IMG/VR virus record: IMGVR_UViG_3300048672_001068
Span: 1-44,264 of that record
Length of the DNA stretch: 44,264 bases
DNA from: a virus
Reading direction: 5' to 3' (one strand)
Part shown: positions 1 to 44,264 of the stretch, piece by piece
Layout of the letters: each line of letters starts with the position of its first letter
Numbering within the stretch: position 1 is the first letter of the stretch
Made by a program: the position numbers and the translations under genes
The notes under the pieces: generated by a model
The model's database searches: none
What the model saw: only the letters and a program-made list of their open reading frames with translations
What the model was told of the DNA's origin: nothing

Positions 1-186
1 CGCTAGTTCCCGGCTGTTGCTTGGGGGGTGATATTCCGGGTGGTGGCTGGTGGGTTGGGTGTCTGCTGGTGTGGTGGTGCTTGGTGGCGGTGTGGCTGTG
101 TTGGTGGGTGGCTGCGGGTTGGTGTGGCGGTTGGCGGTGGCTGGCGACTTTGAGCCAAAAAACATTGGCGGCACATTTCCGCTGCC
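1..186. other. G/T-rich left end without a gene
   Basis: This stretch is dominated by GGTG, GTTGG and TGGTGG runs. The reading frames through it have no protein-like composition, and none has a convincing ribosome site. It precedes the first late gene, so it could hold a late promoter or the packaging (cos) site of this GpA-type terminase phage, but I see no definite signal. Confidence 0.5.
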
Positions 187-978
187 ATGTTCACATTCAC
201 CGTTCGCACCGCATCTGCATCCGCTGGCCTCAAAGAGTTCAGGGCCATGCTTCCCTATGTGGCGGCCAAAACGCTGACCGGCCTGGGTGGCGCTGTGTTC
301 ACCCGCATGCCCGGCGAGTTGCAAAAGCGGTTTGACCAGCCCACCTCGTACACGCTGAAGTCTGTGCGGCATGAGTTTGCCAACAAGGCCAAGCTGCGCA
401 GCGCGGTGGGGTTTCCGCAGTCGCAAGATGCCAGCGGCAAAAGCAAAAACGAATTCATGCGCCCCGGTGCCCAGGGCACCAGCTCGCGCCGCCAGAAGCG
501 CACCGAGTTTTTGCTGAGCAAACAGGGGTGGCTGCCGCCTGGGTGGATCACGGTGCCTGGCAGCCATGCCAAAAAGGCGCTTCTGGATGCCAGCGGAAAC
601 ATTCCGGGCAGCATCTACAAGCAAATCATCAACGTCCTGCAAATTCGGTACAACAAGCCCAAGCCCATCAGCCGGGCAAGCCAGCGCCGCGCTGCCGGGC
701 TGGGTGTGGACCGGGAATTTTTTGCGGTTGCGCCCGGCACCAACGCCCTGGGCCGCAATCGCGGTTACCTGCCCGCCGGGGTGTACCGGCGCACCAAAAA
801 AGGCCTGTTGCAGTATCTGTTGTTTGTGAAGCGGGCCGCCTACGACCAGCGCATTGACATGCGCGAGGTGGGCATGACGGTGGCCAAGGAGATGGGGCAG
901 GCCATTGTGGTGACGGCTTTTGCCGATGTGCGGGCGGCTTTTGCAGCCCGGCGGGCCAGCCGGGCGGGCAAGCCATGA
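187..978 (+). CDS. Phage tail-completion protein, gpZ-like (tentative)
   Basis: A 263-aa basic protein with no membrane segment. The N-terminal third (LKEFRAML, LPYVAAKTL) and the C-terminal helix rich in Ala/Arg resemble the layout of lambda gpZ-type minor tail proteins, which finish the tail before it joins the head. The middle carries a glycine/proline-rich LPPGWITVPGS loop. It overlaps the small terminase gene by ATGA, so the two are translationally coupled. In lambda order Z lies between FII and U. Here FII and U abut directly and no Z is found between them, which fits a displaced Z gene at the left end. The functional call is an inference; that this is a conserved phage structural gene is likely. 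Confidence 0.45.
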   Translation: MFTFTVRTASASAGLKEFRAMLPYVAAKTLTGLGGAVFTRMPGELQKRFDQPTSYTLKSVRHEFANKAKLRSAVGFPQSQDASGKSKNEFMRPGAQGTSSRRQKRTEFLLSKQGWLPPGWITVPGSHAKKALLDASGNIPGSIYKQIINVLQIRYNKPKPISRASQRRAAGLGVDREFFAVAPGTNALGRNRGYLPAGVYRRTKKGLLQYLLFVKRAAYDQRIDMREVGMTVAKEMGQAIVVTAFADVRAAFAARRASRAGKP

Positions 979-1511
979 CCACCAACCTGAATACCACCTG
1001 CACCCAGGCCCAGTTTGGCGAGTTGGTCGGCATTGGCCAGCCCGCCGTCAGCGACTTGCTGGCCCGCAACGTGTTGCAGCCGGGCCAGACCGCCGGGCAG
1101 TGGCTGACCAGCTACTGCGCCCACTTGCGCGAAATGGCCGCCGGGCGCGGCATGGATGGCGAACTGGCCTACCAACGTGCGGAGCTGGCACGGGTAAGCC
1201 GTGAGCGGGCGCAGATCAAGCTGAACGTGGAGCGCGGCGAGTTTGCGCCCATTGCCCTCATTGAACAGGTGCTAGCCACCGTGGGCCGCAGCGTGGCCGG
1301 GCTGCTGGAGCCGCTGCCCGCCCAAATCCACAAGCTGTGCCCGGCACTCACACCCGAAGCCGTGCGCGTGCTTCAAGCCGAAGTGTCGAAGGCCTGCGAC
1401 CTGGCCGCCGCCGCCGGGCTGGATGTGCTTGACGACCCGAAAGAAGGCGACCCATCCCAGCCTGCTGCCGACGGCGGCGAAGAGGATGCTCTGTTTGAAG
1501 ACGAACCCTGA
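975..1511 (+). CDS. Terminase small subunit (Nu1-like)
   Basis: A 178-aa protein that would recognise the packaging site and recruit the large terminase. The N-terminus is a winged-helix/HTH of the Nu1 type: TQAQFGELVGIGQPAVSDLL reads as helix-turn-helix. A helical segment follows (ELAYQRAELARVSRERAQIK), typical of the dimerisation region of this family. The C-terminus is acidic (DGGEEDALFEDEP), as expected for a tail that contacts TerL. The start at 975 overlaps the preceding stop (ATGA). Its position two genes before the GpA-type large subunit supports the call. Confidence 0.85.
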   Translation: MTTNLNTTCTQAQFGELVGIGQPAVSDLLARNVLQPGQTAGQWLTSYCAHLREMAAGRGMDGELAYQRAELARVSRERAQIKLNVERGEFAPIALIEQVLATVGRSVAGLLEPLPAQIHKLCPALTPEAVRVLQAEVSKACDLAAAAGLDVLDDPKEGDPSQPAADGGEEDALFEDEP

Positions 1512-1520
1512 AAGAACCCC

Positions 1521-1946
1521 ATGACGAACGACCAATCCATTGAGCAAGAAATCCAGGCCAAAGGACTGACTGCACCCCGCGTCACGCCTGCCGATATTGA
1601 GGCAAACATTGCCAGCGAGTATTACTTCACCGCTGGTGATGGCTTTGCGGGGGCTGTCAGTGTCAGCCCTGAATTTGTGAACAGCGAACGAGGCCCAGAC
1701 GGATTTCCAGTTATCTGCCCCCCTGAGCAGCTTGACCTGCTGACTTTCTGCGTCCTGGTGTTGAAAAACGGCTTCACAGTCACAGGTGAAAGTGCCTGCG
1801 CAAGCCCTGAAAACTTTGACGAAGAGGTGGGGCGCAAGATTGCTCGCGCCAATGCGGTTCAAAAAATCTGGCCCCTTATGGGCTACGAGCTGCGCAGCAG
1901 GTTGGCTGCGATGGAAGAGCTTGAGGAGTCCAAGCGGACGGACTAA
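1521..1946 (+). CDS. Phage gp49/gp66-family protein of unknown function
   Basis: A 141-aa protein matching the N4 gp49 / Sf6 gene 66 family by its C-terminal half: CPPEQLDLLTFCVLVLKNGF, then ESACASPENFDEEVGRKIA, then AVQKIWPLMGYELR. These are the hallmark blocks of that family. Its role is not established; it is often found near packaging or lysis genes. It starts 9 bases after the small terminase and ends 3 bases before the large terminase, so it belongs to the packaging operon. Base composition is slightly less GC-rich than its neighbours, which may reflect a later insertion between TerS and TerL. Confidence 0.8.
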   Translation: MTNDQSIEQEIQAKGLTAPRVTPADIEANIASEYYFTAGDGFAGAVSVSPEFVNSERGPDGFPVICPPEQLDLLTFCVLVLKNGFTVTGESACASPENFDEEVGRKIARANAVQKIWPLMGYELRSRLAAMEELEESKRTD

Positions 1947-1949
1947 CCC

Positions 1950-4337
1950 ATGCTCCCTTGCGACCTACCCCCCGATGTTCTGGCCAGCTTGTGGGCGCAT
2001 GTGCCTGCGGAGCAGCGGGCCAGCATTCGGGCGGCGGCACGCAAAGGGCTGGAAGCCCTCAAAACCCCCGAGCCCATCAGCCTGCCTGACTGGGCCAACA
2101 AGCATTTTTACCTGTCCGCCGAAAGCAGCCAGGCGCAAAAGCGGTGGGAGAGCTACCCGTACCAGGTGGGCATGCTGCACGCGATGGGCGATGACCACAT
2201 TGAAGAGGTCACCATCAAAAAAAGCGCCCGCGTGGGTTACACCAAGATGATTTTGGCCGCCATGGCCTACTTTGCGCAGCACAAACGGCGCAATCAGTGC
2301 ATATGGCAGCCCACCGATGCCGACAGCGACGAGTTCTGCAAGGCCGAAGTGGAGCCCATGCTGCGCGATGTGCGCGTGATGCAGACCGTGCTGCCCAGCT
2401 TCATGCGCAAAAGCAAGGCCAACACGCTGAACATGAAGAAGTTCCTGGGCAGCATCCTGTTCATGAAGGGTGGCACCAGCAGCGGCAACTACCGGCGCAT
2501 GACCTTGCAGGTGGCCATTGGCGATGAGTTCAGCGCGTTTGACCAGAAAATTGAAAAGTCGTCAGACCCTTGGACGCTGATGCACAAGCGGCTGGAGGGG
2601 GCCACCTACCCCAAGCTGATTTTGGGCAGCACACCACGCCTGAAAGGGTTGGATCACATCGAGCGGCGCGAGCAGGCCGCCACCGCCCGCATGCGCTACC
2701 ACCTTGCCTGCCCGCACTGTGGCGAAGACCACCCGCTGCTGCCTGGGCGGCTGGATGTGTCGCTCATCAACCAGGGCAAGCCCGTGCGCACCGGGTTTCA
2801 GTGGGATGCCGAAGACCCCGAGGGCAGCGTGCGCCACGTTTGCCCGCACTGCCTGCAAAGTATTGACCAGGCCACCTACCTGGAGCTGTGGCACCACGGC
2901 CACTGGGCCAGCGACTGCGGAAACTACCACCTGTACGCCGATGGAACCTGGACGGACGGCACCGGCTGCAAGCTGACGCACCCGCCGCGCCACGTTGCAT
3001 TCCATGTGTGGACGGCCTACAGCCCACAGACCACCTGGGCCGTGATCGTGCGCGAAATGCTGGACGCACTGCGGGCCAAACAGGCCGGTGATGCCGCCGC
3101 ACTGGAGGGGTTTACCAACGAAACCTTGGGCGAAACCTGGCAGGAAGAGGTAGAGGCCAACGACAGCCACGAGCTGCAAAAACGCGCCGAAGCCTACCCA
3201 CTGCGCCGCGTGCCCCCCGGTGGCCTGGAGCTGGTGGCCGGGGTTGACGTGCAAGACAAGTGGTGGGCTGTCACCGTGTACGCCATTGGCCGGGGTGAAG
3301 AGAGCTGGGTGATCGACTGGCAGGTGATTGAGGGCAACCTGAGCAAACAGACCGAGTGGGAAGAGCGGCTGTACCCCTACCTCTGCACCACCTTCTGGCA
3401 CTGGCACGGGGCACCCATGCGCATACGCGCCGTGGGTATTGACACGGGCGGCAACCACACCCACGACGTGTACACCTTCGCCCGCAACCACGCGCACGAA
3501 AAGTTCTTCGCCCTCAAAGGCGACAGCCAGCCACACAAGCCCATCAAGGGCCGAAGCAGCAGCCAGGACGTGAACTACCGTGGCCGCATTCTGAAAAACG
3601 GCGTGAAGCTGCACATGGTGGGCACCGACACGGCCAAAGACCTGATTTTTGGCCGCTTGAAGATTGAGCAGCCCGGCCCAGGCTACATGCACTTCAGCGA
3701 GTTTCTGCCTCTGGAGTTCTACACCGGCCTGACCAGCGAAGTGCGCCGCACCGTGCGCACCGCACGCGGCGATGTGAAGCACTGGGTCAAAACCGTGGCC
3801 CGCAACGAGCCGCTGGATACCACCGTGTACGCCATTTTTGCCAGCCACGCCCTGGGCCACCACACCTACACCCAGCACATGTGGGACAGGCTGGAACAGA
3901 GCCTGCTGCCCGACCTGTTCAGCCCCGCGCCACCCATGCCCGAGCAGCCCGCCGCCCAGCCAGTGGTCAACCAGCAGATGACAACTCAGCAAGCTGCCGT
4001 GGCGGCAGCGGTGACGGCCACCCCCACCCAGGGCCCAGCCCATGAACAAGCCATTCAGCAGCCTGAAAATGCATCAAAAAAAGAAGCTGAAAACACAATA
4101 CCAGCAAGCGCAGACGCGCAAAAACATGATGAAAATGAGCATGAAAATGCCCATGCACAACAGCGGCCACCACTGACCCAGCATGCCGCCAGTGCTGGCG
4201 AGCAGGCCCAGCCAAAACCAACCCCGCCAGCCACCCAGCCAGTGCGCATTGCCACCAAGCCGGTGGCACGCCGCCGCACGCCCGCGCCTGCCAGACCGTT
4301 TGCCCCCAGCGGCTGGCTGGAGCGGGGCTTTACCTGA
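1950..4337 (+). CDS. Terminase large subunit, lambda GpA type
   Basis: A 795-aa ATP-driven DNA packaging motor and nuclease. The Walker A-like motif KKSARVGYTK is at residues 90-99, very close to the lambda GpA version. The Walker B acidic pair is D192-E193 (VAIGDEFSAFD), and the coupling motif GSTPRLKGLDH is near 226-236. Two CPHC zinc-binding pairs follow, the first at 254-257. The nuclease half shows GVDVQDKWW and AVGIDTGGNH, the acidic strands of the RNase H-like fold. The last 140 residues or so are a low-complexity Ala/Gln/Pro/Lys tail beyond the usual family length. GpA-type enzymes normally cut at cos sites, so cohesive ends are expected. It starts 3 bases after the preceding stop. 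Confidence 0.95.
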   Translation: MLPCDLPPDVLASLWAHVPAEQRASIRAAARKGLEALKTPEPISLPDWANKHFYLSAESSQAQKRWESYPYQVGMLHAMGDDHIEEVTIKKSARVGYTKMILAAMAYFAQHKRRNQCIWQPTDADSDEFCKAEVEPMLRDVRVMQTVLPSFMRKSKANTLNMKKFLGSILFMKGGTSSGNYRRMTLQVAIGDEFSAFDQKIEKSSDPWTLMHKRLEGATYPKLILGSTPRLKGLDHIERREQAATARMRYHLACPHCGEDHPLLPGRLDVSLINQGKPVRTGFQWDAEDPEGSVRHVCPHCLQSIDQATYLELWHHGHWASDCGNYHLYADGTWTDGTGCKLTHPPRHVAFHVWTAYSPQTTWAVIVREMLDALRAKQAGDAAALEGFTNETLGETWQEEVEANDSHELQKRAEAYPLRRVPPGGLELVAGVDVQDKWWAVTVYAIGRGEESWVIDWQVIEGNLSKQTEWEERLYPYLCTTFWHWHGAPMRIRAVGIDTGGNHTHDVYTFARNHAHEKFFALKGDSQPHKPIKGRSSSQDVNYRGRILKNGVKLHMVGTDTAKDLIFGRLKIEQPGPGYMHFSEFLPLEFYTGLTSEVRRTVRTARGDVKHWVKTVARNEPLDTTVYAIFASHALGHHTYTQHMWDRLEQSLLPDLFSPAPPMPEQPAAQPVVNQQMTTQQAAVAAAVTATPTQGPAHEQAIQQPENASKKEAENTIPASADAQKHDENEHENAHAQQRPPLTQHAASAGEQAQPKPTPPATQPVRIATKPVARRRTPAPARPFAPSGWLERGFT

Positions 4338-4357
4338 CAACACAAGGCCCGCCAACC

Positions 4358-4840
4358 ATGATGACGACAGAAAACACCGCCACCTCCGCCGCCGAAGCCA
4401 TTGGCGACGACCACCACACCGCCGCCAGCCTGGCCGCCTTCAGGAAAGCAGCCATGGCCGCCGCGCAAAGCAAAAACCGCACGCCAGCGCAGAGCGAAGA
4501 CGATGCGGCGCTGCTGGAATCGGAGTTTGCGCGGGTGGCCCGCACTGAACTTGGTCTGGAGGATGCCCGTGCCAGCCAGGTGGCCCGCGCTTTTGTGCTG
4601 GGGCTGCGCCGCAACTACGGTGCCCAGCGCATCTACATCCCATGCATTGACAAGACCGAGCGCAACCGCTCCATTCGGGCCGAGTTCAACGGCACCAACG
4701 CAGCCCAGGTGATGCGCAGGCACAGCATCAGCCGGGCGCGGCTGTACCAGATTGTCAAAGAGGGTGGCGGTGTTGGCGTTGCCTGCGCCGGTGCTGGTTC
4801 GGGTGTGAGTGCGGGTGCTGGTGCGGGCGCAAAAGTCTAG
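4358..4840 (+). CDS. Mor/C-family transcription activator
   Basis: A 160-aa protein with the Mor/C signature of Mu-like phages: NYGAQRIYIPCIDKTERNR at about residues 87-105, followed by IRAEFNGTNAAQVMRRH and the HTH SRARLYQIVK. In Mu, Mor and C activate middle and late promoters. Here the gene sits inside the morphogenesis cluster between TerL and gpW, which is unusual. The C-terminal 25 residues are a simple Gly/Ala/Val tail. The first copy of a 32-bp direct repeat begins at the stop codon, and the second copy precedes the capsid gene; these may be its binding sites. Family assignment is firm; the target promoters are inference. Confidence 0.82.
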   Translation: MMTTENTATSAAEAIGDDHHTAASLAAFRKAAMAAAQSKNRTPAQSEDDAALLESEFARVARTELGLEDARASQVARAFVLGLRRNYGAQRIYIPCIDKTERNRSIRAEFNGTNAAQVMRRHSISRARLYQIVKEGGGVGVACAGAGSGVSAGAGAGAKV

Positions 4841-4862
4841 TTTCTTGCTTAAAAGTTGCACA
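4831..4862. repeat. Direct repeat copy 1, upstream of gpW
   Basis: The first 24 bases are identical to 6824-6847, and the next eight match at six positions (GTTGCACA here, ACTGCACA there). The core reads GTCTAGTTTCTTGCTT. It overlaps the end of the Mor-like gene and lies about 70 bases before the gpW start. It is AT-rich in a GC-rich region. It could be an activator site, a promoter element or an RNA element. Confidence 0.85.
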
Positions 4863-4929
4863 TGCGGCATGCAAATCTCGCGCAATCAGCGCATTGCGCA
4901 CGCAACAACCAAACGCACCCCACACGCAC

Positions 4930-5184
4930 ATGACCACACCACTGCAAGATGCCCAGGCCAAAGTGGCCGAATACCTGGCCGCCGAGGCCGCCGTGCTGGA
5001 GGGCAAAGAGGTGCGCCTTGGCATGGGTGGCCAGGGCATTGACCGTACCCTGCGCATGGAAGACCTGGCCCAAATTCGCGCCGGGCGGCAGGAGTGGGAG
5101 GGCCGGGTTGCCACCCTGCAAATGAAAGCCAGCCGCACGCCGCGCATTGGTGGCCTGGGCTTTGCCGTGGCCAACTTCGGGTAA
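4930..5184 (+). CDS. Head-tail joining protein, gpW-like
   Basis: An 84-aa protein of alpha + beta type. LQDAQAKVAEYLAAEAAVLE forms the first helix, VRLGMGGQGIDRTLRMEDL the strand pair, and IRAGRQEWEGRVATLQ the second helix, which is the order seen in lambda gpW. GpW plugs the portal after packaging and allows the tail to attach. The ATG at 4930 gives the expected family length; an upstream in-frame ATG at 4894 would add 12 residues with no family support. Its place immediately before the portal gene supports the call. Confidence 0.8.
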   Translation: MTTPLQDAQAKVAEYLAAEAAVLEGKEVRLGMGGQGIDRTLRMEDLAQIRAGRQEWEGRVATLQMKASRTPRIGGLGFAVANFG

Positions 5185-5196
5185 GGGGTGGCGGAC

Positions 5197-6819
5197 ATGG
5201 CGCAGCAAGCACAAGCAAAACTCCCGCCGATGAACTTGGTGGACAGGGTGGTGGGCTACATCAGCCCCGCCGCAGGCCTGCGCCGCGTTGGTGCCCGCCA
5301 CACGTTGAACGCCATTCAGGCATCGGCCCGGCCCCATGAGGCCGCCGAGCGCAGCGGGCACCGCAAATTCTTCACCGATGGGCTTGGCCCCAACAACATT
5401 GTGGGCGCGAGTGCATCGGCCATCAGAGCGCAAGCCCGCCACATCGAGCGCAACAGCGACATTGGGCGCGGCATTTTGCGCACTATGAAAAACAACATCG
5501 TCGGCCCCAACGGCATTGGCGTTGAGCCCCAGCCGCGCCGCCTTGATGGAACCATCCATGAGGAATACGCCGCCACCCTGCGCCGCCTGTACCGTGAGTT
5601 TTGCCGGGCACCTGAAGTGACCGGCCAGTACACCATGAGCGGATTGCAGCGCATGGTGGTGGGCGCATGGATGCGCGATGGCGAATGCTTTGGCCAGCAC
5701 CTGATGGGCACTGTGCCCGGCCTGCAACATGGCAGCAGCGTGCCCTACAGCATTGAAAACTTCGAGTCTGACTTTGTGCCGCTGGATTACAGCAACGGCA
5801 GCACCATCACCCAGGGTGTAGAGAAAAACGCCTGGGGCCGCCCCATTGCGTACTACGTGTACAAGGGCCACCCGAAAGAATCGACCTTTCTGGCATCGGG
5901 CAGCGCCGGATTGAAGCGTGTGGGCGCAGAACGCATGCTGCACATTGCCCTGCGCGACCGGCTGGGGCAGATGCGCGGCATCAGCGAATTTGCCAGCATC
6001 ATCATGCGGCTTCAAGACATCAAGGAGTATGAGGACAGCGAGCGCATCGCCGCCAAAGTGGCCGCCGCACTCACGGCCTACGTGAAGCGCGGCAGCCCCG
6101 ATGTGTACGACCCCAACGCCGATGGCAACACAGACCCCGCCACGGGTGATCCCATGCCGCGCAACATCAGCCTGGCACCCGGCACCATCATTGACAGCCT
6201 GGCAGCGGGCGAAGAGATTGGCCTGATTGACAGCAAGCGGCCCAACCCCAACGTGTTGCCATTCAGGCAGGGACAGCTTCGGGCCGTGGCTGCTGGCATT
6301 GGGGCCAGCTACAGCACCATCAGCCGCGACTATGGCGGCACCTACAGCAGCCAGCGGCAAGAGCTGGTGGAGCAGTGGATCAACTACGCCACCCTGACCG
6401 ATGAATTCACGGGCCAGTGGCTGGAGCCTGTGTGGCGAAACATTGTGCTGATGGCCCACCTGTCTGGCGTGGCACCGTACCCCAAAGACCTGCTGCCAGG
6501 CAGCGCGGACGATGCGCTTTACATCGCGCAGAGCATGCCGTGGATTGACCCCGTCAAAGAAGCCAACGCTTACTCAATCCTGGTGCAAAACGGCTTTGCC
6601 AGTGAGGTGGAGGTGATGCGCAAACGCGGCGTGAACCCGCGTGATCTGCTGGACCAGATTACCCAGTGGCGCAAACAGACCGATGAACGCGGGCTGATTT
6701 TTACCAGCAACCCCGCGCACAACCCCGCATACAACGCCGCAGCCAGTGCCAACGCGGCTGCCAGCGCAGCCAGTGGCGGTAAGGCTGGAAGCGGTGCGCA
6801 ACAAACAGCCGCAAAGTGA
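5197..6819 (+). CDS. Portal protein, lambda family
   Basis: A 540-aa protein forming the dodecameric DNA channel at the capsid vertex. Family landmarks include ARHIERNSDIGRGILRTM near the N-terminus (the lambda-portal block on DNA-entry helices), NNIVGPNGIGVEPQP, and WMRDGECFGQHL. The C-terminal third holds YSTISRDYGGTYSSQRQELV and the typical tail ending in small residues. I chose ATG 5197 because AAGGGG at 5183-5188 lies 8 bases upstream. A GTG at 5188 would overlap that Shine-Dalgarno site. The second copy of the 32-bp direct repeat begins 5 bases after the stop. Confidence 0.93.
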   Translation: MAQQAQAKLPPMNLVDRVVGYISPAAGLRRVGARHTLNAIQASARPHEAAERSGHRKFFTDGLGPNNIVGASASAIRAQARHIERNSDIGRGILRTMKNNIVGPNGIGVEPQPRRLDGTIHEEYAATLRRLYREFCRAPEVTGQYTMSGLQRMVVGAWMRDGECFGQHLMGTVPGLQHGSSVPYSIENFESDFVPLDYSNGSTITQGVEKNAWGRPIAYYVYKGHPKESTFLASGSAGLKRVGAERMLHIALRDRLGQMRGISEFASIIMRLQDIKEYEDSERIAAKVAAALTAYVKRGSPDVYDPNADGNTDPATGDPMPRNISLAPGTIIDSLAAGEEIGLIDSKRPNPNVLPFRQGQLRAVAAGIGASYSTISRDYGGTYSSQRQELVEQWINYATLTDEFTGQWLEPVWRNIVLMAHLSGVAPYPKDLLPGSADDALYIAQSMPWIDPVKEANAYSILVQNGFASEVEVMRKRGVNPRDLLDQITQWRKQTDERGLIFTSNPAHNPAYNAAASANAAASAASGGKAGSGAQQTAAK

Positions 6820-6823
6820 GCAA

Positions 6824-6855
6824 AAAAGTCTAGTTTCTTGCTTAAAAACTGCACA
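6824..6855. repeat. Direct repeat copy 2, upstream of the capsid fusion gene
   Basis: Second copy of the element at 4831-4862; 24 identical bases plus six of the next eight. It fills most of the 60-base gap between the portal stop and the capsid-fusion start at 6880. Here it is entirely non-coding, which argues that its conservation is not due to protein sequence. Confidence 0.85.
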
Positions 6856-6879
6856 AACACCGCACGAACATCCATCCCC

Positions 6880-9015
6880 ATGCCACAAGCCACACAACCC
6901 CAACCCTGGTACGCCATCCGCAAGCGCAGCCCACAAGCCAGCGCGGCCATGGGCGTGCAAGCACCGGCAGAAATTCTGATTTACGGTGACATTGGCGAAA
7001 GCTGGTGGGAAGAAACCGTTTCTGCCCGCCAGTTTGTGAAAGACATTGCCGCCATTGACGCGCAGGCCATCACCATCCGCATCAACAGCAACGGCGGCAG
7101 CGTGCCCGACGGAATTGCCATCTACAACGCCATCAAGCGGCACCCAGCCACCGTTACCACGGTGGTTGACGGCATGGCCCTGAGCATTGCCAGCCTGATT
7201 GCCATGGCCGGTGACACGGTGGAGATTGCCGAAAACGGCGTTTTCATGGTGCATGCGCCCTGGGTAATGTGGGCCAGTGGCAACGCCATTCAGCTGCGCG
7301 AGCTGGCTGACCAGCTTGATGTGTGGTCGGCTGCGGTTTGCACCAGCATGGTTTCAAAAACCGGCAAGCCCGAGGCCGAAATGCTGGCCCTGCTGACCGA
7401 CGGAAAAGACCACTGGTACACCGCCGCCCAGGCCGTGGAAATGGGCTTTGCCGATGCCGTGATTTCAGCCGCCCCGGTGGCCGCGCATGCCAGCGCCATG
7501 CTGGCCAGCGCCCGATTCAACCCCGAAAACATGCCAGCCGCTGTGCGGGCCTGTTTGTACCCTGCGGCAGCCGCCGCACTTCCCCCCGTGGCGCAAGCCA
7601 CACCCACCCAGGAGCCATCCATGCCCCAAAGCGTGAACCCCCAGGCGGCTGCACCCCAACAGCCTGCCGCCCCGGCACAAGCCGCAACCAATGATGCCGC
7701 CGCCATTCGCGCCCAGGCACTGGCCGACGATGCGCAGCGCCGCAGCGGCATTCGGGCTGCGTTTGCCCCGTTCATGTCGCACCCCGGCATGAGCGAGCTG
7801 GCCACCCAGCTGGAAAACGACCACAACACCACCGTGCAAGCCGCCAACCAAAAAATTCTGGCCAAGCTGGGCGAGAGTGCCGCCCCCATTGCCGGTGGCC
7901 GCCTGTACACCGCCGAAGACGAGACCGACAAGCGCCGCACCGCCATGGTGAGCGCCATGCTGATGCGTGCCGGCGTGCCTGTGGCCAAAGAGCACCAGAA
8001 CGCGGGTGCCAACCCATACCGTGGCCGCACCCTGCTGGCAATGGCAGAGGCCAGCCTGCAAGCCCAGGGTATCAACACCAACCAGTATGGCGACAGCCGC
8101 AAGCTGGTGGCCGCTGCATTCACGCAAAGCACAGGGGATTTCCCCATCCTGCTGGAAAACGTGCTTCACAAAACATTGTTGAGTGCTTACAACCTGAAGC
8201 CATTCACCTGGAAGCGCTTTTGCAAAACCGGCAGCGTTGGTGATTTCCGGGCCCACAACCGCTATCGCCGGGGAACTTTTGGCAATTTGCAGGGAAAAAC
8301 TGAAACTGGCGAGTTCCAGTTCGGCCACATGGGCGATGCCGAAAAAGCCAGCATCACAGCTGGAACCAAAGGCTTGATCATTGGTATAAGCCGAGAAATG
8401 GTGATCAATGATGACCTGAGCGCCATCACCGACCAGGCATCTGATTTGGGCTTGTCTGCCGCCCGCACCGTTGAAGACGACGTGTACGCCGCGCTGCTGT
8501 CTAACAACGGCATGGGGCCAACTATGAGCGACGGAAAACCGATGATCCACGCTGATCACGGCAACATCGCCACGGGTGCAATGTCGGTCGTTGCGTTTGA
8601 TGCTATCCGCTCTCTGATGGGTCGGCAAAAAGACGTTGGCGGCAAAAACTTTACCGATCTGCGCCCTGATGTGCTGCTGTGCCCGCTGGAGCTGCAAGGC
8701 ACAGCCAAGGTCATCAATGATGCGCAGTTTGACCCCAGCGCCACCAATTCCAGCGTGCCCAATAGGTCGCGCAACATGATCCGCGACATTGTGGATACCC
8801 CTCGCCTGTCTGGTGCGCCTTACTGGGTGTTTGCCCCAGCCATGGAGTCACCAGCCCTTGAAGTGGCCTTCCTGGATGGCAACAGCGAGCCTTACCTGGA
8901 AATGAAAGACATTTTCACAGGCGATGGCATGCAGTGGAAGGCGGTCCTGGATTACGGCGTTGCCGGTATTGACTGGCGCGGCGTTGTCCGCTGCACGGGC
9001 GCAGCAGCGACTTGA
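6880..9015 (+). CDS. ClpP-like prohead protease fused to major capsid protein
   Basis: A 711-aa fusion. Residues 30-195 are a ClpP/crotonase-fold serine protease: Ser102 in GMALS, His125 in FMVHAP, and Asp177 in TDGKDHWYTA align with the ClpP catalytic triad. An Ala/Pro/Gln linker (about 225-285) follows. Residues from about 290 are a scaffold-like helical segment, then the HK97-fold capsid domain (FPILLENVLHKTLLSAY, MVINDDLSAIT, VDTPRLSG). The protease should cut itself away from the shell protein during prohead maturation. The fused layout is known in related phages, so it is not a frameshift artefact. ATG 6880 gives the expected N-terminus; upstream in-frame codons run through the repeat element. 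Confidence 0.93.
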   Translation: MPQATQPQPWYAIRKRSPQASAAMGVQAPAEILIYGDIGESWWEETVSARQFVKDIAAIDAQAITIRINSNGGSVPDGIAIYNAIKRHPATVTTVVDGMALSIASLIAMAGDTVEIAENGVFMVHAPWVMWASGNAIQLRELADQLDVWSAAVCTSMVSKTGKPEAEMLALLTDGKDHWYTAAQAVEMGFADAVISAAPVAAHASAMLASARFNPENMPAAVRACLYPAAAAALPPVAQATPTQEPSMPQSVNPQAAAPQQPAAPAQAATNDAAAIRAQALADDAQRRSGIRAAFAPFMSHPGMSELATQLENDHNTTVQAANQKILAKLGESAAPIAGGRLYTAEDETDKRRTAMVSAMLMRAGVPVAKEHQNAGANPYRGRTLLAMAEASLQAQGINTNQYGDSRKLVAAAFTQSTGDFPILLENVLHKTLLSAYNLKPFTWKRFCKTGSVGDFRAHNRYRRGTFGNLQGKTETGEFQFGHMGDAEKASITAGTKGLIIGISREMVINDDLSAITDQASDLGLSAARTVEDDVYAALLSNNGMGPTMSDGKPMIHADHGNIATGAMSVVAFDAIRSLMGRQKDVGGKNFTDLRPDVLLCPLELQGTAKVINDAQFDPSATNSSVPNRSRNMIRDIVDTPRLSGAPYWVFAPAMESPALEVAFLDGNSEPYLEMKDIFTGDGMQWKAVLDYGVAGIDWRGVVRCTGAAAT

Positions 9016-9115
9016 TGCCCGGTAGGCGCGCCCACCCAGCGGCGCACCTGCAACGCACACAACGCACCCATTCGCCCATCCATCCATTCAACGACAGATA
9101 TTCAGGAGCCTGATC

Positions 9116-9460
9116 ATGGCAAAAACCTTCGTCCAGCCGGGCCTTGTGGTCCCCTACGCCAACGGCAGCACGGCCCGCGCAAGCGGTGACGTGGTGGTGA
9201 TTGGCACCATGGTTGCCGTGTGCAATGTAGCCATTGCAGCCAACACCACCGGCAGCGCCGCGCTTTGCGGCGTACACACCCTGCCCAAGAAAAGCACCGA
9301 CACCCCCGGCCAGCTGGCCCTGGTGTATTGGGATGCCAACAACGGCGAAATTACCACCACGTCCAGCGGCAACACGCTGGCTGGCAAGGCATTCAAGGCG
9401 GCTGCCAGCGGTGAAACCACTGTGCAGGTGCTGCTGAACGGCTTGCCCTACGGCGGCTGA
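9116..9460 (+). CDS. DUF2190-family capsid decoration protein
   Basis: A 114-aa beta-rich protein with Gly/Ala/Thr repeats typical of the DUF2190 family: GLVVPYANGSTARASGDVVV at the N-terminus, then GVHTLPKKS and a C-terminal VQVLLNG. Members are trimeric cement or decoration proteins on the capsid surface, or head-fibre bases. AGGAG at 9103-9107 precedes the ATG at good spacing. Its position directly after the capsid gene agrees with that role. Confidence 0.85.
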   Translation: MAKTFVQPGLVVPYANGSTARASGDVVVIGTMVAVCNVAIAANTTGSAALCGVHTLPKKSTDTPGQLALVYWDANNGEITTTSSGNTLAGKAFKAAASGETTVQVLLNGLPYGG

Positions 9461-9508
9461 CCTGCTGCCATTGCGCACCAGCCATTTACCCACGGCACAC
9501 CCACCACC

Positions 9509-9838
9509 ATGGCCAGCTTCACCGCCTTGCAACTGCGCGTCAATCAAACGGCTGTGCGCAAGATGGCCACCGCCAGTGCAACCTGGTGGCCTGGTGGCTT
9601 TGCCGCGGGTCCGGCTGTGCCTGATCTTGGCATTGTGTTTGATGCCACGGCCATTGAGGCGCTGGCGGGCATTGTGCAGGGCGTTGACCCCGTGGCTGTT
9701 GCCGTTGAGGCCGACTTTGCGGGATGCAAGCGCGGTGACGGCCTGGTGGTGGATGGCATCAGCTACGTGGTCCAAAAAGCCATGGCCGACAAAGCCGGTC
9801 TTCTCGTGCTCAATCTGCTGAAAGGCACCAAGCTGTGA
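9509..9838 (+). CDS. Head-tail joining protein, FII-like
   Basis: A 109-aa beta-rich protein. The second half, CKRGDGLVVDGISYVVQKAM, matches the strand pattern of lambda gpFII-type joining proteins, where DG-xxY turns are conserved. These proteins sit at the capsid end of the connector and receive the tail. The size matches FII (about 117 aa), and the order capsid - decoration - this gene - tail terminator is the lambda order. The stop overlaps the next start by GTGA, coupling the two genes. Confidence 0.65.
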   Translation: MASFTALQLRVNQTAVRKMATASATWWPGGFAAGPAVPDLGIVFDATAIEALAGIVQGVDPVAVAVEADFAGCKRGDGLVVDGISYVVQKAMADKAGLLVLNLLKGTKL

Positions 9839-10308
9839 CTGTTCCTGTAGACACCCAAGTGCTGTTGGCCGTCAGGGACCGCATCGTGGCCGCTGGCACC
9901 GCTGCAACCACCGTGGACATTGACCGCACCGAGTCCGACCCCTACACCGAAGCCGATCTGCCCGCCATCAACCTGCTCGCGGTCGAAGAAGCCATCCAGC
10001 CGCTCACCCCTGTCAACCTTGCCTCCGGTGGTGCAGTCCTGCAAAACAGGCTGCAGCTTGTGGTGCAAGTGGTGGCCGGTGGCGGGGCTGCTGGTGTAGT
10101 CGGTGCGCAAGCCAGGCTCCTCAGTGCCCAAGTGGCGGCCGCCCTGGGGGCCGATCCCACCCTGGCCGGTTTGTGTGTGCAAGGCCTGCTGCCTGCTGGC
10201 AAACAGTGGCTACACGACGAAGACGGCTCCAGCCGCCTCATCCGTCAAAACAACTTGTGGGTGTGCACATACCGCACCACAAGCGTTAACCCCTTCTCCA
10301 CCATCTGA
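9835..10308 (+). CDS. Tail terminator protein, gpU-like
   Basis: A 157-aa protein starting at a GTG that overlaps the previous stop (GTGA). The pattern - an N-terminal helix (VLLAVRDRIVAAG), then YTEADLPAINLLAVEE, the strand LQLVVQVVAG, a second helix (ARLLSAQVAAALG), and a C-terminal strand with WVCTYRTTSVNPFS - is that of minor tail protein U and related tail terminators. They cap the growing tail tube and set its end. It lies just before the tail-tube gene, as expected. Confidence 0.75.
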   Translation: MTVPVDTQVLLAVRDRIVAAGTAATTVDIDRTESDPYTEADLPAINLLAVEEAIQPLTPVNLASGGAVLQNRLQLVVQVVAGGGAAGVVGAQARLLSAQVAAALGADPTLAGLCVQGLLPAGKQWLHDEDGSSRLIRQNNLWVCTYRTTSVNPFSTI

Positions 10309-10338
10309 CCACCCCACCTTATTCAGAGAGGCAACACC

Positions 10339-10986
10339 ATGGCCTATTTTTTCCCCGAAGGCACCAAGGTTTTTTACAGCAACACCTATGCCGGGTCCAA
10401 AGCCCTCACCGCAGTATCCAACGCATCTCCTGCCGTAGCCACGTGCGTAGGCCACGGCTACGTTGACAGTGATCCCTTGCTGATCAAATCCGGCTGGGAC
10501 GATTTCAGCGACAGTGTGTTCGAGGTCGACCAGCAGACCGCTGACACCTTTGCCATTGCCAACTTCGATAGCTCCTCAACCAGCCTGTTCCCCGTTGGAG
10601 CTGGCATCGGCACCGCGCAGAAAGTGACCGATTGGGTCGAAATCCCTCAAGTCCTCGACATCTCTCCCAACGGCGGTGGCATCAAGTACGGCACGGTTTC
10701 TCCGCTCAGTGCCCGATATGACAAAAAACAGCCCATCGGCTTCGAGGCCCAGGGTATCGATCTGAAAGTGGGCTACGACGCAAACAACGCCACCATCAGG
10801 GCCATGCAGTCCATCACCCGCGTGTTTGGCAAGGTGGTCATCAAGCTGGTTGTTCCCGGTGGTGGCCGCCTCTACGGATACGGAAGCCTGGCCTGCGGCG
10901 ATTTCCCCGAAATGAGCAAGGGCAACGCCATGCAGCTGACAGTCGGCATCGGCTTCGATGGCCGCACCATCAGCTACGGAGCTTAA
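10339..10986 (+). CDS. Major tail tube protein
   Basis: A 215-aa beta-rich protein. It has the pattern of single-ring tail-tube subunits: an N-terminal extended segment (FPEGTKVFYSN), a central region with WVEIPQVLDISPNGGG, and a C-terminal GNAMQLTVGIGFDGRTISYG. GAGAGG at 10325-10330 precedes the start. Polymerised rings of this protein form the tube around the tape measure. Location between the tail terminator and the gpG chaperone is the classic siphovirus order. Confidence 0.8.
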   Translation: MAYFFPEGTKVFYSNTYAGSKALTAVSNASPAVATCVGHGYVDSDPLLIKSGWDDFSDSVFEVDQQTADTFAIANFDSSSTSLFPVGAGIGTAQKVTDWVEIPQVLDISPNGGGIKYGTVSPLSARYDKKQPIGFEAQGIDLKVGYDANNATIRAMQSITRVFGKVVIKLVVPGGGRLYGYGSLACGDFPEMSKGNAMQLTVGIGFDGRTISYGA

Positions 10987-11035
10987 AGCCATGCAATGCA
11001 CAGCGCTGGCCCAAGGCCTGGCGCTGGCTGTTTTC

Positions 11036-11099
11036 GAGCGTGGCAGGCGGTTTGGGTCTCCATTCCGCTGCCATCCCTGCCCGAGTGGCTGCCACGCTC
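11036..11099. repeat. 11-bp inverted repeat in the tail-tube/gpG gap
   Basis: GAGCGTGGCAG at 11036-11046 and its exact complement CTGCCACGCTC at 11089-11099 form an 11-bp stem around 42 bases, which contain a further GCGG/CCGC pair. No gene occupies 10987-11178; the open frame across it has no phage-like protein character. No T-run follows, so it is not a simple terminator. It may process or pause the late transcript between the abundant tube protein and the low-abundance chaperones. Confidence 0.7.
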
Positions 11100-11178
11100 A
11101 CCCCGTCATCACGCCCGCGCGTGGTGGCAACCAACGCCAACCATCGGGCCTGTTCACGCAATCCATCGGGCACGCATC

Positions 11179-11538
11179 ATGACAATCTGCTACGAAATCG
11201 ACGACATCGTCAAATTCCCCATCAAAGGTTCATTTGCCGACCGCACCGGCAAAGACCAGCCATTCAGCTTCACCCTCACCTGCGAGCGTGTTGACCCCGA
11301 AGTTATTGACGAATTCCTCAAAAACCTATCCGCTGGCGGCAAGATCAGCGACTTTTTCCTGGCCGAAGGCGTTTCGTCCGAGTACCGCACACACGGATGG
11401 TCAGGTGTCAAAAGCAAAACTGGTGCTGAGGTGCCGTTCAGCGCTGACGAGCTGCAAAAACTGTTCAGGCTGCCCGGCATCCCCGTGCTGGTCTGGCGGC
11501 GCTACCTGGAAGAAATCCAGGCCAAAGCAAAAAACTAA
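11179..11538 (+). CDS. Tail assembly chaperone gpG
   Basis: A 119-aa short form of the tail assembly chaperone, which coats the tape measure during tube assembly and is absent from the virion. It is rich in Phe and acidic residues (IDDIVKFPIKGSF, VDPEVIDEFLKNL, FRLPGIPVLVWRRYLEEIQ). ATG 11179 is chosen because upstream in-frame sequence runs through the structured gap. Its last codons contain a slippery heptamer, so a fraction of ribosomes should continue into the gpT-like extension. Confidence 0.8.
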   Translation: MTICYEIDDIVKFPIKGSFADRTGKDQPFSFTLTCERVDPEVIDEFLKNLSAGGKISDFFLAEGVSSEYRTHGWSGVKSKTGAEVPFSADELQKLFRLPGIPVLVWRRYLEEIQAKAKN

Positions 11539-11951
11539 GGCGGCTGGCCTACGCCTTTGCCAAACATGATGCAGCCAAAGCCGATGCCGATGCCAACAAG
11601 CCAGAGCCTGCGCCTGGCTGGGCATCAGTATTTTCAACGCTTGGCCTGCTTGATGGCACGGGCGAACAGCCAGCGCAAATTGAATATCTGTGGCCATGCA
11701 ACGTCAAAAACTGGGCCATGTGGTGCGAGCTGCAAAGCCAGTGGCGCATTGGGTTTGGCGGCGCAACCGGGCTCGACTACACCGCCGCCATTGCCCACCT
11801 GCGCACTGCACACGGCCTGCGCGGCAAACGCTTGCAAAAAGCATGGGCATGCATGCGTGCCGCCGAGCAAGGTGTCCTGCAGGCCTGGGCAGAGGCAGCA
11901 GACAAGCGCAACAAAGACAGCCCGCCGACCAACAAGCCACCCAATCGCTGA
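11179..11951 (+). CDS. gpGT-type chaperone made by -1 frameshift
   Basis: A -1 slip on A AAA AAC (11529-11535) one codon before the gpG stop moves ribosomes into an open frame running without a stop to 11951, adding about 138 residues. The extension contains GLDYTAAIAHLRTAHGLRGK and LQKAWACMRAAEQGVLQAW, matching the DUF1799 (gpT-like) family. The extension has no convincing start of its own; the first ATG in frame (11718) would remove half of it. In lambda the G-T fusion binds tape measure and tube subunits. The total would be about 257 aa. Confidence 0.85.
11529..11557 (+). promoter_or_regulatory. Programmed -1 ribosomal frameshift signal
   Basis: The heptamer A AAA AAC is in the correct phase for gpG (codons GCA AAA AAC, then TAA). 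Immediately downstream, AAGGCG (11537-11542) and CGCCTT (11552-11557) can form a 6-bp hairpin with a 9-base loop. The spacer is very short compared with typical bacterial stimulators, so the hairpin contribution is uncertain, while the heptamer itself is one of the most efficient known. Confidence 0.85.
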
Positions 11952-11987
11952 CGCACGCCTCCAAGTTTGCGCATCCACGCACCAGTT

Positions 11988-14900
11988 ATGAGCATCAACA
12001 TCGGCATCCTTGATATTGGCGTAGCCTTTACTGGCGACACCGAAGGCCTTCAAAAGGCCGCCTCAGATGCTCAGCAGGGCATCGACCGCTTCGGCACCTT
12101 CACCAGCAAAAGCATGCGCCAAATGCGTGAAGACACCAAAGGCGTTGAAAATGCCCTGAGCCGCCTCAGCACCGGGTTAAAAGGTGCGGTGATAGGCAGC
12201 AGTCTGGCCGTGGGCCTGATCAAACTCAAAAACACCGTTTTTGAGGTCAGCGACTCCCTCATACAAGCCCAAGTGCAGCTCGACAAGCTGAACAACGGCT
12301 TCAAGTTCGGAGCGGGCGGTGCTGCTGGCGGCGCGCGCGAGCTGGCCTTTGTGCGCGAAGAGGCCAACCGCCTGGGCCTTGAGCTGGGTGGCGCGGCCAA
12401 CATGTACATGAAGATGGTGGCCGCCGCCCGTGGGACCATTATGGAAGGGGCCAAAACCCGCGAAACCTTTATCGGAATTTCCGAAGCCGCCACTGTCATG
12501 GGCATGAGTGGCGAGCAATATGAACGCGCCATGCAGGCCGTGGTTCAGATGATGAGCAAAGGCAAAGTGCAGGCCGAAGAACTGCGCGGCCAGCTGGGCG
12601 AACACCTGCCGGGCGCGTTCAGCATTGCCGCCCGCTCAATGGGCGTGACCGAAGCCGAGCTGAACAAACTGCTGGAAACCGGCCAGGTAATGAGCGCCGA
12701 TTTCCTGCCCAAGTTCGCGGCCCAACTGCGCAATGAGCTGGGCGGCAGCGTGGAAGATGCCACCAAAAGCATGCAAGCCAGCCTCAACCGCTTTGAGACA
12801 TCCTGGCTGACGTTCAAGCAGAACGTGGCGCAGAGCGGGGCGGGTGATTTTTTGGGTGGAGTGGCAAAGGCTGCATCCAATGACTTGGCCGTCATGTCCA
12901 CCGCCATGGAAAACGCCAGATTGTCCGGAAAAGGATTTCTCGGGCAGATGAATGATGTGGCCGGTCTTGTCATCGCACGTTCATCCATTGGCTTTGTAGA
13001 GGGTGCAGCTGAAACCCTGAATTCCACCATCAACTTGCTGACGGGGAATATTTTTGGCCTGCGCGAAAACATTGACTTGATGCCTCTGTCCATGAAAAGC
13101 GCAGCCCAGCAAGCCATGGCCCTGGATGACAGGCTGGCTGGTGCCCTTGCTCGACAAAAAGAGCTTGGCGAGTACAAGCCAGGAAAGGCTTGGCTCAACC
13201 ACGAGATTTACCAGACCCAGCAGCTTGTCAATGAGCTGCAGGCCGCCAAACGCGCCCGCGATGAACTGTCCCGCCCAGCTGGCACCGGCGCATCCGAGGT
13301 CAGATACAGCGCCATGGTGGATGCCGAAACGCTCAAAAAAATGCAGGCCCAGGGGGCCGAATACGCCAAGCTCATGACTGAATTGGCCACCCCCACAGAA
13401 AAATTCACAGCGGCTGTTTTTGAGGCCAAAGAGAAGCTTGGGGCTCTGTACACGCCAGAAGTCGAGGCCCGCCTGCGTGAAAAGTACATCAAGCCCATCA
13501 AGCAGGCAGCCGAGGCCACCGATGTGTTTGCGCGCGCCCTGGAGTCAGTGCAGGAGAAATCCATGCACCTCAACACCAATTACACCGAAACCATCACCGC
13601 CTTCAATAAAGGCCTGAAAGATGGCCGCTTTGGCGCGGTGGGCTCGGCAGAAGCGTTTGACAAATACAGCATCGCCGTCAATGCGCTTGTCCAGCAGCAG
13701 CCCATTTACCGCGAGGCACTCAAAAAATCACAAGAGGCCGAAAAAGAACGCATCAAGGATCTGAACGAGTACTACAACCGCATCGCAAAAGACATTGCCC
13801 AGCAGGAAGAAAAAAACATCACTCTGCGCAATGAAGTTGAAATGATCGGCCTGAGTACCGACGCACAGCATAGGCTGACACTGGGCAGGCTCGATGCCGC
13901 CATTGCCGCCGAATCCCTGGCAATGGCCGAGGCCAGCATGCACGAAGCCTCCGTAGCCGAACTCGCCTTGATGCAGCGCCGCATTGATCTGCTTAAAGAG
14001 CAGCGCACCCTGACCGACCTGAAGCAGGACAAGGAATCAGCGGCTGAATCTGCAAAACATGCTGCCGAAGAGTGGAAGCGTGCAGCAGAGCAAATTGAGC
14101 AGAGCCTGACTGATTCCCTGATGCGCGGTTTTGAAAGCGGCAAAGGATTTGCGCAAAACCTGCGGGATACCGTGGTGAATCTGTTCAAGACCCTGGTGCT
14201 GCGCCCTGTGATCAGCGCAGTAGTCAGTCCGGTGGCCGGTGCCATTACAGGCAGTCTGGGTCTGAGTGGGGCGGCAAACGCTGGCACATCTGCGCTGGGT
14301 AGCGCGGCATCCAGCTTGGGGGTTGGCACGTTGTTTGGTGGTGCCAGCTTGTCATCGCTGGGGTCGGCTTTTGGAGAAGGTTTCATGGCCACGCTGGGCG
14401 GCAGTAGCTTGAGCGGTGGGTCTGCTGCCGGGTTGTTGGCTGGTGGTGCAGCTCCCGGTACAAGCATGGCCGGGACTCTCGGTGCAGCTGCCCCCTACGC
14501 CGCCGCAGCCGTGGCTGCCCTGGCTGCCGTGGGCGCATTCCGCACCACCAAAACAGTGGGTGGGGGTCTCACGGGCACGCTGGGTGAGGGCGACATCACT
14601 GCTTACGACCTCAAGCGCAAAAGCGGATCACTGTTTGGCGGTCCCAGCTACAGCGTGTCAGACAAAGGAGTGTCTGAGCAGAGCGCGGCCCTGCAAGATG
14701 CGTACTCCGCCATGCGCACTGCCACCGCTGGCATGGCGGAGCAGCTGGGTGTCGGGTCTGAGTCGATCAAGGCCTTCACCGTGCGACTTGGCAATGATCT
14801 GATCCACCCCGACACGGGTGGCTACGGCATCAAGCTGGATGGGCTGACTGCTGAGCAGTCGGCTGCCAAAGTGCAGGCTGCTCTGGCTGCGGCAAACGAT

Positions 14901-15818
14901 GAGCTGGCCCGGCTGGTCCTTGGTGCCACTGATTACGCCACCAAAAACGAGACAGCCAGCCAGACGCTGGCCCGCCTGTCCACCAGCCTGACCACCGTCA
15001 ACAGCATCAGCGACACGCTGGGCTGGTCGTTGCAAGCCGTCAGCCTGGCCGGTGGCGATGCGGCCAGCACGCTGGCCGACAAGTTTGGCGGGCTGGATGC
15101 CATGAAAACATCCGCAGCCAGTTACTACGAGGCCTTTTATAGCGAGGCCGAGCGCACCGCCATATCCACCCGCCAGCTGACCAAACAGCTGTCCGATCTG
15201 GGGGTGACCCTGCCAGAAACCCGCGATGCCTACCGCGAGCTGGTAGACGGCGCAATGGCCAGCGGCAACCAGCAGCTGGCCGCCGACCTCATCAAGCTCA
15301 GTGGCGCATACGCAGACATCACAGTGGCAAGCGACAAAGCCGCTGAGAGCTTGTCAAACACTGCAAGTCAGTTTGCAACGCTGGCTGATTACCAGTTTGC
15401 TCAAGACATGGCAAAAACAGCCATTGGCAAGGCCATTGCCTCATCGGCAAACCGGAAAATTCCTGCCTTTGCCAATGGCGGGTATCACGCTGGCGGGTTG
15501 GCCCTGGTTGGTGAGCATGGTGCCGAGGTCGTGGATTTTTCTTCCCCAGCCCGCATCTACACAGCCGACCAAACTCGCTCCATGTTTTCTGGCGAGTCTG
15601 GCCGTGGTGATGTGAGTGGCTCAATGTCCGCTGTGGTTGCAGAGCTGCAAAATCTGCAGTCACTGATATCCAGGCTGATTGACACAAACGGCGCAGAAAA
15701 CAATGCGATTGCAGAGTTCTCCAGCCGGACGGCGCGCCTGCTTGAGCGGTTTGATGACATCGGTCTGCCAGTGATCAACGCCCGCACGGGCGAAAAACTG
15801 ACTGTCGTGGTTGGGTGA
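11988..15818 (+). CDS. Tape measure protein
   Basis: A 1276-aa protein that sets tail length. Residues from about 100 to 250 are the tape-measure N-terminal domain: AREEANRLGLELGGA-type block, TRETFIGISEAATVMGMS, MMSKGKVQAEELRGQLGEHL and MSADFLPKFAAQL. A long helical central part follows with heptad-like Ala/Glu/Lys segments (EEKNITLRNEVEMIGLSTDA). Hydrophobic Gly/Ala-rich stretches near 720-850 could insert in membrane at injection. The C-terminus has PAFANGGYHAGGLALVGEHG, common in such proteins. ATG 11988 is preferred over the TTG at 11967. At about 1.5 angstrom per residue the tail would be roughly 0.19 micrometre long. Confidence 0.93.
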   Translation: MSINIGILDIGVAFTGDTEGLQKAASDAQQGIDRFGTFTSKSMRQMREDTKGVENALSRLSTGLKGAVIGSSLAVGLIKLKNTVFEVSDSLIQAQVQLDKLNNGFKFGAGGAAGGARELAFVREEANRLGLELGGAANMYMKMVAAARGTIMEGAKTRETFIGISEAATVMGMSGEQYERAMQAVVQMMSKGKVQAEELRGQLGEHLPGAFSIAARSMGVTEAELNKLLETGQVMSADFLPKFAAQLRNELGGSVEDATKSMQASLNRFETSWLTFKQNVAQSGAGDFLGGVAKAASNDLAVMSTAMENARLSGKGFLGQMNDVAGLVIARSSIGFVEGAAETLNSTINLLTGNIFGLRENIDLMPLSMKSAAQQAMALDDRLAGALARQKELGEYKPGKAWLNHEIYQTQQLVNELQAAKRARDELSRPAGTGASEVRYSAMVDAETLKKMQAQGAEYAKLMTELATPTEKFTAAVFEAKEKLGALYTPEVEARLREKYIKPIKQAAEATDVFARALESVQEKSMHLNTNYTETITAFNKGLKDGRFGAVGSAEAFDKYSIAVNALVQQQPIYREALKKSQEAEKERIKDLNEYYNRIAKDIAQQEEKNITLRNEVEMIGLSTDAQHRLTLGRLDAAIAAESLAMAEASMHEASVAELALMQRRIDLLKEQRTLTDLKQDKESAAESAKHAAEEWKRAAEQIEQSLTDSLMRGFESGKGFAQNLRDTVVNLFKTLVLRPVISAVVSPVAGAITGSLGLSGAANAGTSALGSAASSLGVGTLFGGASLSSLGSAFGEGFMATLGGSSLSGGSAAGLLAGGAAPGTSMAGTLGAAAPYAAAAVAALAAVGAFRTTKTVGGGLTGTLGEGDITAYDLKRKSGSLFGGPSYSVSDKGVSEQSAALQDAYSAMRTATAGMAEQLGVGSESIKAFTVRLGNDLIHPDTGGYGIKLDGLTAEQSAAKVQAALAAANDELARLVLGATDYATKNETASQTLARLSTSLTTVNSISDTLGWSLQAVSLAGGDAASTLADKFGGLDAMKTSAASYYEAFYSEAERTAISTRQLTKQLSDLGVTLPETRDAYRELVDGAMASGNQQLAADLIKLSGAYADITVASDKAAESLSNTASQFATLADYQFAQDMAKTAIGKAIASSANRKIPAFANGGYHAGGLALVGEHGAEVVDFSSPARIYTADQTRSMFSGESGRGDVSGSMSAVVAELQNLQSLISRLIDTNGAENNAIAEFSSRTARLLERFDDIGLPVINARTGEKLTVVVG

Positions 15819-15825
15819 GGCGCTC

Positions 15826-17232
15826 ATGTACTTGATTGACCCCATCCCAGTAACGCATGTCAATGGCGTGCTCGAAAGCAGCAATGTCGCGTACCCAGAC
15901 GGTACCATCGGATTTTTGGCAGGCAACTACGAGCGCTGGACGCGTGGCCGCGCCTACGCCGTAGGTACACCAGTACTGCACTACGGTGCAGTCTGGATCA
16001 ACATGATTGCCATACCGGCAGATCCACCGATCAACTCCAACATCGGTTTGCCGCCTGGGCACCTGGATACCTGGCTGATCTGGATTCGGCAGGACATCCC
16101 TGCCGAGTTCTCTCCTGATGTTGCTTATGCCGAGGGAGAGCTGGTCTCATTCCCCCATGTCAGTTACGCAAATCGGCTCCCGGCCAGCGCCGCTGACTCG
16201 GAGTGGCCAGCCATCATCAATGCGGCGCATGTGCCCACGTTTTTCCCGGTCGGATACCCGGCTGGCATGTGGAGGCGCAACGGCGTGCCGGACGATGGCG
16301 AGTCCATTCAGCCCATGTACCCAAGTTTGGCAAGCAAATACTGGGACTACATGGAGCCTCCGCTTTTCCAGCGGTTGCCCGAAATTCCGGCTGGGGAGCT
16401 GACTACATATGGCGGGCGCGTCTGGCGCAAACGCACGCCGACGATGGCGGCATTTGAGGCCCCCCCCAGTGCGCCAGATGACTGGGCGCTTGTGCGCACA
16501 AGCAACCGGTATGCCATGTTCGATGGCTCTGTGCAAAGCCAGACAACTCAGCGTGCAGGTAGCCGCTGGAGACCGCCACAGCCCGCGCAGGATCAAGTCA
16601 TCGAGGTTGTGCTGAAAGCGCCGGCAGGCAGGATTGTCGATGCTGTCTGTCTGCTCAATACCGCTGCGACATCAGTCCGCGTGCGTGTTGCTACAGCTGC
16701 AAATCCATCGGTCATCGTGTACGACAAAACCATGCCCATGGTTGCAACGGCCATGGTCATCAGCAACTGGTATGACTGGTTTTTTGCGCCTCGTCATGCC
16801 AAGCGCCAGGCGCTTTTTGATGACATCCCGGCCACCGTAGGGGCGCGCGTGACCATCACGATCACCAACAACGGAGGCCAGGCAGCCTGCGGGGCCTGCA
16901 TTTTCGGCAAGCGCATTGAGCTTGGGGCAACGCTGCGCGGGCTTGAGCTGGGCCTGAAAAACTACTCAGTCAAAACAGAGGATGAATGGGGGGGCATGAG
17001 CGTGACGCGGCGCGGGTACAGCGACAGAGACAGCTTCCCCGTGAGCGTGCACAACGATCTGCTTGAGCCACTCAAGGCCACCATGATTGATTTCAGGGCC
17101 CGGCCAGCTTTATGGGTTGGGAGCCCGGCTTTCCCCAGCACGATTGTCTATGGCTACTACAAAGACCTGCGTTTCACCGTGCCCTACGAAGCATCCAGCA
17201 ACTACACACTTGAAATAGAAGGACTGTCATGA
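15826..17232 (+). CDS. Tail-tip protein of unknown class
   Basis: A 468-aa protein starting at ATG 15826, after GAGG at 15817-15820. It directly follows the tape measure, where distal tail or tip proteins lie. Visible features are aromatic-rich segments (YERWTRGRAYAVGTPVLHYG, VYDKTMPMVATAMVISNWYD), a beta-sandwich-like middle (RIVDAVCLLNTAATSVRVRV) and a C-terminal FTVPYEASSNYTLEIEGLS. The N-terminal repeats around Y-x(5)-V-x(5)-G resemble carbohydrate-binding or chitin-binding modules, but this is weak. No lambda M/L/K/I/J homologues follow; two large proteins replace that block. Function is inferred from place only. Confidence 0.6.
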   Translation: MYLIDPIPVTHVNGVLESSNVAYPDGTIGFLAGNYERWTRGRAYAVGTPVLHYGAVWINMIAIPADPPINSNIGLPPGHLDTWLIWIRQDIPAEFSPDVAYAEGELVSFPHVSYANRLPASAADSEWPAIINAAHVPTFFPVGYPAGMWRRNGVPDDGESIQPMYPSLASKYWDYMEPPLFQRLPEIPAGELTTYGGRVWRKRTPTMAAFEAPPSAPDDWALVRTSNRYAMFDGSVQSQTTQRAGSRWRPPQPAQDQVIEVVLKAPAGRIVDAVCLLNTAATSVRVRVATAANPSVIVYDKTMPMVATAMVISNWYDWFFAPRHAKRQALFDDIPATVGARVTITITNNGGQAACGACIFGKRIELGATLRGLELGLKNYSVKTEDEWGGMSVTRRGYSDRDSFPVSVHNDLLEPLKATMIDFRARPALWVGSPAFPSTIVYGYYKDLRFTVPYEASSNYTLEIEGLS

Positions 17233-19388
17233 CCTCCGCAATCAATATCGCGCTTACCCCTCCGCTGCCCGGAGATCAACCATCTGTGTTTGCGGCAAAA
17301 GCGACAGGCCTGGCTGCACAGTTGCCAGAGCTGGTTGCAGCGATGAACGCGCAAAATGCCGATAACAATGCCGCTGCAGCTCTGGCTGGGTCTGCTGCAG
17401 CGCAATCGGTGGCGGCTGCAGATAGTGTGTCAGGTGCTAATTTGGGGCGCTTGATGTTTGCCGTCGGTTCTGCGTGTGTGTTTTCGTTCACGTCGCCTAA
17501 TGTGATCGGCTGGACAAATTTCCGGTTTTTCACGCCGACTGCTACATCTGTGCAAGATACGCCGCGCCGCGTTGCCAACCGCACAGCTGCGGCGCTGACT
17601 GCTGGTCAGTGTCTGTACATCGACTTGGCCCTTGCTGACACAACGTCAGACATGGTGGTTACTGAGGCGACGATGTCAACGGCGTTGATGACAGATTTCA
17701 CCATCAGAAAAAAAATTCTGTTGGCATACAACTATCCAACAAACAACCTGGTCGGCGTACTCATCCCATATTTGCTTGCAGCCGAAAACAAATCTGCCGC
17801 TGCACCGGCTGCTGCTGCCAGCACAAATGCCCTGGCGGCCAGGCGCATGATCGTCGGTGCGATCACTGCAATCAGCTTCGCGTCCACGACTGCAACTGTC
17901 AGCATCTCCGAGGGGCGGGTCTATAAAGAAAACAACTTAGGCAATCACGAAGCCGTCATCGCTCCGCTGTCAGGTGCATCCTTGCTGATAAACCAGGGCA
18001 TCGTCGTTGATCTTGCTGCTGGGGCTGTGGACGGTTCTGGCCGCATCATTCCGACTGTCATCACAGTTGCATCGGGCTCTCAGACGGGTTGGCAGTCTGG
18101 CAGCAAGTACTTGCTTGCCGTCAACAGCGGCGCCGTGGTGCACGGGCTGTACCGCTCCACAGTAAGCCAACTCAATGCGATTGCAGCTCGTGTGCTTGTC
18201 GGCGGACGAGTAACTCAGGCGTATTGGGCAAGTGGTGCTGTCACAGTCAGCATCGCTGAAGGACGGGCGTACAAAGAAGCGAACCTGGGTGCGGTGTGGA
18301 AAACAATCGCTCCGCTCGATAATCAGACTCTTGCTGAAAATGAATGCCTGATCGTTGACCTGGCTGGTGGCAGTACTGACGGCAGCGGGCGCATCATCCC
18401 GACCAAGCTCAACATTGCGCAAAGCTCCGCGTCTGGCTGGCAGACTGCCGACAAGTACATTTTGACCGCAAATGTTGGCGGGTCACTGTCCGGCCACTAC
18501 ATCGACGATAGCTCTACTGCGGCGGACTACGCTACAGATGAAGTAGTGGTGGTGCAGCGCAGTGACGAGGTTGACATCTACATCAAAGGCAGCAATCCGT
18601 CATCAAACAAATACCTGCGCTACCGCATGCAGCGCAAGCCGGACGCTGCAATTAGCTCAGATGTCTGGCGAATCAATGAAGTGTGGGAGTGCTCGCGCAC
18701 AGCAGAATACACGTTCACAAGTTTGCTGAAACTCATCAACAACGGCGAGCTTGAAACTGCAATCAAGCAAACTGGGAAGCCAGATTTCATGGGTGGACCT
18801 GCCCACGGCGAAGAGGAATTGTTCAGCGTCACGATGCTGATTGACGGTACTGTTGTGGCCCTGGGCGGCACGGGTAGCTTCCGGTGTCGCAGGGTCGAAT
18901 TCATGCAGGGCAGCGACTTGTATGAAGTGGGTACGACACCCGCCAAGGCGAACAGGCTCGCAAAAAACTACAAACGCTGGGAGTTCAGCGCTGCGGGTAT
19001 TGAGCTGCGGCAGCGTGTAGTGTGGGAGGCTGCTGTTTCGCTCAATCAGACTTTTTTGTGCATGCTGCCGATCTTGCGCACAAGCGGCGCGGTTCAGGTT
19101 ACTGACACCGGATTCCGCAGCCCACTGTATGCAACAGAAGACATCACTGACACATCATTCACGATTGTGTTTTCAACTTCAGACATCGGCAAAGTCAGCG
19201 GGCCTTCCGGCTACAGCGCTGAGGTCCAGGTGCTGGATGGCTGGGACAAGCCAGGCCGGCAGTTCTTCATCAGCAACTCAGCGACATACAACAAGTTGTA
19301 CTTCGACTTCACGGGTGCGGGCTATACAACAGAAGTCGGCGAAGTGTTTTCTGCGCGGGCCATTTTCCGGCTCGATACTCGTAACTGA
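17229..19388 (+). CDS. Tail fibre / receptor-binding protein with internal repeat
   Basis: A 719-aa protein overlapping the previous gene by ATGA. The N-terminal 75 residues form an Ala/Asn-rich helical stalk (AAMNAQNADNNAAAALAGSA). Two tandem homologous modules follow at about residues 212-308 and 328-424: SISEGRVYKENNLG with VDGSGRIIPT and GWQSGSKYLL in the first, SIAEGRAYKEANLG with TDGSGRIIPT and GWQTADKYIL in the second, 116 codons apart. The last 290 residues are beta-rich with aromatic side chains and likely carry receptor contact. Codon use is visibly less GC-extreme than upstream genes, as expected for a host-range gene that is exchanged often. The fibre role is inference. Confidence 0.7.
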   Translation: MTSAINIALTPPLPGDQPSVFAAKATGLAAQLPELVAAMNAQNADNNAAAALAGSAAAQSVAAADSVSGANLGRLMFAVGSACVFSFTSPNVIGWTNFRFFTPTATSVQDTPRRVANRTAAALTAGQCLYIDLALADTTSDMVVTEATMSTALMTDFTIRKKILLAYNYPTNNLVGVLIPYLLAAENKSAAAPAAAASTNALAARRMIVGAITAISFASTTATVSISEGRVYKENNLGNHEAVIAPLSGASLLINQGIVVDLAAGAVDGSGRIIPTVITVASGSQTGWQSGSKYLLAVNSGAVVHGLYRSTVSQLNAIAARVLVGGRVTQAYWASGAVTVSIAEGRAYKEANLGAVWKTIAPLDNQTLAENECLIVDLAGGSTDGSGRIIPTKLNIAQSSASGWQTADKYILTANVGGSLSGHYIDDSSTAADYATDEVVVVQRSDEVDIYIKGSNPSSNKYLRYRMQRKPDAAISSDVWRINEVWECSRTAEYTFTSLLKLINNGELETAIKQTGKPDFMGGPAHGEEELFSVTMLIDGTVVALGGTGSFRCRRVEFMQGSDLYEVGTTPAKANRLAKNYKRWEFSAAGIELRQRVVWEAAVSLNQTFLCMLPILRTSGAVQVTDTGFRSPLYATEDITDTSFTIVFSTSDIGKVSGPSGYSAEVQVLDGWDKPGRQFFISNSATYNKLYFDFTGAGYTTEVGEVFSARAIFRLDTRN

Positions 19389-19399
19389 TTGAGATTGCC

Positions 19400-19774
19400 A
19401 TGAGTGACCTGAATACTCAAAAAAACCCGTGGGGCGGGCCAGACCGCCGCGCACAGACTGCATATCCGGCGGTGGCAGATGTGCGCTTGACCGATGAAAC
19501 CATCGAATATCTGGAGCAAAAAATAGCCCAGGCGGTGCGTGATGGCATCAAGGGTGCAATGACAGAGGACACTGCTGCCGCATTCTGGGGTGCCGGATTG
19601 CAGCTGCTGCAAAAGCAGGCGACCCAGCGTGCTGGCCAGATCGTCATCGGCGGGCTGGGCGGATTTTTGAAAAACATCATGCTGTTTTTGATGTTGGGTA
19701 GCCTGATGTACACCGTGGGCGGATGGACTTTGCTGTCCGCGTTTTACAAAAGCATGTTTGGGAGCGGATCATGA
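19400..19774 (+). CDS. Small membrane protein, possible holin or lysis accessory
   Basis: A 124-aa protein with a charged N-terminal half (VRLTDETIEYLEQKIAQAV, likely helical) and one clear membrane segment near residues 88-112 (GFLKNIMLFLMLGSLMYTVGG). It overlaps the endolysin start by ATGA, so the genes are coupled. That arrangement suits a type of holin, antiholin or pinholin. A second membrane protein of the 3TM holin family follows the endolysin, so this one could instead be an accessory. Confidence 0.6.
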   Translation: MSDLNTQKNPWGGPDRRAQTAYPAVADVRLTDETIEYLEQKIAQAVRDGIKGAMTEDTAAAFWGAGLQLLQKQATQRAGQIVIGGLGGFLKNIMLFLMLGSLMYTVGGWTLLSAFYKSMFGSGS

Positions 19775-20286
19775 TCACGTTTGACAAGGCATTTGACCGA
19801 CTCATCGGGCACGAGGGCGGGTATTCTGATAACCCAGATGACCCTGGAAACTGGACAGGTGGCAAGCGTGGAGCCGGGCTGCTGAAGGGTACGAAGTACG
19901 GCATTGCAGCCAACACTTATGGCCACCTCGATATCAAAAACCTGACACTCGATCAGGCCAAGGCCATTTACTTGGAGGATTTTTGGGGTGTGGTGGGTGA
20001 CAGCACGCACCCGGCCATCAAGTTCCAAGTGTTTGACGCGGCTGTCAATCACGGGCGTGGCAACGCGCTGCGCCTGTTGCAGCGTGCCGTTGGTGTAGCC
20101 GATGACGGCATATGGGGCCGATTGTCTCAGCAGGCCCTGGATGCCATGCCGCACAACGATGTGCTGCTGCGCTTTCTGGGGCACCGCCTGAAACTGTGGG
20201 CCAGCCTCAAGTCATTCGATGATTTTGGCCGGGGCTGGGCACGGCGAGGCGCGGAAAACCTGCTTTTGGCAGCGGAGGACAACTGA
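19771..20286 (+). CDS. Endolysin, GH108 N-acetylmuramidase
   Basis: A 171-aa peptidoglycan hydrolase. The N-terminal signature IGHEGGYSDNPDDPG at residues 12-26 includes the catalytic Glu15 of glycoside hydrolase family 108. TKYGIAANTY follows, and FDAAVNHGRGNALRLLQRAV with DDGIWG marks the C-terminal peptidoglycan-binding subdomain. No signal peptide or signal-anchor is seen, so release should depend on a holin. The start at 19771 overlaps the upstream stop (ATGA); a longer upstream frame has no support. Confidence 0.92.
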   Translation: MITFDKAFDRLIGHEGGYSDNPDDPGNWTGGKRGAGLLKGTKYGIAANTYGHLDIKNLTLDQAKAIYLEDFWGVVGDSTHPAIKFQVFDAAVNHGRGNALRLLQRAVGVADDGIWGRLSQQALDAMPHNDVLLRFLGHRLKLWASLKSFDDFGRGWARRGAENLLLAAEDN

Positions 20287-20287
20287 C

Positions 20288-20803
20288 ATGGCCCCCATCG
20301 CCATTGCAATGGGCTTGGCCCAATTTGCCCCCCAGCTTGTGCGCTGGCTGACGGGTTCTGGCAAGGCTGAAGAAGTGGCCCAAAAAGTGATTGGAGTGGC
20401 TGAGTCAGTCACGGGCATGCAGGGCAAGTTCGCTCTGGATGCCATTGCGGCAGACCCAGCGGTGGCCCTGGAATTTCGCAAATCCATTGCCGCTCAGGAG
20501 GCCGATCTGGATAAGGCTTTTCTGGCAGACGTTGCCGACGCTCGGGCACGAGACAAGGCATTAGGTCTTGCTGGCCAGCGCAACTGGCGGGCTGACCTGA
20601 TGCTGCTTCTGGCGGTGCTGGTCACCGTAGCCCTGGTGCTGCTGGTGTGGCGTGACCCGGGCGTGAATGAGTATTTGAAAGGGATCGTCACCCTGGTGCT
20701 GGGGCGCTTCCTGGGTTACCTGGACAACATCTACAACTTTGAATTTGGTAGTACAAGGTCAAGTAAGGCCAAAGACGTGACTATTGAGCAGCTGTCGAGG
20801 TAG
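20288..20803 (+). CDS. Holin of the 3TM family
   Basis: A 171-aa protein beginning one base after the endolysin stop. The N-terminus is a hydrophobic/amphipathic helix (IAIAMGLAQFAPQLVRWL). A soluble helical part follows with Ala/Asp/Glu (AQEADLDKAFLADVADARAR), then two strong membrane segments at about 107-126 and 132-150, separated by a WRDPGVNEY loop. This is the layout of the phage/GTA 3TM holin family. It would time lysis by permeabilising the inner membrane. No separate spanin gene is evident after it. Confidence 0.8.
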   Translation: MAPIAIAMGLAQFAPQLVRWLTGSGKAEEVAQKVIGVAESVTGMQGKFALDAIAADPAVALEFRKSIAAQEADLDKAFLADVADARARDKALGLAGQRNWRADLMLLLAVLVTVALVLLVWRDPGVNEYLKGIVTLVLGRFLGYLDNIYNFEFGSTRSSKAKDVTIEQLSR

Positions 20804-20829
20804 GTCAGTCATCTGACCAATGAAAAATA

Positions 20830-20865
20830 CCTGGGCGTGACCACTGCCCGGGGATTTTGTTTTTG
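20830..20865 (+). terminator. Intrinsic terminator closing the late operon
   Basis: CCTGGGC at 20830-20836 pairs with GCCCGGG at 20846-20852 (7 bp, one G-U) around a 9-base loop. It is followed by GATTTTGTTTTT. It lies 27 bases after the last lysis gene and before attP. Confidence 0.85.
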
Positions 20866-20969
20866 GAATCAGCGTTTTTTCGGTATAGGTAACAAAGCCT
20901 GAATTCTGGCTGTTTTTGGAATATCAAATCAGCCGCAAACCAGCGCCAATGCTGGTTTTTGCAATGGGC

Positions 20970-21014
20970 CTTCTAAGCCGGTTGTCGTTGGTTCGATCCC
21001 AACCGGGCAGGCCA
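20970..21014 (+). other. attP core: 3' half of tRNA-Arg(UCU)
   Basis: The segment has exact tRNA geometry. It shows an anticodon loop CTTCTAA with anticodon TCT at 20972-20974, a 3' anticodon strand GCCGG, and a 5-base variable loop. A perfect T-arm follows (GTTGG - TTCGATC - CCAAC, 20987-21003), then acceptor strand CGGGCAG, discriminator G and CCA at 21012-21014. No matching 5' half lies upstream. A tRNA 3' end next to an integrase gene is the usual attP, letting integration rebuild the host tRNA gene. Confidence 0.88.
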
Positions 21015-21091
21015 TACGCAGCAACAAAACGCAGCTATCAATTCTGAATTTTTGGAATTGCATTTCCGTGTTTTTGGAATATGGCCCGCCG

Positions 21092-22180
21092 TCACCCAGA
21101 AGGCGTTGCCCGCTTCACGGCCCGGCGGTCGTACACGCGGTTGATCATTCTGCCGTCGCTGTGCAGGGTTGCATCCTGGGTGTCCAGGTCGCCGCGCTGT
21201 AGTTTGGCGCTCACGCCCATCGGGCGGCAGTCCTGCAGGTTGAACGGCTGAAACGGCACCCGGTCGGCATCGGCCAGTTTTTGGGCGGCTGCCATCAGGT
21301 CATCCAGCACATGTCTCCAACCGGATTTGGTGTACCGCTGCCCCCTCAAATTCCCAAAAACCAGTATCGATCCGGCGTAGCGTTTCACGGCCAGCACTTC
21401 GTCAATCGTGCTGCGCAGCTCGGGGCTCCACTCAATCAGCACTGCGGGTTTGGTCTTGTCTTTTTGGTCGCGCCAGGTCAGTCCATCTGGCCCGATGGCA
21501 TCGCGTGTGAGTCCGCGCACCTCGAATGACCGGCGCACGCACAGGCTGGCGGTTTTGAGTGCCAGGGCCACGATGAGCCATGCTCCGCCGTGGGCACGGC
21601 CTGCCCGCAAGGCGTAGTCCATCTCGGTGTTGGTCACCAGCCGGGTGGATTTGGCCGTCTTGTTTTTGCGCAGGCCTTGCAGGGGGTTGGTTTCGATCAT
21701 GCCCAGGCGCACGGCGTACTCCAGCAGCAGGCGAGCCAGGGCCATTTCTTTGTTGCCCTTTTCGGGGCGGTGGCTCACCACGCATGCATCCAGGTACTCG
21801 TAGGCCATGGGCTTGGTGATTTCCCACACCTCCAGGTGCCCAAATGCTTTGCGCAGGTTTTCGGCTTCGCGGCGGTTTTCGGCCAGGGTGGAGTCGGCGC
21901 GTTTGTTGGGGTCGCCACGGGGCATGGCATCCTGGGCGGAAAACCATGCGTCGATCAGGCCGCCCCATCCGCCCGCTGGCCGGTCTTCTTTCACCCTGGC
22001 TGATTCTTCGATGGCCCGGCGGCGCAGGGTGGCCACCTGGTCGGCATCGTCAGCCGGGCACTGGTAGCGGAATTCCCAGCGCCCGCTGCGCATTTTGTAG
22101 CCGATGGAGTAAACCCGCGTGCCCATGCGCTGGTAAACACGGTAGGGCAGGCCGTCGGCCTTGATGCGGCGGCGGATCAT
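21092..22180 (-). CDS. int: Tyrosine recombinase integrase
   Basis: A 362-aa phage integrase. The N-terminal part has an arm-binding-like region, then the SAM-like core-binding domain (about 95-170) and catalytic domain (about 180-362). Catalytic residues visible are Arg216/217 in CVRRSFEVRGL, Arg319 in QDCRP, His340 in LHSDGRM and the nucleophile Tyr350 in NRVYDRR. The box II histidine normally three residues before Arg319 is replaced by Gln316. ATG 22180 overlaps the stop of the upstream excisionase-like gene (TGATG), so the two are coupled. The gene ends 78 bases from the tRNA-derived attP core. Confidence 0.93.
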   Translation of the reverse strand: MIRRRIKADGLPYRVYQRMGTRVYSIGYKMRSGRWEFRYQCPADDADQVATLRRRAIEESARVKEDRPAGGWGGLIDAWFSAQDAMPRGDPNKRADSTLAENRREAENLRKAFGHLEVWEITKPMAYEYLDACVVSHRPEKGNKEMALARLLLEYAVRLGMIETNPLQGLRKNKTAKSTRLVTNTEMDYALRAGRAHGGAWLIVALALKTASLCVRRSFEVRGLTRDAIGPDGLTWRDQKDKTKPAVLIEWSPELRSTIDEVLAVKRYAGSILVFGNLRGQRYTKSGWRHVLDDLMAAAQKLADADRVPFQPFNLQDCRPMGVSAKLQRGDLDTQDATLHSDGRMINRVYDRRAVKRATPSG

Positions 22181-22446
22181 CACGCAGCCCGCCGGGGTTG
22201 CTGTTGTTGCCGCATGAAGGCAAGGTTGGCGGTGCGCTGCGGCTGCTGGGTTTGGCCCTGCTGTCCACGGCACACCGCATCGTAGTGCGCCCGCTCCAGC
22301 ACCACGCCAGTGCGCGACATGAAGGCGCGGTGGAACCCACGTCTGTGCAGCACGTTGAGCTGCTGGTTGGGTTGCTTGTAGCCAGTCAGATGCTCAAGTT
22401 CAGCGGGGGTCAGTGTGATGGTGGTGGTTGGGTGCTCGGTGGTCAT
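22180..22446 (-). CDS. Excisionase-like DUF4224 protein
   Basis: An 88-aa protein with LTPAELEHLTGYKQPNQQLN followed by LHRRGFHRAFMSRTGVV and LERAHYDAV, the pattern of the DUF4224 family. These are small winged-helix proteins found directly upstream of phage integrases. It likely acts as recombination directionality factor. The C-terminus is Gln-rich. It overlaps int by one base and the upstream gene by four, so it is in the early leftward operon. Confidence 0.75.
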   Translation of the reverse strand: MTTEHPTTTITLTPAELEHLTGYKQPNQQLNVLHRRGFHRAFMSRTGVVLERAHYDAVCRGQQGQTQQPQRTANLAFMRQQQQPRRAA

Positions 22447-22745
22447 GATTTGATTGCTCCAACGTCATTGGCTGCGCACTTCACACATACGGCCATTTCA
22501 AATGTGAATGGCCCTTTTTTCCTGTGGATTGCGCTGTACTGGTCTGTCTTTTCGCTCAGTTCTTGCGGGTATTTCCACTTGCCACAGCGCCCACATTGCT
22601 TTTGCCGCAGTCCAGCCTTGTGCTGCACCTCTGCCCATTCGTGCCACGCAAGGTATCCTTCCGGAGCCTGGTCGCCTGGCTTGAAATCTGGAGTGGTGCA
22701 GACGATTGCGGTAAATCCGCGCCCAGTTATGGATGTGCAGGTCAC
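22443..22745 (-). CDS. Small zinc-binding phage protein
   Basis: A 100-aa protein starting at GTG (GTGA overlap with the upstream stop). CGRCGKWKYPQEL and CVKCAANDVG supply four cysteines spaced as a zinc ribbon. A Trp-rich segment (YLAWHEWAEVQHKAGL) precedes them. I do not recognise a specific function; such proteins in early phage operons are often nucleic-acid or host-protein binders. Confidence 0.7.
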   Translation of the reverse strand: MTCTSITGRGFTAIVCTTPDFKPGDQAPEGYLAWHEWAEVQHKAGLRQKQCGRCGKWKYPQELSEKTDQYSAIHRKKGPFTFEMAVCVKCAANDVGAIKS

Positions 22746-22978
22746 GCGGTTACCCTTAAATTTGTTCCCTGTAGCACAGCCGATTGGTTGTGCGCAATTT
22801 CGACTTCATCTGCGCTCAACTTGCGCAGCGTCACCCATTGCCCGTAGGCTCCCTTTGTATACAGCCATCCGTAATCACGGGTAGAAGCATCAAGCTGTGC
22901 CGCGCAGTCTGGATTCACCTGCAACAACGTCAGCCCATTTGACAGTTTGTTGTATGGTTTGGATTGGTAAGTGGTCAT
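22742..22978 (-). CDS. Hypothetical early phage protein (78 aa)
   Basis: Good ribosome site AAGGAGA a few bases before the ATG. The protein contains LLQVNPDCAAQLDASTRDYG and WVTLRKLSADEVEIA, with no membrane segment or known motif. It overlaps both neighbours by four bases. Function unknown. Confidence 0.7.
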   Translation of the reverse strand: MTTYQSKPYNKLSNGLTLLQVNPDCAAQLDASTRDYGWLYTKGAYGQWVTLRKLSADEVEIAHNQSAVLQGTNLRVTA

Positions 22979-23172
22979 TTGTTTCTCCTTGCTGCCCGCT
23001 GCGCAGTGCGCCGGGCTTTTTGCTTGGTGCGGCTGGCGGCACGTTTGCTTTTTTTGGTCGCTTTGCTGTGTGGCTGGGGTGTCCAGCCGCGCAAAAGTGG
23101 GGCGGTGTATGTGTGCACCCCAACGGCTGAGGCCACCCCGATTGCGAGTGCGGCAAGTGCTGCGCCTCTCAT
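22975..23172 (-). CDS. Small basic protein with N-terminal membrane segment
   Basis: A 65-aa product. Residues 1-19 are a hydrophobic Ala/Gly/Val segment (GAALAALAIGVASAVG), either a signal or an anchor. The rest is strongly basic (KATKKSKRAASRTKQKARRT). ATG 23172 overlaps the upstream stop (ATGA). The charge suggests a cytoplasmic tail that could bind nucleic acid or acidic lipid. Function unknown. Confidence 0.6.
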   Translation of the reverse strand: MRGAALAALAIGVASAVGVHTYTAPLLRGWTPQPHSKATKKSKRAASRTKQKARRTAQRAARRNK

Positions 23173-23870
23173 GCCTTCACCTCTGTCCATGCCATCGGCA
23201 GATTGATCGCCTCACCCTTGCCGCTGCGCACCCGCGCAATGGCCAGATCCACGGCGGTGCGGTATTCGCCGTAGCTCAGGTGGCTGAGCTGGAACTCGTG
23301 CAGCTCGGCCAGCAGGCGCACCGCTTCCGCCTCGGCTGGGCTCAGTTCGGTGGCGGCCCAGGTGGGCGGGGTGTCGTGTTCTCCGGCGCGGGCCGCAATG
23401 GCATTCAGCACGCGCTCGATGTCGTCAAAGTATCCGGTCATGCCGCGCACGCCACGGCCCACCGACTCAATGGCGCGGCCTGTGTTGAGAGCGCTGCACA
23501 GATGTTCCCAGGCGCGGCGGTCGCCTTTGCCCTGGGCCATCGCTTCGGCGGCGGTGCGGATTGGCCCGGCGATGGTGGCCAGTTCTTTGGCCGTCAGGCG
23601 GGTGGCCTGGCCTGTGGCAATGCGCAGGGGTGTCCAGCCGTCTGTGGCGATTTCCAGCATGGTGATGCTGTTGTCGGCCCCCATCTTGATCTTGATGGCG
23701 GGCTGGCTGGCCGGTGTGGTGGGTGCTGTGATGGCTGCGGCCAGGGCTGGCCGGTGTGGCTTGAACTTGGGCCGCTTGAGTGGTGTCCAGCCGGTTGGGT
23801 TTGCCTGCCAGGGTGGTTGCGGCATGTTGGCCGTGGGGCCCTGCTGGAAGATGTTGGGTGTGGTGGTCAT
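23169..23870 (-). CDS. Hypothetical early phage protein (233 aa)
   Basis: ATG 23870 overlaps the upstream stop (ATGA). The first 70 residues are Pro/Ala-rich and probably disordered. The remainder is helical, with LTAKELATIAGPIRTAAEAM, a GDRRAWEHLCSALNTGRAIE block and LSPAEAEAVRLLAELHEFQL. The pattern is seen in conserved proteins of betaproteobacterial phages, but I cannot name a function. Confidence 0.65.
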   Translation of the reverse strand: MTTTPNIFQQGPTANMPQPPWQANPTGWTPLKRPKFKPHRPALAAAITAPTTPASQPAIKIKMGADNSITMLEIATDGWTPLRIATGQATRLTAKELATIAGPIRTAAEAMAQGKGDRRAWEHLCSALNTGRAIESVGRGVRGMTGYFDDIERVLNAIAARAGEHDTPPTWAATELSPAEAEAVRLLAELHEFQLSHLSYGEYRTAVDLAIARVRSGKGEAINLPMAWTEVKA

Positions 23871-24301
23871 GGCTTGAGCATTCCGGGTGGGATTTTTGCC
23901 ATTGGCTCCCATCCGCAAAAGTGCCGGATGTTGGCCTCGGTCAGGTGGCCGATGGTTCCGGACCCTGTGTTGTTGAGCAAGTGCAGCTTCACGCCGCGCG
24001 GGGTGGCTGGCGTGATGGGCAGCCAGTAGCGGTCAGTGGCCACGGCCACGGTGCCGGTGTGGTTGGTGGTGTGGGTGGCCGTGTGGCTGGTGGCCGCCTG
24101 TGGCTGCGGGCAGTAATGGCCCAGCAGGCCTGCCGGGCGCATGCGCTCCAAAACGTCCACACGGTCGGCCAGTCGGAGCAGTTCTTTGGCGGCTGCGCTG
24201 AGGTGCATTTGCTTGACCGCTGGCCAGCCGTCTGGCGTGTGGTCAATTTCAAAATCCTCAAAAATCACAGCAATGGAGCGGGCGTTTTCGGTGTCAGTCA
24301 A
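23867..24301 (-). CDS. Hypothetical early phage protein (144 aa), TTG start
   Basis: It starts at TTG 24301 (TTG ACT GAC), preceded by a strong GGGAGG, and overlaps the upstream methyltransferase stop by eight bases. The same junction arrangement occurs at 24809. The protein has acidic VIFEDFEIDHTPDGWPAV, a helical LSAAAKELLRLADRVDVLE and a His/Thr-rich middle. No recognised domain. Confidence 0.65.
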   Translation of the reverse strand: MTDTENARSIAVIFEDFEIDHTPDGWPAVKQMHLSAAAKELLRLADRVDVLERMRPAGLLGHYCPQPQAATSHTATHTTNHTGTVAVATDRYWLPITPATPRGVKLHLLNNTGSGTIGHLTEANIRHFCGWEPMAKIPPGMLKP

Positions 24302-24809
24302 CGTGGCCTCCCTCTGTCTTCATGAACACAAGCCAATGCGTCAACCCACTTCGCCCGGAAACTTGGCCGAAAAGTGGTTTTTCTGGTGTCAGCGCCAGTA
24401 CGTCGCGCAGCTTGACTTGCGTTTCGTTCCACTTGAAAACCAGCACCCCATCGCTGGCCAGCACGCGAAAACACTCACTGAAACCGGCGCGTAAGTCATC
24501 GCGCCAGTCTTGTCCAAGTTTTCCGTACTTGGCCGCCAGCCATGAGCGCGGCCCGGCCTGAACAAGGTGCGGTGGGTCAAATGCCACGAGCTTGAAAGAC
24601 CCATCCGGGAAGGGCATGGATCGAAAGTCCATGATGGTGTCAGGCTGAATGTGCAGCGTTCTGGTGCCGCTTTTGTTACGCGGGCTGTTGTCGGTGACCA
24701 CCATGGTTTCCTGCCTGATGTCTCCAAACAATGCTCTGGGGTCGTGTTTATCGAACCACATCATTCGAGTTCCGCAGCAGGGGTCAAGGGTCTGAATTTG
24801 ATCAGTCAA
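24294..24809 (-). CDS. SAM-dependent amino-methyltransferase
   Basis: A 171-aa class I methyltransferase. LDPCCGTRMMWFD at residues 8-20 is the SAM-binding strand-loop, and AFDPPHL (DPPH at 78-81) is the catalytic motif of N6-adenine/N4-cytosine amino-methyltransferases. FSECFRVLASDGVLVFKW is the core strand after it. The family is common in phage early regions and may protect phage DNA against host restriction. I place the start at TTG 24809 because GGGAGG lies just upstream and the SAM motif then begins at residue 8; the longer ATG-started frame runs through the upstream gene. Confidence 0.82.
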   Translation of the reverse strand: MTDQIQTLDPCCGTRMMWFDKHDPRALFGDIRQETMVVTDNSPRNKSGTRTLHIQPDTIMDFRSMPFPDGSFKLVAFDPPHLVQAGPRSWLAAKYGKLGQDWRDDLRAGFSECFRVLASDGVLVFKWNETQVKLRDVLALTPEKPLFGQVSGRSGLTHWLVFMKTEGGHVD

Positions 24810-25236
24810 CGTGGCCTCCCTCAGTGTTATTGGTTGGTAGGCGGTAATCCCCATCGCTGCGTGGGTAAATCTCAATCAGTTCGCCGCGCTCAATTTGCGC
24901 TGTCATATTGGTGTACGCAATGATCGAGCTGGGGCGGTGGTGGTCAAGTTCAGGGAGGGTGCAGAAATCAGACGGGCGCACGCCATACAGCTCAGCCAGC
25001 TGAGCAACGCCAACGTAGTGCAGCTGCCCGTCAGTGGTCGAGCGAACATAGCCTGGGACAATCACGTATTTCGGCTCCGCTTTGGGTGCCTGCTGAATTT
25101 GCCGCGACTGATTGATACGCCAGCCGTGGCCAAACCACAGGCGCTGTTGAACTGTCCAGCTGATCGGAGAATTGCGAGAGCGCCCCAGGGCCTGAGCCTG
25201 ACGGCCCAGGGCTTCAAAGTGGGTTCGCGCTTTCAT
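24802..25236 (-). CDS. Hypothetical early phage protein (144 aa)
   Basis: It overlaps the upstream gene by ATGA and the methyltransferase start by eight bases. The N-terminus is basic (FEALGRQAQALGRSRN). The second half has VGVAQLAELYGVRPSDFCTL, which reads as a small HTH-like segment, and ends in NTEGGHVD. The ending is shared with the neighbouring methyltransferase because both stop codons lie inside the same ribosome-site module. Function unknown. Confidence 0.65.
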   Translation of the reverse strand: MKARTHFEALGRQAQALGRSRNSPISWTVQQRLWFGHGWRINQSRQIQQAPKAEPKYVIVPGYVRSTTDGQLHYVGVAQLAELYGVRPSDFCTLPELDHHRPSSIIAYTNMTAQIERGELIEIYPRSDGDYRLPTNNTEGGHVD

Positions 25237-25550
25237 CGTGGCACCTCCATGCCGCCCAGCTGCAGAGCGTTTGCCACGTTACTGGTGAAAGTCACCTCGG
25301 CCTCAGCCAAAGCCTGCTGGGCAAACGCAATGTCTTCGGCGCGTACCTGGCAGCCGATGCGCTCCCAGCTCAGCAGGCGTTTGACAGCTTGCAGCAGCTT
25401 GGGTGATGCGGTCAGCAGTCGGGCGCGGTGCACGTAGGTGTCTCCCACCGTGCTGTACACCGCCGCAATGTCTTCAATGCGCCCGTCGGGGTGGCGCTTG
25501 ATGATGTCGCCGCCGCCCAGCAGCTCCCATGTTTCGGTCGGGTCAATCAT
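25233..25550 (-). CDS. Hypothetical early phage protein (105 aa)
   Basis: ATG 25550 is chosen because GAGGGAGG lies just upstream; the longer frame begins inside the previous gene. The protein has a DIIKRHPDGRIEDIAAVY strand region and a TASPKLLQAVKRLLSWER helix, then EDIAFAQQALAEA. The 'ASPxLLxAxKxLL' block is frequent in small phage proteins of unknown role. Confidence 0.7.
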   Translation of the reverse strand: MIDPTETWELLGGGDIIKRHPDGRIEDIAAVYSTVGDTYVHRARLLTASPKLLQAVKRLLSWERIGCQVRAEDIAFAQQALAEAEVTFTSNVANALQLGGMEVPR

Positions 25551-25839
25551 GGCTTCCTCCCTCGGTGTCATCGCTGGGCAGGAAAAGCGCTTTTTGCGCT
25601 GCAGCCCGCTCGCGCCGCCCTTCGGCAAAGGCGCGGCGGATGCTGTCAGAGGCGGCTTTGATTTCGGCGGCCTTGATGTCGCTGCGCACCAGCGGATGGC
25701 CGGGCTCGTCGTAGGCGATGGTGTAGTAGTGGCCTTTGTACGTCAGGCCACCGGCAAACCGGGCGATTGAGAGCTGTGTGTCCAGCCAGTTGTGGATGCG
25801 CTCGGGTGGGGTGGGGAGGGTGGTGGTGGCGTGGCTCAT
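25543..25839 (-). CDS. Hypothetical early phage protein (98 aa)
   Basis: Contains WLDTQLSIARFAGGLTYKG and YYTIAYDEPGHPLVRSD, then a charged helix (DSIRRAFAEGRRERAAAQKA). It overlaps the following gene's start by eight bases, with the GAGGGAGG ribosome site of that gene encoded in its last codons. Function unknown. Confidence 0.7.
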   Translation of the reverse strand: MSHATTTLPTPPERIHNWLDTQLSIARFAGGLTYKGHYYTIAYDEPGHPLVRSDIKAAEIKAASDSIRRAFAEGRRERAAAQKALFLPSDDTEGGSHD

Positions 25840-25841
25840 CT

Positions 25842-26231
25842 TCAGTCACTCTTTTTGATCATGTTGGCTTCGATCAAGGCCGTCTCCAGCGCCCGATCTT
25901 GCTCACTGGCTGGGTCAAATTCGGGCTGGCATGCCAGCTTTACAGCAGCCATCACAACTTTGCGCCACTTCTTTTCCGCTGAAATCACAGCAGCACACCG
26001 CTCAGCATTGACCCGAGCCAGCAAAGCTTGCAGCTCTTCGATGCGGAGCTGGGCGGCTTGGCGGGCCGTGCGCTCGGATTCCAGCAATTGCGCATCCACA
26101 AGCTGCATTGCAATGTGTGGTGCGTGCCGGGGCCAAAATTCATCAGCCTCAGATGCGCTTTTCTCTGCATCGGCTTTGTCGGCGCACAGCGTTGCCATGC
26201 CGAGCTGGTTTACAAAATACCAGTGGTTCAT
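25842..26231 (-). CDS. Hypothetical early phage protein with coiled coil (129 aa)
   Basis: ATG 26231 follows AGGTGA at good spacing. An alternative ATG at 26285 would put the 19-bp dyad at 26256-26274 inside the gene. The N-terminus is MNHWYFVNQLGMATLCADKA; the middle is a probable coiled coil (ESERTARQAAQLRIEELQAL). The C-terminus is acidic then basic. Function unknown. Confidence 0.65.
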   Translation of the reverse strand: MNHWYFVNQLGMATLCADKADAEKSASEADEFWPRHAPHIAMQLVDAQLLESERTARQAAQLRIEELQALLARVNAERCAAVISAEKKWRKVVMAAVKLACQPEFDPASEQDRALETALIEANMIKKSD

Positions 26232-26255
26232 TTTTTCACCTAAAAAGGGCTGTTT

Positions 26256-26274
26256 GCGCTTATTAATAAAGCGC
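26256..26274. promoter_or_regulatory. 19-bp dyad, copy c
   Basis: GCGCTT - ATTAATA - AAGCGC, a perfect 6-bp dyad with 7-base centre, 24 bases upstream of the ATG at 26231. On the gene strand it is followed by AAACAGC, as in the copy at 30596. See copies at 27928, 30596 and 35694. Confidence 0.7.
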
Positions 26275-26287
26275 GGAGTGCTCATGT

Positions 26288-27910
26288 TTATGCAGCAATT
26301 TGCAGCGAGTCGCGCTCTTGGTAATTGGCGGCCACAACTGCGCGGGCCAGTGGCGGGCACACGCTGTTGCTGCACATCCGCACCTGGGCGGTTTTGGTGA
26401 TGGGCTCACCGGCTGCGCCACGCTCAATCTGGTAGCTGTCGGGGAAGCCCTGGGCGCGGTACAACTCGCGTGGGGTCAGCATGCGCAGGCCGATGTCAAC
26501 GATGGCCCATGGCTCGCCGCGCACCATCACCAAGCCCAGCCGGTCTTTGGTGGGGATGGTGTGCATGGGGTCGGTCATCGGCTGGTCTGTGCCGCCTTGG
26601 CTGTAGTACTTGACCAGAAACGCCCGCACTTCGCCGTGGTGCAGGCCCTGGGCGCTGATCGTGTGCAGGGGCTCATCGGTGGGGCTGCCCACGTTGTCGC
26701 CGCGCAGCTTGACCAAGTGGCTGGTGACAATGCCCGCCGCTGCGCCCTGGGCCGTGACGGTGTTGAGCGGGTCAGTCACATCGCGGATGCCATGCGAAAA
26801 CCTGCCCTTGCCGTCTTTTCCCTCGCCGTGGCCCATGTGTACCAGGTGCGCGGCCACAAAGCTGTGGTGGTCAATACTGGTGACAGTGCCGATTGGGTCG
26901 GCCAAGTCGCTGCCAACCGCGCCGGTGTAATGCTTGGCCAGAAACGCTGATACCACGGCAAACCTGTTCTCTGTGGTCTGAGTGGGCAGGGGAGCATGAA
27001 TTGAGGCCGTGCGGTCATCGCCAGGGCGTTTGGCTGAGTGGTACTGCACCAGAAACGGCTGCTTCGCCTCCACCACGTACCGCATGATGCCCTTGGCAAT
27101 GCGGCGGCACGTTGCATCGGCCAGCGGCTTTTTGCGCTCAAAGATGCTGGGGCACGGGATGCTCCAGTCAATGCAGTCGGCAGCGGTGAGCCAGGGTTTC
27201 ATCCATTTTGGAACCTTTCCGCTGGCATCGGGCTTGGCGTGGGTGGGGGCGGGCCACACGATGGGGAGTCCGTCGCGCCGGGCCACCAAAAACAGGCGCT
27301 TGCGGATGGTCGGAGCGTCAAAGTCGCTGCCACGCAGCTCGCGGTGCTCAATGGTGTACCCGAGGTTCTCTAGGGAGGCCTTCCATCGTTGGAAAGTCTG
27401 TCCTTTTCTCTCTGGGCAGGGCCATTGACCGCGCAGGCTGATCACGTTGCCATCGCTGTCGGTCTTTTCAACGGTGCGCCATACCAGCGGCCCCCAGTCT
27501 TGAAATTCCTCTACGTTCTCAAGGTAAATAACGCGGGGGTGACGGTTGGTCGGCTTCAGGGCTTTGACCCACTTGATGACCACACCCGCCAGGCTCCGAA
27601 TTTTTTTGCTCACGGGCTTGCCGCCCTTCGCCTTCGAGAAGTGCTTACAGTCTGGCGATGCCCACAGCAGCCCCACCGGCTGGCCATCGGTCACGGCCAG
27701 CGGGTCAACCTCGAACACGTCGCTGCAAAAGTGGCGCGTCTGGGGGTGGTTGGCGGTGTGCAGACTGACGGCCTCGGGATCATGGTTAACTGCAATGTCA
27801 ACATGCCGACCGATGGCCTGCTCAATTCCGGTGCTGGCACCGCCACCGCCCGCGAACAGATCGACTATCAGCTCATGCGCGATGGGCAGAATAAATTGGT
27901 TTGAAATCAT
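26288..27910 (-). CDS. DNA (cytosine-5) methyltransferase
   Basis: A 540-aa Dcm-type enzyme. Motif I is DLFAGGGGASTG (residues 17-28), the catalytic cysteine motif IV is SPDCKHFS, motif VI is ENVEE, and motif VIII is RKRLFLVAR. Motifs IX-X are RMLTPRELYRAQGFP and SNSVCPPLA. The target-recognition part holds four diverged tandem units centred on DP(I/L/M)xT(V/I), e.g. DPIGTVTSID, DPLNTVTAQG, EPLHTISAQG and DPMHTIPTKD. It likely modifies phage DNA against host restriction; no cognate nuclease is seen. GTGAGGAA precedes ATG 27910. A dyad (27928-27946) lies upstream. Confidence 0.93.
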   Translation of the reverse strand: MISNQFILPIAHELIVDLFAGGGGASTGIEQAIGRHVDIAVNHDPEAVSLHTANHPQTRHFCSDVFEVDPLAVTDGQPVGLLWASPDCKHFSKAKGGKPVSKKIRSLAGVVIKWVKALKPTNRHPRVIYLENVEEFQDWGPLVWRTVEKTDSDGNVISLRGQWPCPERKGQTFQRWKASLENLGYTIEHRELRGSDFDAPTIRKRLFLVARRDGLPIVWPAPTHAKPDASGKVPKWMKPWLTAADCIDWSIPCPSIFERKKPLADATCRRIAKGIMRYVVEAKQPFLVQYHSAKRPGDDRTASIHAPLPTQTTENRFAVVSAFLAKHYTGAVGSDLADPIGTVTSIDHHSFVAAHLVHMGHGEGKDGKGRFSHGIRDVTDPLNTVTAQGAAAGIVTSHLVKLRGDNVGSPTDEPLHTISAQGLHHGEVRAFLVKYYSQGGTDQPMTDPMHTIPTKDRLGLVMVRGEPWAIVDIGLRMLTPRELYRAQGFPDSYQIERGAAGEPITKTAQVRMCSNSVCPPLARAVVAANYQERDSLQIAA

Positions 27911-27927
27911 CGGAATTTCCTCACTTT

Positions 27928-27946
27928 ACGCTTGATGCACAAGCGT
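27928..27946. promoter_or_regulatory. 19-bp dyad, copy a
   Basis: ACGCTT - GATGCAC - AAGCGT, 17 bases upstream of the cytosine methyltransferase start. The + strand reading is close to the - strand reading of the copy at 30596 (GCGCTTGATGCAAAAGCGC), including the following ACAGCTA. Confidence 0.7.
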
Positions 27947-27952
27947 TTACAG

Positions 27953-28546
27953 CTACTGTTTTAGACGTTCAGGTGCCATGTTCATCGGCCCGGCTGGGCC
28001 TACGCACATGCTTTTGATGCCGCCGTAGGGCACTCGAACTCCATCGCGCAGGCTGGGGGGTTCTACCCAGCCGGGTGGCGGTGCGCGGGGTGGCTCCCAC
28101 TTGGGCGGTATCCAGCGGTTGGCGGGGCCGTCGTCGTCGTCGTTGGCATCGTTGCCGTGGCTGGCCGCTTTGCTGGCTTTTGCCAGCAGCTGGGCGGTGC
28201 GGTCTGGGGTCAGTCGGTAGGTCTGGTACTTCTTGTCTGCGCTGAGTTTGGACAGCACCGTGCATCGGTACACCATTCCGCTGATGATTGCCCGCACGCC
28301 CATGATTTCGAGCTGCATGTCCAGCTTGGTGGCTACATCCATGGCGCTGATGTACTCGCCAGGCGGCAGTTGCAGCAGCACGGCCTCGATGCGATTGAGC
28401 AGTGCTGACGGGGTGTTGGTGGGCTGGCACAGTGGCGAGGCGGCTGTGATCGGGCCGCTGGTGCCTGGTTTGCTGGTGGCGGTTGCTGCCACTGGTGGGC
28501 GCTTCTTTTTGGTCGCGGAGGCGGTCTTTTTGGTGGCGGGTTTCAT
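27953..28546 (-). CDS. Hypothetical protein with winged-helix-like core (197 aa)
   Basis: A Lys/Ala/Thr-rich basic N-terminus (about 45 residues) precedes a compact domain: LLNRIEAVLLQLPPGEYISA, DVATKLDMQLEIMGVRAIIS and TVLSKLSADKKYQTYRLT. Its helix-helix-strand order suggests a winged helix that binds DNA. An acidic linker (NDANDDDDGP) and a Pro/Trp-rich tail follow. No strong ribosome site is visible. It begins 38 bases after terminator T1, so its expression needs readthrough or a promoter in that short gap. Confidence 0.65.
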   Translation of the reverse strand: MKPATKKTASATKKKRPPVAATATSKPGTSGPITAASPLCQPTNTPSALLNRIEAVLLQLPPGEYISAMDVATKLDMQLEIMGVRAIISGMVYRCTVLSKLSADKKYQTYRLTPDRTAQLLAKASKAASHGNDANDDDDGPANRWIPPKWEPPRAPPPGWVEPPSLRDGVRVPYGGIKSMCVGPAGPMNMAPERLKQ

Positions 28547-28583
28547 GGGATGGGGTGGGTGTCAGCTGGGTGTTGGTCGGGCG

Positions 28584-28608
28584 TAAAAAAGCCCGCTGGT
28601 GCGGGCTG
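28584..28608 (-). terminator. Intrinsic terminator T1
   Basis: On the minus strand AGCCCGC-ACCA-GCGGGCT followed by TTTTTACG. Stem and loop are identical to T2 at 29361-29385. It sits after the 28631-29350 gene. Confidence 0.88.
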
Positions 28609-28630
28609 GGGGTTTGTGGTTGTGGCTGGC

Positions 28631-29350
28631 TCAGTCCCACTGAGCAGATGAGGCGTTTTGCACATCGTCGTCATCAATGTCCACGTCCAACTTGGTGCGG
28701 CCAACGTACATCGCCATCAATACAGCATGAAAACTGCCAACAACATCAGGTCTGGATTTCGGGGTTAAGTCTTTTCCATCAAGCCGCGTGGAGTACACCT
28801 CGCCGTCCTCGTTTACAGCAATTCGGTAGTTGGCGCTGTACTTCACTTCGTTGCGGTCGGTCATGCTGGCTCCATGGCCCTTGCCGCCTGGGTTTTCGTT
28901 CTTGTCCAGGTACAGCCAGCCGCCGCCAAATTGCGATGGTTCCCAGTGGGCGTAGAAGGCTTCGTGATCTTCTTTGTGGAACCCGCTGCGGGCTTCTTTC
29001 AGCAAGTCGGAAAGCTTGATGACTTCCGGCACATCAGGCATTACGTCGCGCATGATCTTGTCAAAAGCGGTCTGAACAGTGGTGGCGTTGGCGTTGTGGA
29101 GGTGCTTGGCCACTGCGTCGTTCAGCACGGTCTGAAACTTGGCCACATCACTTGCACCCAGGCCATGCGGCAGGCACTCTGTCAGCTGGGCGGCCAGCGC
29201 TTTTCTGAACTCGCTTCGGTAGCCTGTGGCTTCTTCAATCGCCGATTTCAAGGCCTGTTCTATGGCCTTGTCCATCAGTGGCTGCAGGCGCTCTGCGGAG
29301 CACGCCTGGGTAATGATTGCTGGGAGGTCCAGTTGGATGGTGATGTTCAT
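28631..29350 (-). CDS. Hypothetical early phage protein (239 aa)
   Basis: The N-terminal third is helical (LPAIITQACSAERLQPLMDK, EEATGYRSEFRKALAAQ); the middle has FDKIMRDVMPDVPEVIKLSD, and the end is acidic (KLDVDIDDDDVQNAS). The sequence FGGGWLYLDKNENPGGKG suggests a beta hairpin. The start lies only 11 bases after the T-run of terminator T2, leaving no room for a promoter. Function unknown; the family recurs in betaproteobacterial phages. Confidence 0.7.
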   Translation of the reverse strand: MNITIQLDLPAIITQACSAERLQPLMDKAIEQALKSAIEEATGYRSEFRKALAAQLTECLPHGLGASDVAKFQTVLNDAVAKHLHNANATTVQTAFDKIMRDVMPDVPEVIKLSDLLKEARSGFHKEDHEAFYAHWEPSQFGGGWLYLDKNENPGGKGHGASMTDRNEVKYSANYRIAVNEDGEVYSTRLDGKDLTPKSRPDVVGSFHAVLMAMYVGRTKLDVDIDDDDVQNASSAQWD

Positions 29351-29360
29351 GCTGTTCTCG

Positions 29361-29385
29361 TAAAAAAGCCCGCTGGTGCGGGCTG
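29361..29385 (-). terminator. Intrinsic terminator T2
   Basis: Minus strand AGCCCGC-ACCA-GCGGGCT then TTTTTTACG; the same stem-loop as T1, 777 bases away. It separates 29473-29967 from 28631-29350. Confidence 0.88.
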
Positions 29386-29472
29386 GGGGTTGTGGGGTGT
29401 TGTGTGATTGCTCACCGGAAGGCCCACCCGCTGTGGATGGGCAATCTGCTGGTCAATCGGGTGGCCGGGCTG

Positions 29473-29967
29473 TCAAAACGCGGTCGCCAGCGCAGAACCT
29501 TTCATTTCTGCAAGATGGCGAGCAAACGATGCGTCTATGGTTTTGGAGACTGCTGCAATGGCTTCGCGCCCCAGACTTGGCAAAAAGTCTTTTCGCTTAT
29601 CGTCCAAAAGCTCCAGGCCTTCGCGTATGTCCGGATGGAGCTCAAGATAGTCAAGCGCTGGATCCAGAATTGCGTTTTTCCGGTAGCAGATTACGTGGCA
29701 CATGCCGTTTAGCACGCGGCCATAAAAGTTTGGCGCTGTTCGTAACAGCTTTGCCAGGCCGTTGTAGAGTGCTTGCAGGTGTTTGCGTTTGTCGCAATCA
29801 AAATCCGTCCATTCGTCGTCTTCGCCGTTTGGAGTAAGCAGCTCTCTCAGGTCTTGTGGGCCGTCTGTTCCCCAAGGGCCGCCAAAACGTGTATCAATGG
29901 CAGAAAGTATCCAGTGCAGTTCATCGGCTGCATCTAGGTCGCGCTGGTTGGGTTTTGCCATTTTCAT
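29473..29967 (-). CDS. Hypothetical early phage protein (164 aa)
   Basis: Begins MKMAKPNQRDLDAADELHW and contains DTRFGGPWGTDGP, an acidic DWT-type patch (NGEDDEWTDFDCD) and a helical LYNGLAKLLRTAPNFYGRVL. ATGA overlap with the dNMP kinase upstream gene shows coupling. The N-terminal 'AxDLxxALxxIxxRFGGPWG' pattern is a conserved phage family without assigned role. Confidence 0.7.
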   Translation of the reverse strand: MKMAKPNQRDLDAADELHWILSAIDTRFGGPWGTDGPQDLRELLTPNGEDDEWTDFDCDKRKHLQALYNGLAKLLRTAPNFYGRVLNGMCHVICYRKNAILDPALDYLELHPDIREGLELLDDKRKDFLPSLGREAIAAVSKTIDASFARHLAEMKGSALATAF

Positions 29968-30587
29968 AACTCCGCACCCCCATTTCGCATCATCAAATCC
30001 GCATCAAAACATTCCAGCGCAGAGCGGATTTCCACGCTCAGCTCTGCAATGCCTCGGTCATTCATCACGGTGCGGTCAGCCAAAAACGGCATGGCTTCGG
30101 TGATGTGGTCCAGTACGGGTGTGACCTGGGGGCGGTGGATGTGCCAGATCAGGCCGCCCTGTTTGCGCACCCAGGCGGCTTCTTGCGCGGTGCGCACGTC
30201 GGTGATGGCGATGGCCTCCCAGCCGCCTCGGCGCAGTTTTTCCAGTTTGGCATCGGCGATGCGTGTCCAGAAGTCTTCACCAAAATGGTGGCGGCCCCAC
30301 TCGGTTCCCAGCGTTTGCGCCAGGCGGCGGTAGCTGACACCAAGCTGCGGTATCACGGCTTCTTTGTACTTGCGGTTTTGCATGTAGCGCCTGGGAACTC
30401 CGGCCCACTGGAACAGGGCCTCGATCATGCCTCGCATGGGGTCGGCAAAGGCCAGGCCAGCGGTGCGTAGCTGCAGCCTCAGCAGGGTGAACGCGGTGTC
30501 TTTGCCTGAGCCTGCGCTGCCGCACAGGCCAATGATTTTGGGTGGCGGATGCCGTGGTGTTGGGTGTGTGGGTGCTTTGTTTTGCAT
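29964..30587 (-). CDS. Deoxynucleoside monophosphate kinase
   Basis: A 207-aa P-loop kinase: GLCGSAGSGKDTAF at residues 20-33, then AFADPMRGMIEAL, a base-binding region with RRLAQTLGTEWGRHHFGEDF, and AITDVRTAQEAAWVRKQGG. This matches phage dNMP kinases, which phosphorylate dNMPs to feed phage replication. The ATG at 30587 has no ribosome site, and a TTG at 30635 is possible but would begin inside a large hairpin. Overlapping hairpins at 30596-30650 therefore may control its translation. Confidence 0.85.
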   Translation of the reverse strand: MQNKAPTHPTPRHPPPKIIGLCGSAGSGKDTAFTLLRLQLRTAGLAFADPMRGMIEALFQWAGVPRRYMQNRKYKEAVIPQLGVSYRRLAQTLGTEWGRHHFGEDFWTRIADAKLEKLRRGGWEAIAITDVRTAQEAAWVRKQGGLIWHIHRPQVTPVLDHITEAMPFLADRTVMNDRGIAELSVEIRSALECFDADLMMRNGGAEL

Positions 30588-30595
30588 AGCTGTTT

Positions 30596-30650
30596 GCGCT
30601 TTTGCATCAAGCGCCGGGCGTGTTTTTTGTTGCAAAAACGCTCGGCGCTT
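30596..30650. promoter_or_regulatory. 19-bp dyad copy b overlapping a long hairpin
   Basis: GCGCTT-TTGCATC-AAGCGC occupies 30596-30614 on the + strand. AAGCGCCGGGCGT (from 30609) pairs with ACGCTCGGCGCTT (to 30650), 12 of 13 bases, with an inner TTTTT/AAAAA pairing. The two structures share AAGCGC and so cannot form together. The element fills the gap between the DUF2303 gene stop (30683) and the kinase start. Confidence 0.72.
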
Positions 30651-30682
30651 TGGGTGCTGGCTTGGCCGGTAGCGGCTGGGGC

Positions 30683-31606
30683 TCAGGTGGCTGCGCTGTA
30701 GGAGCCGATCAGCACGGGGATGATTTGCTCTCCAATGTGCAGCTCTCCTGCTGCTGCATCGCTTTCGCTGCCAGGCTTGACGAGCGGTGGCAGCATCGTG
30801 GGTGCAATGGCATCGGCAACCTTGTCGGCCAGCTCCTGGGCCATTTCTTCAATGTGCTGCTCGGCCTTGATGATGCGCAGCGTCAGCACCGGTTTGTTGT
30901 CGCTGGTCAGCACGCCCAGGCGCAATACAAATTGGCGCTCATTCAGCCCGGCGTAGGGGTCGCAGGTGAAATAGATGGTGTCTGGTACCGCTCCGGACGC
31001 GGAGGAGGCCTTGATGCTTTCAAAGCTGCTGTGGCTGCTGCTGAGTTGTTCAACCGTGCTTTGCAGCTTGCGGGCAGTGTCGATGGTCAGATTGCGGACG
31101 GCCTGCGCAGCCAGGGCGGTTGGCATCTTGTCTGTTTTGTCAAAGCAGATGATGTGCGGCTCCCAGTCTTCCAGCCACTCGGCAACGGCGCTTTGCTTGA
31201 CATTGGCGTTTGTCATGTTCAGCAGCGCGATGTAAGCGGCGGTTTTTTTTGCTGTGAGCGTTGCGGTGTTGTCGGCGTGGCCGGGCTGCGTGGGTGTGCC
31301 CAGGTTCAGCACGGCGGTGGCGTGCATGTGGCTGGGGTTGACAAAAATGGCTGCACCGTCTTCGGCGTGCTGGCGGGTGTAGGCGGCAAAGCTGTCGATG
31401 CACGAGGTGTTCATCTGGCCACGGGCGCGGCGGCGGTTGGCGAGCATGCGCTCCAGGTCATGCAGCTTGAAGTCATCGGGCAGGGCCAGCATGCCGTTGT
31501 TGCTGGCGCCAAAATCCGTAGGCAACATCGTGTTGTTCAGTTGTTTACCAGCGGCGTTAATTTGCTCAGCTTTTTGCAGGGCCTGGATTGCGTCTTTGTC
31601 GATCAT
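30683..31606 (-). CDS. DUF2303-family phage protein
   Basis: A 307-aa protein with family blocks DDFKLHDLERML near residue 44, FAAYTRQHAEDGAAIFVNP, and the C-terminal ERQFVLRLGVLTSDNKPVLT. DUF2303 proteins are widespread in early regions of temperate phages and often lie near recombination or replication genes; their role is not established. It is followed on the minus strand by the hairpin hub before the dNMP kinase. Confidence 0.82.
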   Translation of the reverse strand: MIDKDAIQALQKAEQINAAGKQLNNTMLPTDFGASNNGMLALPDDFKLHDLERMLANRRRARGQMNTSCIDSFAAYTRQHAEDGAAIFVNPSHMHATAVLNLGTPTQPGHADNTATLTAKKTAAYIALLNMTNANVKQSAVAEWLEDWEPHIICFDKTDKMPTALAAQAVRNLTIDTARKLQSTVEQLSSSHSSFESIKASSASGAVPDTIYFTCDPYAGLNERQFVLRLGVLTSDNKPVLTLRIIKAEQHIEEMAQELADKVADAIAPTMLPPLVKPGSESDAAAGELHIGEQIIPVLIGSYSAAT

Positions 31607-31676
31607 GGGGTGCTTTCAGTGTGGGTTGTGGTGGTTGGTGGGGTGGGGTGCTGGTTGGCGGCCTGGCTTTGGTTGC

Positions 31677-32060
31677 TCAGGTGTTGGGCTTGCCATGGCC
31701 ATCCAGGAAGGACAGCTGGCTTTGGGGAACAATGGTCAGAGCACCGCCACGGCCAACGTACATGGGGGTTTCGCGGCTGGCCTCGATGGTTGTTTTGCCT
31801 TCGAGGGTCGGTTTGGTGAAACTGATGTCGTGCTCAATCTGCACCTGCGTCGTGCCCTTGATGGGCTTGATCTTGAGCTTGATGCTGATGGCACCTGGGC
31901 GCTGCAAATCAACCACCAGCGAGGATGTGGTGCTGAGCGCCTCGCTCAACATGACGGCGAATTGGCCGCCGTCCAGCTCGGTCAGAAACTGGTCAACCTT
32001 GGTCACGGCCTTGTTGACATGGCTGGTTGGGTTGGATGCAGTGGTAGTGGGTGTGCTCAT
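31677..32060 (-). CDS. Hypothetical early phage protein (127 aa)
   Basis: AAGGAGG precedes the ATG. The protein has AVTKVDQFLTELDGGQFAVM, then a beta-rich part (AISIKLKIKPIKG, VQIEHDISFTKPT) and TPMYVGRGGALTI. It is a typical partner gene just upstream of DUF2303 in such phages. Function unknown. Confidence 0.75.
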   Translation of the reverse strand: MSTPTTTASNPTSHVNKAVTKVDQFLTELDGGQFAVMLSEALSTTSSLVVDLQRPGAISIKLKIKPIKGTTQVQIEHDISFTKPTLEGKTTIEASRETPMYVGRGGALTIVPQSQLSFLDGHGKPNT

Positions 32061-32145
32061 TGAGGCCTCCTTGGCGTGAGCGGTTGAAAAAACTGGGTTG
32101 AAAAATCGCGGGGCTTGCTGGGGTGCTGTCTGCTGGCCGGTGCCG

Positions 32146-32589
32146 TCAGCGGCTGAAAAATCCGGCCCAAAATGCCGGCACAGTGCTCACAAGCAGCCAG
32201 GCAACAACCCAGGCCAGCGCGGTGGCCGCCACGGCAAGCCAGCCGGGATTGACCCGGGCCAGCCATTGGCTTCGGCGGCTGTAGTTGGCGGTGTGTGGCC
32301 GGATGGGTGGCAGGCCTTCTTTCTTGACCTGCTCTGCTGCGTTGGCCATGGACAGCTGAAAAGTGAGCTGTGCGACTTGTTGCTGCAGGGCGGCGTAGGC
32401 TGATTCGTGCTTCTGGATGCGGTCGGCCAGCTGCTTGGAGTGCGGGCCGGTCACGGCCACGGTGTGGCCGCTTGTGCTGAATGTGGTGTGGCTCATGCAG
32501 GTTGCCTGTGGGCTGGTGGTTATGGGGGTGGGGGTTGATCTGGCAGGGCAGTCGCGGCCCTGGTGGCAGCCGTAATCGCAGCAGTTCAT
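32146..32589 (-). CDS. Cys-rich peptide joined to a membrane protein (147 aa)
   Basis: ATG 32589 overlaps the upstream stop (ATGA). The first residues MNCCDYGCHQGRDCPARS form a Cys-rich motif that is usually a stand-alone peptide of about 30 residues in related phages. Here the frame continues without a stop into a second unit beginning MSHTTFSTSGHTVAV (ATG 32496), with a coiled-coil-like QLADRIQKHESAYAALQQQV and a C-terminal membrane segment (GWLAVAATALAWVVAWLL). Either one fused protein or two products through internal initiation. Function unknown. Confidence 0.6.
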   Translation of the reverse strand: MNCCDYGCHQGRDCPARSTPTPITTSPQATCMSHTTFSTSGHTVAVTGPHSKQLADRIQKHESAYAALQQQVAQLTFQLSMANAAEQVKKEGLPPIRPHTANYSRRSQWLARVNPGWLAVAATALAWVVAWLLVSTVPAFWAGFFSR

Positions 32590-32942
32590 TGGCGCTGGGC
32601 CCCCCGGCTGGCTTGCTGCACGGCGGCCACGGCTTGCACGGCGGTATCGAGGGCGGCGCGGGTGCCTGCGCATACAAGCTCGCTGCTGGTGTGCCAGTAG
32701 TGGGTAGCTTCTGGGCTGGGGCTATCGCGGCACACCTCGGCAGCAATTTGATCGACGTGGGTAGCGTGCTGGCGGGCCTTGCGCTGGGCGGCACGTTTTT
32801 CAGCCAGAGTTTTGGCTTGCTCTTCGGCCTGGGCATCCAGCACAGCAGTTCCGCAGTACAGCGCCAGAAGCATGAACAAGCACATGATGATCCAGGGCCA
32901 TGGCGATGTGGAAGGTGGGCGGGTGTCGTACACGTAGTTCAT
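32586..32942 (-). CDS. Hypothetical membrane protein (118 aa)
   Basis: ATG 32942 overlaps the upstream stop (ATGA). One membrane segment near residues 17-33 (WPWIIMCLFMLLALYCG) is followed by a charged helix (EEQAKTLAEKRAAQRKARQ) and a C-terminal helical part with two cysteines (EVCRDS, ELVCAG), which may be disulphide-paired if periplasmic. Function unknown. Confidence 0.65.
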   Translation of the reverse strand: MNYVYDTRPPSTSPWPWIIMCLFMLLALYCGTAVLDAQAEEQAKTLAEKRAAQRKARQHATHVDQIAAEVCRDSPSPEATHYWHTSSELVCAGTRAALDTAVQAVAAVQQASRGAQRQ

Positions 32943-33463
32943 GGGGCATCTCCTGTGGTGCTGGTTGGCTGGTAGTGGTTGTGGTGGCTGGCTGCCGTGG
33001 CTGAAACGTGGCTGGCAATGGCTGCGCACATGCGCGGGTAGTCCGCTGCCGAATACAGGCGGGCTGATTTGTTGCGGTGCTCTGGCTCAAAGCCCAGGCT
33101 CAGTACAAATGCCGCGCTGACCATGAAGCCCAGCCGTGCGCTGATCTGGCCCAGGCTCAGCAGCTCGCCCGGTTTGGCGTGGCTGGCTGGTGTGTGGCCG
33201 TGGTGTGCCAGGTGTGCGGGCGGTGGCGGGGCTGGCGTGGGTGCCTCGCTGGGCATAAGCAGCGGGGCGGCTTGTTGCGCGGCCCGCTGGTGGTGGCGCT
33301 GCATGGCCTTGTCAAAAGCCTCGCTGGCCTGAAAAAACCGGGTGCCCAGGTCCAGCATGCTTTGAATCAGCTCGGCGGGGCTGGCGGTGGCGAAGTGGGC
33401 GGCCAGCTCGTCGGCGGCTGCTGATTCGGCGGTGGCCTGGGTGGTGGCGGCTTCGGTGCTCAT
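32939..33463 (-). CDS. Hypothetical phage protein (174 aa)
   Basis: ATG 33463 overlaps the upstream stop (ATGA). After an Ala/Thr-rich start comes a helical AELIQSMLDLGTRFFQASEA, then a Pro/Ala/His linker. The C-terminal domain LLSLGQISARLGFMVSAAFV with YSAADYPRMCAAIASHV resembles a small winged-helix or phage regulatory domain. Function unknown. Confidence 0.65.
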   Translation of the reverse strand: MSTEAATTQATAESAAADELAAHFATASPAELIQSMLDLGTRFFQASEAFDKAMQRHHQRAAQQAAPLLMPSEAPTPAPPPPAHLAHHGHTPASHAKPGELLSLGQISARLGFMVSAAFVLSLGFEPEHRNKSARLYSAADYPRMCAAIASHVSATAASHHNHYQPTSTTGDAP

Positions 33464-33801
33464 GCTGCCGCCTGCGCAGGCATTGCAAACGCTTTGCTGC
33501 CGTGAAATGCGTACAGGAGGCCGCCATTGCGTTGACACGCTTCGGCTGCTTTCTTGAGGTCGTCGCGAATATGGTGCTGTGCAGAGTAGAGCGCGTAGTA
33601 AGTCGCTTCCTCGTAAATTTTTTGGCTCAGTCGCTCAATTGCCTGAAGCTCGGTGTCCTTGTTGAGCGTGTGTGCTGCCCATGAGTGGGCAATGCTTATT
33701 TGATCCATCATCCCGTAGGTTTGGATTATTTTTGGCAGGGCCGGTGCGCGTGGCTTGCGTGTCTGCCCGGTGCTGCGGGCGGAGGTGTTGGGGGTTGGCA
33801 T
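33460..33801 (-). CDS. Hypothetical phage protein (113 aa)
   Basis: GGAGAAAG precedes ATG 33801. The N-terminus is basic (TSARSTGQTRKPRAPALPK); the rest is helical (LQAIERLSQKIYEEATYYAL). The start lies 28 bases after the T-run of T3, so this five-gene block (33801 to 32146) has no clear promoter of its own. Function unknown. Confidence 0.68.
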   Translation of the reverse strand: MPTPNTSARSTGQTRKPRAPALPKIIQTYGMMDQISIAHSWAAHTLNKDTELQAIERLSQKIYEEATYYALYSAQHHIRDDLKKAAEACQRNGGLLYAFHGSKAFAMPAQAAA

Positions 33802-33829
33802 GGGGCTTTCTCCGGGTGGTGTTTGACCG

Positions 33830-33866
33830 AAAAAAAGCCCACCCAGGTGTGCGCCTGGGCGGGCTG
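33830..33866 (-). terminator. Intrinsic terminator T3, end of the structured RNA
   Basis: Minus strand GCCCGCCCAGG / CCTGGGTGGGC (11 bp with one G-U) around CGCACA, followed by seven T. This is the strongest terminator of the set and closes the unit that begins at the 34.47-kb promoter. Confidence 0.9.
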
Positions 33867-34461
33867 TGAACCCGGCGCATGGGCCGGGCAGGGGGTTTGT
33901 GAAATGAGATGCTGGGTCCGCACGCTGCGGAATTCCAATCGTTGATGCGTGTCCTCGATGCTCTGTACAACCATCAGGGCAGGGGGCCGGGCTTGATTCC
34001 GGCTGTTCGTCCCTTCTGTCGGGTCTTTCGGCATGCCATTGGTCTGCTGGCTGCCGACTGCTGAGGGCTGACCGCCCGCACTTCCTTCAGTGCTGCCCCT
34101 GCCCTGATGGCCCCCGGCTTGTCGCCGGGGCCGTGCCGGGCTTTGACCGGCATCCGGCGGCATGTTGATCACGTTGCCGCTGCGCTGGTGCCCTGTCTCA
34201 GGGCGTGCGTCAATTACCCGCGATTGACCGCTTCGCGTCTGCCGGTGTGTGTGTCGGCAAATCGCACCGGCTTTGCTCCGGGCCTGGTGGCCCTGCAAAG
34301 TGGTGTTTTTCCCGTCTTCTGGCTGCGCATGTGCTGCGCGGCATCAGCCGCCGGGTAGGAGCTGGTCTTCTGGTGCTGACTTGGGTATCCGTGGGTTGTG
34401 AAAGGCCAGCAGGCTGCGGCAAGTCGATGCTGGCCACCCGATGCCGCTTTGTTTGCGGCAT
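33830..34461 (-). ncRNA. Large ornate structured RNA (about 630 nt), possibly GOLLD/ROOL class
   Basis: No frame here looks like a protein, yet the segment is packed with perfect stems. Examples are ATGCCGC/GCGGCAT (34441-34461), GGCCAGCA/TGCTGGCC (34404-34435), GCTGCGCA-type 8-bp stem (34322-34342), and CTTTGC/GCAAAG enclosing GGGCC/GGCCC (34271-34300). Others are GTCAAT/ATTGAC (34209-34228), GCCCTG/CAGGGC (34190-34204), TGCCGG/CCGGCA (34134-34152), CCCCGGC/GCCGGGG (34112-34130), GCCGG/CCGGC (33986-34003), CCGCA/TGCGG (33918-33930) and CCCGGC/GCCGGG (33871-33888). A 15-bp perfect long-range pairing joins 33971-33985 with 34096-34110. It has its own promoter and terminator. Class membership is inference from size, density and phage location. 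Confidence 0.72.
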
Positions 34462-34467
34462 GGGTGC

Positions 34468-34497
34468 ATTATTGCCCAATGGGCATGCAAAAGGCAA
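34468..34497 (-). promoter_or_regulatory. Promoter of the structured RNA with repressor-type operator
   Basis: On the minus strand: -35 TTGCCT (34497-34492), 18-base spacer, -10 AATAAT (34473-34468). CCCATTGGG lies in the spacer directly before the -10. The Cro promoter has the same design. Predicted start is near 34461, at the first hairpin. Confidence 0.72.
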
Positions 34498-34498
34498 G

Positions 34499-34517
34499 AC
34501 CCAAAGGGTAATTATTT
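34499..34517. promoter_or_regulatory. Operator-like palindrome upstream of the RNA promoter
   Basis: GACCCAAAGGGTAATTATT matches GACCCATTGGGTAATAATT at 35418-35436 in 16 of 19 bases. It abuts the -35 of the RNA promoter and may be a second operator. Confidence 0.6.
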
Positions 34518-34528
34518 TTAAAAAGGCG

Positions 34529-34554
34529 AAAAAAAACCGCCACGGTGGGCGGTT
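34529..34554 (-). terminator. Intrinsic terminator T4
   Basis: Minus strand AACCGCC / GGCGGTT around a short loop, followed by TTTTTTTT. It ends the zinc-ribbon membrane gene and insulates the structured RNA promoter. Confidence 0.85.
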
Positions 34555-34581
34555 GGTTGGTTGGGTGATGGGGTTGGCTGG

Positions 34582-34866
34582 TCAGTTGACCCCAAGTGCA
34601 CTGCCGCAGTGCTTGCACTTGCTGGCACTGTTCAGCACGTACTCGCGGCACTCGGGGCAGCGGGTGTGGGTTTTGGCGTTGACCTTGATGGTGATGCTGT
34701 CCAGGTCATCAAGTGACAGGATGAAGGCGAAGGCCACCACGGGGGTGAACAGGATGGAAATGGCAAACCAGATAAAGCCGTTGCGGCCTCGCCTGGTGGC
34801 CAGAAATGAAGCCGCAATGCTGAGCGCAAAGTAGCCGATGATCGATTCAAACAACAGAAATTGCAC
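34582..34866 (-). CDS. Membrane protein with C-terminal zinc ribbon (94 aa)
   Basis: GTG 34866 has AGGAGGA just upstream. Two membrane segments (IIGYFALSIAASFLA, GFIWFAISILFTPVVAFAFI) are followed by a cytoplasmic zinc ribbon (CPECREYV and CKHCGSA). It lies directly downstream of the repressor in the same direction, the place where lambda-type phages put lysogeny-expressed genes, so exclusion of other phages is possible. That role is inference. Confidence 0.75.
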   Translation of the reverse strand: MQFLLFESIIGYFALSIAASFLATRRGRNGFIWFAISILFTPVVAFAFILSLDDLDSITIKVNAKTHTRCPECREYVLNSASKCKHCGSALGVN

Positions 34867-34957
34867 GTTTCCTCCTGGGGTGGTTGTTATGGTCTGGAAA
34901 TTCTATGGTCTGCGAAACGGGATGATCACGGCCCGGCTTGCGCTTGGCTCTGTCTGA

Positions 34958-35368
34958 TCAGTGCTGGGGCTGGCCGGTGGTTCCGTTGGCTTGGGCTGGT
35001 TGCGCAAGCGCATCTAGCAAGCGCACTGCGGTAGCCCACTGGTCAGGGGGTAATGCCTCCATCAGCTGCATGGCCCTGGTGCGGGGGTCATCTTCGCCGT
35101 GCAGCTCGGCGTAGGTCAGTGGGGTGTCCATCCAGCCGTTTGGCAGGCTGAGTGCATGCTCAATTTCGCGGGCCATTGGTGACCCCATCAAAAAAGTTTT
35201 CCCCTCGCGGTCTGTCCGTGCGTTTTGATTTTTGATGCGGCTCAGGCGCGAGTCTGTGCGCGGGTATCCGATTGCTTCGTTCAGCTCAGCAAAAGACCCG
35301 TATTTTTTCAGCAGCAGCTCCAGCTTTTCGCGGCGTGTTTCGTCGATTGTTTTCACCCCAAGAATCAT
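34958..35368 (-). CDS. Phage repressor (CI-type HTH protein)
   Basis: A 136-aa DNA-binding protein. KTIDETRREKLELLLKKYGS, FAELNEAIGYPRTDSRLSRI and the wing-like KNQNARTDREGKTFLMGS make up a helix-turn-helix domain typical of phage repressors. The C-terminal part is helical (EDDPRTRAMQLMEALPPDQW) and lacks a LexA-like Ser/Lys protease domain, so RecA-driven self-cleavage is not expected. I place the start at ATG 35368, below the operators. A longer frame to 35455 would run through the Cro promoter. It is divergent from cro. Confidence 0.78.
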   Translation of the reverse strand: MILGVKTIDETRREKLELLLKKYGSFAELNEAIGYPRTDSRLSRIKNQNARTDREGKTFLMGSPMAREIEHALSLPNGWMDTPLTYAELHGEDDPRTRAMQLMEALPPDQWATAVRLLDALAQPAQANGTTGQPQH

Positions 35369-35396
35369 GTCTGGAGGCTGAAAAAAGCAAAATTTT

Positions 35397-35434
35397 CCAT
35401 TGGGTTTGTCTTTGCCGACCCATTGGGTAATAAT
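35397..35434 (+). promoter_or_regulatory. Cro (PR-type) promoter with tandem operators
   Basis: -35 TTGTCT (35406-35411), 17-base spacer, -10 AATAAT (35429-35434). CCATTGGG occurs at 35397-35404 and CCCATTGGG at 35419-35427, 23 bases apart, so on the same DNA face at about two turns. The predicted +1 is near 35441, one base before the cro ATG. Confidence 0.75.
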
Positions 35435-35441
35435 TGGAGGC

Positions 35442-35741
35442 ATGATCAAACTCAAGTTATGGCTGAAGGGTGAACGGGGCAGGGCAGCGGCATTGGCCGA
35501 GCGCCTTGATGTTCATCCGCCGTTCATCACAAAAATTGCCAACGGCAAAAAGCCCATCCCCGTTGGAAAGATGTACCAGATCGAGTGCTTCACAGGTGGC
35601 GCAGTCACCCGCCGTGACATGCACCCCGAGTCCCCCGAGCTGATTTGGCCCGATCTCGCGGTGCGTGAATTGAATGCACAAAATCTGCCTTCTGCGCTTG
35701 CCGCAAAAGCGCATGATGCTACCAAAACTGAGGCGGCCTGA
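35442..35741 (+). CDS. cro: Cro-like repressor
   Basis: A 99-aa HTH protein: LKGERGRAAALAERLDVHPP then FITKIANGKKPIPVGKMYQI, the YdaS/Cro pattern in which the GKKPIP loop precedes the last helix. It is divergent from the CI-type repressor and heads the rightward early operon. GGAGG is only one base from the ATG, too close to act as a ribosome site. With +1 near 35441 the mRNA may be leaderless. Its last codons contain copy d of the 19-bp dyad. Confidence 0.82.
   Translation: MIKLKLWLKGERGRAAALAERLDVHPPFITKIANGKKPIPVGKMYQIECFTGGAVTRRDMHPESPELIWPDLAVRELNAQNLPSALAAKAHDATKTEAA
35694..35712. promoter_or_regulatory. 19-bp dyad, copy d
   Basis: GCGCTT - GCCGCAA - AAGCGC inside the end of cro, 30 bases upstream of the next ATG. 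It matches the minus-strand copy at 30596 in 17 of 19 bases. Confidence 0.6.
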
Positions 35742-35742
35742 T

Positions 35743-35970
35743 ATGGCAGACCACAACATCCGCGTGGTCACGCTGCTGACCGGCGACGAATACCTGGCCA
35801 TGCAGCACATGGCTGATTCAGACGGCCTGAGCGATTCGGCATTCATTCGCACTCTCCTGAAGAGGGAGGCCCGAAACCGGGCCTTTGCCCAAGTGTCCGA
35901 GCGTGCCCGCCTGGATGCCAGTGCCGAACCTGCACAACTTGTGCGCACCCCTTCCATGGGGGGTGCATGA
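35743..35970 (+). CDS. Ribbon-helix-helix regulatory protein (75 aa)
   Basis: NIRVVTLLTGDEYLAMQHMA and LSDSAFIRTLLKREARNRAF give the strand-helix-helix order of Arc/MetJ-type regulators. It starts one base after the cro stop. In the position of lambda cII, it may be a second transcription regulator of the switch. The 19-bp dyad family is a candidate target (inference). Confidence 0.72.
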   Translation: MADHNIRVVTLLTGDEYLAMQHMADSDGLSDSAFIRTLLKREARNRAFAQVSERARLDASAEPAQLVRTPSMGGA

Positions 35971-36689
35971 GTATTCCGGAGCAAAAAGTGAAATCCCGCA
36001 TGGGCCGCCCGCAGGGCTCAGTGCGGGCTGCGGTGGCCGATGCGCTGGCCAGCGGCGTGGTGGGTGGGCTGGATGTGCTGGCCCAGCACACGGGTTTTCC
36101 ACCGGCCTGCGTGCGGGTGGCCGTCAAAAGCATGTTGCGCGGTGGCAGTGTGGCCCCGGCTGGCAGTGTGCGCCGCGCTGGCCGTGGGCGGCCTGGTGCG
36201 CTGTATGCCTGGGCGCAGCGGGCCGATGCCCAGGCAGGGGCCCCAAGCGGCGCGGCGCTTTTGATGGCGCATGTGTCTGCCGCGTGGCGGGCTGCGCCTT
36301 TCGATCTCTGCCTTTCTTCATCGTCATCTCAAGGGGTTTATCCCATGTCAGCAGCCATTGCGGTGCAAAGCACCAGCGTCGATGCCTACCACGCCCAGGG
36401 CCACAAGGGGCGCAACAAGCGGTTTCAGCAGATCATCGATGTGTTGCGCAATGCCTGGGTGCATGAGCGCATTGCCAACCTCACGGCCACCGAGCTGGTT
36501 GACCGCCTCCAGCGCAGCTACCCCGATGTGGGCTGGCACCCCGGCAACGTGTCGGCCCGCCTGAATGAGATGGTGACCGCCCAGCTGGTGCGGCGGTGTG
36601 AAACCCCGCGTTTGTGCAGCGTGAGCAAAAGCGGGCGGCTGTGCAAGCCGGTGATGCTGGTTGCCAAGCAAGAAAGGCTGGTGGCGTGA
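35967..36689 (+). CDS. Double winged-helix protein (240 aa)
   Basis: It overlaps the previous stop (ATGA). Residues 10-80 form a first winged helix (RMGRPQGSVRAAVADAL, VLAQHTGFPPACVRVAVKSM). Residues 140-220 form a second (RFQQIIDVLRNAWVHERIA, LVDRLQRSYPDVGWHPGNVS, RLNEMVTAQLVRR). A linker joins them. An internal ATG at 36345 has AAGGGG at 36331-36336, so the second domain may also be made alone. Its position just before the replication gene suggests replication or early regulation. Confidence 0.7.
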   Translation: MSIPEQKVKSRMGRPQGSVRAAVADALASGVVGGLDVLAQHTGFPPACVRVAVKSMLRGGSVAPAGSVRRAGRGRPGALYAWAQRADAQAGAPSGAALLMAHVSAAWRAAPFDLCLSSSSSQGVYPMSAAIAVQSTSVDAYHAQGHKGRNKRFQQIIDVLRNAWVHERIANLTATELVDRLQRSYPDVGWHPGNVSARLNEMVTAQLVRRCETPRLCSVSKSGRLCKPVMLVAKQERLVA

Positions 36690-38179
36690 TGTCGGCTGAC
36701 TGGATCAAGATGCGCTGCAACCTGTGGGATGACCCGCGCATTGCCCGCGTGTGCGACGAAACCGAGCAGACTGAGGCTGCTGTGGTGGGTGCGGTGTACT
36801 GGCTGTGGGCCACGGCTGACCAGCATTCCGTGGATGGCTTCATGCCTGGCCTGAGCTTGCGCCAGATTGACCGCAAAACGGGCGTGCCCGGCTTTGCCCA
36901 GGCGATGAGCGCCATCGGCTGGATCACGGCTCAGCCGGATGGTGTGGTGATCGAGCGGTTTGATGAACACAACGGTGCCAGCGCCAAAAAGCGGGCGCTG
37001 ACGGCCCGCCGTGTGGCCAAGCACCACGCCGCTGGCCGTGGTGGTGCCGGTGATGGTGCGGGCGGCACTGGCGGCCCCGTTGGTCGGGGTGGTTTGTCCG
37101 CTGGGCCGGGCTTCGATATCTGCAATGGTGGCTTTGAGGGTGCTTCGGTGCCTTCTTCTGTGGCCGGTGGTGGCATGGCCGGGCAGGTGGGCGGTGCGCC
37201 GTCGGCCTTTGATGCGCTTCCGCTGGTTCCACCTGCTGTGGTGTCTGGCCGCTGGCTGGCCCCGGCCCCGGTGGTGCCTGCTGTGGTGGTGGCAACGCCT
37301 GCGCCCGCATCTGCACCGGCACCCGTGCCAGCGCCCACACCGGCTTCTTCCCCTGTGCCTGTGGCCACTGCTGTGGATGGCGCTCCTGTGGATAAGCCTG
37401 TTTCTAGGTTTGATTCTGTGGATAACATGTGTGTAACCACTGATTCGGCATGCACTAACGCTGTGAGCGTTAGTTGTGCGTTACCTAGAGAAAGAGAAAG
37501 AATAAGAGAAAGAGAAGAACCATCGTCGTCGTCGCCTTTCCCGCGTACACATGGGCGCGTGTGCGAGGGGGCTGCCAACGACGACGACGAAGGTGATGAT
37601 TTTTTGCCAAAAAGCCGGGATGCGTGGGCACGGATTTTGTCAAAAATGGCTGGTTCTGCTTTTGCAGTTAGCCATAGGTTTGCTACTATTTCTGATAACT
37701 GGATTGGTGCAGGTGTGTCGGTGGGGGAGATGCGGGGGTTGGTGGACGCTGCGCAGCGGTCTGCCGGTGGCCCCATCGGCTACATGCCGGGATACGTCGA
37801 GGCGATGCGCTGCGCTCGGTTGGCTTCGCCATCCGTTGCCATTGCCGATTTGGTGCCGCCAGGTTCTGGCATGGTCGCCGTGATAGCCGCTGGCGGGGTG
37901 GTCGTGGGCGTTGGTGACGATGCGCCGCCACCCCGCCGCCCCGCCAACCCTGCCGACGTGGCCCGCATGACGGTGCCGGGCAGGCCGGGGCGTGACCCGG
38001 TGCTGGTGGCCATCGACCGTGACGCGGCCAGGGCTGTCCCTCCCCCTGCGGCGGTGCGGGAGCGGCTGGCAGTCATCAGGACGCAGATGGCCGATGGGGA
38101 TCGTGCCCGCCGCCGTGGCGGCGTGGCTTTCCGTGGTATGCGCGGCATTGGCGAGCTGTTGGCCGGGGGTGCGCAGTGA
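36689..38179 (+). CDS. Replication initiation protein (gpO/DnaT-like)
   Basis: A 496-aa protein starting by TGATG overlap. Residues 1-100 are a winged-helix domain of phage replication proteins (ADWIKMRCNLWDDPRIARVC, LSLRQIDRKTGVPGFAQAM). A long Pro/Ala/Val linker follows (about 120-275). The DnaT-like part holds SRDAWARILSKMAGSAF, FATISDNWIGAGVSVGEMRG and IGYMPGYVEAMRCARL. An AT-richer stretch with DnaA boxes at 37387-37520 lies in the linker, as the origin lies inside lambda gene O. It probably loads host helicase; no phage helicase is seen. Confidence 0.8.
   Translation: MSADWIKMRCNLWDDPRIARVCDETEQTEAAVVGAVYWLWATADQHSVDGFMPGLSLRQIDRKTGVPGFAQAMSAIGWITAQPDGVVIERFDEHNGASAKKRALTARRVAKHHAAGRGGAGDGAGGTGGPVGRGGLSAGPGFDICNGGFEGASVPSSVAGGGMAGQVGGAPSAFDALPLVPPAVVSGRWLAPAPVVPAVVVATPAPASAPAPVPAPTPASSPVPVATAVDGAPVDKPVSRFDSVDNMCVTTDSACTNAVSVSCALPRERERIREREEPSSSSPFPRTHGRVCEGAANDDDEGDDFLPKSRDAWARILSKMAGSAFAVSHRFATISDNWIGAGVSVGEMRGLVDAAQRSAGGPIGYMPGYVEAMRCARLASPSVAIADLVPPGSGMVAVIAAGGVVVGVGDDAPPPRRPANPADVARMTVPGRPGRDPVLVAIDRDAARAVPPPAAVRERLAVIRTQMADGDRARRRGGVAFRGMRGIGELLAGGAQ
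37387..37520. other. Candidate replication origin inside the replication gene
   Basis: Two perfect DnaA boxes (TGTGGATAA at 37387-37395 and 37417-37425, 30 bp apart) are followed by a perfect 9-bp dyad ACTAACGCT-GTG-AGCGTTAGT (37454-37474) and a purine-rich GAGAAAGA repeat tract (37488-37518). The segment is far less GC-rich than the gene around it. Confidence 0.72.
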
Positions 38180-38412
38180 GCGGCGGTCGCACTGGCCGTG
38201 CGTGGGCCGTGGTGATTCTGGCTCGCGTGCTGGGCGATGGCTGCAATGCGTTTGTGCCCAACCCTGCGGGCGTGGTTCAGTTGCCGTGCCGGTACGCTGT
38301 GCAGTCGGCGCTGGATGCGTTGGGCATTGAGTCGCTGGACCGTGTGTTGCGGCACCCTGGTTTCGGGCCATCGGTACGGGAAATTTTGGTCGCGCACGGA
38401 GGCACGGTATGA
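38176..38412 (+). CDS. Hypothetical early protein (78 aa)
   Basis: GTG start overlapping the replication gene stop (GTGA). Contains AWAVVILARVLGDGCNAFVP and YAVQSALDALGIESLDRVLR. The pattern is that of a small helical protein. Function unknown; expressed with the replication gene. Confidence 0.65.
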   Translation: MSGGRTGRAWAVVILARVLGDGCNAFVPNPAGVVQLPCRYAVQSALDALGIESLDRVLRHPGFGPSVREILVAHGGTV

Positions 38413-38594
38413 CACCGCAGCAGTACAGCGCGGCCAAGAGCCTGCTGCGCACCGTCAACGGCGGCACGGACATTGGCGCATGGGCGCGTGGAATTACAGG
38501 CCGGGCCGACAAGGGGCTGCCGGTCAATCGGGATGATCTGGCCGTTGCTCGTGAGCTGCTGACCATGACCAAAAAAATCAACAGAAAAAAGTGA
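38409..38594 (+). CDS. Hypothetical early protein (61 aa)
   Basis: Overlaps the previous stop (ATGA) and the next start (GTGA). Helical and basic, ending in LTMTKKINRKK. Function unknown; the tight overlaps support it being real. Confidence 0.65.
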   Translation: MTPQQYSAAKSLLRTVNGGTDIGAWARGITGRADKGLPVNRDDLAVARELLTMTKKINRKK

Positions 38595-38833
38595 GCACAG
38601 AAGAAGCATGCCAGCTTTGCAAATCATCAAAACAACCATGGCCGCCTGGGGTGTGCCAGCCAGCGGGCCGGGTCAGAATGCAGTGCCTGGGGTGCTGCGC
38701 ACGCCTGGTGCTGAGTGCCCGCCCCAGCAAACATCTGGCCAATTGCATGCTGGAGCGCATAGCCGGGTACAGGGGCGCTCCGTCTCGGGCCGATGTGCTG
38801 GCCGCAGTGGCGGAAATCCTGGCAAGGTCTTGA
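38591..38833 (+). CDS. Small Cys-rich protein (80 aa)
   Basis: GTG start overlapping the previous stop (GTGA). CQLCKSS and CLGCCARL give a zinc-finger-like Cys pattern with a further CQP between. LERIAGYRGAPSRADVLAAV is a C-terminal helix. It is the last gene of the rightward early operon; the first 33-bp repeat overlaps its end. Function unknown. Confidence 0.65.
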   Translation: MSTEEACQLCKSSKQPWPPGVCQPAGRVRMQCLGCCARLVLSARPSKHLANCMLERIAGYRGAPSRADVLAAVAEILARS

Positions 38834-38913
38834 GCGAGTGCGTGTAGCTGGCGGCCAAGGTCTTGAGCGGGTTGGTGTAGTCCAGCCTCAAGGTCTTGAG
38901 CGGGTGCGTGTAG
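38823..38913. repeat. Three 25-bp tandem repeats with 33-bp period
   Basis: Copies at 38823-38847, 38856-38880 and 38889-38913 start CAAGGTCTTGAGCG and end GTGTAG. Copies differ at one to three bases, and the 8-base spacers differ completely. A 33-bp period is about three helical turns, as in iteron arrays. Because 33 is a multiple of three, frames on both strands show an 11-residue repeat, but no frame here has support as a gene. Confidence 0.88.
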
Positions 38914-39072
38914 TCGGCAGTACGTGCGGCTGGTACTCCCCCTGGGTGGGCCGCTTTTCGGGGTGTACCCACTGCATTTTGAAGGGGTGGGGTGGCATAC
39001 CCCCTGCCTTTTGGCCTTCCGCCATGCCCGCCGTGGGTGGGTTTTGGCTGGTTTTCTGGGTGGCCGTAGAGT
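38914..39072. other. Convergent intergenic region
   Basis: Lies between the end of the rightward operon and the end of the leftward 39073 gene. GGGGT-GGCAT-ACCCC (38989-39003) followed by CTGCCTTTT is a weak terminator candidate. GTACTCCCCCTGGG (38933-38946) resembles GTACTCCCAGGGG at the right end of the window. Nothing else is seen. Confidence 0.45.
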
Positions 39073-39336
39073 TCACTCGTCTGGATGTTGGATGGCTGGA
39101 TCTGCATTGTTGATCCCATCCTGTTTTATTTGATTTGTTGCGTGCGGCCACGGCTCCAGTCCGGCAGCCCGAGCGGCGCAGGCCAGCGCGGTGCGCATGT
39201 CAATCTTGACTTCGCCGCGCTCATGGCGTGAGTACACCTGCTGTGTGATGCCCAGCTTGTCTGCAGCCTCGGTTTGAGTCCAATCCATGTGTGTGCGCCA
39301 GGCGCGCATGTCAGCTGGTGTCATCGCAGCACTCAT
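39073..39336 (-). CDS. XRE-family HTH regulator (87 aa)
   Basis: ATG 39336 overlaps the upstream stop (ATGA). MRAWRTHMDWTQTEAADKLG and ITQQVYSRHERGEVKI are a clear Cro/C1-type helix-turn-helix. It likely regulates the leftward right-arm genes. A ten- to twenty-residue C-terminal tail is non-conserved-looking. Confidence 0.8.
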   Translation of the reverse strand: MSAAMTPADMRAWRTHMDWTQTEAADKLGITQQVYSRHERGEVKIDMRTALACAARAAGLEPWPHATNQIKQDGINNADPAIQHPDE

Positions 39337-39704
39337 TTGAGTTTGACCACGCACGCAAAATCCAGCACTTTGCCGCCGACCGTCCACACAGTCAGTCGGC
39401 ACCTGCCGGGCAGCATGGCGCGGTCTACCTGTTTTTTGTCAATGGCGACAGAAAACGGGCTGCTGGTGCCATCGTCAAACACCACATCCCAGCACCGGCC
39501 TGGCGCGTGCAGCGATGGCTCGATGCTGACTTTTTTCCCCGTGCGCATTTCCGCCAGCAGCGTTTCGGCCTCCGGCGGCACCAGCAATCGCCATGTGCCC
39601 GCGTTGGCGCTCAGATAGCAGAACCCCCCGTGGGCATGCTCTGTCTCCCAGTAATTGGTGGCGGTGATGTCTGGGCCGCTGTTTGTGATTGAGATCAGGT
39701 GCAT
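39333..39704 (-). CDS. Conserved phage protein of unknown function (123 aa)
   Basis: Contains MHLISITNSGPDITATNYWE, FCYLSANAGTWRLLVPPEAE, LLAEMRTGKKVSIEPSL and CRLTVWTVGGKVLDFAC. I recognise this as a family recurring in temperate phages of beta- and gammaproteobacteria, with no assigned function. It is beta-rich, without membrane segments, and couples to the XRE gene by ATGA. Confidence 0.72.
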   Translation of the reverse strand: MHLISITNSGPDITATNYWETEHAHGGFCYLSANAGTWRLLVPPEAETLLAEMRTGKKVSIEPSLHAPGRCWDVVFDDGTSSPFSVAIDKKQVDRAMLPGRCRLTVWTVGGKVLDFACVVKLK

Positions 39705-39716
39705 TTTTGGTCTGAT

Positions 39717-39977
39717 TTATTTTGCGCCGCAAGCACCGGCGATGTACGCCGTGCTCAGAAGGTCTCTGACTTGTGCTTCGGTCATCACAACGACGACCGC
39801 GCCGGGTGGGGCTGTCCAGCGGGACACCCAGGGCATGGGGTCAGCATCGGGAGCCCGGTCTACACGTGTGCACACCCAGTCGCTCAGCTTTTGCCCCAGC
39901 GCTTGTGACTGACGCACCCAGCGGGCTTTGGTTCCTGGGTGGGCTTTGATAATGATGGTGTCGAGCGCAGTCATCAT
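39717..39977 (-). CDS. Conserved phage protein of unknown function (86 aa)
   Basis: ALDTIIIKAHPGTKARWVRQ and LGQKLSDWVCTRVD begin the protein. VVVVMTEAQVRDLLSTAYIA ends it. The first part looks like a ribbon-helix-helix-like strand and helix. It overlaps the upstream gene by ATGA. Confidence 0.68.
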   Translation of the reverse strand: MMTALDTIIIKAHPGTKARWVRQSQALGQKLSDWVCTRVDRAPDADPMPWVSRWTAPPGAVVVVMTEAQVRDLLSTAYIAGACGAK

Positions 39978-40204
39978 GCCGCACGGTAAAACTTGCCAGA
40001 CTCCGACCCCAAAACACCGCTCATATCCAGCTCGCCATCACCCACCGTAATCTCGTCAAGCGTTATTTCGACCGCCCAAAAAGCCGCAAACGACTGGCCC
40101 CCATGGAACAGTGTTTCTCCGTCAAAGTCATAACCACGTCTGCACGCATCATCCGCTTCGACATATCCGTCACAGCCGTTCCATACGATTTTTGTCTTGC
40201 TCAT
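39974..40204 (-). CDS. Hypothetical phage protein (76 aa)
   Basis: ATG 40204 has AGGAC at good spacing; a TTG six bases upstream is also in frame. Contains KIVWNGCDGYVEADDACRRG and YDFDGETLFHGGQSF. Its leader shares CCGACC and CGGCAC-type segments with the 40745 leader. Function unknown. Confidence 0.65.
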   Translation of the reverse strand: MSKTKIVWNGCDGYVEADDACRRGYDFDGETLFHGGQSFAAFWAVEITLDEITVGDGELDMSGVLGSESGKFYRAA

Positions 40205-40252
40205 GATCAATGTCCTGGGTTTTCTTTAGATTCCGTGTGCCGCACGGTCGGG

Positions 40253-40306
40253 GCTGACCCCACTCCGAGGCCCCCGCGTGGGCAGGGGCTACGGGGTGGG
40301 GTCAGC
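40253..40306. repeat. Long intergenic hairpin
   Basis: GCTGACCCCACTCCG (40253-40267) pairs with CGGGGTGGGGTCAGC (40292-40306), 15 bp with one G-U, and an inner AGGCCCC/GGGGCT pairing extends it. No T-run follows on the minus strand; on the + strand six T begin six bases later. It overlaps the last codons of the 40745 gene. Confidence 0.8.
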
Positions 40307-40745
40307 TATCGATTTTTTCGGCCAACTTATTAGCCAGCGCGGCAAGCTGACGTAGCTGCCGCACAACCCCGGCGCGGCGCTGCATCACTGTGCGGGTGTC
40401 TGGGCCAAAAACATCATCGGATTGGTCTTCGGTGGCGACAGTCTCAATTTGACCGGCATACTCAACGAGACATCTGAGGCTTGTCAGCTCACAAATCGTG
40501 TGCCCGTCAGAATCTTGGTGCTCTGACCAAACCTCCTTTGCTGGCCGCGTGTATTCGGCAATAGGCGCAAGATTTTTATCCAGCACTTGAACTTTAGCCA
40601 GCCCGTTTGGGTAAATCTTCACCTGCCGCTCGCTTGCAGCCCATTGGCGCATGTACTGGGAGACGGCTCCCTCAATTGCTTGAGGAGTGTTGCATTTAGC
40701 CAGTGCAACTGCAAAGGCGTTTATTGCTTGTGTGTTTTCGATCAT
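40302..40745 (-). CDS. Hypothetical phage protein (147 aa)
   Basis: A helical N-terminus (INAFAVALAKCNTPQAIEG) is followed by beta-type QVKIYPNGLAKVQVLDKN and ICELTSLRCLVEYAGQIETV, and a C-terminal helical VVRQLRQLAALANKLAEKI. Its start has CCAGGAG upstream. Function unknown. The leader has a CCCGG-TGCCG-CCGGG hairpin shared with the 41176 leader. Confidence 0.65.
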   Translation of the reverse strand: MIENTQAINAFAVALAKCNTPQAIEGAVSQYMRQWAASERQVKIYPNGLAKVQVLDKNLAPIAEYTRPAKEVWSEHQDSDGHTICELTSLRCLVEYAGQIETVATEDQSDDVFGPDTRTVMQRRAGVVRQLRQLAALANKLAEKIDS

Positions 40746-40807
40746 AATTTTTGCTCCTGGTCAGGATTCCCGGTGCCGCCGGGTCGGTGGACAGCTTGTT
40801 TGTTGTC

Positions 40808-41176
40808 CTAGATCTCGTCATACGTCACTTTGATGTAATTTTCTGCCGGGTCATTGCGCACTAGCAGGACATAGGCCCAGACACGGTAAAAATTTTGGTA
40901 GACCTTTCCGCAAAGAAAATCTACGACCCACGCACAGCCAGGTGTGTCGCAGACCTCGCTTGTCCAGAAAAAACCACCATATGGGGCTTGGTCTGTTCCA
41001 AAAAGTGACAGTAGCTCTGCCCGTGTTGGCAGCCGCCAGTCATTGTTCTTCCCGCCTGCATGGGCGGAGTTGACTGTATCGACAAGAGCCTGGGCATGCC
41101 CCCAGGTTCGGCTTCCTTCGCACTCGCACCAACTTAGGCCCCCGCGATGCGGTGGCAACTCATTTGCCGTTGTCAT
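40808..41176 (-). CDS. DUF1566 (Lcl-type) domain protein (122 aa)
   Basis: WRLPTRAELLSLFG, FFWTSEVCDTPGCAWVVDF and VWAYVLLVRND match the DUF1566 repeat, a C-type-lectin-like fold. Such domains occur in host adhesins and in phage proteins. No signal peptide is seen, so an intracellular or virion-associated role is possible. It is led by a copy of the right-arm leader cassette. Confidence 0.78.
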   Translation of the reverse strand: MTTANELPPHRGGLSWCECEGSRTWGHAQALVDTVNSAHAGGKNNDWRLPTRAELLSLFGTDQAPYGGFFWTSEVCDTPGCAWVVDFLCGKVYQNFYRVWAYVLLVRNDPAENYIKVTYDEI

Positions 41177-41213
41177 GATGTCTTATCCTTGCCAGTATTC
41201 CCGGTGCCGCCGG

Positions 41214-41291
41214 GGCGGTGGATTTGCTGTATTGCCTGTCCATGAGATTAATTATACATCGTTTAGGCGTAAATTGCTGCCGTTCGTCGGA
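41214..41291 (-). promoter_or_regulatory. Right-arm promoter/leader cassette R3
   Basis: Minus strand: TCCGACGAACGG (41291-41280), the dyad TACGCC...GATGTA (41271-41255), -10 TATAAT (41256-41251), then ATGGACAGGCAATACAGCAA. It matches R2 at 43282-43391 position by position. It drives the 40808-41176 gene. Confidence 0.75.
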
Positions 41292-41296
41292 TTTTT

Positions 41297-41728
41297 TTAC
41301 CACCCCTCCCGCGCCAGCAACGCTGTGCCAACACCTTTTGCCCAGTTATCAATCCATGGCGGAAGCGCCGCCTCTGGGCAGTCGTAGCGCATGGCTACCC
41401 AGGGGGCTGGCGGGGCAGTCATGTCTGGCAGCTCAGCGGTGGCATGGTCATACAGCCATTTCCAAAGCCCTGGGCTGGCCCTGCTGTGCAGGCACACGGC
41501 TACCACGGCGATGGGCGTGCCATCGTCCAGCAGCTGGAGCGTGGCCCGTTTGCTGCCCAGGTCACCGCGCACGCGGTAGCCGCTGAGTCGGCTGTTTGCG
41601 TAGCCCTCTGCGCCCCCGGCCAGGGGCAGCAGTGTGCGGTCGATGATGTAGGCCTCTTCGGCGGGGTCGGCCCGCTCAGCTCGCTCGCTGTGGCCATCGG
41701 TGATGCTGACGTAGATCATGTAGCTCAT
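41297..41728 (-). CDS. Hypothetical protein of the vWA operon (143 aa)
   Basis: Last gene of a four-gene overlapping operon (ATGA with the vWA gene). MIYVSITDGHSERAERADPA starts it; LPLAGGAEGYANSRLSGYRV and IAVVAVCLHSRASPGLWKWL are central. No recognised domain. Its stop lies 6 bases before cassette R3. Confidence 0.68.
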   Translation of the reverse strand: MSYMIYVSITDGHSERAERADPAEEAYIIDRTLLPLAGGAEGYANSRLSGYRVRGDLGSKRATLQLLDDGTPIAVVAVCLHSRASPGLWKWLYDHATAELPDMTAPPAPWVAMRYDCPEAALPPWIDNWAKGVGTALLAREGW

Positions 41729-42312
41729 GTCAGCAGCCCGGCAATGTGATTGATGAGCTGCTGGCTTTGGCCAGCGCCCAGGCGGGCCACGTCGTGCGTG
41801 CGCACATTGCCGTCTGCCTCAGCAGCGAGGCGGCGCATGAATGCAATCGCGGCGGTGTCGGTCTCGGGGCCGATGTACAGCACATCGATGGCTCCGCGAA
41901 ACGTGCGGGCCACGGCCAACGCGGCGGCCTCGTTGTCGGGCAGGCCGTCGCTGATAACAAGCGTCACGCCGGGGTCCATGTCTTTTACGTACCGCAGCGC
42001 GGCGGCCAGGTTGGTGTTTGCTTCTGGCTCTGGCACGCTGCTGACGCGGCGCGGTGTGCCGCTGAATGCCACAAGCTGAGCGCCGGTCTGCTGCATGGCA
42101 CCGGCCACGGCCTGGCGCAACACGTCGATTTTGCGCTGGCCGCCCCATGCCGGGCCGCCCATACTTGCAGAGATGTCGGCGAGGATCACCGCCCCGCCCC
42201 GGCGGCGGTCAATGCGGGCTTGCTGAGCGGCAACAGCCCCAGTCTGCGCGGGCAGCGTTTGCCCAGCCCGCTGGACAAGTTGTTGCAGCTTGAGTGCTGG
42301 CAGATTCGTCAC
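41725..42312 (-). CDS. von Willebrand factor A domain protein
   Basis: A 195-aa protein with a complete metal-ion-dependent adhesion site. ADISASMG gives Asp46-x-Ser48-x-Ser50. ANTNLAAALRYV supplies the Thr, and LVISDGLPDN the distal Asp. GTG start overlaps the upstream stop (GTGA). vWA proteins usually work with a MoxR-type AAA ATPase, but none is encoded here. It is cytoplasmic, with no signal peptide. In this accessory operon it may bind a host protein; a host-takeover or anti-defence role is speculation. Confidence 0.87.
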   Translation of the reverse strand: MTNLPALKLQQLVQRAGQTLPAQTGAVAAQQARIDRRRGGAVILADISASMGGPAWGGQRKIDVLRQAVAGAMQQTGAQLVAFSGTPRRVSSVPEPEANTNLAAALRYVKDMDPGVTLVISDGLPDNEAAALAVARTFRGAIDVLYIGPETDTAAIAFMRRLAAEADGNVRTHDVARLGAGQSQQLINHIAGLLT

Positions 42313-42869
42313 AGTTCAACCCCCTTAAAGTTCCCACTTTTGATGCCCAGCGCACGCAGAGCGGCGCTGGTTTCGATGGCCCATCCAAGCAAATCTGCCT
42401 TTTTTTGGGCGAGTGCCCAGCTTGTTTTGATTGCCCCAGATCCGGGCGCGTACTCGACAAGATGCAGCGCGCCGACTGTTTCTGTTGATGTGCCGGGGTT
42501 GAGATACAGCTTTGTTTCGGGGCTGTAGTGCGCGCCCCACACAATCGTCACATCACTCACATCGCGCCCCGTCAGCAATGCCGCCCGGCGCAGCAAAACA
42601 GCCAGGGCAGCCAAGCGCTTTTGTCGCAATTCTTCGTCCGCCTGCTCCTGGGCCGCCCGGCGGGTGGTCTCAATGACATGCTGCCGAGCACGTTCACGCC
42701 CGAGAGCAGCCCCTTTGACAGCCGCTTCGGCCCGCTCTTTTTCAGAGAGCAACGCCGCCCGCATCGCATCGACGACTGCCGGGCTGCGGCGCAGGGCCTC
42801 ACCGGCCAGGGCGGCGGCCAGGCTGACGACCTGGTCATCAGTCAGGTCCGAAAAGTCAAGATCAGACAT
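42309..42869 (-). CDS. Hypothetical helical partner of the vWA protein (186 aa)
   Basis: Acidic N-terminus (DLDFSDLTDDQVVSLAAALA), then a long charged helix (EKERAEAAVKGAALGRERAR, RRAAQEQADEELRQKR). The C-terminal domain has VTIVWGAHYSPETKLYLNP and WAIETSAALRALGIKSGNFK. The gene overlaps the vWA gene by GTGA and the upstream gene by eight bases, so the products are probably made in similar amounts and may form a complex. Function unknown. Confidence 0.68.
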   Translation of the reverse strand: MSDLDFSDLTDDQVVSLAAALAGEALRRSPAVVDAMRAALLSEKERAEAAVKGAALGRERARQHVIETTRRAAQEQADEELRQKRLAALAVLLRRAALLTGRDVSDVTIVWGAHYSPETKLYLNPGTSTETVGALHLVEYAPGSGAIKTSWALAQKKADLLGWAIETSAALRALGIKSGNFKGVEL

Positions 42870-43284
42870 AGTCGTCTACGACAAAATCATCGACACCATC
42901 CCATGCAGCCACTTCTGGGCTCAGGACAGGGGCGGGCCGTGGTGTGACGATCAGATTCGTGTAATCCAGCTCCCCGGCTGCATTCACGCACAGACGACCA
43001 AGTGCCATCAACAGCATGCCGTGGGCATCCGTGTTGTCTTCGCCGACCTGCTGGCCGTTTTCGTAATGTCCTGTCCACTGGGCCGCTCGATGAAGATCAG
43101 CAAGTCTGTCAGATACCACCATCAGATGACCGCCAGCGAATACGCCGTCCTCATCCCAGGGATGAACGGGGTGGTTGCAGTATTCATATGCTGCCTGGCG
43201 GGCTTGCAGCTCGGTGTTTCCCATCCCGAGCAGATAGATTTTTTCGCCGGATGCTTCTGTCGTTTTTTGAACAATTGCAAACAT
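42862..43284 (-). CDS. First gene of the vWA operon (140 aa)
   Basis: Starts MFAIVQKTTEASGEKIYLLG; YLLGMGNTELQARQAAYEYC and GGHLMVVSDRLADLHRAAQW follow. The C-terminus is acidic (DGVDDFVVDDYV). GGAGAAGC precedes ATG 43284, within cassette R2. No known domain. Confidence 0.68.
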   Translation of the reverse strand: MFAIVQKTTEASGEKIYLLGMGNTELQARQAAYEYCNHPVHPWDEDGVFAGGHLMVVSDRLADLHRAAQWTGHYENGQQVGEDNTDAHGMLLMALGRLCVNAAGELDYTNLIVTPRPAPVLSPEVAAWDGVDDFVVDDYV

Positions 43285-43391
43285 TTTGCTTCTCCTGCCC
43301 CTGAGACCCGAGGCGCGGTGGACTTGCTGTATTGCCTGTCCATGTGTCGTATTCTACACCTTTTCGATGTAGATTAATACCGTTCGTCGGA
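43282..43391 (-). promoter_or_regulatory. Right-arm promoter/leader cassette R2
   Basis: Minus strand: TCCGACGAACGG (43391-43380), dyad TACATCGAAAAGGTGTA (43371-43355), -10 TAGAAT (43356-43351). The leader 43346-43282 is identical to R1 at 62 of 65 bases, ending GGAGAAGCAAAATG. A short frame MDRQYSKSTAP begins 21 codons upstream of the gene start. Confidence 0.8.
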
Positions 43392-43395
43392 AAAA

Positions 43396-43758
43396 TCAAG
43401 CCTCCGCGCTGTCGATTTCTTCGTCAGTCATGGCCCAACCGGCTTTGACGATGGCGCGGGGAGAGCCGTGCTTTTCCAGCAGGGCGGTAGCCAGCGCGTA
43501 ACGCTGATTTTCAGTGACCTTGCGGCGGCAGCGGATGCCTTCCGCAGCACGCTGGGCGTTGATTTGGGCAACGGTCTTGGCAATGTCAGCCAGCTTTTGA
43601 TTGCCAATTTCAGCAGCCAGCGCATTGACCAGTGCCAGGGCCTCGGCTGTATCGGCCAGACCTTGCGCAACCACCATATCAGAGTGGCCCCACTTTTCGG
43701 CTTGCTGGATTTTGTAGGCTGCCCAGTCGCTGCGGAGGCTGTTTGCGTTGTTTGCCAT
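43396..43758 (-). CDS. Hypothetical phage protein (120 aa)
   Basis: A mostly helical protein (SLRSDWAAYKIQQAEKWGHS, LALVNALAAEIGNQKLADIA, YALATALLEKHGSPRAIVKA). Its start uses GGAGAAGC in cassette R1. No known domain; the acidic end is MTDEEIDSAEA. Confidence 0.68.
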   Translation of the reverse strand: MANNANSLRSDWAAYKIQQAEKWGHSDMVVAQGLADTAEALALVNALAAEIGNQKLADIAKTVAQINAQRAAEGIRCRRKVTENQRYALATALLEKHGSPRAIVKAGWAMTDEEIDSAEA

Positions 43759-43830
43759 TTTGCTTCTCCTGCCCCTGTGACCCGAGGCGCGGTGGACTTG
43801 CTTGATTGCCTGTCCATGTGAGTGACTATA
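43756..43830 (-). promoter_or_regulatory. Right-arm promoter/leader cassette R1
   Basis: Same 65-base leader as R2 (43756-43820), but the upstream promoter differs: -10 TATAGT at 43830-43825 and no TCCGACGAACGG block. The -10 overlaps the stop region of the 43831-44091 gene. Confidence 0.7.
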
Positions 43831-44091
43831 TCACGCTTTTTGTGCGTAGAGCACATTTTTTTCATTTTCCGCGTTTTTTGCTGGCTCGGTGCCGCCCATT
43901 GCGCACTTGATGCGGTACAGCTCCCACATTCCCGGGTGCATTGTGCGGTCGCCAGCTTCCCACGCCTGCCATGCCCTCTCGCTGGTGTGTACGAGGTGTG
44001 CGGCTTGCGCCTGGGTGTGTCCAGCGGCTGCCCGCTGGCTGCGCAAGGCTTCGGGTGTCGGGGTGTTCGGGCTTGTGAATCGCGTGGTCAT
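43831..44091 (-). CDS. Helix-turn-helix protein (86 aa)
   Basis: LRSQRAAAGHTQAQAAHLVH and TSERAWQAWEAGDRTMHPGM are the HTH, followed by WELYRIKCAMGG. This small family is frequent in betaproteobacterial phages. It may regulate the right-arm leftward cassettes. No good ribosome site is seen. Confidence 0.75.
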   Translation of the reverse strand: MTTRFTSPNTPTPEALRSQRAAAGHTQAQAAHLVHTSERAWQAWEAGDRTMHPGMWELYRIKCAMGGTEPAKNAENEKNVLYAQKA

Positions 44092-44158
44092 GGTGTGCTG
44101 TCTGGTGGTGTCGGTGCGTCATTGTGCCCGCTTTCTGTGTGGCTCGGTGCTTTTCCGC

Positions 44159-44241
44159 AATCCACAGTTTTTCACGTCGATCCGGTGCTACTGTTTCTGC
44201 CTGTGGATAGCCTGTGGATAACCGCATACCCTATGGGGTAT
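44159..44241. promoter_or_regulatory. DnaA-box cluster and ACCC/GGGT palindrome at the right end
   Basis: TGTGGATAA (44213-44221, perfect), TGTGGATAG (44202-44210) and AATCCACAG (44159-44167) form a DnaA-box cluster. Next to it ATACCC-TATG-GGGTAT (44226-44241) is a perfect dyad resembling the immunity operators. It lies upstream of the leftward 44091 gene; 44242-44264 shows nothing definite. Confidence 0.65.
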
Positions 44242-44264
44242 CAAAGGTACTCCCAGGGGCACCC

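Follow-up and report, generated by a model that had tools for sequence, protein, structure and literature searches.

A covarying core defines an undescribed class of structured phage RNA and marks a probable early RNA gene in a temperate phage

What occupies the roughly 620 nucleotides that lie between two minus-strand genes downstream of the repressor of a phage? The window analyzed here is a viral record of 44,264 bases that encodes an N15/lambda-like terminase, and the phage is probably temperate, of the N15/lambda type, and from Burkholderiales. Along its minus strand the order is the phage repressor (phrog_12107, 34958–35455, E 1.5e-12), a zinc-ribbon-like gene (34582–34866), a terminator at 34554–34535 that belongs to the upstream gene, a promoter, the RNA stretch of ~620 nt, a second terminator, and the next gene of the early operon (33460–33801, 113 aa, without a family match). 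A Cro/YdaS-like regulator at 35400–35741 on the plus strand diverges from the repressor. Further along the minus strand, a 259-aa open frame at 32057–32836 scores poorly for codon usage, matches no family, and may be no gene.

In the RNA stretch itself, codon scores are near zero in every frame of 33780–34620, while most neighboring genes score 0.2–0.4, and the longest open frame of the region has no relatives that we could find; on these observations we reject a protein gene running through it. The initial annotation had seen no plausible gene here and had named a protein frame conserved in homologs as one observation that would speak against an RNA. The codon scores bear out the former, and the latter does not occur, as no frame is open in more than 21 of the 60 cores of the family described below and open lengths are spread over all three frames. 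Folding stability relative to shuffled sequences is high on both strands, with z = −8.2 on the minus strand and −6.4 on the plus strand, and when 60 control windows from this phage are scored with a common standard deviation, none is as stable as the minus-strand RNA, the runner-up being a window that overlaps the RNA. No tRNA was found in the window. Complementarity between the RNA and the phage's own genes is limited to short matches of chance length, by which we reject an antisense role against those genes and which removes one simple target in trans.

The promoter, the terminator, the coding score, and the minus-strand fold all point to a predicted non-coding transcription unit at 33829–34466 on the minus strand, some 620–635 nt long, with a predicted start at about 34461–34466 and a U-tract end at 33829. 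Its sigma70-like promoter, TTGCCT-18-AATAAT (34468–34497, minus strand), is predicted from sequence and from the same promoter in relatives to be a pL-like leftward early promoter; a promoter scan found 1 where 0.2 would be expected. At the other end, an intrinsic terminator with a 12-bp stem and a U-tract (33865–33829) stops about 28 bp ahead of the start codon of the next gene. The initial annotation had credited the RNA with a promoter and terminator of its own without stating a strand; both are found, and both are on the minus strand.

Direct reading of the sequence reveals two operator-like repeats overlapping this promoter on the minus strand (34475–34508), CCCTTTGGG at 34508–34500 and CCCATTGGG at 34483–34475, and CCCATTGGG recurs at the cro-side promoter near 35420–35430. 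The same type of promoter occupies the same place in relatives found with either the repressor (L026–L029, L030–L039, and L045) or the zinc-ribbon protein (L003–L007) as bait; together with its leader it lies downstream of the repressor gene in all of the former and in L003–L006. Every one of these relatives has a pair of similar operator-like repeats, and the two repeats vary in concert between phages. This is strong reason to infer that the early promoter is under repressor control. Since the repeats match those at the cro promoter, the RNA should be silent in lysogens and turned on at once upon induction.

The predicted transcript opens with a leader hairpin, CACCC ATGCCGC..GCGGCAT C GGGTG, read directly at 34435–34466 on the minus strand, which resembles the CACTCC CCCGCC..GGCGG GGAGTG hairpin of the relatives with compensatory changes. 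In most relatives this 5' hairpin has two tiers and its 3' arm contains the ribosome binding site of the first gene, and in most close relatives the pL leader runs directly into that gene without the core. In the window the leader hairpin is kept, the first gene is absent, and the RNA stands in its place, a comparison that argues strongly for the RNA having replaced the gene that would otherwise come first after the leftward early promoter. We consider it quite probable that the RNA of the window stands alone and is expressed early under repressor control. As a separate matter, in the pL leaders of L028, L029, L033, L035, L036, L038, L039, and L045 the outer arm pairs CACTCC with the ribosome binding site GGAGTG and the inner stem carries compensatory changes; translational control of the first gene by the two-tier hairpin of those relatives is possible. 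In two related prophages, L031 (4005–4357, 353 nt) and L032 (9322–9500, ~180 nt), what comes after this early promoter is a different RNA that also looks non-coding, and the core is absent from both of these leaders. The known RNAs RT-15, int-alpA, and Burkholderiales-2 were also seen in related phages, at L034 14402–14605 and L045 11289–11492, at L031 1373–1441, and at L142 7569–7642 and L156 3574–3647.

Is this RNA peculiar to one phage? A blastn search of the region against phages and plasmids gave no match, and the neighboring proteins, used as bait, yielded the comparison of pL leaders without finding the core. When 401 related bacterial genomes were scanned with BLAST, one match of 40 nt came up, and near it lies the partner arm of a 15-bp helix of the window, with compensatory changes. 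The pattern GGAATCAAGCCNGN{5,25}TGATGG, taken from this match, identified 48 viral stretches, about half of which have the exact spacing of the window and a complementary arm upstream, and a second pattern scan brought in more loci; such patterns favor members near the consensus. In all, the core is present in 60 distinct loci from phage contigs and Pseudomonadota genomes.

In the window the conserved core of ~145 nt lies at 33971–34114 on the minus strand, as does each of its elements, and is matched at 100.9 bits by model R1 and at 87.2 bits (E 9.1e-24) by model R2, which was built from 27 sequences with the window left out. Its outer helix, P1, is a covarying 15-bp helix between a 5' arm, CCATCAGGGCAGGGG (34096–34110), and a 3' arm, CCCCTGCCCTGATGG (33971–33985). 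This is the long-range pairing that the initial annotation had pointed out; it is exact, and it is conserved by covariation in other loci. One base before P1 stands P0, CCCCGGC-GACAA-GCCGGGG (34112–34130), with a 7-bp stem, and a stem of at least 5 bp abuts P1 in 52 of 58 loci compared with 25% in shuffles. Within P1, the P2 hairpin GCACT-GAAGGA-AGTGC (34078–34093) has a nearly invariant loop, GAAGGA or GATGGA, and all 5 of its pairs covary in alignment A3. It is followed by a variable region, P3 (34005–34077), which holds tRNA-like sequence in L085 and L151 and none in the window, and by the P4 hairpin, GCCGG-AATCAAGC-CCGGC (33986–34003), with the loop WATCAAGY and a covarying stem that reads GCTGG..CCAGC or GCAGG..CCTGC in divergent members. 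The window forms all 25 core pairs, with compensatory changes in P1 and P2. Two core-like domains occur in tandem in L158 (10898–11041 and 11224–11359) and in L135 (13–172 and 301–432). For the 5' ~340 nt of the window transcript, the searches found homology at the promoter and the first hairpin and nowhere else, so conservation is proven for the core only.

The pairing holds through several alignments. Among the first 19 sequences, 99.4% of cells are paired and 10 pairs have changed on both sides, and RNAalifold, run unaided on a plain MAFFT alignment of these sequences, predicts the same 25 pairs. When the 27 sequences without the window are aligned with MAFFT, 99.3% of cells are paired and 16 pairs have changes on both sides. 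An alignment of 66 rows (60 distinct), which was fitted to the covariance model, has 99.0% of cells paired, with both-side changes at 20 of the 25 pairs and in 205 cells; its covariation score of 0.42 compares with 0.12 after shuffling and no more than 0.05 for slid controls. One-sided changes in P1 are almost all from C-G to U-G, which keep the pairing only in the RNA of this strand. How the loci were collected bears on these numbers. The 5' arm of P1 was positioned by its distance from P2, independently of pairing, so the covariation of P1 does not follow from the method. The search patterns dictated the 3' hexamer TGATGG, which left that end of P1 little room for variation in these loci, and the evidence there is weaker. 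For P2, the best stem enclosing a GA[A/T]GG[A/G] loop was chosen, which makes its level of pairing partly a product of selection. The covariation across homologs that the initial annotation had asked for is in any case present in P1, P2, and P4, and the core class is almost certainly real.

The searches covered the available collections, with genome-wide model searches within one phylum, Pseudomonadota. They found the core in 10 of the 401 genomes from a single family (E up to 0.01), in 7 of 399 across the order (E up to 1e-5), and in 4 of 399 across the phylum, and all 20 phage records that were searched again carry it, mostly in a single copy. Named phages are among the carriers, including Acidovorax phage AP1 (88 bits) and Alcaligenes phage QDWS595 (75 bits), and Bordetella phage PHB04 has a partial core without P2 (40 bits). 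The genes near cores vary and include Rz, terminase, a DNA methyltransferase, ParB, a Cas4 exonuclease/helicase, NinG, portal, and tail genes. A strict terminator lies within 450 nt of the core in 12 of 60 loci compared with 0.75% in shuffles, and the enrichment of upstream promoters is modest (18 of 56 at a score of 9 or more, compared with 16% in shuffles); longer transcripts may therefore be the source from which other members are processed.

A further feature of these loci is their link to tRNAs. A tRNA lies within 1 kb of 15 of the 60 cores, always on the same strand. The T-arm motif GGTTCRANTCC is found 30 times inside 59 cores or no more than 700 nt from them, compared with 4 times in the rest of these loci (~400 kb) on that strand. 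Permuted tmRNAs (RF04321) adjoin the core in L155 (2500–2816, minus strand, 106 bits) and in L173 of Bordetella phage PHB04 (1496–1737, plus strand, 104 bits), and in both a similar GATGGT/ACCATC helix closes the tmRNA. The core has no match to tRNA or tmRNA, and the window contains neither of them. Many loci contain a downstream tRNA-like module, GGTGAATGCGCAGGCTGATGCGC...GCCGGAGATCAGCACCGGCCACC, whose closing helix covaries (TGATGGTG/CACCATCA, TGAGGGTG/CACCCTCA, TTGTGGTG/CACCACAA). When member L107 was used as the query, 85 phage records matched, and among those listed most did so through this module, which also lies in enterobacterial phages within stretches that are unannotated or called “hypothetical protein.” One such phage is HK620, where the module (L172 1801–1970) lies between pR'/qut and the terminator tQ. 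The 431-base HK620 leader stretch, for its part, has matches in 156 of 5426 Escherichia coli genomes, 84 of them over at least 80% of its length.

Because the module takes its first strand from the 3' arm of P1, the two are in competition. An exact third strand is present downstream in 29 of 60 loci where 2.6 would be expected, all three strands have changed together in L119, and in L144 the Rfam tRNA match at 3017–3122 begins inside the P1 3' arm. In these other members P1 would exchange strands with the downstream module, and it may therefore be a latch that governs the folding, maturation, or presentation of the module. Our tentative proposal, doubtful as it is, would have UGAUGG pair either with the 5' arm of the core or with the far end of a tRNA, tRNA-like, or permuted tmRNA module, switching between a closed core and a displayed domain, possibly for the translation machinery or for decoying tRNA-targeting defenses in lytic growth. 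The full third strand CCATCA is absent downstream in the window, which has only CATCA at 33947–33943, and without a tRNA module the latch idea does not apply directly to the window member.

Could the core belong to a large phage RNA that is already known? The initial annotation had left the choice between a divergent GOLLD and a new class, and the likeness of setting that it drew on, to GOLLD and ROOL alike, is real: phage genomes, tRNAs nearby or fused, and a conserved part with variable flanks. GOLLD (RF02032) is likewise large and borne by phages and prophages, it rises during phage lysis, and its linkers sometimes contain tRNAs (PMC12286853); the window RNA, correspondingly, stands behind an early, operator-bearing promoter. 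ROOL is a large phage RNA of about 600 nt near tRNA islands with no known protein partner (PMC12286853). A search of the window against Rfam 15 (4227 families, at gathering thresholds and at E up to 5) returned only terminator look-alikes and two matches at chance level, and no family in that release matches the core. The GOLLD, ROOL, HEARO, and OLE models, which the initial annotation had suggested trying, are all without a match in the window at E up to 5, by which HEARO and OLE are rejected. Neither GOLLD nor ROOL has a match in 26 further loci at the gathering score or, at E up to 0.01, in ten loci of named phages, and 10 core-bearing contigs gave no hit when searched directly with RF02032. 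By sequence and structure models the helices and loops of GOLLD differ from those of the core, and the window member is ~620 nt long. We therefore consider membership in GOLLD or ROOL very improbable; the half of the earlier suggestion that survives is the new class. A type III toxin-antitoxin RNA was rejected as well, there being no tandem repeats and no family match for the next gene. No description of the core RNA was found in the openly accessible literature. To judge by that literature the class is undescribed, of the same general kind as GOLLD and ROOL but neither of them.

Two further explanations concern what the RNA does. It might be a cis-acting leader that controls transcription of the early operon by PUT-like antitermination or by attenuation, as its place between a pL-like promoter and a terminator so close to the first gene would suit. 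The lambdoid late leader (pR'-tR') of HK620 resembles it in being non-coding and flanked by a phage promoter and a nearby terminator, and it shares the tRNA-like module with several family members, but it has no match to the core model. The core moves between unrelated positions, beside tRNAs and ahead of many different genes, which favors action in trans over a leader in cis; moreover, most close relatives reach their first gene from the same promoter without any core. Known PUT elements are far shorter than this RNA, and a cis-acting role is on balance unlikely. Alternatively, the core could have no independent function and serve as a linker or processing element in phage tRNA and tmRNA arrays, P1 folding the spacers so that tRNA ends are cut correctly. 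The strong same-strand linkage to tRNAs speaks for this, as does the coincidence of P1 arms with the acceptor strands of tRNA-like modules (L144), but the window and most members carry a full core with no recognized tRNA within 1 kb, and spacing alone leaves the GAAGGA and WAUCAAGY loops unexplained; we rate this somewhat below even the cis-acting leader. The reading we favor, with moderate confidence, is that this locus encodes a free-standing non-coding RNA of an undescribed phage RNA class, expressed early and acting in trans in lytic growth. The class is defined by the ~145-nt core, with covarying P1, P2, and P4, loops of the GAAGGA type and WAUCAAGY, and P0 ahead of them; the RNA, alone or in a complex, would act as a structured RNA.

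To our knowledge, very few classes of large structured phage RNA have been recognized, and the function of GOLLD and ROOL is unexplained. If our reading is correct, the core would add another such class, one that is present in sequenced, named phages and that combines a compact core and strong covariation with a link to tRNAs and tmRNAs. The repressor-type promoter would give its expression a testable timing, and the three-strand arrangement would give a concrete switch to test.
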